A stretch of 64,000 nt of DNA from Perkinsus marinus ATCC 50983. Lineage: Eukaryota; Perkinsozoa; Perkinsida; Perkinsidae. Both the position numbers and the translations under genes were made by a program. Location of the stretch: positions 64,724-128,723 of the forward strand of contig NW_003208496.1 of NCBI RefSeq assembly GCF_000006405.1, read 5' to 3'. Shown here piece by piece: positions 1 to 64,000 of this stretch; within the stretch, counting starts at the first letter, position 1; every line of letters begins with the position of its first letter. A model generated the notes under the pieces. It saw nothing but the letters and a program-made list of their open reading frames with translations, did not search any database and was not told the DNA's origin.

Positions 1-2930
1 TAAGCAAGTTAATCCTGGGTATCCCGTACCAATGCTAACATGTGTATTCTATTTGTTCAAGCGATCTCATTCAGGAGCCTAGCAATAACCCTCATGGTGT
101 TATTGACGATGGCATTTTCAGTAGGCTTCGGTAGATTGTGTAAACTGTAGTGATTCTCATAGGTACATTACTCTCGAAGGATTAGGATTCTTGAGTCGAC
201 ATGTGACGCTCTTACAGGTTAGTCAGGGGTCTTTTAGGCATTCCCCAGTGCAGTGTGGAAGCATATGTTCGTTTCTCTAAGCTGAGCTTAAGGCGTTCTG
301 GTCCAGAAACCAATGACAACTTGCCTAAATCTCTTCCGAATTTCCATGTTGTCACCAACACGTACACGTAGTTGACTATGTGCATATTTTCTAGCACTAC
401 TACAGTGCATGGGCTCAGACCATCCCAACGACTATGCCGTTTTCGTATCGGGACTCCCACACAATGCAACCGACGAAGCCGAGATTTCCGACTTCTTTCA
501 CAGGAACGCGGTTCGAGATAGAGGAGTGGAAGTGGGAACAGACATTAACCGCGTCGTACAATGAGTGTCATACAGGTTGTCAAAGCGCTAGTTTGCTTCG
601 AAATAACACAACTGTTCGCTGCTGTGAAACAGAAGAAGCGTGCTGAAATGAATCTTTCCCAGGATCCAGGCAACCCGCATCTCCAGGTTAAAACATCGTC
701 TCGAAACTCCATCCAAGGAGCTCTCTCAGGCTGAGGTGGTGGCCGCGAAGGAGGCCCTCGCCAGTGTTGCTCCTGACAGGGCGGCCAAGATACAATCATC
801 AGGTCACGCCGTAGTCATTTTCAGGTATCAACTCAGATCATTATGCCCCATCGGCGAGGTGGGGCTGGGGTCTCAGATATCAGAAGGACCATCGTGCCTG
901 TTTACGCTACTGGAATGGCATAAGCCGCCGACTCGTCAATATGGTAAACTCAATATTTTCAATACCACACTTTTCCCCACAGTTAATGAGTATCGGCCTG
1001 GACTGTACCTGCCTCGATAGTGCTCCGCGGTTCAGAGGCTGGTAAGGGGGATGATTGTTTAGGAGCGCAGATGTTCAACTCTCAGCCGACTGAAGGTCAA
1101 AAGGGCTCCAAACCCGACTGATTTTCAGTGGGAGAACCTTGGTGTCACATCGCAAGAGCGGCGGACAGCTCAGTTCACCACTTTGGTGAGGCTCGCAATG
1201 TGTCTGATTGCCTTGCATACGGCCACCATTTTCAGGCATTTATATCTGTTATGATAGCTGCCTGTGGTCTGGCTTGCTTTGGGTTACAAAAGCTTCAAGA
1301 GGGAATAGCAGAAGACGGTGGTTCGGCTATATTGTAAGGCAGTGGGTTTACAATGGGCAGTTCAATGACCGCAAAGTCTCCGGGATGAGACCATCGTTGG
1401 TATCCGTTCCCAACTGGGCTACATGCATACTCTGACAAGAAACTCACAAGTCTATACAGAACCATTCAGAACGGCTCGAGATGTACAAAAAAACCTGTGA
1501 AAACAATACCGGTAGCAGGTCATGAAAAAATGAGACCCTGACCAGTTTTCGAGTATCTCAAAGTGAAAAAAACTACGATAATACTAATAATGAGGTATTT
1601 CATTGCAACAATAACTCTTCGGTACTTCAACATACCGTACAAGTGCTGCCTTGTTCCAAGGTCCCTCCTCCCGGCTCTAACGATCGCCTTCCTTAACTGG
1701 CTCATCACGAAGTTGGCGTATAAAAGTGTTATTCATGAACGCCATTTCACAGTCTCAGCTAAAGACAGTGGGCCCCTTGCACCCGGCTCCAGTTCGTCGC
1801 ACCTGAGTTCCAGGTAGCATAATGACGAAGCTGAGCTTTGCCTATGTGATGAACACCGCGGTTGTGCTCTATGCTGTGAATGCTGACCCTATTCATTGGT
1901 ATAGGGCTGGAGGCCTGGTCCCTGATGTCTTCATGACTATCCTAGTTAATTCTGTAATCAAAGCGCATTCAACTGATACACTTAAAGGGAGCTCAAAATT
2001 AGACTCTCGCTCGGCATCGACTGACTCTGCATATTTTAGAGAATAATTCAAATTCGAAGTCCTGGGTGGATCCTTTGACATCATCTCGAAACACTCGCTA
2101 TTAGTGTCCTCGATCCACAACGCATGCTGTGCAGACCGAGATTGAGATATGTGTCTCACTGCGTAACTATCCACGCTCTAATTCGACGCAGATCCTCCCA
2201 CCTGCAATGGCGTTTCTCGACCTCGGTGGAATCATCCGCAAAAATGTCATCAAGAAAATCGACCCAGAAAAGAGCAAACTGAGACAAGAAAAGTAAGACG
2301 GGGAAGCTAGCATTGCGATGAGAGTAACTACGGAACATCAGATACAACAAGCTTCATGAGGGGTCCGATATGGACATGGCATTAAGGTTCAAAAAGCACA
2401 TGAAAACATGGGGATAGTCGTAACTCAGATATGCATACGCGATGAAGACCTACTTTCTGGGCATCATGTTTACTCCAATAGTTCCCGTGCTCCTACCTTT
2501 GGTAGCTCTCGGCCTTACCTTGCAGTATTACAGCACCAAGTAAGTAAAGATGTGTCCAATCTCTCTATCCTTGCCTGCTATTATCTCGGTGAATTACGAG
2601 TATGGTAACGAGGTACTTACTCTTACGCAAATGTAAACGGCCGTACACCCAGTCTGCCAAGTTAGCTAAGCAGGCCATGTTGTTGGTGGAGTTATCCTCG
2701 GTGGTGAGCCCTGAGGAACCTTCCATACAGTCTTTACGAACCTGGAACTCAGTTGCTCGCGGTGATGGGCCTCATCTTTATTCGCCCGTCTGTGGCAGAG
2801 CGGCGGTTGGCTTCGTTCAGAACTCAGATGGGAATGCTCATATTTTTCAGCTGCACCATTTTCGTGCTTCCCTTGAGGGTCTTAAGGTGAGTTGTATCGC
2901 AACGAGTAAAGCGATCCAGCTGGGCATGAG
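1..2930 (+). CDS. OSCA/CSC1 (TMEM63)-type mechanosensitive ion channel, 5' partial, many introns
   Basis: Fragments in successive frames, joined by short GT-AG introns, follow the order of the OSCA/CSC1 family, which forms stretch- or osmosensitive cation channels in membranes. The cytosolic RNA-recognition-like segment begins with NDYAVFVSGLP (about 425) and includes GHAVVIF (about 800) and CLRYWNG (about 895). The family signature RAPNPTDFQWENL lies near 1105-1140. Transmembrane stretches follow: AFISVMIAACGLACFGL (1237-1290), LLPALTIAFLNWLITKL (about 1670-1720), KLSFAYVMNTAVVLYAV (about 1828-1878), and FLGIMFTPIVPVLLPLVAL near 2455-2515. The last recognisable hydrophobic exon is near 2780-2890. 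The 5' end lies outside the window, and several exon borders are uncertain because many introns are only 20-60 nt. The family call rests on motif order and hydrophobic pattern. The exact end is inferred. Confidence 0.75.
556..575 (+). other. Candidate 20-nt intron in the OSCA-like gene
   Basis: The stretch begins GTAC and ends ACAG. Reading through it hits TGA. Removing exactly 20 nt joins ...DINRV to VVKALVCFEI in one frame, which fits the family's pattern at this position. Neighbouring introns are about 39-55 nt. No transcript evidence is available here. Confidence 0.5.
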
Positions 2931-3927
2931 GTACCTCTGTTGTACTTGTCTCTGCCAACAGTCCAAGGCCTCACTTCACCGCGCCTACGAGAGAGCTCCT
3001 GACTATTACACTGTACAGTATCTATGGGCGAGAAGGAGCAAGTGGGCGGCGCTTCTTCTTTGGTTCGAAGGTTCGAAGCCTGGTGATAGATACCATATGA
3101 CCAATCCAGCTTACAGGGGTCTTCCTGAGAGCCTCAACCCAGAGAATCTCAAGCCAGCCACTGAAATCTCACGAGCAGTTAGCAGCTACCGACTCGGTAG
3201 AGAATCTCGGGAGCTGGGTGTCGATCTCAGAGAATTCTGCAACGTGCACAGACTCAAGCTCTGCAAGGCAATTTCAACGAGGCCATCACCAACTACGCTG
3301 AAAATGCTGCCGAAACCGAGTTCGTTGCCGGAGAGTGTGAGCTACATTTACTCAACGTGTACACTGTTCATCACTTGGAAGCCTGCAGATCCCGTACTGG
3401 ACCACTGTGACACGAACCACTGGATTAGGTAAGGCATGTTGCTGCAGCAAAAAACCGGTGTCTCGCACGTCTGGGAATGGTGATGGAGTGCTGCATTTCG
3501 AGTCTAAACAGATGAGTACAGTAAGGAGAGCACGAATTCGCTGCTCAGTCCGCCTGGTTATGATGTTAATTCACCCAACAACAATAACGCACCCTCAATT
3601 CACATAGTTGGCGCATCAGTAGGAATCCAAGAGCAAGAATCGATCCCACTCTCCGATCTCAGGTTCCATCTGAACCTCAAAGCACGAGCTTGCTACCCAG
3701 GTGGATCCCAGGCTTGTTCGCTTTAGATTTCCCCGTCTCATCTATTCTGCAGCGAAGTCTTTTTACGCTCTGTGGCTGATGCGATCCGAATGTTTTCCAT
3801 CGGCAGTATTCATAACTTCTCTAAATGCTGATGTTCTGCTTGTTCAGACCCTCAGCAATCGGGAACACGCCTGGTGTTTCGCTGTTCGGAAGTGAGCAGA
3901 CACTGCTGGAATTAACACCATCCCTCT
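2931..3927 (+). other. Unresolved coding potential between the OSCA-like gene and the WWE exons
   Basis: A frame stays open from 2602 to 3432 and several other stretches look exonic, including an ATG at 3024 and a segment near 3290-3360 reading NEAITNYAENAAETEFVAGE. Candidate short introns abound, for example GT at 3081 to AG near 3115. I cannot fix the exon chain from sequence alone. These exons may be the 5' part of the WWE-like gene that ends at 4195. No recognisable domain is seen in this stretch. Confidence 0.35.
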
Positions 3928-4195
3928 CATGCTCAGAACCCGTTGGGGCCTGGGAGTGGAAGGACGCGTCGGGAGATTGGCTGCCTCTACCCCCCACAGC
4001 AGCTGAAATTGCTGATGAGGCTCAGCGGAGCGGTGTTCCGAACACTATTATTGACTTGGGGAGTGATGCGCTGCACAGTGGTGACTTAGTGGTGGAATTC
4101 GCTCTTCAGATGAGACGTTCATGGTCAACGTTATTGAAGGCACGATGGTTAGCCTGCTGACGAAGCAACAGACCGAGATACGCAGAATTCGTTGA
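3928..4195 (+). CDS. C-terminal exons with a WWE-like domain
   Basis: The exon from about 3928 encodes WEWKDASGDWLPLPP followed by an AAEIADEAQRSGV helix and an LGSDALHS strand. A 29-nt GT-AG intron (4081-4109) then joins to DETFMVNVIEGTMVSLLTKQ and a basic end IRRIR before TGA. Paired W-x-W, the SGxW turn and the closing arginines match the WWE fold, which in other eukaryotes binds ADP-ribose derivatives or mediates contacts in ubiquitin ligases and PARPs. Without the 29-nt intron the frame continues into a different tail that does not match. Partner domains lie upstream in exons I could not resolve, so the full protein is unknown. Confidence 0.5.
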
Positions 4196-4800
4196 CGTCC
4201 ATTGTGTCATGCATTATGAATGATGTTACTACCGGTGGACTTGTTTGCCTTGCTTGTTATGGTTCCACAGTGGAGGATGTCATCCTGAGATTGGGCTGCC
4301 TACCTACTCACAACAATTTGGAGTGTGGTTCCACTGCGCAGTGTGCAATGCCCACTGGTGTCACCAGTCTGGTGATCAGTCTTAGTGGCTGCAGTGGCCC
4401 TTTGCATACTGTTCATGAATGGGAAGCCGGTAATCTCGCGGTTAATAGCACATCATTCTCGTCTGCTCTGGACTATCTGACTTAACTGCGACTGGGCGAA
4501 TTGGGACGAATTGGGTGTCGGGTTGTCTTGGGAAGATATAGAGATCGAATCCTTGTTATATTAGTTTTATAATAAGGGGATATTGCGCCATGTACTACTG
4601 AGTATACATAACGAATTGGGCTGAAAATGCACATGCTCACATACCCGGTACAAATTGTGAGGTTTATGGATAAGGATAGCGCCAACGAAGGAAAGACAGG
4701 GTCTGTTTTGTTTTGGGGAACTGGTGAATAACATATCGCGAGGTAGTTCTCAGGTACCGTACAGTTGGCAAGAAAAAATACATGAATCTGAAAAGAGTGT

Positions 4801-4871
4801 TCCACGGCCGAGAATTGAACTCGGGTCTCCTGCGTGACAGGCAGGAATACTAACCTCTATACTACCGCGGA
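4801..4871 (-). tRNA. tRNA-Asp (anticodon GUC)
   Basis: Read on the minus strand, the 71-nt sequence begins TCCGCGG and ends CCGTGGA. These pair as a 7-bp acceptor stem with one G-T wobble. The D arm contains AGTATAGAGGTTAGTAT, the anticodon loop is CTGTCAC in a TCCTG/CAGGA-type stem, and the T arm is GAGTTCAATTCTC. This is the standard eukaryotic tRNA-Asp layout with intact internal A and B boxes and no intron. CCA is not encoded. Confidence 0.93.
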
Positions 4872-5430
4872 GTTAAATGATATTTGATATCTTGGTATTG
4901 TAGAAGTCCCTGAAAAATATTTGCTGCCAAACCTATCACCGTCCTCTTGTTAGCAAGTTGTTGCAATGGGCAACTGTCTCGGTCATGTGAACTCGAGGTG
5001 GTGGAAACGCTGCAGTTTGTTACCACCGTCGTAGGAAACTTTCCTAGTGCTTTCATGGCGCGCAGTGGATAGTAAAAAACGAGTTGCCCAGATCGCAAAT
5101 TTCGTGACGCGACATTGCCGCAGCGTCTCCATCTACTACAGAATACCAGAGACGCGAAATGAATAGAGACACTGAAGCCTTGCGCTCATGGTCATGAGTC
5201 ATGATTCATGACACATAGTCACCCTTCCATGGCGTACTCAGGAGCGACTATTTGGGGTGTCATACAAAACAGGTTGCTATTCTACTGGCTTCGTTATCAC
5301 ATACCATGGCGAAAACCACACTAACTCCTCGAGATGTATCAATGCACGGTAGATAACTTCAGGCATAATCACGAGCGCACTATCTTGGCTCTCAGGCTCA
5401 AATAAAAGATAGCAGAACATTGTGATTGTC
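4872..5430. other. Intergenic stretch, no gene seen
   Basis: No convincing ORF is present. It includes a short palindromic run of catgagtcatgattcatgac type near 5195-5215. Confidence 0.5.
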
Positions 5431-5629
5431 TGTTACCCTACACGAAGCTTGTGGAGTGTAGAGTGGTGCAAAAACAGGACCGTGACGCGCTCGCCCGCGA
5501 AGCTAGTTACTCTGAACCTGTGTATTTCGTGCTGCTGTTGTTGCTGCTGGTCCTAAGTGTTAGTGTGAGGATTATTGATACCTTACTTTATCATCTATCA
5601 GTTGCTGGTGAGTGTGCTGGCTCTTTTTG
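5431..5629 (+). repeat. Dispersed repeat, A half (copy 1)
   Basis: About 199 bp beginning TGTTACCCTACACGAAGC are nearly identical to 9214-9413 and, beyond the gap, to 10292-10430. This copy lacks the B half and changes abruptly at 5630. See the entry at 9214 for the full unit. Confidence 0.8.
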
Positions 5630-5699
5630 ATCCCATGACGTCCATCGCGGCCTGCCTGGTGGAGGCGGCAGTTCCCATCGTACCTCCCGGAACAAGCCA

Positions 5700-6141
5700 G
5701 GATGGATGTAGCTTCCTGAAAAGACTGTATGCTCCGAGCTCTCTGGCGAGGACGACGGCACCACTTTGATAAGCCATTTGGGTTTCCTCAATCCTCGTGA
5801 CGTTGCGATCTTCTTCAAGGCCTCCGATCTGAGAGCTGTAGCTAAGGCACGTGTAGGACTCTTGTCCGATCAGTGCAGGGATCATTGCGGCCTAGCTCCT
5901 GTCATGAAGACCTCATCTACTTCTTCTCCGAGCTCGAATGCAAACTCTGAGGGCGCAGCTGCGGCAGCGAAACGATTGCGTCTCTCAAGATTCCTGGACG
6001 AGGCCGATGAGGGATTCTTCGATCTACTTTCCAGCAACCTATTCCGAGAGAGTCTCGGAGTTCATCAAGGTCCATGGCGATATCAACGTAGACGGGCTCC
6101 CTACTCGAGAACAGCTTTCGGCCTTGAGGCCGCGCTGTTAG
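5700..6141 (+). CDS. Unrecognised protein fragment, exon chain uncertain
   Basis: A frame open from about 5735 encodes SGEDDGTTLISHLGFLNPRD followed by VAIFFKASDLRAVAKARVGL, then a Ser- and Ala-rich linker and a short basic patch (KRLRLSRF). In a second frame (ending at a stop at 6139-6141) the segment SERVSEFIKVHGDINVDGLP looks coding, so a short intron or frameshift lies near 6040. The first part loosely resembles an F-box (a leucine-rich helix followed by a DLRAVAKA helix), but the match is too weak to name. It lies directly after repeat copy 1. Confidence 0.3.
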
Positions 6142-6485
6142 AAAACGACGTTCTGTACTGCGATTTTAAGGTATGGCAGACTAACCAGAGGTGCCGTTTA
6201 CGCTAAGTCCGTCAATCTGTCTGGGTCATGAACGCTGAGGGAGAGTTCGAAAGATATCATAGCCTGGGTTGCCATCGTATGACATATGGCGAGACTCTTT
6301 TCCTGTTTTCCAAGTTTGGCATGCTGATTCTGAACGAGAGATCCCTGGCCAATTATGTGGTATACTCTTATACAATACAGTGTCTCTGCGATACTTTCTC
6401 GATGCATTGAAGCTGTTATGTGTATTATTGGTATGTTATTGGTATTATGGTATTGGTGCTGTTATTGGTGGCACTAGTCTTCTAG

Positions 6486-6655
6486 TTGGCTCTTGGTACT
6501 TCCTTTGCATATCACAAAGGCCAACTTGGCCAGAGGTTGCGGTGGGTAGGCTTCGACTTCGAACTGCATCCATTTGGTGTATCGGTCGCGGTTCCAGGAA
6601 GTAAGCTGGCCGACGCGATTCCTCTGGTCCAAGAAGCCCTCTCTGTGGCTCACGC
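6486..6655 (+). pseudogene. Retroelement reverse-transcriptase remnant
   Basis: The frame reads LGTSFAYHKGQLGQRLRWVG, then FDFELHPFGVSVAVPGSKL, then a helix ending VQEAL. The pattern KG..G..lrWvG.....v.V.vp..K is the thumb/connection part of reverse transcriptases from DIRS/Ngaro- and gypsy-like elements. No catalytic YxDD core or other pol domain is found in frame nearby, and the frame runs into a C13 homopolymer at about 6656. Only a fragment remains. The family assignment is tentative. Confidence 0.4.
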
Positions 6656-6659
6656 CCCC

Positions 6660-8230
6660 CCCCCCCCTGTTCGCTACTCTGTAAAGTATAGACAAGTAGC
6701 CCCATTATGCTATCGCTGTTGTCCCCGGTGTGGTCAGTCTTCGGTCGGCAGGGTGGTTGGTCGGTGGGGATGAAAAATAAATTCCTCCCCAAATAGGTCC
6801 TTAAAACCCCAGGGGAGGAATATACCATAAAACCCCGGGATTAAAGGAGGAATTGGGCGCGCGCGAAGCGCGCTGAAAAATTTGGCAAGAGCGACCTGAG
6901 AATTCAAGATCTCGTGACCAATTTCGTTTAGCATATGCGTGCAGAGGACTTGGTGTCACCAAGTTGGTGATATAATATCACTGATACCATAACCGCAAAG
7001 AGACTTCGACCGTTCTATATGTGATCTCATTGTGTGTCACATGAGCTATATTATAGGTATAGTATTGTCAAGATCTAGTTCTGTTGCGTTATAAAGTAGC
7101 GAACTCGTCACGGCTTGTGAGTCGCATTATCCCGCACGCCTCATGACTGTCTACATGGCGTCACACGCAGCCAGTGTTATAATAATAATATTATCATTAA
7201 CTCAATAACAATGAACGAGATCCCATCAGAAGATGAATACTTCTATCGGATAGCTTGAGAAGTCCAGCCCGGGATTTCTAAGGATATTTCTTGTCCGAAT
7301 GGTCCGACGCACAACACAAGCCTCAGTGAAGGAAGAGTTTCAGCGTAAACTCGTTCGAGCGGGAGTGGTATCGTCGAGTGATACCGTATCGACGTTTAGC
7401 TGGTGGTAAGCCTGGACTCTGGGAGAGTCTCCGATCTTCCAGCGTGGCATCGATGAGGCTCGCTACCGCCCTCACAGTCGCTGCCACTCTCACCGCTCAC
7501 TGATGATGCATTGCACTCCACTCCATGCTTATCACTGATAAGTTTGACTATCACTCAATATTGACTTTCACTCTATCACGTATTGACGTCACTGATAAGT
7601 TATCAGCAAGATGTCGTCTAAATTTATCTAGATTCTTATGTTCCCACTGCCCAGAAAATTGACATAAGCCATCGGCATTGTGATGTTGAGTCGTGTCGAT
7701 TGATCGTGATGTGATGGCATCATATTGACATATCCATATAGATTTCATCTCCCCTCCTTCTACCAACCTTATCTCCTTAATGTATCGAGATGGATCGAGA
7801 AGTTTAGGATAGAAAACTAAACTTTCTCTAACTTTTCTCTAACTGTAGAAAGTGTACAGTGGTTTCAGTATGGTGTTGGTTTCTACACATCGGACCAAGC
7901 TCTGAGCCAAGTGCCTGCGATGAGAGGGCCTAACGGTGGAGCATGTTTGCCGTCGACTGCGTCGGCGGGGCCGTCCCTCTCTGAGGCTCGGCGGTTTGGG
8001 CTATTGTCTGGAGAACCCCACCCTTGAGTGGTTATAAGGTTGCTCCGAGAAGTGCAAGCCGCGGCTTTTCACCACATAGTTGCGGAGAAACAAACCATGA
8101 AGCGAGCGAAGTGATTCTGTTCAAGGGTTGGCGGCGAGACATCTCTGGTCCCTCACCGCAGCACAGCTCGCTGCTATAAGGCGTAGTGCCAACGGTTTCT
8201 TGGGCGAGATTCGCGCAGCTGCATACACGA
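6660..8230. other. Long non-coding stretch with a hairpin
   Basis: No supported gene is seen. It contains a C13 run at about 6656-6668, a 10-bp inverted repeat (6781-6790 with 6812-6821, 21-nt loop), a GCGCGCG-rich inverted patch at about 6856-6873 and AT-rich TAA/TTA microsatellite-like DNA near 7180-7200. Repeated tcactgataagt motifs lie near 7530-7600. Confidence 0.5.
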
Positions 8231-8254
8231 TGAGTGCTTGGTTCATGTTACGTA

Positions 8255-9067
8255 TGAATGAGCTGGTATAGGTGGAGATCAACGATATCAACACAGATGA
8301 GGCCAGTGGTTGGGGTTATTGTGCATATCCCCCAGAGCAAGGCGGATCAGCAAGGCAACGCAGTCTACAGGAGTCACGATTGCTCATGTGGTGGGGACTA
8401 TCGGCACGACCTTATGTCCGACGCAGACTACATTCCCGATCCTTCGACGAAGGCAGGAGGTTGCCAACCTCAGGTTGGGTATGAAGGAGGCGACAACTCT
8501 CCTTGGTTGTTCACGTGAGATTCTCACGGTGAGAAGCTATGAAGCAGAGATCACTTTCTGAAGTCCTCCGATCTGGTCTGCAAGGCGTTGGTGTTACAGA
8601 CAACTACAAGTATTTCTGGCAGATGGCGATCCGCAGCGATCGACCGGTACCCCCAAGAAGCTATGATTCAAACCTATGGGTACCTATGCGAGTCGCGCCA
8701 TAGCCGCTGCAAGCAGGGGCCCGCAGTATGTGGGAATGACCGAATCGCTACATGACGGGCTGCAGCGGCAACACTACGGTGACTATTTGGATCTGTGTGG
8801 TGACGGATTTCCCGATGACTACGTTATACCCAACATGGGCGAGTCAGTGAGTTCCGAACTACTATGAGTATATGTGGCACTGGTGACGCCGGCGACGACG
8901 ACCATTACGGGAGCACGTCATCGGCTATGTGCTGGAGCCTCCAGCCTGGAGGTCCGAACAGCTGGCGGCAACCGATCCTTGCGAGACCTGGTCACTCAGT
9001 TAGAGGCAGCGCTAAGATTATTGGTATGGCTAGTCCCTCTCCTATGCCGATCCTCTGTGGAGTTTGG
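8255..9067 (+). other. Possible exons of an unresolved gene
   Basis: Several stretches read as plausible exons in different frames: RRRQEVANLRLGMKEATTLL at about 8440-8500, LHDGLQRQHYGDYLDLCGDG at about 8745-8805, and LRDLVTQLEAALRLLVWLVP at about 8975-9040, which is hydrophobic at its end. No domain was recognised and splice sites could not be fixed. The last segment runs into repeat half B at 9068. Confidence 0.25.
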
Positions 9068-9213
9068 GTAGTTTCTGGTTGTCTGCATCTTGACGTGCGA
9101 TCCTCAACTGTGTGAGGATGGCCGTCCGATGGCCACAGATGAAGTCGGCAGGGCGGGACGAGTTGAGTTAACGAGTTTTTGGGTGGGAAGCTGCGATCGG
9201 GCCTGTATTTGCA
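9068..9213 (+). repeat. Repeat half B, tandem to a full unit
   Basis: The 146 bp from gtagtttctgg to gtatttgca recur at 9431-9576 and about 10447-10592. This copy directly abuts the next unit, giving the order B-A-B. Confidence 0.8.
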
Positions 9214-9576
9214 TGTTACCCTACACGAAGCTTGTGGAGTGTAGAGTGGTGCAAAAACAGGACCGTGACGCGCTCGCCCGCGAAGCTAGTTACTCTGAAC
9301 CTGTGTATTTCGTGCGATGTTGTTGCTGCTGGTCCTAAGTGTTAGTGTGAGGATTATTGATACCTTACTTTATCATCTATCAGTTGCTGGTGAGCGTGCC
9401 GGCCCTTTTTTGCCCACCCTCTGCCACCCGGTAGTTTCTGGTTGTCTGCATCTTGACGTGCGATCCTCAACTGTGTGAGGATGGCCGTCCGATGGCCACA
9501 GATGAAGTCGGCAGGGCGGGACGAGTTGAGTTAACGAGTTTTTGGGTGGGAAGCTGCGATCGGGCCTGTATTTGCA
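9214..9576 (+). repeat. Full 363-bp repeat unit (A+B)
   Basis: The unit starts TGTTACCCTACAC and ends GTATTTGCA, so its ends are TG...CA as in an LTR, but no matching internal retroelement region or primer-binding site could be shown. Other copies: A only at 5431-5629, B only at 9068-9213, and A+B at 10292-10592 (left end lost in the gap). It could be a solo LTR or a satellite-like repeat. Confidence 0.7.
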
Positions 9577-10191
9577 GACCGCAGCTAAGTATTATCTTAT
9601 ACCCGTATCTACCCTTGAGATTGTGTTGCCAGAGTCACTAGCATCGACAACCTATAGTATCAATCGACGACCCGATCACGACTTCGAGTATATTCGTCCA
9701 CAATGTCTGCATGGCACGCATAGCGATGTCTACCAGACACCGCTATGCGTCGGTGATCACGCAAGCACAAGAATACACTATGCAAGTAAAAGAGGGCGAG
9801 AATCTCGAAGGCCTGAAGAAGGTCGATTCGCATAACACTTTGTTATCAACAACAATATAGCGAGTACAGGTTATAAGCGACAGTGGCCAAATTGACAGGC
9901 TTCATATAGTTGAGATTGGCAGTGCCAATCCCAGCGTTCACTCTAGCAGCTGAGAGTTTCCCGGACTGCCTTTGAACGCGCTGAGCTTTGCATTCTCCCC
10001 TGAGTAACTCACGAGTTAGTCTGGGGCGCCAAACTGCCACCTTCGGAGTCGTTCTACCCCAGAGCCCTTTTTACCCGCCACAGGACGATCCGGTCCGGAC
10101 CCGGAGCACGCATACCACGGCCTGTCTCCTTGACCCGTTGGCACGCGAGTCGCCGATGTTGAGGGTAAACTACATCATAGAGGACTCTTCA
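9577..10191. other. Stretch without a supported gene
   Basis: A possible exon in one frame (about 9727-9858, reading HRYASVITQAQEYTMQVKEG) lacks any recognised domain. The rest shows nothing further up to the gap. Confidence 0.3.
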
Positions 10192-10291
10192 NNNNNNNNN
10201 NNNNNNNNNNNNNNNNNNNNNNNNNNNNNNNNNNNNNNNNNNNNNNNNNNNNNNNNNNNNNNNNNNNNNNNNNNNNNNNNNNNNNNNNNNN
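10192..10291. other. Assembly gap (100 N)
   Basis: Exactly 100 N, the usual placeholder for a gap of unknown size. It falls inside a repeat: the sequence on its right begins within repeat half A. Confidence 0.99.
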
Positions 10292-10592
10292 TCGCCCGCG
10301 AAGCTAGTTACTCTGAACCTGTGTATTTCGTGCGATGTTGTTGCTGCTGGTCCTAAGTGTTAGTGTGAGGATTATTGATACCTTACTTTATCATCTATCA
10401 GTTGCTGGTGAGTGTGCTGGCTCTTTTTGCCCACCCTCTGCCACCCGGTAGTTTCTGGTTGTCTGCATCTTGACGTGCGATCCTCAACTGTGTGAGGATG
10501 GCCGTCCGATGGCCACAGATGAAGTCGGCAGGGCGGGACGAGTTGAGTTAACGAGTTTTGGGTGGGAAGCTGCGATCGGGCCTGTATTTGCA
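10292..10592 (+). repeat. Repeat unit A+B, left-truncated by the gap
   Basis: Continues the same A+B unit as 9214-9576 with few differences. Its missing left end lies in the gap. Confidence 0.75.
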
Positions 10593-10980
10593 ATTGGACT
10601 CCTTTGTTGACAGTGTCAAAGATAGGATGATAGGGTGTTCTATGATAGACTCTCTGCAGAATTTGACCTTGAGAAGAGCAGATACTAGGAGTCGAACACG
10701 GTGGAGCGTTTGGCTGTACAAAGGCAGGAGGATACCGACACGATTCTCCTTCGTCCAATCGTAGTGAGCAGATACGCAGTCGTATTGCAGAGTTGAGTTA
10801 GTGTAACGAGTTAGCTACCAGAATGGGGTACTACCAGTATCATACTATCACATCACCACTAAAACTCAAGTAAGATATACTTCCGAATGTTGAGACCCTA
10901 TATGGACTCACCCAATAATAAACGCATGTATTAGAATTATAATGCTATCAATGCTTCAATTGTGGTATACTGTACTCTGC

Positions 10981-13900
10981 TCATTCAGAGCCGAAAGGCA
11001 ACGGTGGCGGAATTCTCCCCCAATAGTGTCTGTTCTGATTCAGCCGCTTCTCTCTGTACATGCGAGAGGCCGAATACTTCTCCAGCGCTCGCTCCCTCTC
11101 CTCCAGTTTGCCCGACTCCACCTGGGACTCCGCAACAGACACGTTGTACTCCGCTGCTCGAGCATCCAGCGCCGACTTGGCTCGCATCAGCTCCCCCTTA
11201 GCCCTGTGGTCTCCGTTACGCTTCGCCTCTCTCATTCGATCCCTCCATATTTGCCTCTCCATCTCAAGTCGAGATCTCTCCGCCCTGCACATAGCATGCT
11301 CTGCAGCAACTCGCTTCTTAGCAGCTTCTATTGCCTCTCTCTCAGCGCATAACCAATGGATGAACCCATCCTCTTTCTCCTTGCAACTTTCCGGAGCAGT
11401 ATCACTATCGGTCGCCTTGTCCGAGCGCATGTGTGAGGAACTGTTGCGTGTTCCGAACGGTCTAGCGCCCCGAGCTGACAACTGAACTATGGCCGATTTG
11501 ATTTCACCCAGTTCCGTCATAATAACTTCATCAGTAGCTGGCCTCGAGGTCATCGGAGGTTCCCTTACCCCTGGTGGCGAGTAAATCTCCTGTGCGTGCT
11601 TAACTTCATGAGTTATACTCTTCAGCGTCTGCTGCATTGTTGCGATCTCCGCCGCCTCAGCCTCCAGTTTATTCGCATCATCTTGGAGGCGCTTCTTCTC
11701 AGTGATCAAAGCTGCCTCTCTGGCCCTCAGGTGAGCCATGACCTCACCTTGCCTGATCTCCTTCACCTCCAACTCAGTCTCGCGTTCATCCAAAAGCCTT
11801 TGGCGTCTTCTCACCTCTCGCATAGCTTCCGACCCGCTCGCTTGAGCATTCCTCTTCTCGGTCTCCACCTCAGCCTCCAATAACGTAACCTGGTCCCTCA
11901 GCGCTGTCGTCATCTTCTCCCGACTGCTCAGCTCACGTCTCAATCTAGCTATCTCATGCCCCTTCTCAGTGGCATCAGCCTCGGTCACTGTGAGCTGCTC
12001 TCGAGTCTCATGAAGCCGTCGTAGCGCTGCAGCAATCCTCTCCTCCTTCTCAGACAGCGCCTCTGCGGCATCATTTTCGCGCGTCTCGAGTTGCCTCTGC
12101 CTTTCCCCTAGGATTCGAAGTATCCCCTCAAAGTCCCCACTCACGCGAGACTCTCTCTGCCCTTCATAATTGCTTATCGCGGACAGGTCGGGCAGATCCA
12201 GAAGGACCGAACTTCCTCGCAAAGAGAGCGCCCCCTCTCCCACAGTGGCTTGGACCTCCTTCTCAAACTCCGTTCTCAACGACTTCATCTCACTCTCGAG
12301 GTCTCGCCGTATATCTTCTCTCAGCTGGGCTTCTAGAGCTGCACGGAGCTCCTCTTCTATTGGACCACGAAGTTCACAGCGGAGGTCTTGTCTTACCGCC
12401 TCAATAACATCCCCACTTTGCTTCAGTTCCAACTCGATTTCGTGCCTTAGTTCACTCTCGATTTCCTCTCTCCGACAAGCATTAGCCTCCTCCACCTCCT
12501 GGCGCACATCTCGCTCAATCACCGGCCGAACCTCCGCTTCAACTTTGCATGCCATTTCCAGCCGAAGGCGTCGCTCCATTTCAGGTCGAAGTTCCCGCTC
12601 TATGCGAGATTCGATATCTCGACGATCCACTTCCTGAATGAAAATACGTTGCTTATCAAAGGCCCCGATCGCCCACCTCCCCAGCAGTTGACGTACGCTG
12701 TCGTTCCTCGTCCGCTTGTACTGTACTGAGCACCTGAGGGGGAGGCCAGTAGTGATCCCAACCAAGGTGGGCCCATCTGGCGAGAATGCTGTTCAATTCC
12801 CGGGGATAGGAAAAATGATAGATTCTTCCCATTCTTGGGCCACCGTGAGCCCAACGACACCATGGGTCTCACACGCTGATGCTCCTTCCTGACACGTTGT
12901 ATCTCCTCTTCCTGCTGCTGTCGTAGTTCACGAACCGCCGTGCAGTGTTCTTCCACCAGCCGCTCTATCTCCTTGGCATGATCGCCGTTGATAACAGAGA
13001 GCTCCGCCTCCCGACAGGATCTGCATGATGAAAATACACACTGTCTTCAACTGCACAGCATTAGTCCCCACCGTTCATTCTCGAGCACCTCCCTCTCCAT
13101 CCGCTCCTGGGCTGCCTTCATCAGACTCTCTCGCTGCCCCTCCACTTCCTCTTCGACAGCTCTACGTAGCTCCTGGAGGACTACGATAAGTTGCAACACT
13201 GCCACACAAAAGCAACTCGCCTGCTCCAGCCGCGCCCTCTCCCTCCCGAGCTGCTCCTCCAGCCTCTTCTTCTCTGAACGCATCTCGCTTTCAAAGTCCA
13301 TCAGTAGTTTCTTCTTTTCCTTCTCGTGAGTTTCTCTCAGTTGCGACACAAGTCGATTAAACTCTGCTCGTGTATTGTTTACAATCTGATACAAATCTGA
13401 AACTGCAATCCTATCTCCCATCGAAGACCTTACCCTCTCCTGATCCGCTTTCATCGCGACCACAGCAGCAGCGTGCTTCTCCTCGAGCGCGGCGAGCTCT
13501 CTACCATTCTCAGCGTGCATACTGGACGCCTCTCTAGCATGATCCAAGTCGTGTGTGAAGGGTGGTGACCTGATCGATCGGAGTTGTTATGAAGTGGGGC
13601 ATCTTGTCCAACAAGTGTTGGCATGTATGTTTGGTTTCTTCACTGATAATAGGAGTCGAGATAGAAATGTAATCAAATGAGAATTCCCCAAAAAAATCCT
13701 CAGATTTTCTTGACACCAACATATGTGGTTGAGCATGAGTAAAAACTGCGTCCAACCTTCCAATAGCATCCCGGGCCGTGGGGATGTCCAGTGAGGGCCT
13801 TTTGAGGTCTTCAAGACCAGGCAGTAGTGGCGGAACGACGCGAGGCTTCCCACCACCACCGAGAGGCAACGATGGCGAGGATAATCCAATAGTCTAAACA

Positions 13901-14539
13901 GACCGATTCCAGTTGCAATTCAGCTCAGCACTTACCCCTTCTCCACCAACACTGGACTCCCTGTGCTTCTTCTCCTTCCCGGTCGTTGCTTGCTCATTGC
14001 CGTCAATCTTCCGTTCATCTAAGATGCAGGGTGCTTCCGAAGAAGAGACGGCCTCAACCCACCACTGGTGACCTTCCTCTGCTTGTGCTCACTGAAGAGG
14101 TTCTTATAATATTCATCACATGGGTGGTCCCAGACGCTTTGTCCAGTCTCAAAGTTGAAGTAGAATATATCCCCTTCCCCAGTCTGGCAGGGCTTCCAAG
14201 GGGCCGGCAGAGGGGCCTTCAAGCCTTCCAAGAGAAAAAGCTTCGCTTCGCCTCAAAATCGAACGACGATCATACCCTCTTTTGCGATCCAGAAAAGGTC
14301 TTTATCTACAGCGACGTCCATGCCGATCCACTCGGCGTACTCGAGGATCTCCTCCTGTGTAGGTTCATAATTTTCGTCAACCTAATGGAGACAACTCTCG
14401 ATAAAAGGCACGTGGCAGTTGGAGGCGGCACCTCCTCCTCGAGCACTATAGGAGGTTTGCCTTGCTGTATGGGAGCTAGTCCTTGCGATGACCTCATCGG
14501 TGGCGCAGACACCGGCTGAGACCGGAAAACATCTGTCAT
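10981..14539 (-). CDS. CEP164: CEP164 orthologue (WW-domain distal-appendage protein), spliced
   Basis: The start ATG is at 14539 on the minus strand. Exon 1 ends PPIVLEEE. A GT-AG intron of about 60 nt joins it to VDENYEPTQEEILEYAEWIG, then KDLFWIAKEG. A 51-nt intron follows, then LKAPLPAPWKPCQTGEGD and IYYFN-type FYFNFETGQSVWDHPCDEYY. This is the CEP164 N-terminus: the EEILE(Y/F)A helix followed by a WW domain of the W-x(n)-YFNF...WDHPCDE type. CEP164 sits on distal appendages of the mother centriole and is needed for basal-body docking and ciliogenesis. Downstream exons (about 13547-13047, 12956-12600, 12765-10981) encode a long Glu/Arg-rich coiled coil ending RLNQNRHYWGRIPPP before the stop at 10981. 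At least six introns are implied; not all splice sites were fixed. The gene implies that the organism makes flagella. Confidence 0.85.
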
Positions 14540-14579
14540 TCCCAACTATGTGGTGAGATGGAGAGCTGAACCACTCGAG

Positions 14580-15625
14580 GGGATTTGAAATTGACAAACA
14601 CTAGATTAATACTGCACCAGAAACACGTTACACGATGAAAAGAAGCGATGGAGAGAGAATTAGAACTTGTATAATTTTATGTCGTTGGCAGTTGTCCACG
14701 TTTTTGCATCTTTGCCAACCCCGCGGTGAACTCTCATTTCCTAGCACCACTCCAATCAGAAATTCCGGGCTAAGCTGCATAGCCCAACCGAGATACTCTC
14801 AGACTCGCACTATCACTGTGCGATGAAGCCAGTGGAGGAAATAGGACAACAAAAGTAGCATAGCCAGCGTGCGCTTCGGGATGTACTTGCCACTGCGCGT
14901 CGGAGCTCGCAAAGAGTATGCTACCACCCGGACGGGTACGATGCAGATACAAACACCAACTAGAACATTATTGCAAGAAGGTAAGCATGACGTTCCTCAC
15001 AGCTGCGACCGACTACATATGAAGAGGAAGGGTCTGTTGTGATACACAAATCCGTTAGAAACTATTATCTAACTCGTTGGTTGTAAAGATCCCTGCGAAC
15101 TGATCCTCACACCCCTCTTGATGTTTTGTCGCCATTTCCGGTACATTCGAATTCCCCCAAAGCTTGCCAACCTTCGTCATAGCGAGGCGAGTCATGAACC
15201 TTATATGATCCTCGACAATGTGGTCCGTAAACTATCGAACGAATTTGAGAATATAAGATGAACAATAAGCTCCTCGTCAAAGCAACAACATCATCTACGT
15301 GCTCCTCAACAAAGCCAACAAAGTAGAGACTGCCCGAAACCTTTAACTTTTGGCAATCGAGTAACCTATGATTAACATCATCAATGACGACGATACCGTA
15401 AGAACTATATAGGCATGTCCACCTTCGATAGTAAAGGGTGTTTCAAAACTTCGTGGACAACTTGGAGAACCTGGAATTCCTAAACCACGTAGTTTTGAAA
15501 CACCCTTTACAGCAGACCACACACCGAAATTGGATTCACGCAACTGATACGACAACATCTCGGCGGACTTCATCAGAAAGATGATGTAACGGAACTAAAC
15601 ACTTTTAGTATTGTTATGAAACACA
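14580..15625. other. Intergenic stretch with a foldback element
   Basis: Between the divergent CEP164 start and the helicase stop I see no gene. It holds the inverted repeat listed at 15431. Confidence 0.5.
15431..15510. mobile_element. 80-bp foldback/MITE-like element
   Basis: The 26-nt arms starting gtaaagggtgtttcaaaact pair with one mismatch around a loop of about 28 nt. The outer 20 bp are perfect inverted repeats (15431-15450 and 15491-15510). If TA is the target site, the arms begin AAGGGTGTTTC, as in short Tc1/mariner-type MITEs. It could alternatively be a structured RNA or a terminator-like hairpin; the size and perfection favour a MITE. Confidence 0.55.
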
Positions 15626-18600
15626 CTATGATACTGTATCAACGGGAGCGCTTCCTTCGCCCTCCGCCTCCACTGCTTGCTTCGACTGCTGCTTTTCACC
15701 ATCTCGGTCTAGGTAGAGACTCAATGCGAAGACTATATCCCTACGTATGGCCTCTCGGCACTGCTCCACTTTATTCACCACTTCAGTGGAGCCCATGACC
15801 TCAGCGGCCTTCCCCAAGCGTCGGAACAACTCGTCGCATCTTTGGATACTCCTAACCACAGCTCCTTCCTGTAGCGGTTTGTCACCTGGTTTCCACAGAG
15901 AGTAATAGACCTCTTCATCGTCCTTGCTCGAGATCGGCTCGGCGGTCATCAGTTCAGCAAAGGGCACCCCTCTCGCCCAGGCATGAGCCAGTGGGGCTAT
16001 GCCGAGACATAACTGCTTGTCAAATTCAGTCCAGTCTGTCTCCACCCTTTCTTTGGTCAACACATCCGCCACTTTGCCGTGCATCTCCATCGCTCTCTCC
16101 AGTAGCTTCACCGTTTCTGGAGGTAGGAGGACCTCAGCCGCCTCATGCGACATCTGCGACACGCCCGAGTCGCACGCAAAGCAACAGACCAGTGCCACAC
16201 AAGAGGGCACATCAGCATCGCCGAGCTCATTGCAGAATAGAAGCTCAGTGAGAGTGAGTTCATCACCCAACACCAACTCACTAGCCGCCCTTCCCTTCAA
16301 CGTTATCTGCATAGTATTCTTATCGAGCTCGTCCAAGTCCATGAGCACTCTCAGCATCCTCTTTCGAGCTGATGCCAGATACAACGAAGAATCATCAATC
16401 TTGAACTCAAGGTCCTCAATGTCGTGCGTAATCTCCCCCTCCTCTACCACTAGATCGAAATGCTCCTGCCGCAGATGGCAGCGATGGCATTTGCTATGCA
16501 TCTTGGTGAGAGTGAGATCTTTAACGCCAATCAGCGTATCAAAATACTCCGTTTGAATCTGCTTCAGATTTTTCCCAAGCTCCAAGGGCTCATCGAACTG
16601 TCCTGCCTCTTCACATCGTCGGAGCTCTCTAGCCAGACCGAACGCATCAGAAAAGTCAACTCCATGAGGAAGGCAATGATCAGTGACCAAGAGCAAGCCT
16701 GACTTCACCGGCAGATTTTTGATCCTCACAGTGTATCCATTATCACCAGCCGGAGTGCTGTCAGGGACAGGCCTCCTCAACACCACCAACACATCTACGG
16801 TTGCCATCACTGAGGTGCTCATAGATGGTGGGCTTGCCCCAAGTATCACCGCTGGAGACGACACCCTTATGTTCGGCAAACTCCACACCATGACCAGTCG
16901 CCCTCGACAGAAGACTTTCTTATGATCAGTGTTGAAGAGTTTACCGTACAGCTCGCTGGCCATATGCCGGGACTTCAATTCCAACTTGGCGTATCTATGC
17001 ATATCCTCCTCCCCTAACACGCATTCCAGCCGGGGCAAATCCCCCTGCCTCTTTTTCAACCTCTGTAGATCTCTCTTCGCTGTAGGTAGCTGCATCGCCC
17101 TCGCATTTTCCAGGTACGATCTGCTCATTAAATCCTCCGCTTTCCAATGTGTCAACTTTGCCATTTGCAGTAGCATCTGGAAAGTCAACTTAAACTGACT
17201 TTGCAGAGGAGTGTGCTTGCTAGTCATCGTCGTAGTCAAAGCCTTCAGATCCGGCAGCTCCTCAGCAGCTAGGACATACACATTCCCGACGCTGTCAAGG
17301 CCCCTTCTCCCTGCCCGACCCGACATCTGCGTATATTCTGTTGGCAGCAGATACCGAAACTTCGACCCATCGTGTTTGCGTATCGATGAGAAGATGACCG
17401 ATCTAGCTGGCATGTTCACGCCCATTGCAAACGTCTCAGTAGCAAAAAGCACCTTTATGTGACCACGAGAGAACAGGATCTCCACAGCTTCCTTCACAAT
17501 AGGCAGCAGCCCTCCATGATGAACCCCGATGCCCCTCAGGGCCAAGTCGGTCACTGCTTGTATCTGGGGCAGATCCCGGTCGGACTCGTCCAACTTGGAA
17601 AAGGATTCCTTCAAAAACACGTGCACTTTCGATCGCTCAGCGCTGCCACTAAGCAAATCGAGATGCGGCATTCCCATCGCGTATCTTTCGCACCGCACTC
17701 GCGAGAATACGAAAACCGTTGCAGGTAGCTTGTCTTCAGTTTCCAAGGCTTTAATCATACCCTGCAGCTTCTGAGTTTCCAGTCTGATCTTGGACTCTCC
17801 CGTCAGGGGCTGCTTTGGTGCTGGCGCTCGGTGAACACCCTTGCCCTTTCCTTTGCCCTTGCCCTTGCCCTTGCCCTTCCCAACTGTCTGCTTAGTATTC
17901 GGCGCTGGGGCCTCAGATGCCCTCATCTCATCGTATCTGACCACAGAAAATTCCCATTGATTCTTTCTCGGGCACGTGAAAAGGACGAAAAGTTTCCTCG
18001 CAGACGAGTATCATCATATAACACAGGAGTTACTCAAAGAGTGGTATCATCGTATTCGCACTGTATCTCTGCTGGCAGCCTCAAATGAGATGAAGAAAAC
18101 TCAAATTCGTCGAGAGAATATACTCTTCGTAACATGTCGCACTGGAGACTGTGAACGGCAACTCACATTTTCCTATACGTAGCAGTATTGAAGACTCCCT
18201 TGTTGTCCATAAGCAAATACGGCTTATCCTTCCACCATAGATAGTGGCACAAAGGCGTTGGTCTGTACGCAGTGCTCACTGTATACACAGTACGCTGCTT
18301 GGTCCGGCCCACCCAATCCGCGAACTCACGATAGTTTGGTACGGTAGCCGATAGCATTACCATTGGGACCTGAGCCCCACCATTCCTAGGCTGCTGCTTC
18401 CGCCTCACTCACATCGGCTGGCATGAGAATAATACATTCCTCCCAAACGACTCCTCTATCGGGGTCGTTGACAAAATGCACCTCATCGAAAATAACAGTC
18501 TTGATGTTAGCCAAGTTCTCATCCTTTCTATACAGCATCGTCCTTAATATCTCCGTCGTCATAATAACCACATTAGCCTAGTACAGTGATAGCAATATCG

Positions 18601-19886
18601 TGCGAAGAAGGAGGAAGATTATCTCACCAACGGGTTGATGGAGACATCCCCAGTGACCACGCCGACAGAGTCGAACTTCTGCGTGAACTCCCTGTACTTC
18701 TGATTGCTTAAGGCCTTGATAGGCGACGTGTATATCGCCCTACCACCCTGCTTTATAGCATCAGCTATTGCATATCTGGCAAACAGCGGCCTCTCTACCA
18801 TGAGACCCAGGTTCGATCCGCACCGCTGTCATTTATCGGCTAATCACATACCTCACTACTGATAGCTACAACTGAAGTGGAACTTCACTGTAAAATATGT
18901 AGAAATATGTGAGAAAATATGTACATGATCAACTGCATGTGCATTTGCGATTATGAAAATTGTGAGGAAACTTAGTGAAATTCTCATTGGTTTCTGTACA
19001 CTACTTCCACCTGAATTGAGGAGATTTCTGAACTCGACTGAGAAGAGCGAACATAGATTCTCACAATGCCAATATATATACTAGATATATCCTTACAAAC
19101 AAATACTATAGTCTAATATTAATGATTAGGTATAGGATATAACATAGCTCATAAAGAAAGGGATAATATGATATTCCCAATAACATATCCATCCTGTTTT
19201 ATTCTTTTATATTGTTTGATCTACTACTGTATATCATCCGCGCAAAGCGTATCTTCCCCCCGCAGTCTTACTCAGCTACAGCGGTCTTCCCTGCACTCGT
19301 ATGTGCGGCTACAAAAACACTGTCTCCTTGGGAGACCCGTAGCACAGCTCGCTTCTGGAAGTCGTCCAATTCGAAAGGGAACTCCATTGCCGGAGGGCCG
19401 AGCTTATCATAAAAATCCGAGACGTCCATATCTGAAATGAAAAGGATCCGAATGACCATACACTCCCGATGCTACTACCATCATCAGACTTGGCCCAGTG
19501 CACGCGTATCTTGCCATTCAACGGTCGGATAGGTCGTGGTGGGGGCGCGGGCTCGTCATCAGGCAGTTCGCCATTGTCGCTCTGAAGGAAGTGAAATGAT
19601 GCATAGGAAGCCTCATCGATCAGCCACATTCAGCCCTAAACTTTAGTTTTCATGAGTATCAACAGAGCAATGTGAGTCATGAACGGCAATGTGAAGTGGC
19701 CCCTAGCAGTACCTCATCCTCAGTGTCCGTATACTCACTGTCATCATCAGTGGTGTAGTCGGATGTCTCCGAGCCACTGCTCGAATCAGCGTATAAATTG
19801 TTCAGCAATCCCCCAGCGGAAGGCAACGACATCGTCTTACTACTGTTTAATGCATACCATAACTCGTACTCTTCCTCACATCCCAT
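15626..19886 (-). CDS. SKI2: Ski2/SKIV2L-type RNA helicase of the Ski-exosome pathway, spliced
   Basis: Exons run from 19886 down to the stop at 15626. After an acidic N-terminus comes [13 protein letters not shown], then Walker [15 protein letters not shown] 496-nt intron (19271-18776) follows, then [39 protein letters not shown] and the DEVH box [19 protein letters not shown]. Motif III is [17 protein letters not shown]. The last exon (17944-15626) carries [29 protein letters not shown] and [12 protein letters not shown] (motifs V-VI), ending with a DSHCT domain ([10 protein letters not shown] ... [11 protein letters not shown]). Ski2 unwinds RNA to feed the cytoplasmic exosome. IFDEVH and the ADWVG block point to Ski2 rather than Mtr4. 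A (Gly-Lys)8 tract near the start of the last exon is unusual. Extra 5' exons upstream of 19886 cannot be excluded. Confidence 0.88.
18893..19075 (+). mobile_element. Diverged MITE copy inside a SKI2 intron
   Basis: The sequence gaaattctcattggtttctg and its surroundings (tgtacatgatcaactgcatg upstream) match the family at 22236, 23583 and 27602. Its ends are too eroded to set exactly. It lies in the 496-nt intron, the longest in the gene. Confidence 0.55.
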
Positions 19887-19889
19887 TCT

Positions 19890-21529
19890 GGGTGACCAGC
19901 ACTAGGCTGTATTGCTCATGGCCTCCCCATGGTGAACTCAGTCAATTCAAGAATTTATGGTATGGAAAATGACTTGTGTTCAACACCAGCTTAGCTACTT
20001 CAATGCGCTGATGACCGATGTTAGGGCATACTGAACAACCCAAAATTCCACCTCCCGTCATCGTCACCAGAATTGAAAACGCCGAGGCGACGAGTGTGAC
20101 TAGGATACAGCCCCATGTCTGCGATTGCACTTCGTAAAAATCATAGTTATGATGAGCGTAGTACACAGAATACAATGTTATGACGGAATGTCATCGGAAA
20201 TTGAATGTTTGCGCTACCGGACTTCTCATACACTCTAGAGGGTGGTAATAGTAGCAGGTAATAGTATCTTGCGAGTACCATGAACCGCATGCTTATACAT
20301 GACGCTACGTTTGGCTTATCAACGTCATAGTGAGACCCTGATCACAGCAATACCTAAGGCTGGCCGTGCTAACCAGTAACTCTCAAATTTCCCTGTCCTT
20401 TGCGGCCATGCTCTCAGGTTTATGAGATTCTTTGGAAAACTGGGCGCTACTACACCTTTTTCGCGCCTATTTGAAATATAATAACTTCCATATAAGCTCT
20501 TATCATCATGGTGATTCTCGCAACACATATACCTGTTGAGTTGTGCTATAAAACACGTTTGTCGGAAGAGGAATTCTCACATATGAAACTGATTTCACTA
20601 AAACAACGAAATTGAAGTTCCTATGGCATTGCGTTGAAATTGAAGTTCTTATTTTCAGCTCATATTGAAATTGAAGTTCCTGAAGAGTATTTTTAATTCT
20701 GTTTCGTCCATCCGTCCAAATAGAAGTTACTATTGGTGAAATAGGCGTTGAAAAGGGGAGAGGTGTCACCACTGTCCATAGTTCAGGGCTGCAGGTTGAA
20801 ATATTTCCCATTAGCTTATATTCATACTACTGATACCTACTATTGGGCCTATAACTCGGGAACTGCTCCTTCCTTGAGGATTTTACGTAAGATCCTTAGC
20901 CTCCTTACTTCAAGGAGTCCTTACGCTCCTTTGCTTCCTAAGTTATAAAGAGGCGCTCCTTCCATAAGGAAGGTTTCCTTAGTCATAAGGAGGCGCTCCT
21001 TCCTTGAGGACCTTGCGCTCCTTCCTTAAGGAAGGCTTTTTAAGTTATAGGGTCATTGGCAATAGCGAAAGGATTAAAGCAGCAGGAGTAATGCATATAG
21101 GCAATCTAACACATTTCCGATCCACCTTTTTCCCTTTAGCTAGTCTGTGACCAAGCAACGCTCCACTTGTTCATACGTGCGGGGTTCCGTAACGGGCGAT
21201 GAGAAAAGAGCCTCACACAGGATTCGATCCCGGGACCTCTTGTGTCGTAGATGCTACGCTTAAGGCGCTACCATCATATCATTTTGTCTGATGGAGCATT
21301 GGTGTTACCCTTCGCCTAGGTATGCAAGAACATATCTTCCGCTATCAGAACGAACATAACGGATGGTCGTATCTCAACGTGATCGTAGTAGCGGCGAGTC
21401 CCTCGACTGCCACGCTGCTTGTGGATTTCGAGATTTTCATTGCCATCATAATTTCGCCTGATTGAGCACTTCGACCGAGCCCCCCGTAAGACCCTGTTAA
21501 CATTGTAGCTGCGATCAGTTTTATTTGCT
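19890..21529. other. Intergenic stretch with repeats
   Basis: No gene is seen. Three spaced copies of ttgaaattgaagttc lie at about 20606-20685, and a foldback element at 20845-21054. Confidence 0.5.
20845..21054. mobile_element. Foldback element rich in nested inverted repeats
   Basis: The ends are inverted: gggcctataact at 20845-20856 and agttatagggtc at 21043-21054. In between, variants of ggcgctccttcc and taaggaagg recur in both orientations, so the whole 210 bp can fold into several stems. A short ATTG flanks both sides and may be a target duplication. Confidence 0.5.
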
Positions 21530-24000
21530 ATGAATGTCAGCGGAACATCACCCTTGGCAAACGTCTCGATGACTGACCTAAGCTCCCATATCGAGACGTC
21601 CAGAGTTCTAGCGGGGAAGGTTTGGGATGCCTATGTGGCGCCATCACACTACAGGCTCCTGCAGAGTGCAGGGTACCCATCACCAGTACCCGAGATAGTG
21701 ACCTTACTCGTCATTCTTGCCACTTTCATCCTCACCCGAAGGCTCTTTGGGTGGAGTCGTGGGCCAAAGGGCCGCGAGGGGGACTGCTTGATGAGGTATG
21801 TTCAGTCGAGGAAGGCCCTACAGCTGACCCAACCTACTCCCCGAGGGAAAGGGACACCCGGAGCGGTCGGAGCTGAGCAAATGCAGAGTATGATGCAACA
21901 AGTAGTACATAGGAAACTCCAAGTAGGATTATTTGGCCTCTTTGACGTAGGTGAACTACCTAGTGCAAATGGCCAGCCACGGAAATGACGTTCTTCAGAG
22001 CTTGATAGCGGACACGCAAGTAGGGCGTACATCAGTGCTTATACATCCATACCTCTCTCTTTAGAATCAACTCAATTCTCTGGAGTCTGGTGTGTCGCAG
22101 CTGAAGGCAGAGAGGGACGAGGCTGATTATGAGCTTTTGACTTCTAGTCAACAGGTTATAAACAACATTTGCAATTTCTTTGTCGTTCTTTTAACACGGA
22201 GGGACATCTCGTAATGTGAAACTTGTCTCGAGCACAGTGTGGGGGAATATGCACATGGTCAACTACATGTGTTGGTATTCTTAGGGAAATTCTCACTGGT
22301 TTCAGTACACTATTACCCGAATTTGTAAGTGAGGCAACTCTTGGCCTCAGCTGAGGAAAGTGAGCGTATAACCCAATACTGTCGTATCAAAAGTAGAAGC
22401 AAGCATTCGAGGGTTCAATCGATTTGCGTATAGAAGAGCACTTAAATGCTCTGATTGACGACTTCCAACAGAGTCTTCTGTCCAGGCGTGTCTTCTCCGA
22501 CGTTTTTTGTCACTTCAGATGATCGAGCACTTAGCGGCTAAGAAGTTGCCCCATCTGGACGAGGAGACCCGGGCCAGGCTGCCTCCACTGAACGATGAAT
22601 CCCTTGAGGACTTTACTAGGAGGAGCGTTGGGGGTAGTAACAATATTCACGCGAAATCACCCATATTTCACTTTGAAGTTCGGGCGGATATTCGACGGTT
22701 CTGAATAGTTTCTGTAGAGTATCGTCTCCTCCCCAGGTCCTCCCTCTCCCTTTATCAAGTTGCCAGAGGCCCCGACAGCCTCTGCTGATCTCACGGTGTC
22801 TGATAATGATGGAGATGTAGCTGATGTGAGCTCTTCAGAATACGCGGGTGAACCGCGGGAGAGCGCGGGGAGTGTGGCTGCAGCCACGGCGGGCTCCACG
22901 ACGGTCATGAGCGATCAGTCTTCATACGCTCCCCCCAAGGAAGAGTTACCACCCAACACCGTCACTGCGCCACAAAATTTCCCACCTGCTGCTGAGCAGG
23001 ACTTGTCACGCGTGCCCCTGGGGTACAGTACGGATTCCGGGATGGCGAGCTCGAATGAGGCGAGTGACCCCCAAGGGTCGACGAGGGCAAACGCCAATAA
23101 GACTATGGCGCATTCACAAGTTGTCGGTTCTCCGATTCCTTCCCCGGTATCATCACAAGTTCATAGTGCTGACAGCTACGACAAGCTCACCGCTTCGGCA
23201 GAGATGCACACGGCAGAGGGTAGTCTTGAAGTATCGTCTGCGGAGGGAAAGGAGGTCGCTAATGCTACTGGGCCAGGTGGGCTTGGCGATTTCGTGGCGC
23301 AGTGAAATCGCATAATACTATGACTTGTTTTAGTCGTTCCACCTCGGCCGATGGCGCGACCTAGTGATATGTCTTCTATCGCATCTCCTCTACCAGATCA
23401 AACTGCACACCCGGCGTTTGGGCATCCTGGGAGGGCTAGAAGGGCTCTGCCTCCTCGCATACAGAAGAGGGCTAAGCCTAAGCAGATTCTGGGGACGACT
23501 GGTAATAGCTACTACCCTAGCTGAGAGGGAAGCCACTATAATTCGCAATGGAGGGAGTATTGTTTCGGAGAGAGTCTTCTCTGGTGTGGGAAAATATGCA
23601 CATGGTCAACTACATGTGTAGGTGACGTTTTGAAAATTCTGAGGAAAAGTGAGGAAATTCTCATTGGTTTCTGTACACTTCTACCCGAATTCGTATGTAA
23701 ATTGCCGAGCTCAGCTGAGGCAAGCAAAAGTTTATCCCAACACTAGTCTTCTCTGTGTCAGATCCCTTTGCTACTCCAATGCATCACACAGGAGTCACCT
23801 CGCCCTCTGCTGCCTCCAGTGCTCGCCAGGCGCCTGCCACTGGAGCCGGCCTTACAACCGGTGCTGGAGCCCATACCTATCTCACTGGCTTCCCAACACA
23901 GTGAGGAGTATGCGCTCAAGTCCACTCACTGTATTGTTTTTCTATCGATATTTTTGTTGCGTTGAAGGACCACCATCGAACGAAGCTCTGGTTCGCCGTG
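21530..24000 (+). CDS. Unrecognised single-pass membrane protein with coiled coil and Ser/Pro-rich tail
   Basis: ATG at 21530 opens a 152-codon frame. Residues about 55-72 (IVTLLVILATFILTRRLF) form a clear membrane segment followed by basic residues, so the bulk is probably cytosolic. Later exons read NQLNSLESGVSQLKAERDEA (about 22067-22130, coiled coil), MIEHLAAKKLPHLDEETRAR (22519-22578), a long Ser/Thr/Ala/Pro-rich disordered stretch (about 22760-23300), and Pro/Arg-rich pieces (23350-23520, 23760-23930). The TM, coiled coil, Pro-rich order recalls TANGO1/cTAGE-type ER-exit proteins, but there is no sequence-level match, so this is only a comparison. Exon borders and the 3' end are uncertain. 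A MITE (23583-23744) sits in one intron. Confidence 0.4.
22236..22380 (+). mobile_element. MITE copy, 145 bp, in an intron
   Basis: Begins AGTGTGGG and ends CCCAATACT, giving short terminal inverted repeats. It shares tgcacatggtcaactacatg and the ggtttcagtacact block with the other copies. No clear target duplication remains. Confidence 0.65.
23583..23744 (+). mobile_element. MITE copy, 162 bp, with perfect 10-bp target duplication
   Basis: Begins GGTGTGGG and ends CCCAACACT. It is flanked on both sides by agtcttctct (23573-23582 and 23745-23754). A target duplication of 9-11 bp is typical of Mutator-like (MULE) elements, so this is probably a non-autonomous MULE. Confidence 0.75.
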
Positions 24001-24159
24001 GGTGGGTGGTTTTCTCGAGAGGCTCCATCTTCAATTTTCCGGGGTCTGCATGTTTTCGTTGCTGCCGATTTCGCTGCATGGGTTAGGAAGACGGGACTAG
24101 ATAGTGTCGAGTCGTTGACGAAGATGTCAATTGTAATTTACATTTATCCCAACTGATTC

Positions 24160-25053
24160 TTGTTACAGCGAGTGACTCACGCCCGTAGAGTTGAGTTGTC
24201 CACAGCGACAGAATATTCGATATTTGGGTTTACTCGTCATAAACCGTGATGAGGTAACTCTCAGATGTATTATGTCGACCTTCATTGTGACATACTTGAA
24301 TTCTCAAAGTCAAACTTGCTTGTAACGCTGTCATTCTTGCAAGGAAATGTGTAGACAGTGCGAGGATCAAATTCTACGTCTGCATCGCTCCGCTCAAAAC
24401 GCGTGTTTTGAATTGCATTTTCCATTGATGGTCGCAGAGGCTAGTTGTAACCCATCCACCTTAGTTCACGTTAGTGACCTCGTGACCAATGCCTGGCTCA
24501 CCGGCTGCTGGTACTCCTGCTAACTTGGTGGTGGAAGGTATAAATTTGCCGATGGATGGTATGACATGAGAGTCTGTTAGGTGCCGCTTCCAGCTCGGCA
24601 GTAATGGAGTCCACAGTGGGCGACAAAGAGGCGGCCCCGGGGGGTAGGTACTAGGGTCATCTTACTGGCCAACATAGTGCATGGTTAGATCCCCTTTTGA
24701 AATCAGGGAAGGGGGTTGACGAGCACCTTGCCGAAGCAGTAGCAACAGCTGTTCCTGTGAGCTCCCAGGGCAGCCTGGTAGAAGCTGATGGTAAGCAACG
24801 TGTGGGAGGCTGCTCCCCTTCGAATACAACTTGCTACTGTTGCATCATAACTCGGAGCTAGTCTGTTGTAATATTCAGGATTTGATATTGACGTTGGTGA
24901 AAATGAGGGAGAGACGACAGGCACGATAGCTGAGAATAGTGACGACCAAATTCCCGATGATGAGAATGTGCAAAGTAATACCACTACAGCTCGTTGGTCT
25001 ATACTAGCACGGCACGAGGTCGTTGACGGTCATTCGGGTGGCAATCATTGGTC
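24160..25053. other. Stretch without a supported gene
   Basis: No recognisable coding region or known RNA. The only notable boundary is the minisatellite that starts at 25054. Confidence 0.4.
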
Positions 25054-25378
25054 GCTTCTCCAACCGGAAATTTGCTAATGAGATCGCTCTCCCTCTAAAG
25101 GGCTTCCGCAACAGGAAATTTGCTAACGAAGTCGCTCTCTCTAAAGGGCTTCTGCAACCGGAAATTTGCTAATGAAGTCGCCCTCTCTAAAGGGCTTCTG
25201 TAACCGGAAATTTGCCAAGGAAGTCGCCCTCTCTAAAGGGCTTCTGCAACCGGAAATTTGCTAATGAAGTCGCCCTCTCTAAAGGGCTTCTGTAACCGGA
25301 AATTTGCCAAGGAAGTCGCCCTCTCTAAAGGGCTTCTGCAACCGGAAATTTGCCAAGGAAGTCGCTCTCTCTAAAGGC
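25054..25378 (+). repeat. 46-bp minisatellite, about 7 copies
   Basis: The unit contains ctaaagggcttctgcaaccg and gaaatttgctaatgaagtcg. Starts of ctaaag at 25141, 25187 and 25233 give an exact 46-bp period. Two variants (gctaatgaa and gccaaggaa) partly alternate, suggesting higher-order duplication of a 92-bp dimer. Units are contiguous, with no spacers. Confidence 0.9.
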
Positions 25379-25680
25379 AAGTGAAATGAAAATGAGAAGA
25401 GATGAAGTCGTATCACGGTTTTGTGGATGTGTTCCTCGAGAGGTTCCGGTATACCTCATGTAACAGCGCGAATCACTTGTGTCGACAAAAGGTCAATTAA
25501 ATCGCGAACAAGAGTTGAAACTTATCTCACATCGAAAAAGGAGGTAGGGAGCCTCTCACCATGACCGATTTTGACTGGAAGGAATCTCAGCGTTCCATCA
25601 CAGCTGCTCCAGAAGACGGAAATTGACTATCCTTCATCTCGAAATTTCCATATGAATGGCTGAGACCTGTTCGCGAGGTT

Positions 25681-27473
25681 ATGAAGCGCCCTTCAGGTCC
25701 TATGCAGATGGGTACTGAGGACAGTCATCTCGTCATCGATAGTACTGACTTCAAGGAGCTCCTTATTGATGACGCCCCCGGTGTGTATGAACAGCTAGAG
25801 CAGAGTCATAGGCTTTGTGACAAGCTACGCATAATGGTAGTTCGAGTAGGTAATCCCGAGCTCGTGTCAGCGTTGATACACTTCAGTTGGAAGAGAGAGC
25901 TAATGTGGAGAAGAGCTATGCGGCTAGTCTGGAGCGCTTGGCCAGGAAGGCTAAAGAGGTGCTCCTGGCCGACGCCAAGCCTTCAGGGTTTGCGACGGCC
26001 TCGGCTGCCTTTGACGGTTATATAGGAAGTGTTATGCATAGAGCTGAGCAGTCGAGACAGTTGGCGAGCGACTTGGCTGGGGAGGTGGTGCCATCGCTCA
26101 GAGGGACCTTGAAGCAGCACGGGCAGGTCTATCAGCGGATTAGGGCGGACGGGATGAAGTTGTCAACTGCTCTGCAAGAACAGTATCGACTTCATGATGA
26201 GACGGTGTTGCGGTATGACGAGGCGGCACAGAGAGCTGACCATCTTATGCGGGAACTTGCCCTTGATACTACACATGACCCTAGTAGTAGACTAAGACTG
26301 GCGATAGCTGCGGCGGAGTCCTCGAGACTAGCTTCGGGCTGTGAGGAAAGCTATAAGAAAGCTGTTCATAAGGTGAATACTGAACGGCAGAGATTTGTAG
26401 CCCACATGGACATTATTATGGATGCCCTACAGGACATGGAAGTGAAGAGAGAGCGGTGTTTTAAGGATGCACTTAGGAAGACTTTGGTGTTTGATATGGC
26501 GTGGGTCCGTAATGTGGAGTATGACCTCAACCGGGTCATACCAATCGCGGAGGAGGTGGATCCTGAGGGTGACACGGCACAGTTCGCCCGGGAGAGATAT
26601 GCTGAACGAGCCAGGTTGGTGAAGGGGGGAGTGGGCAGGGCGACTTTGCTGGAGAGGATCGAAGTGCTGCCCTGGTCGAAGTTGCAGGAGAGCTTGCATC
26701 CATCAGAGCAACGTAGAGAACCACCGAGGGAAATCAATGGAGTAGATGAGAATGAGGCCGTGTCGCGATGTGATGCGTTTGTCGAATCTGTATGGAGAGG
26801 CGATGCAGAGGCGGAGGACTCTAAGGAGCTCGTAGCCGGTCTCAGAGACCACGGTGTTCGTATGCAATTCTGCAAGAAACTGCGATCGAAAGCCCACAGT
26901 GAGGCGGTCCTCGAGGGAGGCATGACGTCATTGCAGACTCTGGCCAAGACCTGTGGGGTCGTGCTGGATCTGGCTGACCAGCAGATGGACGGCGAGACTG
27001 CTGGTCAGATCGCTGGTGTTAGTCTGAGAATATGCGTTGTAAAGGAGGATGGTAAGAAGCACAGTCTCATGCAGGAGCTATACTATCACCCTATATGGAG
27101 CCGCGTGTTGATCTGGGAGGATATACTCTTGTGGGCTATAGCTGAAAGCTGTATGGCAGAGCAAAGGGGACGAGCCGGCTGGCCAGAGCGTGATGCCGCT
27201 GATACGTCCCACGCGGTTGGTATCAGTAATTTTGGAGAGGTCATTCTTCACTACGGTGTGCGACCTGACAACGGTAAGGATTTAGTCTTGAGGTGTATAG
27301 GTCGCATGGAGGAGCCTCTGGGACGGGGGGCCATGGATGATATCAAGACGACTTTGCTCGATGGCCTGGTAGTGGCTGAGGTGAAGGAAGCTCAGCCGGA
27401 GGAGCAGGAGGAGACTAAGGAGGAGGATGAACATTTGAATGACCGTGATGCGAGAGAAGATGTTTTTGCGTGA
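25681..27473 (+). CDS. F-BAR (FCH) domain membrane-curvature protein, two exons
   Basis: Exon 1 is 25681-25836, a 50-nt GT-AG intron follows (25837-25886), and exon 2 is 25887-27473, giving about 580 residues. The join produces DSTDFKELL ... LCDKLRIM then LEERANVEKSYAASLERLAR, the FCH signature with the R-A-x-V/I-E-K-x-Y-A helix. The long helical F-BAR region runs to about residue 270. F-BAR dimers bind and bend membranes in endocytosis and cytoskeletal remodelling. The C-terminal third has no SH3 domain. It contains LYYHPIWSRVLIWEDILLWA and later FGEVILHYGV, a pattern loosely like the C-terminal region of MADD-type DENN proteins (HxxW...FW...), which is inferred. The tail is very acidic (EEQEETKEEDE). 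Confidence 0.8.
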
Positions 27474-27804
27474 CGAAGTATGTATGCTTATAACTTGATT
27501 TTTCGTCAATACTCACTGTTGTGTTTCCCAATCAGTTGAGGACTCCGGGCCGACTGTATGTTCGTGTGCGGCGCAAGTCCATACATTTACGGGGCCCGTT
27601 TAGTGTTGGAATATATGCCTGGTTTCCTCAGCTGAGTTCAGCATTATAGAAGTTTACATACGAATTCGGGTAGAAATGTACAGAAACCAATTAGAATTTC
27701 CACAAGTTATCCACAGATGTTACTTATATGCATTTTTCCTGCACTGGGTCCGTCTTTGAGTAGATGGTCGACCATGGCTATTACTATAGTGACTTTTCAT
27801 TAAA
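27474..27804. other. Intergenic stretch with a MITE
   Basis: Separates two genes on the same strand. It contains the reversed MITE at 27602-27745. No gene is seen. Confidence 0.6.
27602..27745 (-). mobile_element. MITE copy, 144 bp, reverse orientation
   Basis: Begins AGTGTTGG and ends CCTGCACT on the plus strand; internally it is the reverse complement of the 23583 copy. Flanks gggcccgttt (27592-27601) and gggtccgtct (27746-27755) match at 8 of 10 positions, consistent with an ageing 10-bp target duplication. Confidence 0.7.
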
Positions 27805-30084
27805 ATGCTCTCTAGCCTCTCTACTGTGGTTTCTGCAAAGAAGCCCAAAGTTATCATTTATGGTGGAGCTGGTTTCATCGGCAGCAGGCTGGCTCTGTAC
27901 CTGCATCACAAAGGGTGCCATGTTACCGCAGTAGACCACGATAACTCCCAAGTGCTAGTAGCTCTGAAAGTAGCCGGTATACCTGTTATTAAGTTTTCTA
28001 GCAAGGAAGAGTGCGATTTCGAGAAGGACGTAGCGGACAAGGACGTGGTTATCATGATGGCTGGTATGCCTTCGGTACGCTCGTGCTCCAGTGTTTGGGG
28101 GACTATGGCCAACACTGTTGGTAACCTATCACGATTCCTGGCTTGTAAGCGACCGAAGGGCCAGGTCTTGATCTACGCCAGCAGCTCTAGCGTGTATGGT
28201 GACACCAGTGATGAAGTGGTTGATGAGGAATACTGCAAATACAAAGGGCACAACTATTATGATATTTCCAAGAAGTGTATGGACCTCATTGCTGAGCACT
28301 ACATTAGGGAGAGTGGTGGCACTGAGAAAATTTATGGTCTGCGCTTCGGTACAGTATGTGGATGGTCACTGAACCTTCGTAGTGATGTTATGGTGAATGC
28401 TATGGCGTACTCAGCTCTCACTCGGAAGAAAGTTGGCATTTTTGTTGAGCATGTACATCGACCGGTTTTGGCACTTGAAGACCTCTGTAGAGCAGTAGAG
28501 GCGCTCATGACCTATAGACCGGACGGTGGGGTATACAACCTGGCCAGTGTTCAACATACGGTCTATGAATTCGGTAAGGAGGTTTCGGACTTCTTCAATG
28601 TCCCCCTTGTGCGTGAGCAGCTGGTCCCTGGCACACGCGGCAATGAGAAATTCACTAAGACGACTTACGACTTCTGCGTTTCAACTGACAAGTTCCTCAA
28701 AGCCATCCCGTCGTTTAAGTTCGTCGCTACTGCTGCGAGTATCTGCCAGGAGATCAGAGACAACTGGGATGACATCATACTCGCTGGACCTCGCCTTGCA
28801 GATCGATACACTGAGATCAGAACTGCAAAGGCGTTAGAGTGTACCGAGGTCAAGAAGTGCCGCTGTTGTGGTAGGAGTGATCTTAGATTGGTCCTCGACT
28901 TGGGTAGTCAGCCGCCTGCTAACAGTTTCCATCCTGCTACTTCACAGGAGGTTAAATCGTACCCTCTTCAAGTGAAGGTTTGCGAGCACTGCTGGCATCT
29001 CCAGTTGGCTCATGTAGTCAACCCGGACGTCCTCTTTCGTGACTATGTCTACGTGTCGGGTACATCCAGCACTTTGGCCAAGTACTCGCAATGGTTCGCT
29101 GATATGGTCGCGAAGGATGTCGGGAAGTCTTATGGTGTTGTTCTCGACGTTGGTTGTAATGACGGAACTTTACTGGACTACTTCAACCAAATCGGATGGA
29201 AGACCGTCGGCGTTGATCCAGCTGTGAATCTGATGAGTGAAGTGACTATCAAGAAAGGTCATCGTGCTATTTGTGATTATTGGTCGCCTCAAGTTGCTGG
29301 ACAGATTGGCTTAGTTGATGCTGTTACGGCGCAGAATGTCTTCGCTCACGTTGCCCAGCCAGTTGAGTTCTTGGAAGCCTGTGCGGAGGTTATGAACGAC
29401 GAGTCGAGGCTCTATATACAGACTAGTCAGGCCGATATTGTTGCTAATGGAGAATTCGATACGATCTACCATGAGCATCAGTCCTTCTTCTCTACAAAAT
29501 CGATGATTGTATTAGCGGAGCGATGCGGCTTTACTGTTGTACGCGTGACTAAACCCAGTATACACGGTACATCGTATATCTTCTGTCTGAGGAAGGGCGT
29601 ACGGATGGAACTGGTCGAAGACACGGTAAGGAGTGAGCTCGTGAAGGAAGAGGCCAGGGGTATCTACAGTATCGGTACCTACAAGCACTTCGCCGCTCTG
29701 GCGAGAAGTCGAACGGCAAGTTTCCTCCGACGCCTCCGTGAATGGTGGATGGAAGGCCGTAAGGTCGTTGCTTACGGTGCAGCGGCTAAGGCCGTTGTTC
29801 TCCTCAACTTTGCTGGTGTTACTAATGAGTTGGCATATGTTGTTGATGATAACCCGAGGAAGACCGGTCTACAAGTCCCTGGCATCAAAGGCCTTATGGT
29901 CTACGATCCGAAGGCCGCCCTTCAGCGCGAGGAGTCTGACCTCATTGTGGTGGTATTGGCTTGGAACTTCCTCGATGAGATCAAGGGGAGAGTGAAGGCT
30001 CTTAGACCTGATGCTCATGATGAATTCCATTCTATTCTGGACATGGCGAAATCCTCGCAGGGCACAATCGTTAGCAAACTCTGA
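27805..30084 (+). CDS. Fused NAD-dependent sugar-nucleotide epimerase/dehydratase and C-methyltransferase, intronless
   Basis: A single uninterrupted 759-codon frame. Residues about 14-330 form an extended short-chain dehydrogenase: NAD-binding IYGGAGFIGS (18-27), ASSSSVYGD and the catalytic Y152-x3-K156. Residues about 350-755 are a sugar C-methyltransferase in the usual three parts: a Zn-binding Cys region (C352, C354, C355, C393, C396), FRDYVYVSGTSSTL, the SAM-binding VLDVGCNDGTLLDYF (446-460), YHEHQSFFS (555-563) and the C-terminal YGAAAKAVVLLNF domain. Such methyltransferases add a branch methyl to 4-keto NDP-sugars in bacteria. The fusion suggests two consecutive steps in making a branched or modified sugar; the substrate is unknown. 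With no introns among intron-rich neighbours and a bacterial-type architecture, horizontal acquisition is likely. Confidence 0.88.
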   Translation: MLSSLSTVVSAKKPKVIIYGGAGFIGSRLALYLHHKGCHVTAVDHDNSQVLVALKVAGIPVIKFSSKEECDFEKDVADKDVVIMMAGMPSVRSCSSVWGTMANTVGNLSRFLACKRPKGQVLIYASSSSVYGDTSDEVVDEEYCKYKGHNYYDISKKCMDLIAEHYIRESGGTEKIYGLRFGTVCGWSLNLRSDVMVNAMAYSALTRKKVGIFVEHVHRPVLALEDLCRAVEALMTYRPDGGVYNLASVQHTVYEFGKEVSDFFNVPLVREQLVPGTRGNEKFTKTTYDFCVSTDKFLKAIPSFKFVATAASICQEIRDNWDDIILAGPRLADRYTEIRTAKALECTEVKKCRCCGRSDLRLVLDLGSQPPANSFHPATSQEVKSYPLQVKVCEHCWHLQLAHVVNPDVLFRDYVYVSGTSSTLAKYSQWFADMVAKDVGKSYGVVLDVGCNDGTLLDYFNQIGWKTVGVDPAVNLMSEVTIKKGHRAICDYWSPQVAGQIGLVDAVTAQNVFAHVAQPVEFLEACAEVMNDESRLYIQTSQADIVANGEFDTIYHEHQSFFSTKSMIVLAERCGFTVVRVTKPSIHGTSYIFCLRKGVRMELVEDTVRSELVKEEARGIYSIGTYKHFAALARSRTASFLRRLREWWMEGRKVVAYGAAAKAVVLLNFAGVTNELAYVVDDNPRKTGLQVPGIKGLMVYDPKAALQREESDLIVVVLAWNFLDEIKGRVKALRPDAHDEFHSILDMAKSSQGTIVSKL

Positions 30085-30327
30085 TTGTTGCTCTTGTCTA
30101 GTTCACCACGGGGGCATTCATCCAGTATTCACCCATCACTGTCACTGTATCTGCTGTGCTTTACCTGCTGGAAGTCATCGTGCTTCAGACTGTGTTTCAT
30201 CATTGCGTTGACGATGATTGATAAGTGCTGTGTTCTCTTCGCTTCCAGAAGCGCGTGCTTCTGTCAAACTGTCGGTTGCCGTCACTGGCCTGGCCCTCAC
30301 CTGTAATGCATTCTCTCGAGAGTTGAT
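30085..30327. other. Short intergenic stretch
   Basis: Probable 3' untranslated region of the epimerase/methyltransferase gene and upstream region of the next gene. No gene is seen. Confidence 0.4.
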
Positions 30328-31445
30328 TTGTTTTCCCAAGCAATGACCGTCGACTGTCCAGCTTCCAGTCGGGAATATTATCGTCGCTCAATGATGAGCT
30401 CGTCGATTTTCCAGAACCATATTGACACGAAGCCGGAGAGTGTGGTGGCGAAAATCGGCCAGGAGACAAGAAGCAGTTCCGCAGTTATTCGCCCCAACGT
30501 CCCCCCTCTGAACGTTCATGACGTTTCCCGAGAGATGTAAGTCGTCCTCTCATTCCAGTGATTCCATAGTCATCGCTATGTAGGCCCTCAGAGCACATGA
30601 GGAACCGTGTTGCTAAGCAATTCAATGAAGGGATGCCTTCAGTCGGCTCGAGCACGTCAAGCTCTACTCCATGTGTCAGCGCTAGGTCTGGCGGGTATGA
30701 GAGCTCACATCGAAGCGGGAAGCGACATCTTCCTGATCCGGCCACACAACGCCTTGTGACGCCTTCTCGTCGAAGGTTAGTTAGTACTGACTTGGCTCGT
30801 CAAGAAGTGATTCGCTCCATGCCCCGATGTGAATCCGTCCCAGTGATCCCCAGTATTGCTGAGATCGGCTGGTCACCTTCGAATAACACAAGTCGACATG
30901 GACGTTACTCTCTGGTACAGACAGACTCGAACGGATTCACTCCGCTGAAAATTAGAGGCGGCGAGTGCGCGGCCAGATTCGCAGCTAGGACTTTCACTTC
31001 TAGTATTGATAACTGGACAGGCTCAGCAGCAGCAACCCAGAGTGATACTCCAAGGAGTGTCCGAGGGTCTTCCGTAGTGAGATCCTTCTCCGACAGAAAT
31101 CGGCTCTCTCGGGTTCCTATCGGCAGCCGTATTACATCCCCAAAGTCGACTGTCTCCACTCCACGCGGATGCGGCGGGCAGTCCTTAAGCAGTAGCCGAG
31201 AGCTACTGGCAGCCCTAGGTGGTGACACGCTACCATCGATACCAGTGTCACCAGCCACACCTCGGTCCACTGCGGAAAGCAGTTTTGCCCACCGAGGTAG
31301 AATTGGCAGTACTCTATTGAGAGAGTACACTCCGACTCGTCTTAACTGGGGTGGTAGTTGCTTCTATCGTAAAGGAGGTATAATGACTGCAAGACCACCA
31401 CCCAAAGCTTGGAACGCTGGTTTGGGTAGGAAGTTGTTCACATGA
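30328..31445 (+). CDS. Ser/Arg-rich low-complexity protein, two exons, function unknown
   Basis: Exon 1 is 30328-30536, a 47-nt GT-AG intron follows (30537-30583), and exon 2 is 30584-31445. The join keeps the frame (...HDVSRE M PSEHMRNRVAKQ). The protein of about 356 residues is rich in Ser, Arg, Thr and Pro with repeated S/T-P and R-x-x-S motifs (TPRSVRGSS, SPATPRSTAE), suggesting a disordered, phosphorylated protein. The end is conserved-looking: TRLNWGGSCFYRKGG then KAWNAGLGRKLF. No domain was recognised. The ATG at 30328 is the first in frame; an upstream exon cannot be excluded. Confidence 0.55.
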
Positions 31446-31831
31446 TCTGCGAGTGCTGGTTAGTTGTATGAATCTGTCTTGTGTTCAGTGAATTATTGAG
31501 CTCTGTAAATTTCATCTGTACGCAGATGGAATTCTTCTCGGAGTTTTTTTCCTGAAATTTCAGAGAACCTTGACTGCACTGTATAATCAGTCAAATTATC
31601 GTCAGTACTGATTCCACATCCACGTGTCATGACGAAACTACGCGACTTGAGAGACATTTATGCGTCCCAGTGAGATGGTTCCACTAAAATCGGAAGTCAG
31701 ACGTTCGCGCCCTCCGCACCTTCGAAGGTCTCCTATACTGTGACCGTAGTCAATTGTCGAGCTGCTGTCAATGGTTCTCAGCTGACATTAACGCCGTGAG
31801 GTTTTCACTCCCTTCTAGTGTGGAAGCAGCG
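31446..31831. other. Intergenic stretch
   Basis: Nothing recognisable between the Ser/Arg-rich gene and the left edge of the segmental duplication. Confidence 0.4.
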
Positions 31832-33172
31832 AGTGGTGCTGTACCACTTGTACACCGACGAAACTAGCGCGGGGCGTCCAGAAATCGAAGTGCTCGGTTG
31901 TTTCGGTGATCGAAGCAACACTTCTGAATGCTCCCACTCAGGGGAACGATAGGATTGTATCGTATTGTGCTTTACATGATTGCCAAGCCTCATGGCCAAG
32001 TACATCTGACGTATTGCCTTTAGGTGAACCTAAGCCTGAACTTGTGGCACCTGATAAATGACATTCCCCGAATCAACATCGTCATCGGTAGTTACATCGT
32101 ATATGAAGGTTCATTGAGCTGTCACTATCTACTGAGACGAATCTGCCGATGGGCTGGAATTCCGTATAATGGGGATAGTCGACTGCCTGACAGCAACGTT
32201 TCGAGCGGGAGATCGGAAATGTAACTACTGATATATTCTGCCAGTGTCAAACTTGAATTCTCAAAGTCAAACTTGCTTGTAACATTGTCATTCTTGTCCG
32301 CTCACTTGTCAAACTTGCACGGGAAAAGGTGTAGTATTCACCGCGAAATGCTCTGGAGTAAACGAACCTATTCTGACTTCGACGCAGCGAGCCCCACATT
32401 GGTTCCTCCGTTGGGAGATGTGATTAGATTGGTATCGAGCAGCAAGTCGTCGTGAGTGGCTCATTTCCTTTACGTTGTGTGTCGGCATAGGAGAGAGACG
32501 CCGTCTCCGAGGCGGAAGTTCGTTGAAGCCTCACGTCAAGCACATGTTGGGCGAAGGTCCGATAAGAATGGATCGGATAAGAATGGATAAGATGGGCTTG
32601 ATCGGTCGAGATAGTGCCCCAACTCAAATAGGTCCTTGTCGTAGATCGTTGAGAAAAGCAAGCTTAGTCGAGATCTAGCATTGATTCTCTTCTGTTTAAT
32701 AAGAGAATCGAAGGTTAGCAGAGTCCATAATAGTACTTCAGTGAAAAAAGCTAGGTGTTTTTCTGATGGAATGATTTCGGATCTCGACCTGACGCCATGT
32801 TAAGTAGCATTCGTCTGATCACCAGAGCTGGTCGCAACGGGTCGACCAAGTAAGAACAAAAGCTGGGTCGAGCGGGAAATTTCCCTTCGACCCCCCGCGA
32901 GTGATGAATGCCATTCACTGATCGTCTGCAATGCATCGACTAGAGCCGTTGTGCTTCTCGACTTGTAGTGGATTTCGTTTATGGTAATATCGAGAAAGGC
33001 TGGACTTCAAGTCCCTGGCATCAGAGGTCCCAGGATACTTCCATCAGTCGAGCTCAGTTCCCGGGCAGCGCCTTATATACGGGGTGAGCATAGACCTCTT
33101 TAGTTCGATTCTCTGAACGTAATATGAGCTCCGATGACCAAAATGCTACTAACCGGGATAGTGCGCTATCCT

Positions 33173-33244
33173 CGGGCTCGTAAGGTTCAAACCAATGTTA
33201 GGATCATAGGAAGACCCTCGCTTTAGACAAACGTCACGGGACCG
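33173..33244 (-). pseudogene. tRNA-Arg(CCU)-like sequence, unit 1
   Basis: A 72-nt minus-strand sequence with a good acceptor pairing (CGGTCCC with GAGCCCG, one mismatch), an anticodon arm GGGTC-TTCCTAT-GATCC (anticodon CCT) and a GGTTTGAACC B-box. The T stem is imperfect, so it is probably a pseudogene or tRNA-derived element. Confidence 0.4.
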
Positions 33245-33527
33245 CACCGGCCCCGTGGGCGGTCGAACGGCAGTATTGTCTGCGGAGAGCTGCTCGTCTC
33301 TTGGTTTGGACACTTTCAACGCGGCAGAAAATAAAGTAAGCACTCAGCGTACATATTGTCTCTGATATTATTGTATTATTGTTCTGAGAACAATGTTCTC
33401 AGCCTATTAACTCCCACTCGTATTGTTGTTACTAATCTTCAAGGCTTGATGTTGAGATGCATACTAGAGAGTCTAGGTCTAGCACACCTTCAATTGCCGT
33501 GGGTTTGTTCGCATTTCGAATATCTTA

Positions 33528-35695
33528 GTGGAAGTGATCTTGGGTGAATCAATCAGTCCCAGCCTAAGACTCGTGTGTTTTCAGCGACGTCCATCTTTGA
33601 CTAGAAGGTATTCGGAATCATTCAGTGTAGCCTTGAGTGCCGCTCATGAGCGTATAACAGGCTTTCCCGAGTATTCGCCAGAACTCGTTGGATTCCTACG
33701 AAGTGACATGGTGAGCTGTGGTATACTTCGTCGCTTTCTGTTTCAGGAAGGATTCACTTATCATCAAGATACCACACCCCGAGCTCTACCTGACCGCCTT
33801 CACTGCCTGCTTCTCATCACTCCTCTGTCTAATTACATTTGCGATACCGATTTCTGGGCCGATCGGTTTGCCTGTATGGCAATGGTTGCCTGTACTATTC
33901 CTCATCATCCTACAGTGTAATTTTTGCCTTGCCCCGTGGGGCCAACACCTTTCTCCCCGACGTATGGGGCGATCGCCGTGTATGGAAGTACTTCAAGATT
34001 GGTTGCATGGCGAGTGTTATCCAGTTATTCTTCCTCGGTGTCATTCCGGCTTTCACTCCTTATTATCCCCTACCATGGATGCCTGTACTTGGTGGTTTAA
34101 CACCAATTGCAATTGGCATGATATACTATGATCTTCCGAAAGACAGGCGCTCGGCCGCATCGAGGAAGGAGTTCGTTATGATGATCATCACCATCGGGAG
34201 TGGTATATTCACTTTCGCCGTTGGCTCTCCTCTGCTCTATCACTTTTCATCTAGTAGCGTCGGCTTGGTGAAGATGCTTGTTTTCCTATCTTTCTACATC
34301 TTCAGGGGAGTCTTTGAGATAGCTGCCAAGCACTACGCAAGATTATATTGCATTGATTGTTATCCTTTAATAAGTTTGTTCGCCATGTACGCTTATGAGT
34401 TCTTTACTGCGTCCGTCATTAGTTCTGTCAGCCACACCTGGCTGGCCTTCCTACTGATCGCTCTAGACCTCGCTGAGAACCTCTATTATATTTACTGTAG
34501 CTATATTGTCAGACCATCGGTTCCGAAGAGCAATGAAGTCTGCCAAGTTCCCGTCGAAGTTGGAGACTTTGATTCACATAGCATGGATAACGATAGTATG
34601 GAACGACCTGAGGATGCCGACCGGACGCAGCTACCATTCACGATTGTCGAGCTTCCCTCGAGTAGTTCCTATGAAGCAACGCAACTCAACGAGAATGGCT
34701 TCGTGGATTACGGATGCCACTACGCTGAAAGAAGCGAAGATGCCATACAGGGCAATGACGAGGGGCATCCAATAGGGTCGTCGCTCAATGCATCTCACGC
34801 TCTTGGTCAGCTTGAGTCAGACGTGTTTTGGGAAAGACCAAGAAGGCCAACCAGAACGCATTCCGCATGCGATATAGATGATCCGGGCTTCTCGCGAATA
34901 CAGCCACCCGCATACGGGAGCATCGGTGTGGATCCAGAAGTTGGTACCGGTTCAAACATACTCGGCCTGCAGCAGCCAGTCTCCGAAGACCTCCTCAAAA
35001 CTGCGGATCGTAGGAGGATGGCTCGACGAACCTCTACTATGAGTACATCATACTCATTTACGGGTCCTCTCGGAGGGCAAACTCACTTTGTTCGGCCGGA
35101 AGCAGGGCTCATCGCTAATGACTGTGCGAAGAGCGAATCTGTCGAGAAATCTCGGAAAGGCAACTTGGACGGGGTGGTGGAAGATCTCGATGCCAACATG
35201 AGGAGCGAGGAGATACCAGAAGATGGGGAACCCGCTAGGCGCCCACTCTCTATCATGAGTATCGCTATATGCAAGGAAGCAATGGAGATCCTCGCTCCCA
35301 TACACTATTTGATATGCTTTGTTGTCCTACGTTCCGTGAATCCGAAGCTCCACGACACCTTCTGGGATATGACTGACGAGGAGTTTATGCGTGGTATTCG
35401 GAGATTGTTGGTCGATATCGTGGCTGAAGTTGGTGTTTTCATGCTACTCGTAGTCGCCATGAAGCGGTGGTACCAGGAATCTGCCATATCCATCTTCCTT
35501 CGATTAATGTATCGCTTCTTTTGGCCTTTCATCTCTGTCCAGATTGCTTTGATGTCTTTCTATATAGTCCTCCAATATTCGAATGCTGGTATGACGGTTC
35601 CATTCGACTTTAAGTGGATAGGCCAGGAAAACGTGACATGGCATGGTGGGAACTGCTATACTGTCGGCAATGAAACAATCGATGAAGTTTGCTGA
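33528..35695 (+). pseudogene. Multipass membrane protein gene, unit 1, frameshifted
   Basis: Compared with unit 2, this copy has a 14-nt deletion near 33757 and one extra G in a GGGG run near 33945, so three frames are needed (opening at 33528, 33718 and 33839). From 33839 a 618-codon frame is open to the stop at 35695. It predicts at least eight membrane segments, for example VIQLFFLGVIPAFTPYY, MMIITIGSGIFTFAVGS, LISLFAMYAYEFFTASVI and AEVGVFMLLVVAM. A polar loop of about 200 residues lies between the two membrane blocks (around residues 230-450). I do not recognise the family. A shorter functional product starting at 33839 is possible. Confidence 0.6.
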
Positions 35696-36178
35696 TATTG
35701 TGATGAAGCTTGTATGAAAATTGAGATGGTCGCCTGCAGAGCTATCTGCTGGAGTAGTGATGTGGTATCCTGAGTCAACAGGATGCCGATGATTTGCATG
35801 ACTTTGGCGTAACCATAATGAGGCTGCGTTGCTTGAAAAAGTATCACGTGGAACGCTTGGACGGCATCGCTGTTGCAGGGTTAGGAATTTATCTTGAATA
35901 CTCCGGCTCAGTTTATCGGTTGCAGAACAATCCTTCGAGTAGGTCTGAGGCCCAGAGCCAGGCTGTGAATCGTTACACAGCTATGCCGAGCTCTTGTGAG
36001 AAAGTGACCTCAAAAATTCGACAAACGCGTGATATGAGGGAACGCAACTAGAAGTATATCAATACACGGAAGTTCTGTCCGAGAGTTACCGCATACATAC
36101 CCGAAGAACATGTGGACAATATTCCATGATTAATGCCATGAGACAAACTCGCGCGCAACACAACAAAAATACATGAAA
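35696..36178. other. Region between convergent genes, unit 1
   Basis: Presumed 3' ends of the plus- and minus-strand genes; conserved in unit 2 at 42065-42548. No separate gene is seen. Confidence 0.4.
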
Positions 36179-37611
36179 TCAGCGTGATGATGAGATTTCC
36201 GACTCAGGGCACACAAGAGAAGCATGCAACGGAATATTGAGATCATCTAGAGACGCGTGGCAAAGAGCAATGATGAAGGGCTCGTCAAGACACATCCTCT
36301 CCACTCTGGATGGTTCCTGAAAGAGAAAGAACTCGTCGGGGTCAGCCCACGGCAGCTGAGACCCAGCTGCTGGGTCGCTCACCACAGGTTCAGTCAAGAA
36401 GCCCAGGGTACGATCCGTGGAACACTGGGGCATGATGCTCAAACGCTTGAACTCTACCAAACCAGTCATCTTCCCTCGAGTTTCTTCAGTCTCGGAGGTG
36501 TCACCATTAGATGTTGGAACCTCAACACCTGAAAAATACTCATATAATAAAGGATGAGAGAGAAGGACAATTCCACAACATCGCCAGAACCAACTCCTCA
36601 TCCGAGGTCGGAATGAAGAAATCAGCGAATCAGCCACGTCTGCCTATGTTGAAACCTTGGCTACGTCTGCCATCACTTTCCTGTGTCAGCTGAAACCACC
36701 GGAAATGAGCTCGTTTGAATCTAAACAGTCCGCACTATACAGATGTCTTTCGCGAGAGCTTCAAATAGCTTCCTATAAAGAGAAACGACATCCACGACGG
36801 AATGGCCCCTTCCGCAAGCCACAAAAACAGAGATTCGAGATTCGTCGCATCAACGGCTCCGATAGTCCTTGGGAGTGCGGAACCGCAAACCTTCTACTAT
36901 TTGAGAAGCAGAGCAGATGGTACGCCTACGCTCCCTCGATTTTCTCATCTATTGCATATTTCGGATCGTCCTCTGCCGTTGGAGTCTCAGTGTAACTACG
37001 AATAAGGTATGTCGCGCGCCACGGTCTCGTCTTGTGACCATAGGGTAGCTCTGATGGAGCTAACTTCAGGGTAGCGCTCGAAGATGTGAACACGTAGACT
37101 CGTTACAACCTAGCGAGAGGCAACCCATTGAAGCGGCGTAGAGTCGGCTCTCACCATCTCTGTCAATGTGACGTCCTTCACGGAGATATGTACTATATGC
37201 GCTTGAGGGACAAGGTGAGTCTTCAAGTGATACACGACGAGCCCGATCCTACTCCCATCATCAGCCATGATCCACCAGCAGCATGTCTGAGCAGGGAGTG
37301 CACATACAGTCGTGTTCGTTCGCAGTCACTGCGTCGACCTATTGAGAAGGTCAGATGCATACCTGGCTTGGACCACCTCTGGTGCTCGTCGGGTTCGCAC
37401 CGTGTACGGCACCTTCCACCTGTGCCCAGGTTCGGCTCGTTGAGGCTAAAGACACCGGGTCGGCCTCGACCGTGACGTATTTTTCGAACTCTGCACGCAT
37501 GATGTCACGAGTGCATTTCGCCGGCGTGAAGGTGACTGGTTTGGGTTTAACGTCTCCCTTGAAAACAGCCACTCGATGGCGAGAGGCTAGGAGCCACGAG
37601 GAAGGGGTCAC
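36179..37611 (-). pseudogene. Unrecognised intron-rich gene, unit 1, with internal deletions
   Basis: The 3' exon (stop at 36179, open to about 36637) encodes VEVPTSNGDTSETEETRGKM and ADPDEFFLFQEPSRVERMCL, near-identical to unit 2. Upstream exons present in unit 2 are missing: three blocks are deleted, removing at least two probable exons. The exon at 37560-37351 (GDVKPKPVTFTPAKCTRDIM) survives. Treated as a decayed copy. No known domain was recognised. Confidence 0.5.
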
Positions 37612-39173
37612 TGAGATGGATCTATGTCACTGAGTCTCGAGCATTCGGCATCAGCTGGAACAAGCCCAATAGGATAAGGAATCGCACAACATGTAGAATA
37701 GCAGAGAGGCGCCTTCGGACTGGTCTAGAGCTGCCACAGTGGCAGTGCCACTAACGTTACCTCCTCGAGCTGAACTCAACGAGCTTGCAAAAGCCAACGG
37801 CTGTGTATGCATTGTCGTGGTACTCTCCCACTGGTACACCAACGAAACTAGCGCGGTGCGTTCAGAAAGCGAAGTGCTCGGTTGTTTTGGTGATTGAAGC
37901 CATACTTCTGAATGCTTCCACTCGGGGGAACGATAGGGTTGTATCGCATTGTGCTTTACATTGAATTGCCAACTCGGCAATGCCAAGCATCATGGCCGAG
38001 TACACCTGACATATTGCCTTCAGGTGAACCTAAGCCTGAACTTGTGGCACCTGATAAATGTCATTTCCCGAACCAACATCGTCATCGGTGGTTACATCGT
38101 ATATGAAGGTTCATTGAGCTGTCACTATCTACTGAGACGAATCTGCCGATAGGCTGGAATTCCGTATAATGGGGATAGTCAACTGCCTGACGACAACGTT
38201 TCAAGCGGGAGATCCGAAATGTCACTACTGATATATTCTGCCAGTGTCAAACTTGAATTCTCAACGTCAAACTTGCTTGTAACATTGTCATTCTTGTCTG
38301 CTCACTTGTCAAACTTGCACGGGGAAAGGTGTAGTATTCACCGCGAAATACTCTGGAGTGAACGAACCTATTCTGACTTCGACGCAGGAAGCCTCACATT
38401 GGCTCCTCCGTTGGGAGATGTGATTAGATTGGTATCGAGCAGCAAGTCGTCGTGAGTGGCTCATTTCCTTCACGTTGGGTATCGGCATAGGAGAGAGACG
38501 CCGTCTCCGAGGCGGAAGTTCGTTGAGGCCTCACGTCTCGCCCAAGCACATGGGCGAAGATCCGATAAGAATGGATAACGCATTACCGATAAGGCTTGAT
38601 CGGTCGAGATAGTGCCCCAACTCAAATAGGTCCTTGTCGTAGATCGTTTAGAAAAGCAAGCTTAGTCGAGATCTAGCATTGATTCTCTTCTGTTTAGTAA
38701 GAGAATCGAAGGTTAGCTGAGTCCATCAGAGTATTTCAGTGAAAAAAGCTGGGTGCTCTTCTGATGGAATGATTTCGGATCTCGACCTGACGCCGAGCTA
38801 AGTAGCATTCGTCTGACCACCAGAGCTGGTCGCAACGGGTCGACCAAGTAAGAACGAAAGCTGGGTCGAGCGGGAAATTTCCCTTCGACCCCCCGCGAGT
38901 GATGAATGCCATTCACTGATCGTCTGCAATGCATCGACTAGAGCCGTTGTGCTTCTCGACTTGTAGCGGATTTCGTTTATGGTAATATCGAGAAAGGCTG
39001 GACTTCAAGTCCCTGGCATCAGAGGTCCCAGGACGAGTCCATCAGTCGAGCTGAGTTCCCGGGCAGCGCTTTATATACGGGGTGAGCATAGATTTCTTTA
39101 GTTCGATTTTCTGAACGTAATATGAGCTCCGATAACCAAAACGCTACTACTCACCGAGATAGTACGCTATCCT

Positions 39174-39245
39174 CGGCCCCGTAAGATTCGAACCAGTGTT
39201 AAGGTCATAGGAAGACCCTCGCTTTAGACAAACGTCACGGGACCG
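39174..39245 (-). pseudogene. tRNA-Arg(CCU)-like sequence, unit 2
   Basis: Same position in unit 2 as 33173-33244. The acceptor stem pairs fully (CGGTCCC with GGGGCCG, one wobble), the anticodon arm is intact with anticodon CCT, and the B-box is GGTTCGAATC. The T stem is poor, so function is doubtful. Confidence 0.4.
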
Positions 39246-39520
39246 CACCGGCCCTGTGGGTGGTCGAACGGCAGTACCATCTGCGGAGAGCTGCTCGTCT
39301 CTTGGTCCGGACACTTTCAACGCGGCAGAAAATAAAGTAAGCACTCAGCGTACATATTGTCTCTGATACTATTGTTCAGAGAAAAATGTTCTCAGCCTAT
39401 TAACTCCCACTCGTATTGTTGTTACTAATCTTCAAGGCTCGATGTTGAGATGCATACTAGAGAGTCTAGGTCTAGCACACCTTCAATTGCCGTGGGTTTG
39501 TTCGCATTTCGAATAACTTA

Positions 39521-42064
39521 GTGGAAGTGATCTTCGGTGAATCAACCAGTCCCAGCCTAAGACTCGTGTGTTTTCAGCGACGTCCATCTTTGGCTAGAAG
39601 GTATTCGGAATCATTCAGTGTAGCCTTGAGTGCCGCTCATGAGCGTATAACAGGCTTTCCCGAGTATTCCCCAGAACTCGTTGGATTCCTACGAAGTGAC
39701 ACGGTGAGCTGTGGTATACTACGCCGCTTTCTGTTTCTGGAAGGATTCACTTATTATCGAGATAGTATCTTGAAGATACCACACCCCAAGCTCTACCTGA
39801 CCGCCTTCACTGCCTGCTTCTCATCACTCATCTGTCTAGTTACATTTGCGATACCGATTTCTGGGCCGATCGATTTGCCTGTATGGCAATGGTTGCCAGT
39901 ACTATTCTTCATCCTCCTGCAGTGCACCTTTAGCCTTGCCCCGTGGGCCAACACCTTCCTCTCCGACGTTTGGGGCGATCGCCGTGTATGGAAGTACTTC
40001 AAGATTGGTGGAATGGCGAGTGTTATCCAGTTATTCTTCCTCGGTGTCATTCCGGCTTTCACTCCTTATTATCCCTTACCATGGATGCCTGTACTTGGTG
40101 GTTTAACGCCAATTGCAATTGGTATGATATACTATGACCTCCCGAAAGATAGGCGCTCGGCCGCATCGAGGAAGGATTCGTTATGATGATCATCACCATC
40201 GGGAGTGGTATATCACTTTCGCCGTTGGCTCTCCTCTGCTCTATNNNNNNNNNNNNNNNNNNNNNNNNNNNNNNNNNNNNNNNNNNNNNNNNNNNNNNNN
40301 NNNNNNNNNNNNNNNNNNNNNNNNNNNNNNNNNNNNNNNNNNNNCCGTGTATGGAAGTACTTCAAGATTGGTTGCATGGCGAGTGTTATCCAGTTATTCT
40401 TCCTCGGTGTCATTCCGGCTTTCACTCCTTATTATCCCCTACCATGGATGCCTGTACTTGGTGGTTTAACACCAATTGCAATTGGCATGATATACTATGA
40501 TCTTCCGAAAGACAGGCGCTCGGCCGCATCGAGGAAGGAGTTCGTTATGATGATCATCACCATCGGGAGTGGTATATTCACTTTCGCCGTTGGCTCTCCT
40601 CTGCTCTATCACTTTTCATCTAGTAGCGTCGGCTTGGTGAAGATGCTTGTTTTCCTATCTTTCTACATCTTCAGGGGAGTCTTTGAGATAGCTGCCAAGC
40701 ACTACGCAAGATTATATTGCATTGATTGTTATCCTTTAATAAGTTTGTTCGCCATGTACGCTTATGAGTTCTTTACTGCGTCCGTCATTAGTTCTGTCAG
40801 CCACACCTGGCTGGCCTTCCTACTGATCGCTCTAGACCTCGCTGAGAACCTCTATTATATTTACTGTAGCTATATTGTCAGACCATCGGTTCCGAAGAGC
40901 AATGAAGTCTGCCAAGTTCCCGTCGAAGTTGGAGACTTCGATTCACATAGCATGGATAACGATAGTATGGAACGACCTGAGGATGCCGACCGGACGCATC
41001 TACCATTCACGATTGTCGAGCTTCCCTCGAGTAGTTCCTATGAAGCAACGCAACTCAACGAGAATGGCTTCGTGGATTACGGATGCCACTACGCTGAAAG
41101 AAGCGAAGATGCCATACAGGGCAATGACGAGGGGCATCCAATAGGGTCGTCGCTCAATGCATCTCACGCTCTTGGTCAGCTTGAGTCAGACGTGTTTTGG
41201 GAAAGACCAAGAAGGCCAACCAGAACGCATTCCGCATGCGATATAGATGATCTGGGCTTCTCGCGAATACAGCCACCCGCATACGGGAGCATCGGTGTGA
41301 ATCCAGAAGTTGGTACCGGTTCAAACATACTCGGCCTGCAGCAGCCAGTCTCCGAAGACCTCCTCAAAACTGCGGATCGTAGGAGGATGGCTCGACGAAC
41401 CTCTACTATGAGTACATCATACTCATTCACGGGTCCTCTCGGAGGGCAAACTCACTTTGTTCGGCCGGAAGCAGAGCTCATCACTAATGATTGTGCGAAG
41501 AGCCAATCTGGCGAGAAATATCGGAAAGACGACTTGGACGGGGTGGTGGAAGATCTCGATGCCAACATGACGAGCGAGGAGATATCAGAAGATGGGGAAC
41601 CTGCTAGGCGCCCACTCTCTATCATGAGTATCGCTATATGCAAGGAAGCAATGGAGATCCTCGCTCCCATACACTATTTGATATGCTTTGTTGTCCTACG
41701 TTCCGTGAACCCGAAGCTCCATGACACCTTCTGGGATATGACTGACGAGGAGTTTATGCGTGGTATTCGGAGATTGTTGGTCGATATCGTGGCTGAAGTT
41801 GGTGTTTTCATGCTACTCGTAGTCGCCATGAAGCGGTGGTACCAGGAATCTATCATATCCATCTTCCTCCGACTAATGTATCGCTTCTTTTGGCCTTTTA
41901 TCTCTGTTCAGGTTGCTTTGATGTCTTTCTATATAGTCCTCCAATATTCGAATGCTGGTATGACGGTTCCATTCGACTTTAAGTGGATAGGCCAGGAAAA
42001 CGTGACATGGCATGGTGGGAACTGCTATACTGTTGGCAATGAAACAATCGATGAAGTTTGCTGA
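39521..42064 (+). CDS. Multipass membrane protein gene, unit 2, interrupted by an assembly gap
   Basis: From 39521 the frame is open through regions that are frameshifted in unit 1 (RYSESFSVALSAAHERITGF, LYLTAFTACFSSLICLVTF, WQWLPVLFFILLQCTF). Near the gap it suffers two 1-nt losses (about 40173 and 40213). After the gap (40345) the sequence restarts about 263 bp upstream and continues to the stop at 42064. The intact protein would have a hydrophobic N-terminal block, a polar loop with acidic and Ser-rich stretches, and a C-terminal block ending in a Cys-containing tail (GGNCYTVGNETIDEVC) with a possible N-glycosylation site. The family is unknown. The true gene is probably intact. Confidence 0.6.
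40245..40344. other. Assembly gap (100 N)
   Basis: Exactly 100 N. Sequence 39982-40244 before the gap repeats as about 40345-40609 after it. Confidence 0.99.
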
Positions 42065-42548
42065 TATTGTGATGAAGCTTGTATGAAAATTGAGATGGTC
42101 GCCTGCAGAGCTATCTGCTGGAGTAGTGATGTGGTATCCTGAGTCAACAGGATGCCGATGATTTGCATGACTTTGGCGTAACCATAATGAGGCTGCGTTG
42201 CTTGAAAAAGTATCACGTGGAACGCTTGGACGGCATCGCTGTTGCAGGGTTAGGAATTTATCTTGAATACTCCGGCTCAGATCATCGGATGCGGAACAAT
42301 CCTTCGAGTAGGTCTGAGGCCCAGAGCCAGGCTGTGAATCGTTGCACAGCTATGCCGAGCTCTTGTGAGAAACTGACCTTCAAAAATTCGACAAACGCGT
42401 GATATGAGGGAACGTAACTAGAAGTATATTAATACACGGAAGTTCTATCCGAGAGTTACCGCATACATACCCGAAGAACAAGTGGACAATATTCCATCAT
42501 TAATGTCATGAGACAAACTCGCGCGCAACACAACAAAAATACATGAAA
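42065..42548. other. Region between convergent genes, unit 2
   Basis: Counterpart of 35696-36178, with the same content and no separate gene. Confidence 0.4.
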
Positions 42549-45500
42549 TCAGCGTGATGATGAGATTTCCGACTCAGGGCACACAAGAGAAGCATGCAAC
42601 GGAATATTGAGATCATCTAGAGACGCGTGGCAAAGGGCAATGATGAAGGGCTCGTCGAGACACATCCTCGCCACTCTGGATTGTTCCTGAAAGAGAAAGA
42701 ACTCGTCGGGGTCAGCCCACGGCAGCTGAGACCCAGCTGCTGGGTCGCTCACCACAGGTTCAGTCAAGAAGCCCAGGGTACGATCCGTGGAACACTGGGG
42801 CATGATGCTCAAACGCTTGAACTCTACCAAACCAGTCATCTTCCCTCGAGTTTCTTCAGTCTCGGGGGTGTCACCATTGGATGTTGGAACCTCAACACCT
42901 GCAAAATACTCATACAATAAAGGATAAGAGAGAAGGACAATTCCACAACATCGCCTCGAGTTTCTCACCTGTGAGAGCATCCGTGGTCGATGTTTCCTCT
43001 TCCATCACATGTGGCAGAACTATATGGGAGAACGCAGGACTATCCGCTCGGGAAGCACCGTCCAGTGTCTCGAACGAGATGTTTGCGAAGAAAAATAAGG
43101 GAATCTACCTCAAGTACGCATGCGAGGACGTCGACTTTCAGCACTCCCTGGGGTGCCGGTATCACAGCCAGAACCAACTCCTCATCCGAGGTCGGAATGA
43201 AGAAAATCTGCCTCGAATCAGGGAAACTCTCTCTGCGGAAAGAGCCTCAGACACCCACTGTGAACGGCGGAGCCTTCTCGCTACGACCGATGAACTGTAT
43301 CGGTAGCAAGCACGCCCCTGAGATAGGAGTTTCATCGCCCACTAGATAGGGTACCTAGTAAGGAGGCCGAGACTTGTAGCAGTACTGTTTCTCAGAGAAG
43401 GCTCACATGCACAGACACACTCAGGCTCATGCCGAGAACCGCAGACACAGGAGCGCTCGAAACCTGACGAGAAGTGAAGAAGGTTAGTCGCTGCTGCGAC
43501 TGACAACATGGGAACGGATAGCACTGTTACTCTATCAACACTATGCATCGACGTTGATAGCCGTGAACTCCACTTCTCACTCGTGAAGTCATACCAACAA
43601 CTGAGAAGTATTCCCTTCCGGCTTGAGTCTTCGCTGTTAGACGCACCTCTCTGCTGCCCATTGCAGAACCGTCTCGAGGGTCGACGGCAGGAGCCTGCTC
43701 TTGGCTAGCGACTCGGGTAGCCCACTGGCCAACTGGTAGAGCAATCAATACTAACAAGGTGGAGTAAACCTACCTCGCTATCATTGCATTGCAGGCCTTC
43801 CATCAATTTCTGCAGAAGAGGTGGAGGCTCCGAGAGCCTTCGACAGGCGTCATCGGCAGAAGCATGCGGTCCCGTTCCACCTACGTATTTAGATCTTCGG
43901 AAGTTACACCGGCTCTGACGAGAGCGCTGGCGAGGACAACTGGGTTGTGGACGCGTCCTCTACTCTGGTCGCAGCTCAAGGATGCATCGCTCGGGACGAT
44001 CAAGCCCTGAATTCTGACTATAATGTATCCCGTGTCACACGGGCCGTGAGTTGCGGTTCTCTTCTCACCAGTGTGCATGTCTGCAACTGCAAAGCTCCAT
44101 CATTAGGTGCGATCTCACCGTCATACAGGCCGACAGGGTCACCTAGTTCTTCTACGTTTCGTCTCGAGTTCATGACCTAGATTGGACCAGGACGCGAGGG
44201 GAGTAGTATGTTGACTACTTGGCCACGTCTGCCGTCACTTTCCTGCGTCAGCTGAAACCACCGGAAATGAGCTCGTTTGAATCTAAGCACTCCGCGCTAT
44301 AGAGATGCCCATCTCGAGAGCTTTAAGCAGGAGCTCCTATCAAGCGAAACGGCACCCAATGGCCCTTTCCGCAAGCCAAAAACGAGACTCGAGATTCGTT
44401 GCATCGACGGCTGCAATAGTCCTTGGGAGTGCGGAACCGCAAACCTTCTACTATTCGAGAAGCAGAGCAGATGGCACGCCTACGCTCCCTCGATTTTCTC
44501 ATCTATTGCATATTTCGAACCGTCCTCTGCCGTTGGAGTCTCAGTGTAACTACGAATACGGTATGTCGCGCGCCACGGTCTCGTCTTGTGACCATAGGGT
44601 AGCTCTGATGGAGCTAACTTCAGGGTAGCGCTCGAAGATGTGAACACGTAGACTCGTTACAACCTAGCGAGAGGCAACCCATTGAAGCTGCGTAGAGTCG
44701 GCTCTCACCATCTCTGTCAATGTGACGTCCTTCACGGAGATATGTACTATATGCACTTGAGGGACAAGGTGAGTCTTCAAGTGATACACGACGAGCCCGA
44801 TCCTACTCCCATCATCAGCCATGATCCACCAGCAGCATGTCTGAGCAGGGAGTGTACATACAGTCGTGTGCATTCGCAGTCACTGCGTCGACCTATTGAG
44901 AAGGTCAGATGCATACCTGGCTTGGACCACCTCTGGTGCTCGTCGGGTTCGCACCGTATACGGCACCTTCCACTTGTGCCCAGGTTCGGCTCGTTGAGGC
45001 TAACGACACCGGGTCGGCCTCGACCGTGACGTATTTTTCGAACTCTGCACGCATGATGTCACGAGTGCATTTCGCCGGCGTGAAGGTGACTGGTTTGGGT
45101 TTAACGTCTCCCTTGGAAACAGCTGTTTCTTCTGAAGTGAAGGTCAACAGTTCAGAAGTTGATGGTCCGACCTTGGCGATCAGCCCTCAGCTTATCTGGA
45201 GTTCCTCTTTTGTCATCGCTCAGGGTAATGAGCGGCCGATGCCTGATGGTAGAAGAATCGTGTCATCGGCGTGCTCCCGAGTGGTCTCACTCAGGCTCGC
45301 TGCCCGCCGAGACACCCCGGGGGGCGTCGGGGGTGGTGATGGTCACGTCCTGCTGTTGCGCGCAGTCCAGGACTGACTCTTGCAGCAGATTCATCTCGCA
45401 GTCCCGAATGCGATCTGATAATTGCGGACAGGTTTTCGAGTGAGACGATGGAGGCCTACCAAGCTGGTCCTTATGAAGGGGGAGATGTACTGTGCGTTTT

Positions 45501-45941
45501 TGAGGTCTTCTCGGGGCTGCCCCTTTACGCGTTGACAGTGGTTCGGGTACGGTTGAACTACTCGATGGCGAGAGGCTAGGGCCCACGAGGAAGGGGTCAC
45601 TGAGATGGATCTACATATGCCACGGAGCCTCGAACATTCGGCACCAGTTGAAACAAGTCCAATAGGATGAGGAACCATACAAAATGTAGAATAGCAGAGA
45701 GGCGCCTTCGAACTGGTCTAGGGCTGCCACAGTGGCAGTGCCACTAGCGTTACCTCCTCGAGCTGAACTCAACGAGCTTGCAAAAGCTAGCGTCTGCAAG
45801 CCACAAGGTGTCTGTTTTCATCTTGATAAGGTAGTTCAGTCCGGATTTCTCATCTACCCACTTTGGTGGCGAGCCATCAAGCGTGTCTGACATAAGACTA
45901 CGCGGGTGTCCCGAGTTCTCGAGGCTTACCGTTACTCTCAT
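42549..45941 (-). CDS. Unrecognised intron-rich gene, unit 2 (fuller copy)
   Basis: Possible first exon from ATG at 45941 (MRVTVSLENSGHPRSLMSDT, just outside the duplicated block). Probable exons follow at about 45586-45287 (LSDRIRDCEMNLLQESVLDC), 45110-44905 (KPVTFTPAKCTRDIMRAEFE, VTVEADPVSLASTSRTWAQ), about 44840-44690 (MADDGSRIGLVVYHLKTHLV), about 44160-44030 (LGDPVGLYDGEIAPNDGALQ), about 43185-43080 (IFFIPTSDEELVLAVIPAP) and the terminal exon ending at 42549. No domain, signal or repeat was recognised. The exon chain is tentative, but open frames separated by GT...AG stretches on one strand support a real gene. It is convergent with the membrane-protein gene. Confidence 0.4.
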
Positions 45942-45949
45942 TATGACTA

Positions 45950-46382
45950 CGCGTGCTAGGTGATGACGGAGGGATGAGCTTCTGCCTCCATCGCACTATA
46001 GCCTCAACACACTCAATTGAGGCCTGCATGAGACGACATCGCGGTTACTTCTCTCAAACTATATCGAGGCGGGTGGACTCACTTCCCTGAGGGCCAGCAG
46101 ATTCGCGACAAGCTCAGCGCGCAACTGTGCGGAATTCAAGGCATTGGGTTGCTCGCTCACCACCTTGTCGATTTGATCTGAAATCAGTCTGCTGGGATAA
46201 AGTTCCTATACAGTTAGGATACAGCCTTTAGCAGACCTGACCCACGAGCTTTTATACTAAGTTGTAGGATCGAGCGCATGAGTCTGAACTCCGTTAACGT
46301 TCACTTGGTTGAGAAGCACGCCAATATTTCGGACGCGCTACGCAAGAGCTACTACGGGCAATAGTAGCTACTCAACCATGTA
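45950..46382. other. Intergenic stretch
   Basis: No gene or known element is seen. Confidence 0.4.
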
Positions 46383-47106
46383 TTAGTGGTTGGATAGGCC
46401 CCTGGCGCTCAACGGAATTGAGACTTTCCCTTTGGGAATTTGATTTAAACCCACCAAACCCAGGCTGAGAGACAACGTTACTGTCTGACCGAGTTTCTGT
46501 ATGATGCCTTCCCTGTGCAGAACTGCCCTCATCGCCTTCTGCACCGGGGCGATATCACGAGCCAATCGATCTGCTTCTGCTACTAATATAGAGGGCCTCG
46601 TCCCGGGATGGAAGAATGCTTCAGCGTAGTGCCTGGACGATCCGGCTGAGCGACAAGAGCCGACAGAAAGAGAGACCTTCGATGGATCTGTGGTATTCTG
46701 AAGCTCCGCCAACACTGACGTATGTGGTTCACAAGTTGTGGCACTAGCTGTTCCCGTTCATTGGCGCGGCCAGGGAACCTCTGCCGCCCAAGCATAGGAG
46801 CACGAGGAGGTCTCCTCTGGGCCGCAGAAACGCCATGAGAACTGTGTAGAAACAGACACGTCACATTAGGAGGGATGCAGAGATATGCGCAGTTTGCAGA
46901 TCTTTCGACAACCCGGCTTACGAGACTGTGAAAGATGTTTTCCTTTTCGCAGCCCTCAGCTGTTTCCTTCGAAGCATAGCGCGATACCCCACGCAGCTAG
47001 CGTCTTGTAAAGGATCGTACTCGGGTATCTTGTCGAGGTAGAATCTATCGTTCCAACCACATCGACGCTTGGCCTGAGTAAGGTGGAGTGACTCCACTAG
47101 AATCAC
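46383..47106 (-). CDS. Unrecognised small protein, two or three exons
   Basis: A frame from ATG at 47106 encodes ESLHLTQAKRRCGWNDRFYL and a basic stretch MLRRKQLRAAKRKT before an in-frame stop at 46920. Candidate introns lead to a second part (about 46720-46383) reading FFHPGTRPSILVAEADRLAR and a helical AVLHREGIIQKLGQTVTL before the stop at 46383. The splice chain between 46920 and 46720 is unclear. No domain was recognised. The basic N-terminal half might suggest an RNA- or ribosome-associated protein, but that is speculation. Confidence 0.35.
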
Positions 47107-48023
47107 CCGCAGTTGTCAGCGGATTTTGAGAAGTAATCAGGAAAGCCCATGACCCTAAAATAGGCCCCCTATGCACAGGAATCAATTGAGCAAAAATATA
47201 ATCTAACGGAATGAAATGCTAGTCGTTAGTCCAAGTCATGGCTATGTCGCCTTCTGGGAGATTCTTGTCAATTTTCTGTGATTTTAGGCGACGAATACCT
47301 GTATTTTCTCCACGGCGGCTTGGCCAGGCCGATACCGCGGCGGAAGAAGATTCAGTTCGCTGACTCTGCTTGACCGTAGAGGATCAGTCCGGATCGATCT
47401 TTTTCCTACTGAGCTCATGGGGATCTTCAGTGGGGAAACCATTGACAGTAGAAAGCCTCGTGACTGCAACTCGTCATCCCTACTACACCTTTTCAACCTC
47501 TATTTCACCATTAAAAACTTCAATCTCATCAGGCGAGCGACTTCGTGCGTCATTTGTAATACAATCCGGCAATGTCACTTTTTTGCTAATATTGCGGATT
47601 TGCCATATGCTATAAAATCCGACAGTCTCACTTATTTGCTCCTGTGTACACGCTACTTTCTCAGTAACGAACTAGCAACCACATTTATACCCTGGCAATG
47701 ACTGGTATTGATTACAGCAAGCAAATTTTCAAAGTAGCACATTTAGAAGTGCTTTCAAGCTAGTCGCGCTTTTCGCCACTTTTTTTGCTGCATTGTATTT
47801 TTTACCGGAGTACTTCACACAGTAGCACTTTTACACCCAACGGTGATTCTATGACAGGATTCCTGTCTGTCTTTATTTATTTATTTCCTTTTCAAGCTTG
47901 GATAACAGTTTTATCCTGTTCTAACTCATCCAACTCAAATATTGTGCGCGCGTATTGAACTTGCTCGCTTGGCTAGTCTTGAAAAACCATACTGAGCATG
48001 ATTCATCCGAATTGAACTCGGAT
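47107..48023. other. Intergenic stretch left of the retrotransposon
   Basis: AT-rich in part, with T runs near 47780 and an ATTTATTTATTT tract near 47873. A minus-strand frame 47496-47284 (ending PPRYRPGQAAVEKIQVFVA) might be an exon but has no support beyond being open. Confidence 0.35.
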
Positions 48024-48027
48024 GATT

Positions 48028-48489
48028 TGTGGACGGGAATTTAATGGGCCCCGACCAATTCGCCCCTCTATATCGGCAATCGCCCCTTGCACGTTCTGCC
48101 TCGAACTCGTAGATTCCACGGCAGTAACTTCACTTGTTAATTCGGCATTTAAGGGTATCGTAGTATTAGCGGCAATATTATAAGTATCATCAGCGGTATC
48201 ATCAGCGGTATCATCAACGGCATCATCAACGGTATCATCAGCGGTATCATCAACGGTATCATCAACGGTATCATCAGCGGTCTCATTAACTGGTATCGTA
48301 GGGCTTCCGGTCGCGCCTCTCCTACCACTTCCCGCAGAACGCAAGGCTGCTCTGACTCTGGGTGGCATAAGGGGAACAGACAGAAAAGATTGGACACTAA
48401 CGTCTCAATAGTTGGGGTATATCGAGAGTGCGTGAGATTGCAAGAAATCTACTTTACGTTCACCCGGTGAACTTCACCGCACTCCCACA
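48028..48489 (-). repeat. 3' LTR (462 bp)
   Basis: Identical to the 5' LTR except for eight instead of five 12-bp units encoding (A/V)DDT. It therefore carries a copy of the gag start, open from 48368 and ending just outside the LTR at 48003. Confidence 0.93.
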
Positions 48490-49711
48490 TCCCGGTCCTC
48501 TTGATTACGGACTGTCCCTAGTCCGTAGGCGACATAGAAATAAGGATACAGTGAGTAGCCTACGGTACTATCGCACCACCCCGTCAAATAACGTGACCTT
48601 CCAGCGGTGTTATAGTGACAGGCATTTCTCCTCACAGGTCATCGAACAATGTACCGTAGGGTAAAATTGGACGAAACAAAGCCACCCAACGATCTATGGG
48701 CGGGAGCATCTGAAGTCATTGTAAACCACAACTTACTGACAGCATCCTTGACTGGGAGGCTCATGCCATACCACAGTCACTGATGTAAGCGAGTAGGCAG
48801 TGGAACATCAAAGGTCACTGTAACGCATTCCTGATCGACAGTATCATCGACTAGATGAATCGAGGCATATCAGAGTCAATGATGCGAACAACTGGGCAGT
48901 GACTGCGGCCGCATTCTCCCGGACCGACAAAGTTCAGAACGCGCAGATATCATCGCCGCCGGCCATAGACCACTGAATAGAGCAGATATTGCCGCAGCTA
49001 GTCGCACGCCCTCGTTAACAACCTGTAGACCCTCATCAATAGCGCGAACGAAATAGCTATGACGGTGCTCGGACCGACTCGACTAGTGACATCAAATAAA
49101 GATAACCCCCGTCGACTTAGACCGTCCTGGACCGACTCGACTAGTGACATCAAATAAAGATAACCTCCGTCGACTTGGACCGACTTATGACATAAAATAA
49201 AGATAATCCTCGCCACTTGACACAAGCATATTCCAGCTATAAGGCAGCTAAATCCCGCACAATTGAGATTATAAGCGACCATAGACCACTGAATAGAGCA
49301 GACATTATCGCAGCTAGTCGCACGCCCTCGTTAACAACTTGCAGGCCCTCACCAATAGCGCGAACGAAATAGCTGTGACGGTGCTCGGACCGACTCGACT
49401 AGTGACATCAAATAAAGATAACCCTCGCCACGTGACAATAAGGCAGCTCAATCGCACACAATTGAGATTATAGGCTCTGATGAACACGAGATCGACAAAC
49501 AATCTCGTGCTTGAAAAAGAGCCAGTGTGACGCAACCCCCCTTCTTTTTTTTTTTAGTTTTCTTTTTTTTTTGTTTCTTTTTTGTTTTCTTTCTTTTTGA
49601 CAATCTTTACTTTTTTTTATACCGCTCGCAGGGCGTCACTACTGCGTGGCGGTCCTCCTCGGACGGAGTGTTTTTTTTTTTTAAAACAACAATAGGGAAA
49701 AAGTCTGGGCA
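48490..49711 (-). other. Retrotransposon 3' untranslated region with direct repeats and poly-A-type tracts
   Basis: A block of about 147 bp (48963-49109) recurs 316 bp downstream (49279-49425). Inside it, gaccgactcgactagtgaca and the following aataaagataacc recur several more times at roughly 60-bp spacing. T-rich tracts at 49546-49617 and 49671-49682 (A-rich on the coding strand) follow the pol stop. No ORF is supported. Confidence 0.8.
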
Positions 49712-52700
49712 TCACAGAGGGGAGGTGGTGGGTGACCGCCCCGAATGCAGACCGTAGATCTCGAGATCGGCAACAGCTGAGGCACGAAGATACCCGCGAG
49801 AGTCTAGAGCATCCACATGCATAATATTGTTGCCGAGTACCTCACATACTCGCATACGGAAAGTGCGACCATTAACCTTTCCCACCGTCACGAAGACTCC
49901 CCCATTCAAACGGTGCCGATAAGAGGGCCGGAATGGTCCGTGCCAGGGCGCCTTGGAATCCTTCGGTAAGTCATGCAAATGTAATAGGAGTCGGCCATTA
50001 TCAGCATGCCTCTCAATGACACGCCCAACATGCCAGACTTTTCGGTCGTCAGTGGAACCGGCGACGAGAAGAATCGTACCCACTCCCACAGAGTCGGGAA
50101 TGACATTGAAATCCCAAAAATCCGCAGGTGGTGGTAGACTGTATCGCTTTTCATAATAACCTCTCATATCCTCAGGACAGTCGACCATATAGTTGGTATG
50201 AGCCACAAACGAATCGAGCCAGACACTCCCAGGATCCAGACTATCAGCGAGCAGGTAGTTGACAGCACTCAGCTTCTTCACCACAACATAAGGTCCATGC
50301 CAACGGCGAACCAACTTTGAGGATCCTCCTCGCATATCACCCAACTCACGATAGTATAGGACATGGGAGCCGAGAGGAAAATCCTCTACTCGGGATTCGT
50401 CATTCCATTCTTCCTCCCGTCTGTCCTGAGAGAAGCTGCGCACCGAAGCAAAACGTTCACGGATTTTCGTAAGCGTGCGCTTCAATTTAATATAATAATC
50501 ATCAACTTCGGGCTTCACCTGGGACAGCACATCTTGTAACATCTGATCGAGCATAGTATGAGGGATACGACCATATAACAACTCGAATGGGGAAAACCCA
50601 CAATCTCGTCTCGGAATAACACGTAGAGCATGCTGGACAACCGGCAAGGCTCGCCACCACTCCCCTCCGAACTCCTCAGCCCAGATCTTGAGTTTGCGCA
50701 CCAACTCCTGGTTTATACGCTCTGTGCACCCATTAGTCTGGGGCCGGTGCCCCGAGGACACGAGATGAGTTATGTTGAGGGTCCGACAGATGCTGCCCAT
50801 AACATCGTTCAGGAATTCTCCTCCTCGATCCGACAGTAGTTCACAAAATGGGCCATGTCGCAATATCCAATTGTCCACGATAGCTTGTGCCACCTCCTTA
50901 GCTTCCTTAGTGTAAAGTGGAGCCAATTCCAACCATCCAGTATAGACGTCTAACATAACCAAACAATAAAGAGGGAATGCCGACTGATCCTGCGGAGTGT
51001 ACTGAGGTAAATGAATTGGGCCAACCAAATCAATACCCACCCGTTGCATCGCAGCAGCAACATGACGTGAATGTTGATGCACATTACCGTAAACCGAGGG
51101 CCCCCTCCTGATACTACGACAAGTTATGCAGCGGCGGACGTAATCAGAGCAATCACGCCACATGCCCTTCCAGTAGAACTGTCTCCTCAGCATATTATAC
51201 ATCCCATACCGACCAGGATGGCCGCTTTCGAGCCCATTATGGTAGAGGTCAAGAAGAGAGGCACGTAGGGCTTGGGGAACCACAATTTGATGGAAGATTG
51301 TGTCGAGCGACTCATCATACTGCGTGCGCTTCAAGAGCTGGTCTAAATAATGTCGCTCCGCCTTCGCTCGGATCTTAAGAACCGTATCTTTGGTCAGTCC
51401 CGCAGTGTCACCGTTGAGGAACTTGATGAGGGGTCCAATCTCCGGATCCTCTTCTTGCAACTGCTTCACATATCGGAGCGTTTCCGATGAAGGATCGCGA
51501 CGACGAAGGTCCGCGAGTAATGATGCGTCCAAAGACTGCTGAATTCCTTCCGGAACCTCGCCATCGTCAGCCTCCTGCACCCCGGGATTATCATAATCTA
51601 TTGCAGCTTGTAATCCCTCACACTCGGCATCCCCTTCGCTGAAATTTCTCTTGCAGCTCGTACAGTAGAGCGAGCCAGTAGCACGCGGTCGCCTGCAGGT
51701 ATCATTCTTACAGAGATCCACACAGTATTTGCAGAGGCGCTCTATACCATCCGAGAGATCGGCAGTCCTAGTACAGCCGTACTTCTGGCAGGGATTACTA
51801 TAGGCTGCTTGACGCCGAGTTCGAGATGCCGACGGAGATGGTTGTAGCCTACGCACCGGTTTGTGATGAACCATCGCTTCTGCCGCCTTACGGACAGCGA
51901 CGTCGTCAGGATCCTCGCTACCGGTAAAGCAAGTATAACTCGATAACGCCTCCTCAACTTCCTCCACGAGTAACGGCCCAATCCATTCTACCAATTCGGG
52001 GGCGAGCAACGGTAGGAATGTAGATGAAGACACATCAATCTCCTTAGAAAGCGGAAAGCCTATATCCAGGGCGGCCGTTGCAGTCTCCATACCTACAACA
52101 CCGCGGCACTTAACCAGACGAATACCTCCACGTTCAATCCTAACAGCCTCAAATGTAACACTGGGATGGAGCTGCTTGACTGCCGCGAGGACAGCTTTTA
52201 GCGGACGCCGAACAGTCCAGGTTTCTGGTGACATCCCAAGGTGACTCTTGGAGATGGGAACCACACCGCACACATGTCCAACCCACTCCTGTAACAATAG
52301 GTTCGCACTGGATGGCAAGTCATCATAACCAATATAGTCAATCTTCTCACAGCATTCGACCACACCTGCTATAACACGATCCTTCAATTCTAGTAGTAGT
52401 TTCACCACCGGGGACCGCTTGCAGTCGGCCTTCGTCAATACCACTGATCGGATAGAAAGGGGTGGTTCAGGACCGAGTTTAGCAACCTTGTTGAGAAGCT
52501 CCTGAAACCCCGAGCTGTCGCGGGACACGTCACATTGCTCCATATCACCGATCACCACCATCCGACTTCCTATTCCGGCGCGAGTGAGCACGGCCCATAA
52601 TTCCGACGCCGAGCAATTTTGAGCCTCGTCGAGTATCAGCCAAGTGTCGTCCAAAGAGTAACCACGGATCATCGAGATCGGTATGACTTGTATGCTGCCC

Positions 52701-54502
52701 TCCGCTTGCAACTCCTTCACCCTCCCCTCCGACAAAAACCGGGAGAGGTAACTCAGGAGCGGGCGCACCCAGAGAGCCATCTTCTCCGCGACGCTTCCCT
52801 TAACATATCCGATATCCCTACCAACGGGCACCACGGGTCGCGTTATGATGATTCTTTTAACCCTGCCCCTGTCGAGCGATTTGGCAGCCGCCTCACAAGC
52901 CAGCATGGATTTTCCCGTTCCGGCCGGTCCGGATACCAGTACAACCTCCGCACGCGGGTCCTCTAGAGCCTCGAGATACTCGGATGTCTTCTCTGCCATC
53001 CCGCTGCCCTCCTGAACTGTCGCCACTTCGACGGGTACGGTCGAGCCCCCCTGCCCCTCTAGCGGCTTGGGAGAGACTCTACTCAGCATATCAGCAACCG
53101 CATTCAGTCTCCCTTCCCGATGTACAATCTCAATGCCGTATGCCGAGAGCCTTATAGCCCAACGCATCAGACGCGGCGTGGTGTGTTCGGTAGTCAGCAG
53201 CCAGCGCAAGTTTGCAGCATCAGTGACCAATTTGAAGGGTCTATCTTGCAGGTAAGGCCGGAACTCCTCGACGAATATGACGGCAGCGTAACATTCCTTC
53301 TCCTGAGAGGTCCAACTCCTCTCAAGATCACCTACGGCTCTCGAGCCGTAAGCGATCACTCTCTCTCTGTGCTCCGCGTCCCTTTGAATCAGAACTCCTC
53401 CATACCCAACATCAGATGCATCCGTGTGCAACTCAAATTCTTTGCTGAAATTCGGCCAAACGAGGAGAGGGTCAGAGGTCAACAACCGCTTGAGTTCGGC
53501 GACCGCGATATCACATTCGTTGTCCCAACCAACGCCGTCCTTCTTGAGAACCGCTCGCAATGGCGCGGTGACGCGAGAATAGTCCTTCAACCACTTCCGG
53601 AAATAATTGGTGCTCCCCAGAAAACTCCGGATATTCTTGAGTGGGGAGTCTCGTCCCAGCGGCATGTCGAGTATGGCATTCACCTTAGCCTCATCCATAC
53701 GAACGCCTTCGGCAGATATACGCATTCCAACGTACTTCAGAGTTGTGCGGAAGAGTTGCATTTTCCTCGCAGTCAGCGTGATGTGGGCATCTCGAGTCAA
53801 ATCAAAGAATAATTCTAATGCCTCGAAGTGGCCTGCCCTCAGCAGCGAGTACAGGACCGCGTCATCCAAATAGAGAATACAGCACCGGTATAAGATTGGA
53901 GCATAAGCACGATTCATGCCGCGCTGATAAGTCGGAGGACTGCCCGCTAGTCCCATAGGCATCCTCCTCCACTGGAACTGGCCCACATGCGTCCCAAACG
54001 CGGTGAGATATCTCGACTTTGAAGCCAATGGCACCTGCCAGAATCCACTCTTGGCATCGAAGGCAGAGTATATCTTCGACGAACTGAGCTCATCAAGCAC
54101 TTGTGCAACCAGGGGAAGCGGGTACCGAGGGATCTCCGTGAGCTGGTTCAGTCTTCTGAAGTCCTGGACCACCCTCCAGCCGCCACCCTTTTTTGCGATG
54201 AACATGACTGGGGACTGCCACTCGCTCTGGGACGGCTCGATAAGGTTCTGGGAGAGAAGGTCCTTGACATGCTCCTCCAGGGCTTGCTTCTGCTCGGGTG
54301 ACATACGGTAGGGTGCACAGTAGACTGGATGGGCGCCCGGAGACAGCTGTATCTCATGAAACACCCCAGTCATCTCCGGAAGATCACGGCCCTCATAATC
54401 AAATACATCCCAATGCCTCAGAACCAGTTCTTCTAACCGGGCCTTCTCTGTCGAGTTACCCGCCACGCAGGTCTCATCAAGATGCAAGTGAGATCGCACC
54501 AT
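49712..54502 (-). CDS. Pol ORF: reverse transcriptase, RNase H, PhoH-type ATPase, C4 zinc motifs, integrase
   Basis: 1596 codons, all intact. RT: about 70-250, with YLDD at 211-214. RNase H: about 350-470, with D361, E403 and D428. PhoH-type P-loop ATPase: about 515-705, with Walker A GPAGTGKS (525-532), TRPVVPVGRDIGYVKGSVAE, IPISMIRGYSLDD and Walker B ILDEAQN (623-629) followed by VVIGDMEQCD. Tandem C4 motifs: C905-x4-C-x13-C-x2-C927 and C931-x4-C-x10-C-x2-C950. Integrase: zinc site H1088-x6-H1095...C1125-x2-C1128, catalytic D1158, D1225, E1261 (D,D35E), then the WHGPY module at 1401-1405. A further 150 residues at the C-terminus are unrecognised. The ORF overlaps the upstream ORF by 70 nt in the -1 frame. 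It would copy and integrate the element; the PhoH domain's role is unknown, possibly RNA or DNA remodelling. Confidence 0.93.
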   Translation of the reverse strand: MVRSHLHLDETCVAGNSTEKARLEELVLRHWDVFDYEGRDLPEMTGVFHEIQLSPGAHPVYCAPYRMSPEQKQALEEHVKDLLSQNLIEPSQSEWQSPVMFIAKKGGGWRVVQDFRRLNQLTEIPRYPLPLVAQVLDELSSSKIYSAFDAKSGFWQVPLASKSRYLTAFGTHVGQFQWRRMPMGLAGSPPTYQRGMNRAYAPILYRCCILYLDDAVLYSLLRAGHFEALELFFDLTRDAHITLTARKMQLFRTTLKYVGMRISAEGVRMDEAKVNAILDMPLGRDSPLKNIRSFLGSTNYFRKWLKDYSRVTAPLRAVLKKDGVGWDNECDIAVAELKRLLTSDPLLVWPNFSKEFELHTDASDVGYGGVLIQRDAEHRERVIAYGSRAVGDLERSWTSQEKECYAAVIFVEEFRPYLQDRPFKLVTDAANLRWLLTTEHTTPRLMRWAIRLSAYGIEIVHREGRLNAVADMLSRVSPKPLEGQGGSTVPVEVATVQEGSGMAEKTSEYLEALEDPRAEVVLVSGPAGTGKSMLACEAAAKSLDRGRVKRIIITRPVVPVGRDIGYVKGSVAEKMALWVRPLLSYLSRFLSEGRVKELQAEGSIQVIPISMIRGYSLDDTWLILDEAQNCSASELWAVLTRAGIGSRMVVIGDMEQCDVSRDSSGFQELLNKVAKLGPEPPLSIRSVVLTKADCKRSPVVKLLLELKDRVIAGVVECCEKIDYIGYDDLPSSANLLLQEWVGHVCGVVPISKSHLGMSPETWTVRRPLKAVLAAVKQLHPSVTFEAVRIERGGIRLVKCRGVVGMETATAALDIGFPLSKEIDVSSSTFLPLLAPELVEWIGPLLVEEVEEALSSYTCFTGSEDPDDVAVRKAAEAMVHHKPVRRLQPSPSASRTRRQAAYSNPCQKYGCTRTADLSDGIERLCKYCVDLCKNDTCRRPRATGSLYCTSCKRNFSEGDAECEGLQAAIDYDNPGVQEADDGEVPEGIQQSLDASLLADLRRRDPSSETLRYVKQLQEEDPEIGPLIKFLNGDTAGLTKDTVLKIRAKAERHYLDQLLKRTQYDESLDTIFHQIVVPQALRASLLDLYHNGLESGHPGRYGMYNMLRRQFYWKGMWRDCSDYVRRCITCRSIRRGPSVYGNVHQHSRHVAAAMQRVGIDLVGPIHLPQYTPQDQSAFPLYCLVMLDVYTGWLELAPLYTKEAKEVAQAIVDNWILRHGPFCELLSDRGGEFLNDVMGSICRTLNITHLVSSGHRPQTNGCTERINQELVRKLKIWAEEFGGEWWRALPVVQHALRVIPRRDCGFSPFELLYGRIPHTMLDQMLQDVLSQVKPEVDDYYIKLKRTLTKIRERFASVRSFSQDRREEEWNDESRVEDFPLGSHVLYYRELGDMRGGSSKLVRRWHGPYVVVKKLSAVNYLLADSLDPGSVWLDSFVAHTNYMVDCPEDMRGYYEKRYSLPPPADFWDFNVIPDSVGVGTILLVAGSTDDRKVWHVGRVIERHADNGRLLLHLHDLPKDSKAPWHGPFRPSYRHRLNGGVFVTVGKVNGRTFRMRVCEVLGNNIMHVDALDSRGYLRASAVADLEIYGLHSGRSPTTSPL

Positions 54503-57500
54503 TCCTTGACATTCTGCGGAGGTGCGGCCGGGCGGGGCTTGAGGGGCTTGTAAGTAGGCAAGCTATCAGGTCGACTTGATCGTCGCGGTTCACGCCACAT
54601 AAAATCTTCATCTAAGCGCGGCAGAGCCCTCAGCGGGCACTCACTCGCCTCTACATCGCATACCATAGCACTCACGGCGTTGTACAGACCGCAAGTTCTA
54701 GCGTCTTCTTCGAGGTCGACTTCGTCGCTGTAGAGGAGTGGTGCTATCAAGTCGAGAAGAGTCGATGGAGGAAGCTCACTAGATCTCAATCCCGCAATAA
54801 GTTCTCGCATAAGGCGACATCGTACCTCCCGCTGTTCTTCGAACTGCTCATCCGATCCCGTTTGGGACTCTTTCTGGCCAACGAATGTTTCCACGGCAGC
54901 CTGGTGACACTCCCCGTCGAATGAGCAATGGCCTATGATATCGTTCGATCCGCATTGAACTGCAACATCCGTGGCCCCCCAGAAAGAGGGTCGAAGCTCG
55001 GCAAGTATCGGACAATGATCAGGTCGGTACCCCAAACCGAACTCCGCGTAAAACACAGTAGAGTCTACGACACAATCGCTCTGTTCGGAGGATACAAGGA
55101 TATAATCAATCCGCCTACCGAAGTTAAGCTTCTTCTCATACGCATTGCAATAGAAACTGTAAACGCCAGCTACTTCGGGATGGACGATTCTGAATGTATC
55201 GCATAAAGATACTTCTCGCTGCAGTCTCTCAAAAGCCTCAACCTCGCACGGCTGAATCGATGGACTATGTGGCGCCTCCCTTCGAGTATCACCAATGTCA
55301 AGATCAGATCCACACGCATTGAGATCGCCAGCTATAATTAGAGGCTTCTCTCCAGCCCGCGACCGCAACCACTTCATATATCGACGGAAAGCCACATCCC
55401 ACTTTGACCGATACTCCAGGAAACGGAGGTCACCTCCGGAGTTAGGTACATACACGGCAACGAGAGTGCATTGCCGCAACTCTATGGTAAGAACTCGACC
55501 CGATGTAGTATCTTCCTCCTCATCTTGTTCCCCATCAAAAAACCGGGACGGTATACCAGTAATAGGCTCGTGGATAAGACAAAGGCCATCGTCGTAGCCA
55601 ACGTCAACTGCTCTTTTCAGAAGGACCGCCACACCCGCATAGCCCTTTCGGCCGGCCGACTCAGCGGAGAACACATCGTACCGAACGGGAAGAGAGTCTA
55701 GCAACTTGGTGAAAGCCCTGTCTTTCTTCTCCTGCGTAAGCTTAGTCTCAGTGAGAACCATGATCGCGGGTAACTCGTTGCGGACCAAGCGATTAAGACA
55801 ACTCACATTGGCTTCGGACTTCAAGAAACCTCTCAAACCATTAATATTCCATGATAGCATCGAAGGCCCTCCTTGCCGTTTGCGGGTAATTGCGGGCCGA
55901 TGGATACGCTTGGGCTTTGGGTCATCCGGATTGAGTATCTCTCCAACTACGGATTCAATGAGAGCTACTTGGACCTCTTCAATGGGATGTTGTAATGGTG
56001 GAGGCTTTGGCAAGCCGGTAGAGACCACTGTACTCTCATCGCCGCTTTCAAATACCCGCCCATCCTCCGGGATCCCGATATACGAAGGATCAACCGCAAA
56101 AGGTAGTTCGTTCTCTTCCCCAGGAAATCGAACCACCACGCGCCGCTCAGTGGTTGTGGGAAGATACCCCACAACGATACACGCCTTGCGCTGCTCTGAA
56201 CAGCGATAGAGAGCAGCACGATGAGTTATGGTCTCCATGTTGTGTACGTCGAAGTTTTCCTCAATACATGTCGCCTCCCCCAAGATCGTCCCAGCTTCCA
56301 GTAGCTGATCCGTTGCGGAACGATTACGCACTAGTATTCGGGCAGCGTAGGTGCCAGCCGCGACAGTTACAACACACTCGGGAAACTCCAGGCCCTTCGG
56401 AAGCAAGCTCAGCGAGGGAGTAATCAACAGGGGATGCTCAGCAGTGACTACGCCCCCAACAGTCACCGGGACCTGTAGGACCCCGTCTTGCGGGATGACC
56501 GTGACAGCACCGCAAAGCACCTTCGCATGTTCTTGAGAGTCAGGAGCCTTCTCACGGAATCCCATACTACGCTCCAGGGGTAGTGCGATTCTCCAACGTT
56601 CTCCTGTTTCCGAACGAATAGACTCCTTCGGGATCAGACATGAATCGAGATTGTTATTGTATCGCTTTTCGACATCCACAACGATGAGGTTAGGGGCCCC
56701 CCTCCAGAAACTACGCCAGTTCCAGGAATGGAGTGTGTTGTTGCCGATGAGGAACTTCAGAGTTAGTCCCGGGGCGATCAATGCCTGTACGAAAGAACAC
56801 AGGGAATACTCCTGGGACCCCAGTGGCTTCAGGTGAACCTTCATGACGACGAAAGTCTTCGCGGTAATCGCCTCACCTCCAGTAACTCCAGTGAGTTTGA
56901 AGCCAGTACCCCTCAAGGAATAAGGACCACGAGCACATCCCTCCTTAATTAACTTGGTAGCCACATCGGGTCTTATCAAAGTCACCGGGTTACCAGCATC
57001 TGGTGGACTAACCAGGAGCTCGTCACCGCACTTGATACTGACCGAACGCGTCAGATTATAGGGTTGCCCGCTAGGGGATTCGATATCGCTCCGGATCCCT
57101 TCATAATCACGGGCAGGCATACCTGTGTCATCCGAATTGGCGGACACATGACCACAAGTAGTTGCGATCAGGGCACCGGTTCCGAGGGAGCAGAATATAT
57201 CGAACGGATCCTCGCCATCTTCCACATAATCATCGCCATCGTCATCTATCGATGAGGCACGACAAAGACCAACAGTCTCATGATCGGACGGAGACTCTAC
57301 CGCACTCGATGACCCTTCTACGCATGCGACACGATTCTCGGCCTGACCCGGCTTGGGTGGTAGATGCCGTTGGGAGAACGGCTTATGTTTATATTCCGGA
57401 CGATCAGTAGTTACCGCTACGGTATCCTTGAACTCAGTGGCCCGCTTCCGTAGATCTCTCTCCGCTGTCTTCGCATCATTCATGACGTCCATCAATGATC

Positions 57501-57534
57501 GCCGACTCCCTTTAGAGGTCTGGTACTTGCGCAT
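54433..57534 (-). CDS. Gag-pol middle part: retropepsin-like protease and ExoIII/APE-type endonuclease
   Basis: 1034-codon frame. The apparent ATG at 57534 is probably not the true start: this frame continues the gag frame across the hAT insertion. Residues about 165-275 look like a retropepsin, with PPDAGNPVTLI (D179-A-G in place of the usual D-S/T-G) and FLIGNNTLHSW near its end. Residues about 558-848 are a complete ExoIII/APE1-family domain: SWNINGLRG (N563), LTETK (E596), VYVPNSG (Y695), GDLN (D737, N739), RRIDYIL (D810) and YRPDHCPIL (D839, H840), so all catalytic positions are present. In LINEs such a nuclease nicks target DNA; its role beside an integrase is unknown. Residues about 340-425 form a beta-rich region. 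The stop at 54433 overlaps the next ORF. Confidence 0.88.
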   Translation of the reverse strand: MRKYQTSKGSRRSLMDVMNDAKTAERDLRKRATEFKDTVAVTTDRPEYKHKPFSQRHLPPKPGQAENRVACVEGSSSAVESPSDHETVGLCRASSIDDDGDDYVEDGEDPFDIFCSLGTGALIATTCGHVSANSDDTGMPARDYEGIRSDIESPSGQPYNLTRSVSIKCGDELLVSPPDAGNPVTLIRPDVATKLIKEGCARGPYSLRGTGFKLTGVTGGEAITAKTFVVMKVHLKPLGSQEYSLCSFVQALIAPGLTLKFLIGNNTLHSWNWRSFWRGAPNLIVVDVEKRYNNNLDSCLIPKESIRSETGERWRIALPLERSMGFREKAPDSQEHAKVLCGAVTVIPQDGVLQVPVTVGGVVTAEHPLLITPSLSLLPKGLEFPECVVTVAAGTYAARILVRNRSATDQLLEAGTILGEATCIEENFDVHNMETITHRAALYRCSEQRKACIVVGYLPTTTERRVVVRFPGEENELPFAVDPSYIGIPEDGRVFESGDESTVVSTGLPKPPPLQHPIEEVQVALIESVVGEILNPDDPKPKRIHRPAITRKRQGGPSMLSWNINGLRGFLKSEANVSCLNRLVRNELPAIMVLTETKLTQEKKDRAFTKLLDSLPVRYDVFSAESAGRKGYAGVAVLLKRAVDVGYDDGLCLIHEPITGIPSRFFDGEQDEEEDTTSGRVLTIELRQCTLVAVYVPNSGGDLRFLEYRSKWDVAFRRYMKWLRSRAGEKPLIIAGDLNACGSDLDIGDTRREAPHSPSIQPCEVEAFERLQREVSLCDTFRIVHPEVAGVYSFYCNAYEKKLNFGRRIDYILVSSEQSDCVVDSTVFYAEFGLGYRPDHCPILAELRPSFWGATDVAVQCGSNDIIGHCSFDGECHQAAVETFVGQKESQTGSDEQFEEQREVRCRLMRELIAGLRSSELPPSTLLDLIAPLLYSDEVDLEEDARTCGLYNAVSAMVCDVEASECPLRALPRLDEDFMWREPRRSSRPDSLPTYKPLKPRPAAPPQNVKEWCDLTCILMRPAWRVTRQRRPG

Positions 57535-57537
57535 ACG
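57530..57537. repeat. 8-bp target duplication of the hAT insertion, left copy
   Basis: cgcatacg, repeated at 58647-58654 on the other side of the insertion. Confidence 0.85.
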
Positions 57538-58646
57538 CAGGGTGTGATGTGAGTGGAAATTCAGTACGATATTCTGTGTTTGGAAATTTCAAGGTGGAAA
57601 TTTCCGGAATTTCCAGGAAATTTCCGCCAAGATGCTTCCGGGCTTCTGCGCTAGCGCGCAGTCGGGATCGAGGAAGTACAGAAGAGCAAGATCACGAGTT
57701 GGAGAGTCGTTTCGTGGGTCCATGCGTTACATTGTCAATTGCGTGTTGCGTTCAGTTCGAGAGCCAACGATGACTCGAAAGGGATGTAGTTGCGTCAATC
57801 ACGGTCACGACTGACGATCCGTCAAAGCAGCTTTGCGAGAGACAGGTTTTCGCTCTCGAAAGACCTCGTTTTTGGGTGGTCGAATTCTGTTCAGTATCTC
57901 GAAGAAGTCTGGTTTATCCATGTCTTTGAAGGCTTTCCTGTTATATTGCCTATCTCTTAATGGCTCCCTCGTCGCGTAGGAGAAGCTCTATCTTCGACCC
58001 CCGACCACATTACCTGGTGAAAACTCGGGCTGAGCTTGGCCTCCCACCGCTGTAGTACAGGTGCTGTAGTACAGAAGCAAGTATTACTTGCCAAGTAACT
58101 AGGTTACTACAACCCCAAGTTGAACTTCAAGACTTGAACTTAGTTCAAGTTCAAGTTCACCTTGCTTCAAGTTGTTTCAAGTGGCACCTCATGACGCCGG
58201 TGGCGGTCCAGTGGATGATGAACTCGACATGGAAATACTTGGGATCAAAAGTATATCTCCTTATTACTTATCATGGTATGAATTACTTTGCAGTTGCATT
58301 TTCGAGCGTTACAGGCGAGCGAGAAAATAGATGCGCTCGACGGAGCGAGGTGAATTGCCATGAATCGCCATGCGAAGACTTGTAAGCGCTCGCCTTGATG
58401 ATCGATTCCAGCCGTTGGGGCTTTTACGCACAACAACGGAGTCTGAGCATCACTACGATACTCTATCTATGCGGAGAGCTATTCTTAATACAGATTGAGC
58501 TTTTTTATAAACGAAACGTGCGTAGAGATCAGTAAATAGCCATTTTTGTTAGATTTCCTGGAAATTCAAGGGTCGTGGAAATTTTTCCGAAATTTCCTTC
58601 GGAAATTTCAGGAATGGAAATTGACACTTGCAAAAATCACACCCTG
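57538..58646. mobile_element. hAT-superfamily DNA transposon, 1109 bp, non-autonomous or decayed
   Basis: The ends are an 11-bp perfect inverted repeat CAGGGTGTGAT (a CAGNG-type hAT end), flanked by the 8-bp duplication cgcatacg typical of hAT. Subterminal GGAAATTTCC-type repeats cluster at both ends (57576-57630 and 58552-58622), as is usual for hAT transposase binding. One internal frame (about 58275-58340) reads NYFAVAFSSVTGERENR, resembling the C-terminal dimerisation motif of hAT transposases (YLA.paSSv.sER.FS). In another frame just upstream DDELDMEIL is reminiscent of the preceding motif. That suggests a deleted and frameshifted transposase, with lower certainty than the ends. No intact transposase ORF is present. 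Confidence 0.85.
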
Positions 58647-60106
58647 CGCATACGGGAACGCACGTGCGGGGGTAGTTCGCCAAGGAAGACAGAGATCACA
58701 TAATCATTGGAGGGACTTCCGCCGCGCTCAATCAGTCTCTCATAATTCTTCACGAACTTCTTACACAATGGTGCAACAAACTTTTCCCCGCCAGGCTGTA
58801 GGTCACGCTTCAATATAGCGAGAGAATCGCCCTCGAAGACAGGGATACACTGGTGCATGATGTGCAATAGGAGCCCTTCATGTAGCCCACGGAAAAATAG
58901 CTCTTCGTACTGAAGAGCCGACTCATCGTCAATACAGCTCAACAATTTGCGCACGACATAATCATTTCTATACGCTCCAACTATGGGCTCTATGTAGTCG
59001 ATAGAAACATCGCAGAGACCACTGTAGAGGCTACGTGCACTGTGGCGCTGACCTTCCGTCAGACGCACCCAGAGACGTAGGAAACGGGAACAATCGGGGG
59101 TTGTGGGCGACTTGAGGGCTTCGATCTCCTTCTGCCCCACCGGCCGATTCTTCTTACCTTTCGGCATATAACTGGGAGAACGCAAATTCCTCAGTGCTGG
59201 GTGCGGTATTTTCCCAGCCAACCTCAACAGTTTGGGATTGTCAAGGCATCCAACCCCATCGAGATCCCAGTTATCGGGAAGAGGATATTGGAGATGGCCA
59301 ACAATAGCAGACGCCTCCAAATTCTTGATCTTTCCAGAGTTAACCCGACGCATAAGCCGACACATATTCCTCCCTAGCTGCCATGGCTTACAGGCAGTAC
59401 TCACATCCGAATCGGAGTCTAGGGGTTTCGGATCATCTCCGCCCGCTGGCTTCCCTTCTCTGCGCTCCCTTCCAGTCGGCTCTCGACCACTGCGCTCGGA
59501 TGCTTTCTCATTCATCTCGTCCACTTTCAAAGCCAACCTCTCTAACGTCCTCTCGATGAGCGAGAGTCGCCTGGCTAGGACATCGGCTGAGTCCCCGCGG
59601 GTACCACCACTCGTATTACTGATAGTTAAGGGCTCCGCCGAGCCAGATACACCGCCAGCATGGAACCCATGCTGCGAATCGATTGTCTGTCCACCGCCGC
59701 CACTGTAAGCCATGAGGCCAAGGCCTCTTCCCGTCGACAATCGAGAAGTATCACCTGGTATAATTTGCCCTTCGGAGTCACTAGCCGCACAGCCCCCATT
59801 ATGTGGACGGGAATTTAATGGGCCCCGACCAATTCGCCCCTCTATATCGGCAATCGCCCCTTGCACGTTCTGCCTCGAACTCGTAGATTCCACGGCAGTA
59901 ACTTCACTTGTTAATTCGGCATTTAAGGGTATCGTAGTATTAGCGGCAATATTATAAGTATCATCAGCGGTATCATCAGCGGTATCATCAACGGTATCAT
60001 CAACGGTATCATCAGCGGTCTCATTAACTGGTATCGTAGGGCTTCCGGTCGCGCCTCTCCTACCACTTCCCGCAGAACGCAAGGCTGCTCTGACTCTGGG
60101 TGGCAT
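58637..60106 (-). CDS. Gag ORF, starting inside the 5' LTR
   Basis: 489 codons. The ATG at 60106 lies at nucleotide 122 of the LTR, so about the first 102 residues are LTR-encoded and the primer-binding site lies within the coding region. The N-terminus is basic and then has five (A/V)DDT repeats. A Gly/Ser-rich linker (about residues 100-180) follows, then a coiled-coil-like LSLIERTLERLALKVDEMNE, a charged linker and a helical region (about 240-489) with RFLRLWVRLTEGQRHSARSL and LFFRGLHEGLLLHIMHQCIP typical in character of a capsid. No CCHC zinc knuckle is seen. The ORF ends RMRRV at a stop inside the hAT insertion. Just before the insertion the frame matches the next ORF exactly, so gag and the protease/APE region were originally one frame. 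Confidence 0.85.
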   Translation of the reverse strand: MPPRVRAALRSAGSGRRGATGSPTIPVNETADDTVDDTVDDTADDTADDTYNIAANTTIPLNAELTSEVTAVESTSSRQNVQGAIADIEGRIGRGPLNSRPHNGGCAASDSEGQIIPGDTSRLSTGRGLGLMAYSGGGGQTIDSQHGFHAGGVSGSAEPLTISNTSGGTRGDSADVLARRLSLIERTLERLALKVDEMNEKASERSGREPTGRERREGKPAGGDDPKPLDSDSDVSTACKPWQLGRNMCRLMRRVNSGKIKNLEASAIVGHLQYPLPDNWDLDGVGCLDNPKLLRLAGKIPHPALRNLRSPSYMPKGKKNRPVGQKEIEALKSPTTPDCSRFLRLWVRLTEGQRHSARSLYSGLCDVSIDYIEPIVGAYRNDYVVRKLLSCIDDESALQYEELFFRGLHEGLLLHIMHQCIPVFEGDSLAILKRDLQPGGEKFVAPLCKKFVKNYERLIERGGSPSNDYVISVFLGELPPHVRSRMRRV

Positions 60107-60227
60107 AAGGGGAACAGACAGAAAAGATTGGACACTAACGTCTCAATAGTTGGGGTATATCGAGAGTGCGTGAGATTGCAAGAAATCTACTTTACGTTCA
60201 CCCGGTGAACTTCACCGCACTCCCACA
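59802..60227 (-). repeat. 5' LTR (426 bp)
   Basis: Starts TGTGGGAGTG and ends CCGTCCACA on the minus strand. Identical to the 3' LTR apart from 36 bp fewer in the 12-bp repeat. Confidence 0.93.
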
Positions 60228-60506
60228 GATTTGTTGACTTGTGCTGTCGACGCCTGGGGATTCTACCACGCCTGAGGTTGCCCCCTCGCCTCCTTGTGTG
60301 TTGAGCCATTTACTTCTGGGTGGTGCTTCCGTTGCCCTCATCCGTCTTGATTCTTTCGCTATCCGAATTGTGGTTTATCAATAGATCTGTACGTCTTATG
60401 GTGAAATTGAAGCCGTCCGCGTTTTTCTGTGGTTCAATATCTCTGTTGCGTTCGTGAGTCAGTCTTAAACACTCCGTGGGTCGATGGATAGCGGGCATTT
60501 TGTATT

Positions 60507-62761
60507 ATGTCGGGAGTGTCGTCGCCGCCAGCTATGATGTCTGAGCGTGCTCAAGAAATGCTTAGGCAGTTGAACGCTTTCGTAGATGAGGTGGTGAAAC
60601 CAGGTCAGCGGAAGTGTTAGTTCTCCGGCGTATAGTGACTGGCATTGGTCTCAGGAGAACTACTCTACAAAGAACAGCATTCGAAGAGCAGCAATCGTTG
60701 GACGTGCCCTCCTGTAATGGAGGATATGAAGGCAGAGGCGAAAAGGAGGGGTTTATGGAATTTGTTCATTCCTAGAAAGCTCGAGGAAAGCACGTGTTGA
60801 TGGACACGTTCCGTTAAAGAGTGTTCTGTATCGGTGGTAGGTCCTGGATTGTCGACGTTCGAGTATGCCCATCTATGTGAGGTGATGGGTAAGTACCTCC
60901 TCACCGCGGAGGCTACCAATTGTAGTGCTCCTGATACTGGCAATATGGAGGTAGCGAGCCGTATCGGGTATGGCCTTGCACAGTGCAAACCTACCAAAGA
61001 GTGCAACTTGCACTTTTTGGATGAATGTTGTCTCACTGAGTTACAAATTGATAGATTTATTGTTGTTATGTCATGATTTTTTCGTTCTTTTTATATTTTG
61101 ATCTCGCAACGATCGACTCAGTCCATCATGATTGTTTTCTGTTGTCAAGGTGCTGCTTTTGGCCGCCAATGCCGAGCAGAAAGAGCGTTGGCTCAGGCCG
61201 CTCCTGGATGGACAGATTCGTAGCACGTTCCTCATGACTGAGCCGAACGTCGCCAGCTCTGATGCTAGTAACATATCCATCGACATCGCCACGGAAGGGG
61301 AGTATTATGTTATTAATGGTGAGGACGTGGCTATGGCGATTCGCACTGGTTCGGGATTCATATGAACTTTGGCTCGGCGCGAGCTTTTACTACTCTCGCT
61401 CTCCTCTACTATCTGAATGTTATGATGATAGCGTGTCTCAATTCGAATAGTCGAATTGACCTTTTTGCGATTCTATATGGAGACGGACTGGATGCCTCAG
61501 GCACTAAGTGGTGGTCTAGTGGTGCCGTTGATGAGCGTTGCAAAGTGGGTATCCTACTAGGCAAGGTCGACTCGGGAAAAGGGAAGTCTCTCCACCAGCA
61601 ACAGTCGATGCTCGTGGTACTTGATCACTGCTCGTGCAGTAGTCAACAGAGGCTTGCCTGAGGTACCCATGGACGCTCCGGGTATCCGAGTGATTCGACC
61701 CCTCACTGTGTTTGGCTATGATGACGCTCCTCACGGTCACGCACTGGTGGAATTCAACCAAGTCAGACTCAAAAAGAAAGACTCTCTGCTCGCCATTGAG
61801 GGAGATGGATTCAAAATTGCTCAGGTAAATCCTAGCCTTATTTGATGTAGTATTATAAATCTCGGCAGGCACGGCTAGGACCAGGTCGTATTCATCATTG
61901 CATGAGAGCTATTGGGATGGCCGAACGAGCTCTGGAGATAGCCGTGGACCGAGCCCATAAACGGAAGGCGTTTGGGAAGCTGTAGGGTGGTGGTGGGGAG
62001 TCTTATGTAGCTCTCACTTACAGAATAGCCCACCACGGGGGAGTCATGACAGAAGTCGCTGAGTGCCGGATTGAAATCGAGGCTGCTAGAGCACTTGTGT
62101 TGAGGGCAGCGGCAGAGATTGATGTAGTGATACGTGCCTTTTCGTCCTACTTGGCGTCGCTGAATCTGGCCGGATGATGATGTATGGTGTTGACCGTTAC
62201 TGTAGGGTAGATTATACTAGTAATGAAACCTACACGATAGATAATCACATATGGAAGTGCTTCGTCGGGTGCTCCAGAATGGCATCCGCGTTTGTCTGAT
62301 ATTCAAATGCACCGAGGAAATATTTCGATCATCCTATGGAAGCTGTGTGCTCTTGTTCCTATGCAAGCCTCTCGTGTCTTCAACAGGCAGTTGGTGTGAG
62401 AGGAGCTCTATCGAAGATAGCAGCCATCAAAGTGGTGGCCCCCAGGATGGCATGCAGAGTTATCGACCGCTGCATCCAAGTAGCCACCGTTACGAACGGA
62501 TGTCGTTGAAGGAAAGTCAGGTATGTGGTGGCGCTGGCGTCAGCGGAGATCTCGACTTGGCCTACCTCTACGCCTTGGCCCGTCCCTTGAGGATCGCTGA
62601 TGGGCCGGACGCAGTGAGAAACCCCGGCTAGCATCCTTTCGAGTGTATTGGATCTCACGCGGTCTCAGGTACATCTCGCTACAATTGCCAAGCAGGAGTA
62701 TCGGAAATATGCTAAAAAAATTGATGGACATGATCATACAGTCGCCAGCAGTCGTTTGTGA
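60507..62761 (+). CDS. Acyl-CoA dehydrogenase, ACAD10/11 type, many introns, PTS1 ending
   Basis: ATG at 60507 opens [20 protein letters not shown]. Further exons in order: [20 protein letters not shown] (about 60705-60764), [18 protein letters not shown] and [12 protein letters not shown] (60850-60955), [20 protein letters not shown] and [13 protein letters not shown] (61190-61290), [20 protein letters not shown] (about 61504-61563), [19 protein letters not shown] (61710-61766), [69 protein letters not shown] and [20 protein letters not shown] then [10 protein letters not shown]. These are the conserved blocks of ACAD10/11, FAD-dependent enzymes that oxidise acyl-CoA (including 4-hydroxy acyl-CoA in animals). 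At least ten short introns are implied. The last codons give SSRL and stop; SRL fits the peroxisomal signal PTS1. The aminoglycoside-phosphotransferase-like N-terminal domain of animal ACAD10/11 is absent. Confidence 0.88.
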
Positions 62762-64000
62762 ATACCGAGTTTTTATGTGTTTCTATCAACTGTGCATTGC
62801 GTTGTAGTTAGCTGGCATTTGACTGCCGCGGTTGCATTTCACGGGGGAGAGCTATGGAGGTTGGCTCTCGTGGTACGGGGCCGTCCTTGGTAATTTCCTA
62901 GTAGAATGAGTGGGATTTGATGGGCCTGTTGAGAACGGTCAATCCGAGACGAGGAGCTATCAGTGCATAGGATTCAATGAGCCCATAGGATTCAATGAGC
63001 CCGAAACTCTCTTGAACGAGCTGCTGGATTTCAGCAGCTCAGGGTGGGTATTGTCGTCAACTGCCCGTGTGGCTGGCATATTGAGACTAGGTAGATCATC
63101 AGCGAGATTGTGCCATTATGTCAAGCTCTCGATAGGGTTGAATGCTCCTGGGATTTCCGGCTGCCTTACATCGTGGCTATCCGTAACCGCATCATTGAGG
63201 CATCATTTCACTAATGCTCTCGTTTGAGGGAGCTCATTGGTGCTACCAATGTACGACCAATTGTAGGGATTGATCTCTCGTGACGAACATTGGATTGTAT
63301 CTCACCTCTGACCGGTGCGATGTCCACCGTTATGATTCCGGCTTGCATGTCTAGGTGCAATCTGAAGGTTTAATGAGCAAGGCCGGAAAGTACAGCTTTC
63401 TTTTAAAAGACTGTGATGGCATGCATGCCGATTCGAGCTCGGGAGGAAGTACAGCAGTGGAAATGAAAACAGATATGATCAGATACGGGATCCTACAGTA
63501 GACAGTTAATTGCTTTCACATGAAGGTTTATCGCAGAGGGCTATCGCTTGTGGTTTTCCCGAATATTAGAGGTCTTTCGGTCGATAATCAGCTAGAGGAA
63601 ACCAAGTTGTCAGGTCAACCCAACAAGGATAACCAAATGGTTTCTAATTGAAGCTAGGCTAAAAACACGCTAAGGATATCATCATACAACACAACTGATA
63701 GACATGGCGTGCGCCATGATCAACATCATAGAATCATCAATTCTATGACATGGTGATGATGGGCTACTCCATGGATGCTAGTATATTGATGATATTGGTA
63801 TTCAGTCAATGTTACTATATGCGTGTTTCCTAGTAGTTTAGATTGTGCCGAATCGGCTTCTAATAAGCCCCTAGGGACTCTCTAGTCTTGGGGTTTTAAG
63901 CCTCGCAACTGGCAAGTCTCTAACTCGATTCACGATGAAACCCGGGCCGGATTCGAATCCCACGGGCGTCATTTTGAGTGTGTTTTATTTGTTGGCGTTC
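62762..64000. other. Stretch without a supported gene
   Basis: No gene is recognised. A tandem pair of cataggattcaatgagcc units lies at about 62968-63002. A short inverted motif (aatcatcaattctatgacat type) lies near 63735. A tRNA B-box-like ggattcgaatccc near 63950 lacks a foldable tRNA. Confidence 0.4.

Follow-up and report, generated by a model that had tools for sequence, protein, structure and literature searches.

A Ty3/gypsy retrotransposon lineage of Perkinsus in which a PhoH-family ATPase domain separates RNase H from integrase and an exonuclease III-type domain precedes the reverse transcriptase

We identified a lineage of Ty3/gypsy long terminal repeat (LTR) retrotransposons in Perkinsus in which a PhoH-family ATPase domain lies between RNase H and integrase, and in which a nuclease of the APE1/exonuclease III (ExoIII) type precedes the reverse transcriptase (RT). 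The complete reading suggested by these comparisons, namely that PhoH would remodel RNA, that the nuclease would tend the cDNA, and that a phage-type PhoH was acquired a single time, has in our judgment about an even chance of being correct. To our knowledge, accounts of how LTR elements reverse transcribe their RNA usually include no motor ATPase encoded by the element.

The window (i.e., the whole 64,000-nucleotide stretch of Perkinsus marinus ATCC 50983 DNA that was analyzed) contains a 12.2-kb LTR retrotransposon on its minus strand, at positions 48028 to 60227 (Table 1). The two LTRs show no mismatch over the 426 positions that align, their 36-bp difference in length falling in an array of ~12-bp units, and because of this identity the window copy is a young insertion. 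At least two LTR matches were found in the P. marinus genome; since both come from the window element itself, a low-copy family is suggested. ORF1 had no domain match in Pfam and is presumed to be Gag because of its position. The presumed gag ORF starts in the 5' LTR (59802 to 60106), where the ~12-bp tandem array encodes an in-frame Asp-rich repeat, and the 36-bp LTR length difference amounts to 12 codons of this repeat. Imperfect repeats with 152- and 54-bp units were also observed at 48960 to 49440, in the interval from pol to the 3' LTR.

Table 1. Features of the retrotransposon in the window (positions are those of the window).
Feature	Position	Strand	Remarks
5' LTR	59802..60227	-	426 bp, TGTGG...CCACA ends
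3' LTR	48028..48489	-	462 bp; sole difference from 5' LTR is 36 bp in tandem array
Target-site duplication AATC, 5' side	60228..60231	-	
Target-site duplication AATC, 3' side	48024..48027	-	
ORF1 (489 aa), Gag presumed from position	58637..60106	-	ATG within 5' LTR, stop within hAT-like insert
hAT-like non-autonomous insert, 1109 bp	57538..58646	-	11-bp terminal inverted repeats, 8-bp duplication
ORF2, 1033 aa	54433..57534	-	
Retropepsin-like stretch (DAG...VTLI to FLIGNN)	56737..57003	-	protease by resemblance only
APE1/ExoIII nuclease domain	54994..55860	-	in ORF2; residues 577-865 of 1051-aa stop-to-stop frame
ORF3, pol frame, 1596 aa	49712..54502	-	
Reverse transcriptase, YLDD	53717..54199	-	RVT_1, pol 102-262
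RNase H	53138..53527	-	two overlapping Pfam matches, pol 326-455; RT_RNaseH 351-455
PhoH ATPase domain	52388..52993	-	PF02562, pol 504-705
Cys-rich segment, pol 905-950	51653..51790	-	between PhoH and integrase
Integrase H2C2 zinc-binding domain	51116..51280	-	Integrase_H2C2, pol 1075-1129
Integrase core, DD35E spacing	50702..51037	-	D1158, D1225, E1261; rve, pol 1172-1254

ORF1 and ORF2 are parted by an insert with 11-bp inverted repeats (CAGGGTGTGAT) and an 8-bp duplication (CGTATGCG), which from its ends and the length of this duplication we take to be hAT-like; six further near-full-length copies of it, with 94 to 98% identity, occur in the genome. The stretch of ORF2 at 56737 to 57003 had no Pfam profile match, and its likeness to retropepsin is our assumption, made by eye from the DAG...VTLI motif. 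The reading frame shifts from ORF2 to ORF3 in the window copy, and a public protein from this locus (P0001) joins the two, apparently via a predicted intron. A programmed frameshift is less likely, because the ExoIII end and RT share a frame in a second P. marinus copy (described below) and a P. chesapeaki protein, known as a protein record only, reads through. With its hAT-like insert and the ORF2/ORF3 frame change, the window copy is unlikely, to judge from its sequence, to be autonomous.

Two further ORFs in the window were recorded. One (27805 to 30084) joins an NAD-dependent epimerase and a C-methyltransferase (PF01370, PF08421, and PF08484), by eye a bacterial-looking sugar-modification pairing. 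The other (15626 to 17944) has DSHCT and Helicase_C domains and is perhaps a gene for an Mtr4/Ski2-type RNA helicase.

The 1596-aa ORF3 is free of stops and comprises, by hmmscan against Pfam, RT, RNase H, PhoH, H2C2, and the integrase core, with the rve profile scoring slightly below its cut-off (31.8 versus 32.6); the frame also has a Cys-rich linker, and the integrase residues have DD35E spacing. The best PDB chains for the RT-RNase H region are those of Ty3 (7q5b, 9.2e-79; 4ol8, 1e-58), and the element belongs to the Ty3/gypsy LTR retrotransposons. All eight Cys residues of the Cys-rich segment are kept in the three pol proteins that were aligned.

A sequence-only reading of this DNA had placed a PhoH ATPase between RNase H and integrase in a single pol frame, and this was borne out: pol 504-705 is a member of the PhoH family, matching PF02562 (E value, 8.6e-49; 166.3 bits; gathering score, 27) over positions 7 to 202 of the 205-position profile. 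The motifs named in that reading occur in order, i.e., GPAGTGKS (residues 525 to 532), TRPVVP (554 to 559), MIRG (611 to 614), ILDEAQN (623 to 629), and VIGDMEQCD (650 to 658). Among PHROG families the domain matched phrog_170 (205.9 bits), and a single chain matched among PDB sequences, that of PhoH 3B85 (1e-29); these profile and sequence scores rule out a chance motif match. Two NCBIfam PhoH equivalogs were matched at ~1e-28, under both cut-offs, as expected for a distant member of the family: the PhoH2 model NF053827 gave 98.5 against a cut-off of 680, and the YbeZ/PhoH equivalog (PRK10536, NF007827) gave 99.5 against 380 bits. The Pfam scan of the pol frame contained no PIN domain, the partner of PhoH in PhoH2. 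The sequence-only reading was thus right about the fusion and incomplete in its description, having missed both the APE1/ExoIII domain and the damage to the window copy.

The fusion is repeated outside the window. Two places in the P. marinus genome scored over the PhoH cut-off, the window and a second copy (copy 2, on contig C293), whose open pol frame has the same domain order and is identical to that of the window at 1132 of 1613 aligned positions (70% of amino acids). A 7483-aa frame reported for copy 2 was discarded as an artifact of unread bases upstream. At least 39 RT matches, including pieces of a single locus, occur in the genome; they comprise the window, copy 2 (82% identity), and 37 at ≤39% identity. 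In other species, a partial P. chesapeaki annotated polyprotein (P0003) has the order ExoIII-RT-RH-PhoH-IN, and a 216-aa P. olseni record (P0010), which includes roughly half of PhoH and continues into the sequence beyond it, looks like the same kind of element by its sequence. These records came from a search in which 8000 candidates were scored and the best 120 of 7615 matches were listed. Among the best 120 of 872 RT relatives, PF02562 was present in three, which are the three closest (83 to 100% identity); the others among these 120 are at ≤40% identity, and none has PF02562. A PhoH-region search among proteins of ~880 to 2790 aa returned nine, i.e., three from Perkinsus and six others, which from their accessions we take to be of homing-endonuclease or intein type. 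Neither of the two outcomes named beforehand as refuting the fusion was observed. The profile searches support PhoH, and no copy of this family was seen to lack the domain: both P. marinus copies with RT identity of >80% and the P. chesapeaki polyprotein have the domain, and the P. olseni fragment has it in part.

These copies bear directly on whether PhoH is an inert passenger or the product of a chimeric assembly. The window copy is damaged by its insert and frame change, and the RT-RNase H block occurs twice in P. chesapeaki P0003, perhaps through an assembly fault, both of which would fit such an account. It is contradicted by the independent copies, with the second P. marinus locus and the records of other species ruling out an assembly chimera or a one-off insertion, as well as by the target-site duplication and identical LTRs of the window copy and by the strong constraint on PhoH. 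We therefore regard an inert or chimeric PhoH as very improbable.

That constraint was measured between the window and copy 2, where the 198 compared PhoH codons show 68.2% amino acid identity, with a pS of 0.848 and a pN of 0.229. PhoH is under purifying selection, and synonymous sites are saturated. Codons 481 to 505, which precede PhoH and overlap its first two codons, have 24% identity and a pN of 0.597, and the stretch after PhoH has 45% identity. Identity is higher in RT (85%), RNase H (82%), and integrase (82%), all of which evolve more slowly than PhoH. Among 37 near-invariant PhoH columns (≥93% in 286 other domains, gathered by similarity to the Perkinsus domain), 31 are kept in all three Perkinsus rows, including Walker A, DEAQN, GD..Q.D, and R641/R696. 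The remaining six (Q506, L567, P568, P577, M612, and Q634) are altered in all three rows, and the activity may therefore differ from that of known PhoH proteins; in other PhoH domains, Q506 is conserved at 99.3% and P577 at 100%. We read Q506 as the base-contacting Q motif; the available parts of PMC7390352 name such a motif and do not give its residues.

The second extra enzyme of the element is an APE1/ExoIII-type nuclease, as identified by profile and motif matches. It scored 136 bits against the NCBIfam exodeoxyribonuclease III model TIGR00633 (xth; cut-off, 99.05 bits), three narrower ExoIII models matched below their own cut-offs, and the best PDB match was an AP endonuclease (2.2e-32). 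The motifs ETK, GDLN, and PDH, which we take to be catalytic, are all present. The ExoIII domain is whole in two of the three polyproteins, being located upstream of RT and PhoH in that of P. chesapeaki; in copy 2, only its end is visible (65% identity over 48 residues) before readable sequence stops. The P. marinus genome has at least 26 PF03372 matches, and by eye the window's is the only one within 10 kb of any of the 39 listed RT matches, where both lists are lower bounds and the cut-off nuclease end of copy 2 is absent from its list. The host APE1 was considered as a recent source of the nuclease and rejected, given that genome matches outside both elements are only 29 to 31% identical.

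The origin of PhoH was addressed with a 67-row tree. A length filter of 150 aa retained 289 of 290 domains, excluding the P. olseni fragment, and rows were taken one per cluster, 39 at first and then 67, with one of seven fetched phage rows merging into the cluster of another row. The three rows from Perkinsus cluster together (100/100) on a long stem (1.21), nested in a 21-row set (98/96) with 13 metagenomic rows, 3 IMG/VR rows, and 2 named phage rows (Agrobacterium phage Atu_ph07 and Rhizobium phage RHph_Y68). Chromosomal bacterial PhoH proteins make up a separate clade; four of the six named phage rows and 16 of the 19 IMG/VR rows fall in other parts of the tree. An AU test did not reject grouping of the Perkinsus rows with the chromosomal clade (p 0.115; the groups were defined once the tree had been viewed). 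On this evidence, a prokaryotic or viral origin of PhoH is likely, and the phage/metagenomic type of this set is favored as the source. The earlier suggestion that the domain was captured from outside is supported by the tree and by the lack of any other above-cut-off PhoH in the genome. Capture of a host PhoH gene was rejected on the same genome search, in which intron-split genes could be missed; four weak partial PhoH matches (15 to 21 bits) occur elsewhere in the P. marinus genome.

A giant-virus donor was also considered: the NCLDV capsid family was found in 0 of 22 viral records and a phage terminase family in 9 of 22, a comparison in which no control gave a signal and which shows little. 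These 22 records were chosen from 160 loci in two scans, 3 of them from the first; the other 19, from the second, are related to the metagenomic protein P0014 and were not themselves matched by the Perkinsus domain. According to the available text of PMC4476143, phoH is present in algal viruses, and these sequences were left out of the PhoH tree. As a separate observation, the metagenomic PhoH proteins P0012, P0014, P0017, P0022, and P0047 have long, partly hydrophobic N-terminal extensions that resemble leader peptides and give the impression of a possibly algal source.

For the function of the two domains, we propose the following. PhoH would be synthesized and packaged within Pol and, using ATP, would unwind or remodel RNA, whether in template structure, RNA/DNA hybrids, or remnants of the primer, allowing RT and RNase H to complete the cDNA. 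The ExoIII-type domain would rid the cDNA of abasic sites, blocked 3' ends, or leftover RNA, a clean-up that could loosely parallel what the dUTPase does in other LTR elements (PMC6431247). A single gain, with a phage-type PhoH as the probable source, would have preceded the divergence of the Perkinsus copies sampled. The nearest tested relatives that we found are PhoH2 proteins, which are distant; the mycobacterial PhoH2, which bears a PhoH domain, is an ATP-dependent RNA helicase thought to be hexameric, according to the available text of PMC7390352. Going further, and with somewhat less than even confidence, this lineage may have armed its polymerase with a phage-derived nucleic acid motor and a repair-type nuclease, such that cDNA synthesis in the particle is ATP assisted and self-repaired, and the changed residue before Walker A may mark an altered use of nucleotides within the particle.

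A role in integration or nuclear steps, in which PhoH would remodel the cDNA-integrase complex or the target DNA, would agree with its place in a frame shared with the Cys-rich segment and integrase, both of which lie downstream of it. PhoH lies nearer to RNase H than to integrase, however, Pol cleavage may part the two, and the activity reported for PhoH2 in the available parts of PMC7390352 is on RNA, so that we consider this role unlikely. Less probable still is an action on the host, with PhoH remodeling host RNA or countering silencing or decay of element RNA. A role of this kind has been suggested for the RNA demethylase that orchid Ty3/gypsy elements encode (PMC9289625, as far as available), and bacterial YbeZ/PhoH is tied, together with YbeY, to 16S rRNA biogenesis in the accessible text of PMC10582724; in the Perkinsus element, by contrast, PhoH is fused within Pol rather than encoded by a separate ORF, and the sequence gives no sign of a host target. 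Between these alternatives and RNA remodeling during cDNA synthesis, we prefer the latter.

In the open-licence literature, mostly available to us as titles and the starts of abstracts, no description was found of an LTR retrotransposon with PhoH, or with PhoH and ExoIII, in agreement with the sequence-only reading, to which no LTR element with PhoH was known. Table 1 of PMC6058741 (2018) includes PhoH and Exo_endo_phos among 92 Pfam models obtained from the word "retrovirus," filed as "other" and uncommented in the available text, which in those parts does not name Perkinsus; we would guess that this list echoes public Perkinsus "retrovirus polyprotein" records. These names have thus already been seen beside "retrovirus," yet the element itself is without a description in the literature covered. 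Two other hits were dismissed, one in which "phoh" is an unrelated label (PMC8508631) and one in which PhoH and Perkinsus appear in unrelated places (PMC5371807).

A lineage in which a motor has become fixed together with a repair-type nuclease is a natural system in which to ask where, during cDNA synthesis or integration, RNA structure or DNA damage is limiting. It is also a record of gene flow into a eukaryotic retroelement from outside the eukaryotes, PhoH being of likely prokaryotic or viral origin, with the domain added inside Pol and not as a separate ORF. In having an extra enzyme fixed in a lineage, the element resembles orchid Ty3/gypsy elements with a captured AlkB demethylase (PMC9289625) and the planarian, fungal, and rotifer LTR elements with a dUTPase between PR and RT (PMC6431247), whereas none of the domains named in the available text of these two papers is PhoH or ExoIII. 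Like other PhoH proteins (i.e., phage phrog_170, YbeZ, and the PhoH domain of PhoH2), the Perkinsus domain spans nearly the full profile and has Walker A, Walker B, and most near-invariant residues; unlike them, it is fused in the Pol of a eukaryotic retroelement and is altered at Q506 and five other near-invariant positions. With Ty3/gypsy elements (Metaviridae, yeast Ty3), the Perkinsus element shares the RT-RH-IN order, an H2C2 and DD35E integrase, LTRs, and a 4-bp duplication, but it differs in having PhoH and a Cys-rich segment between RH and IN, an APE1/ExoIII domain before RT, and a presumed gag that begins inside the LTR. Non-LTR retrotransposons carry an APE endonuclease, which is likewise a nuclease of the PF03372 superfamily within a retroelement; the Perkinsus nuclease, in contrast, passes the exodeoxyribonuclease III model, matches AP endonucleases, and resides in an element with LTRs and an integrase.
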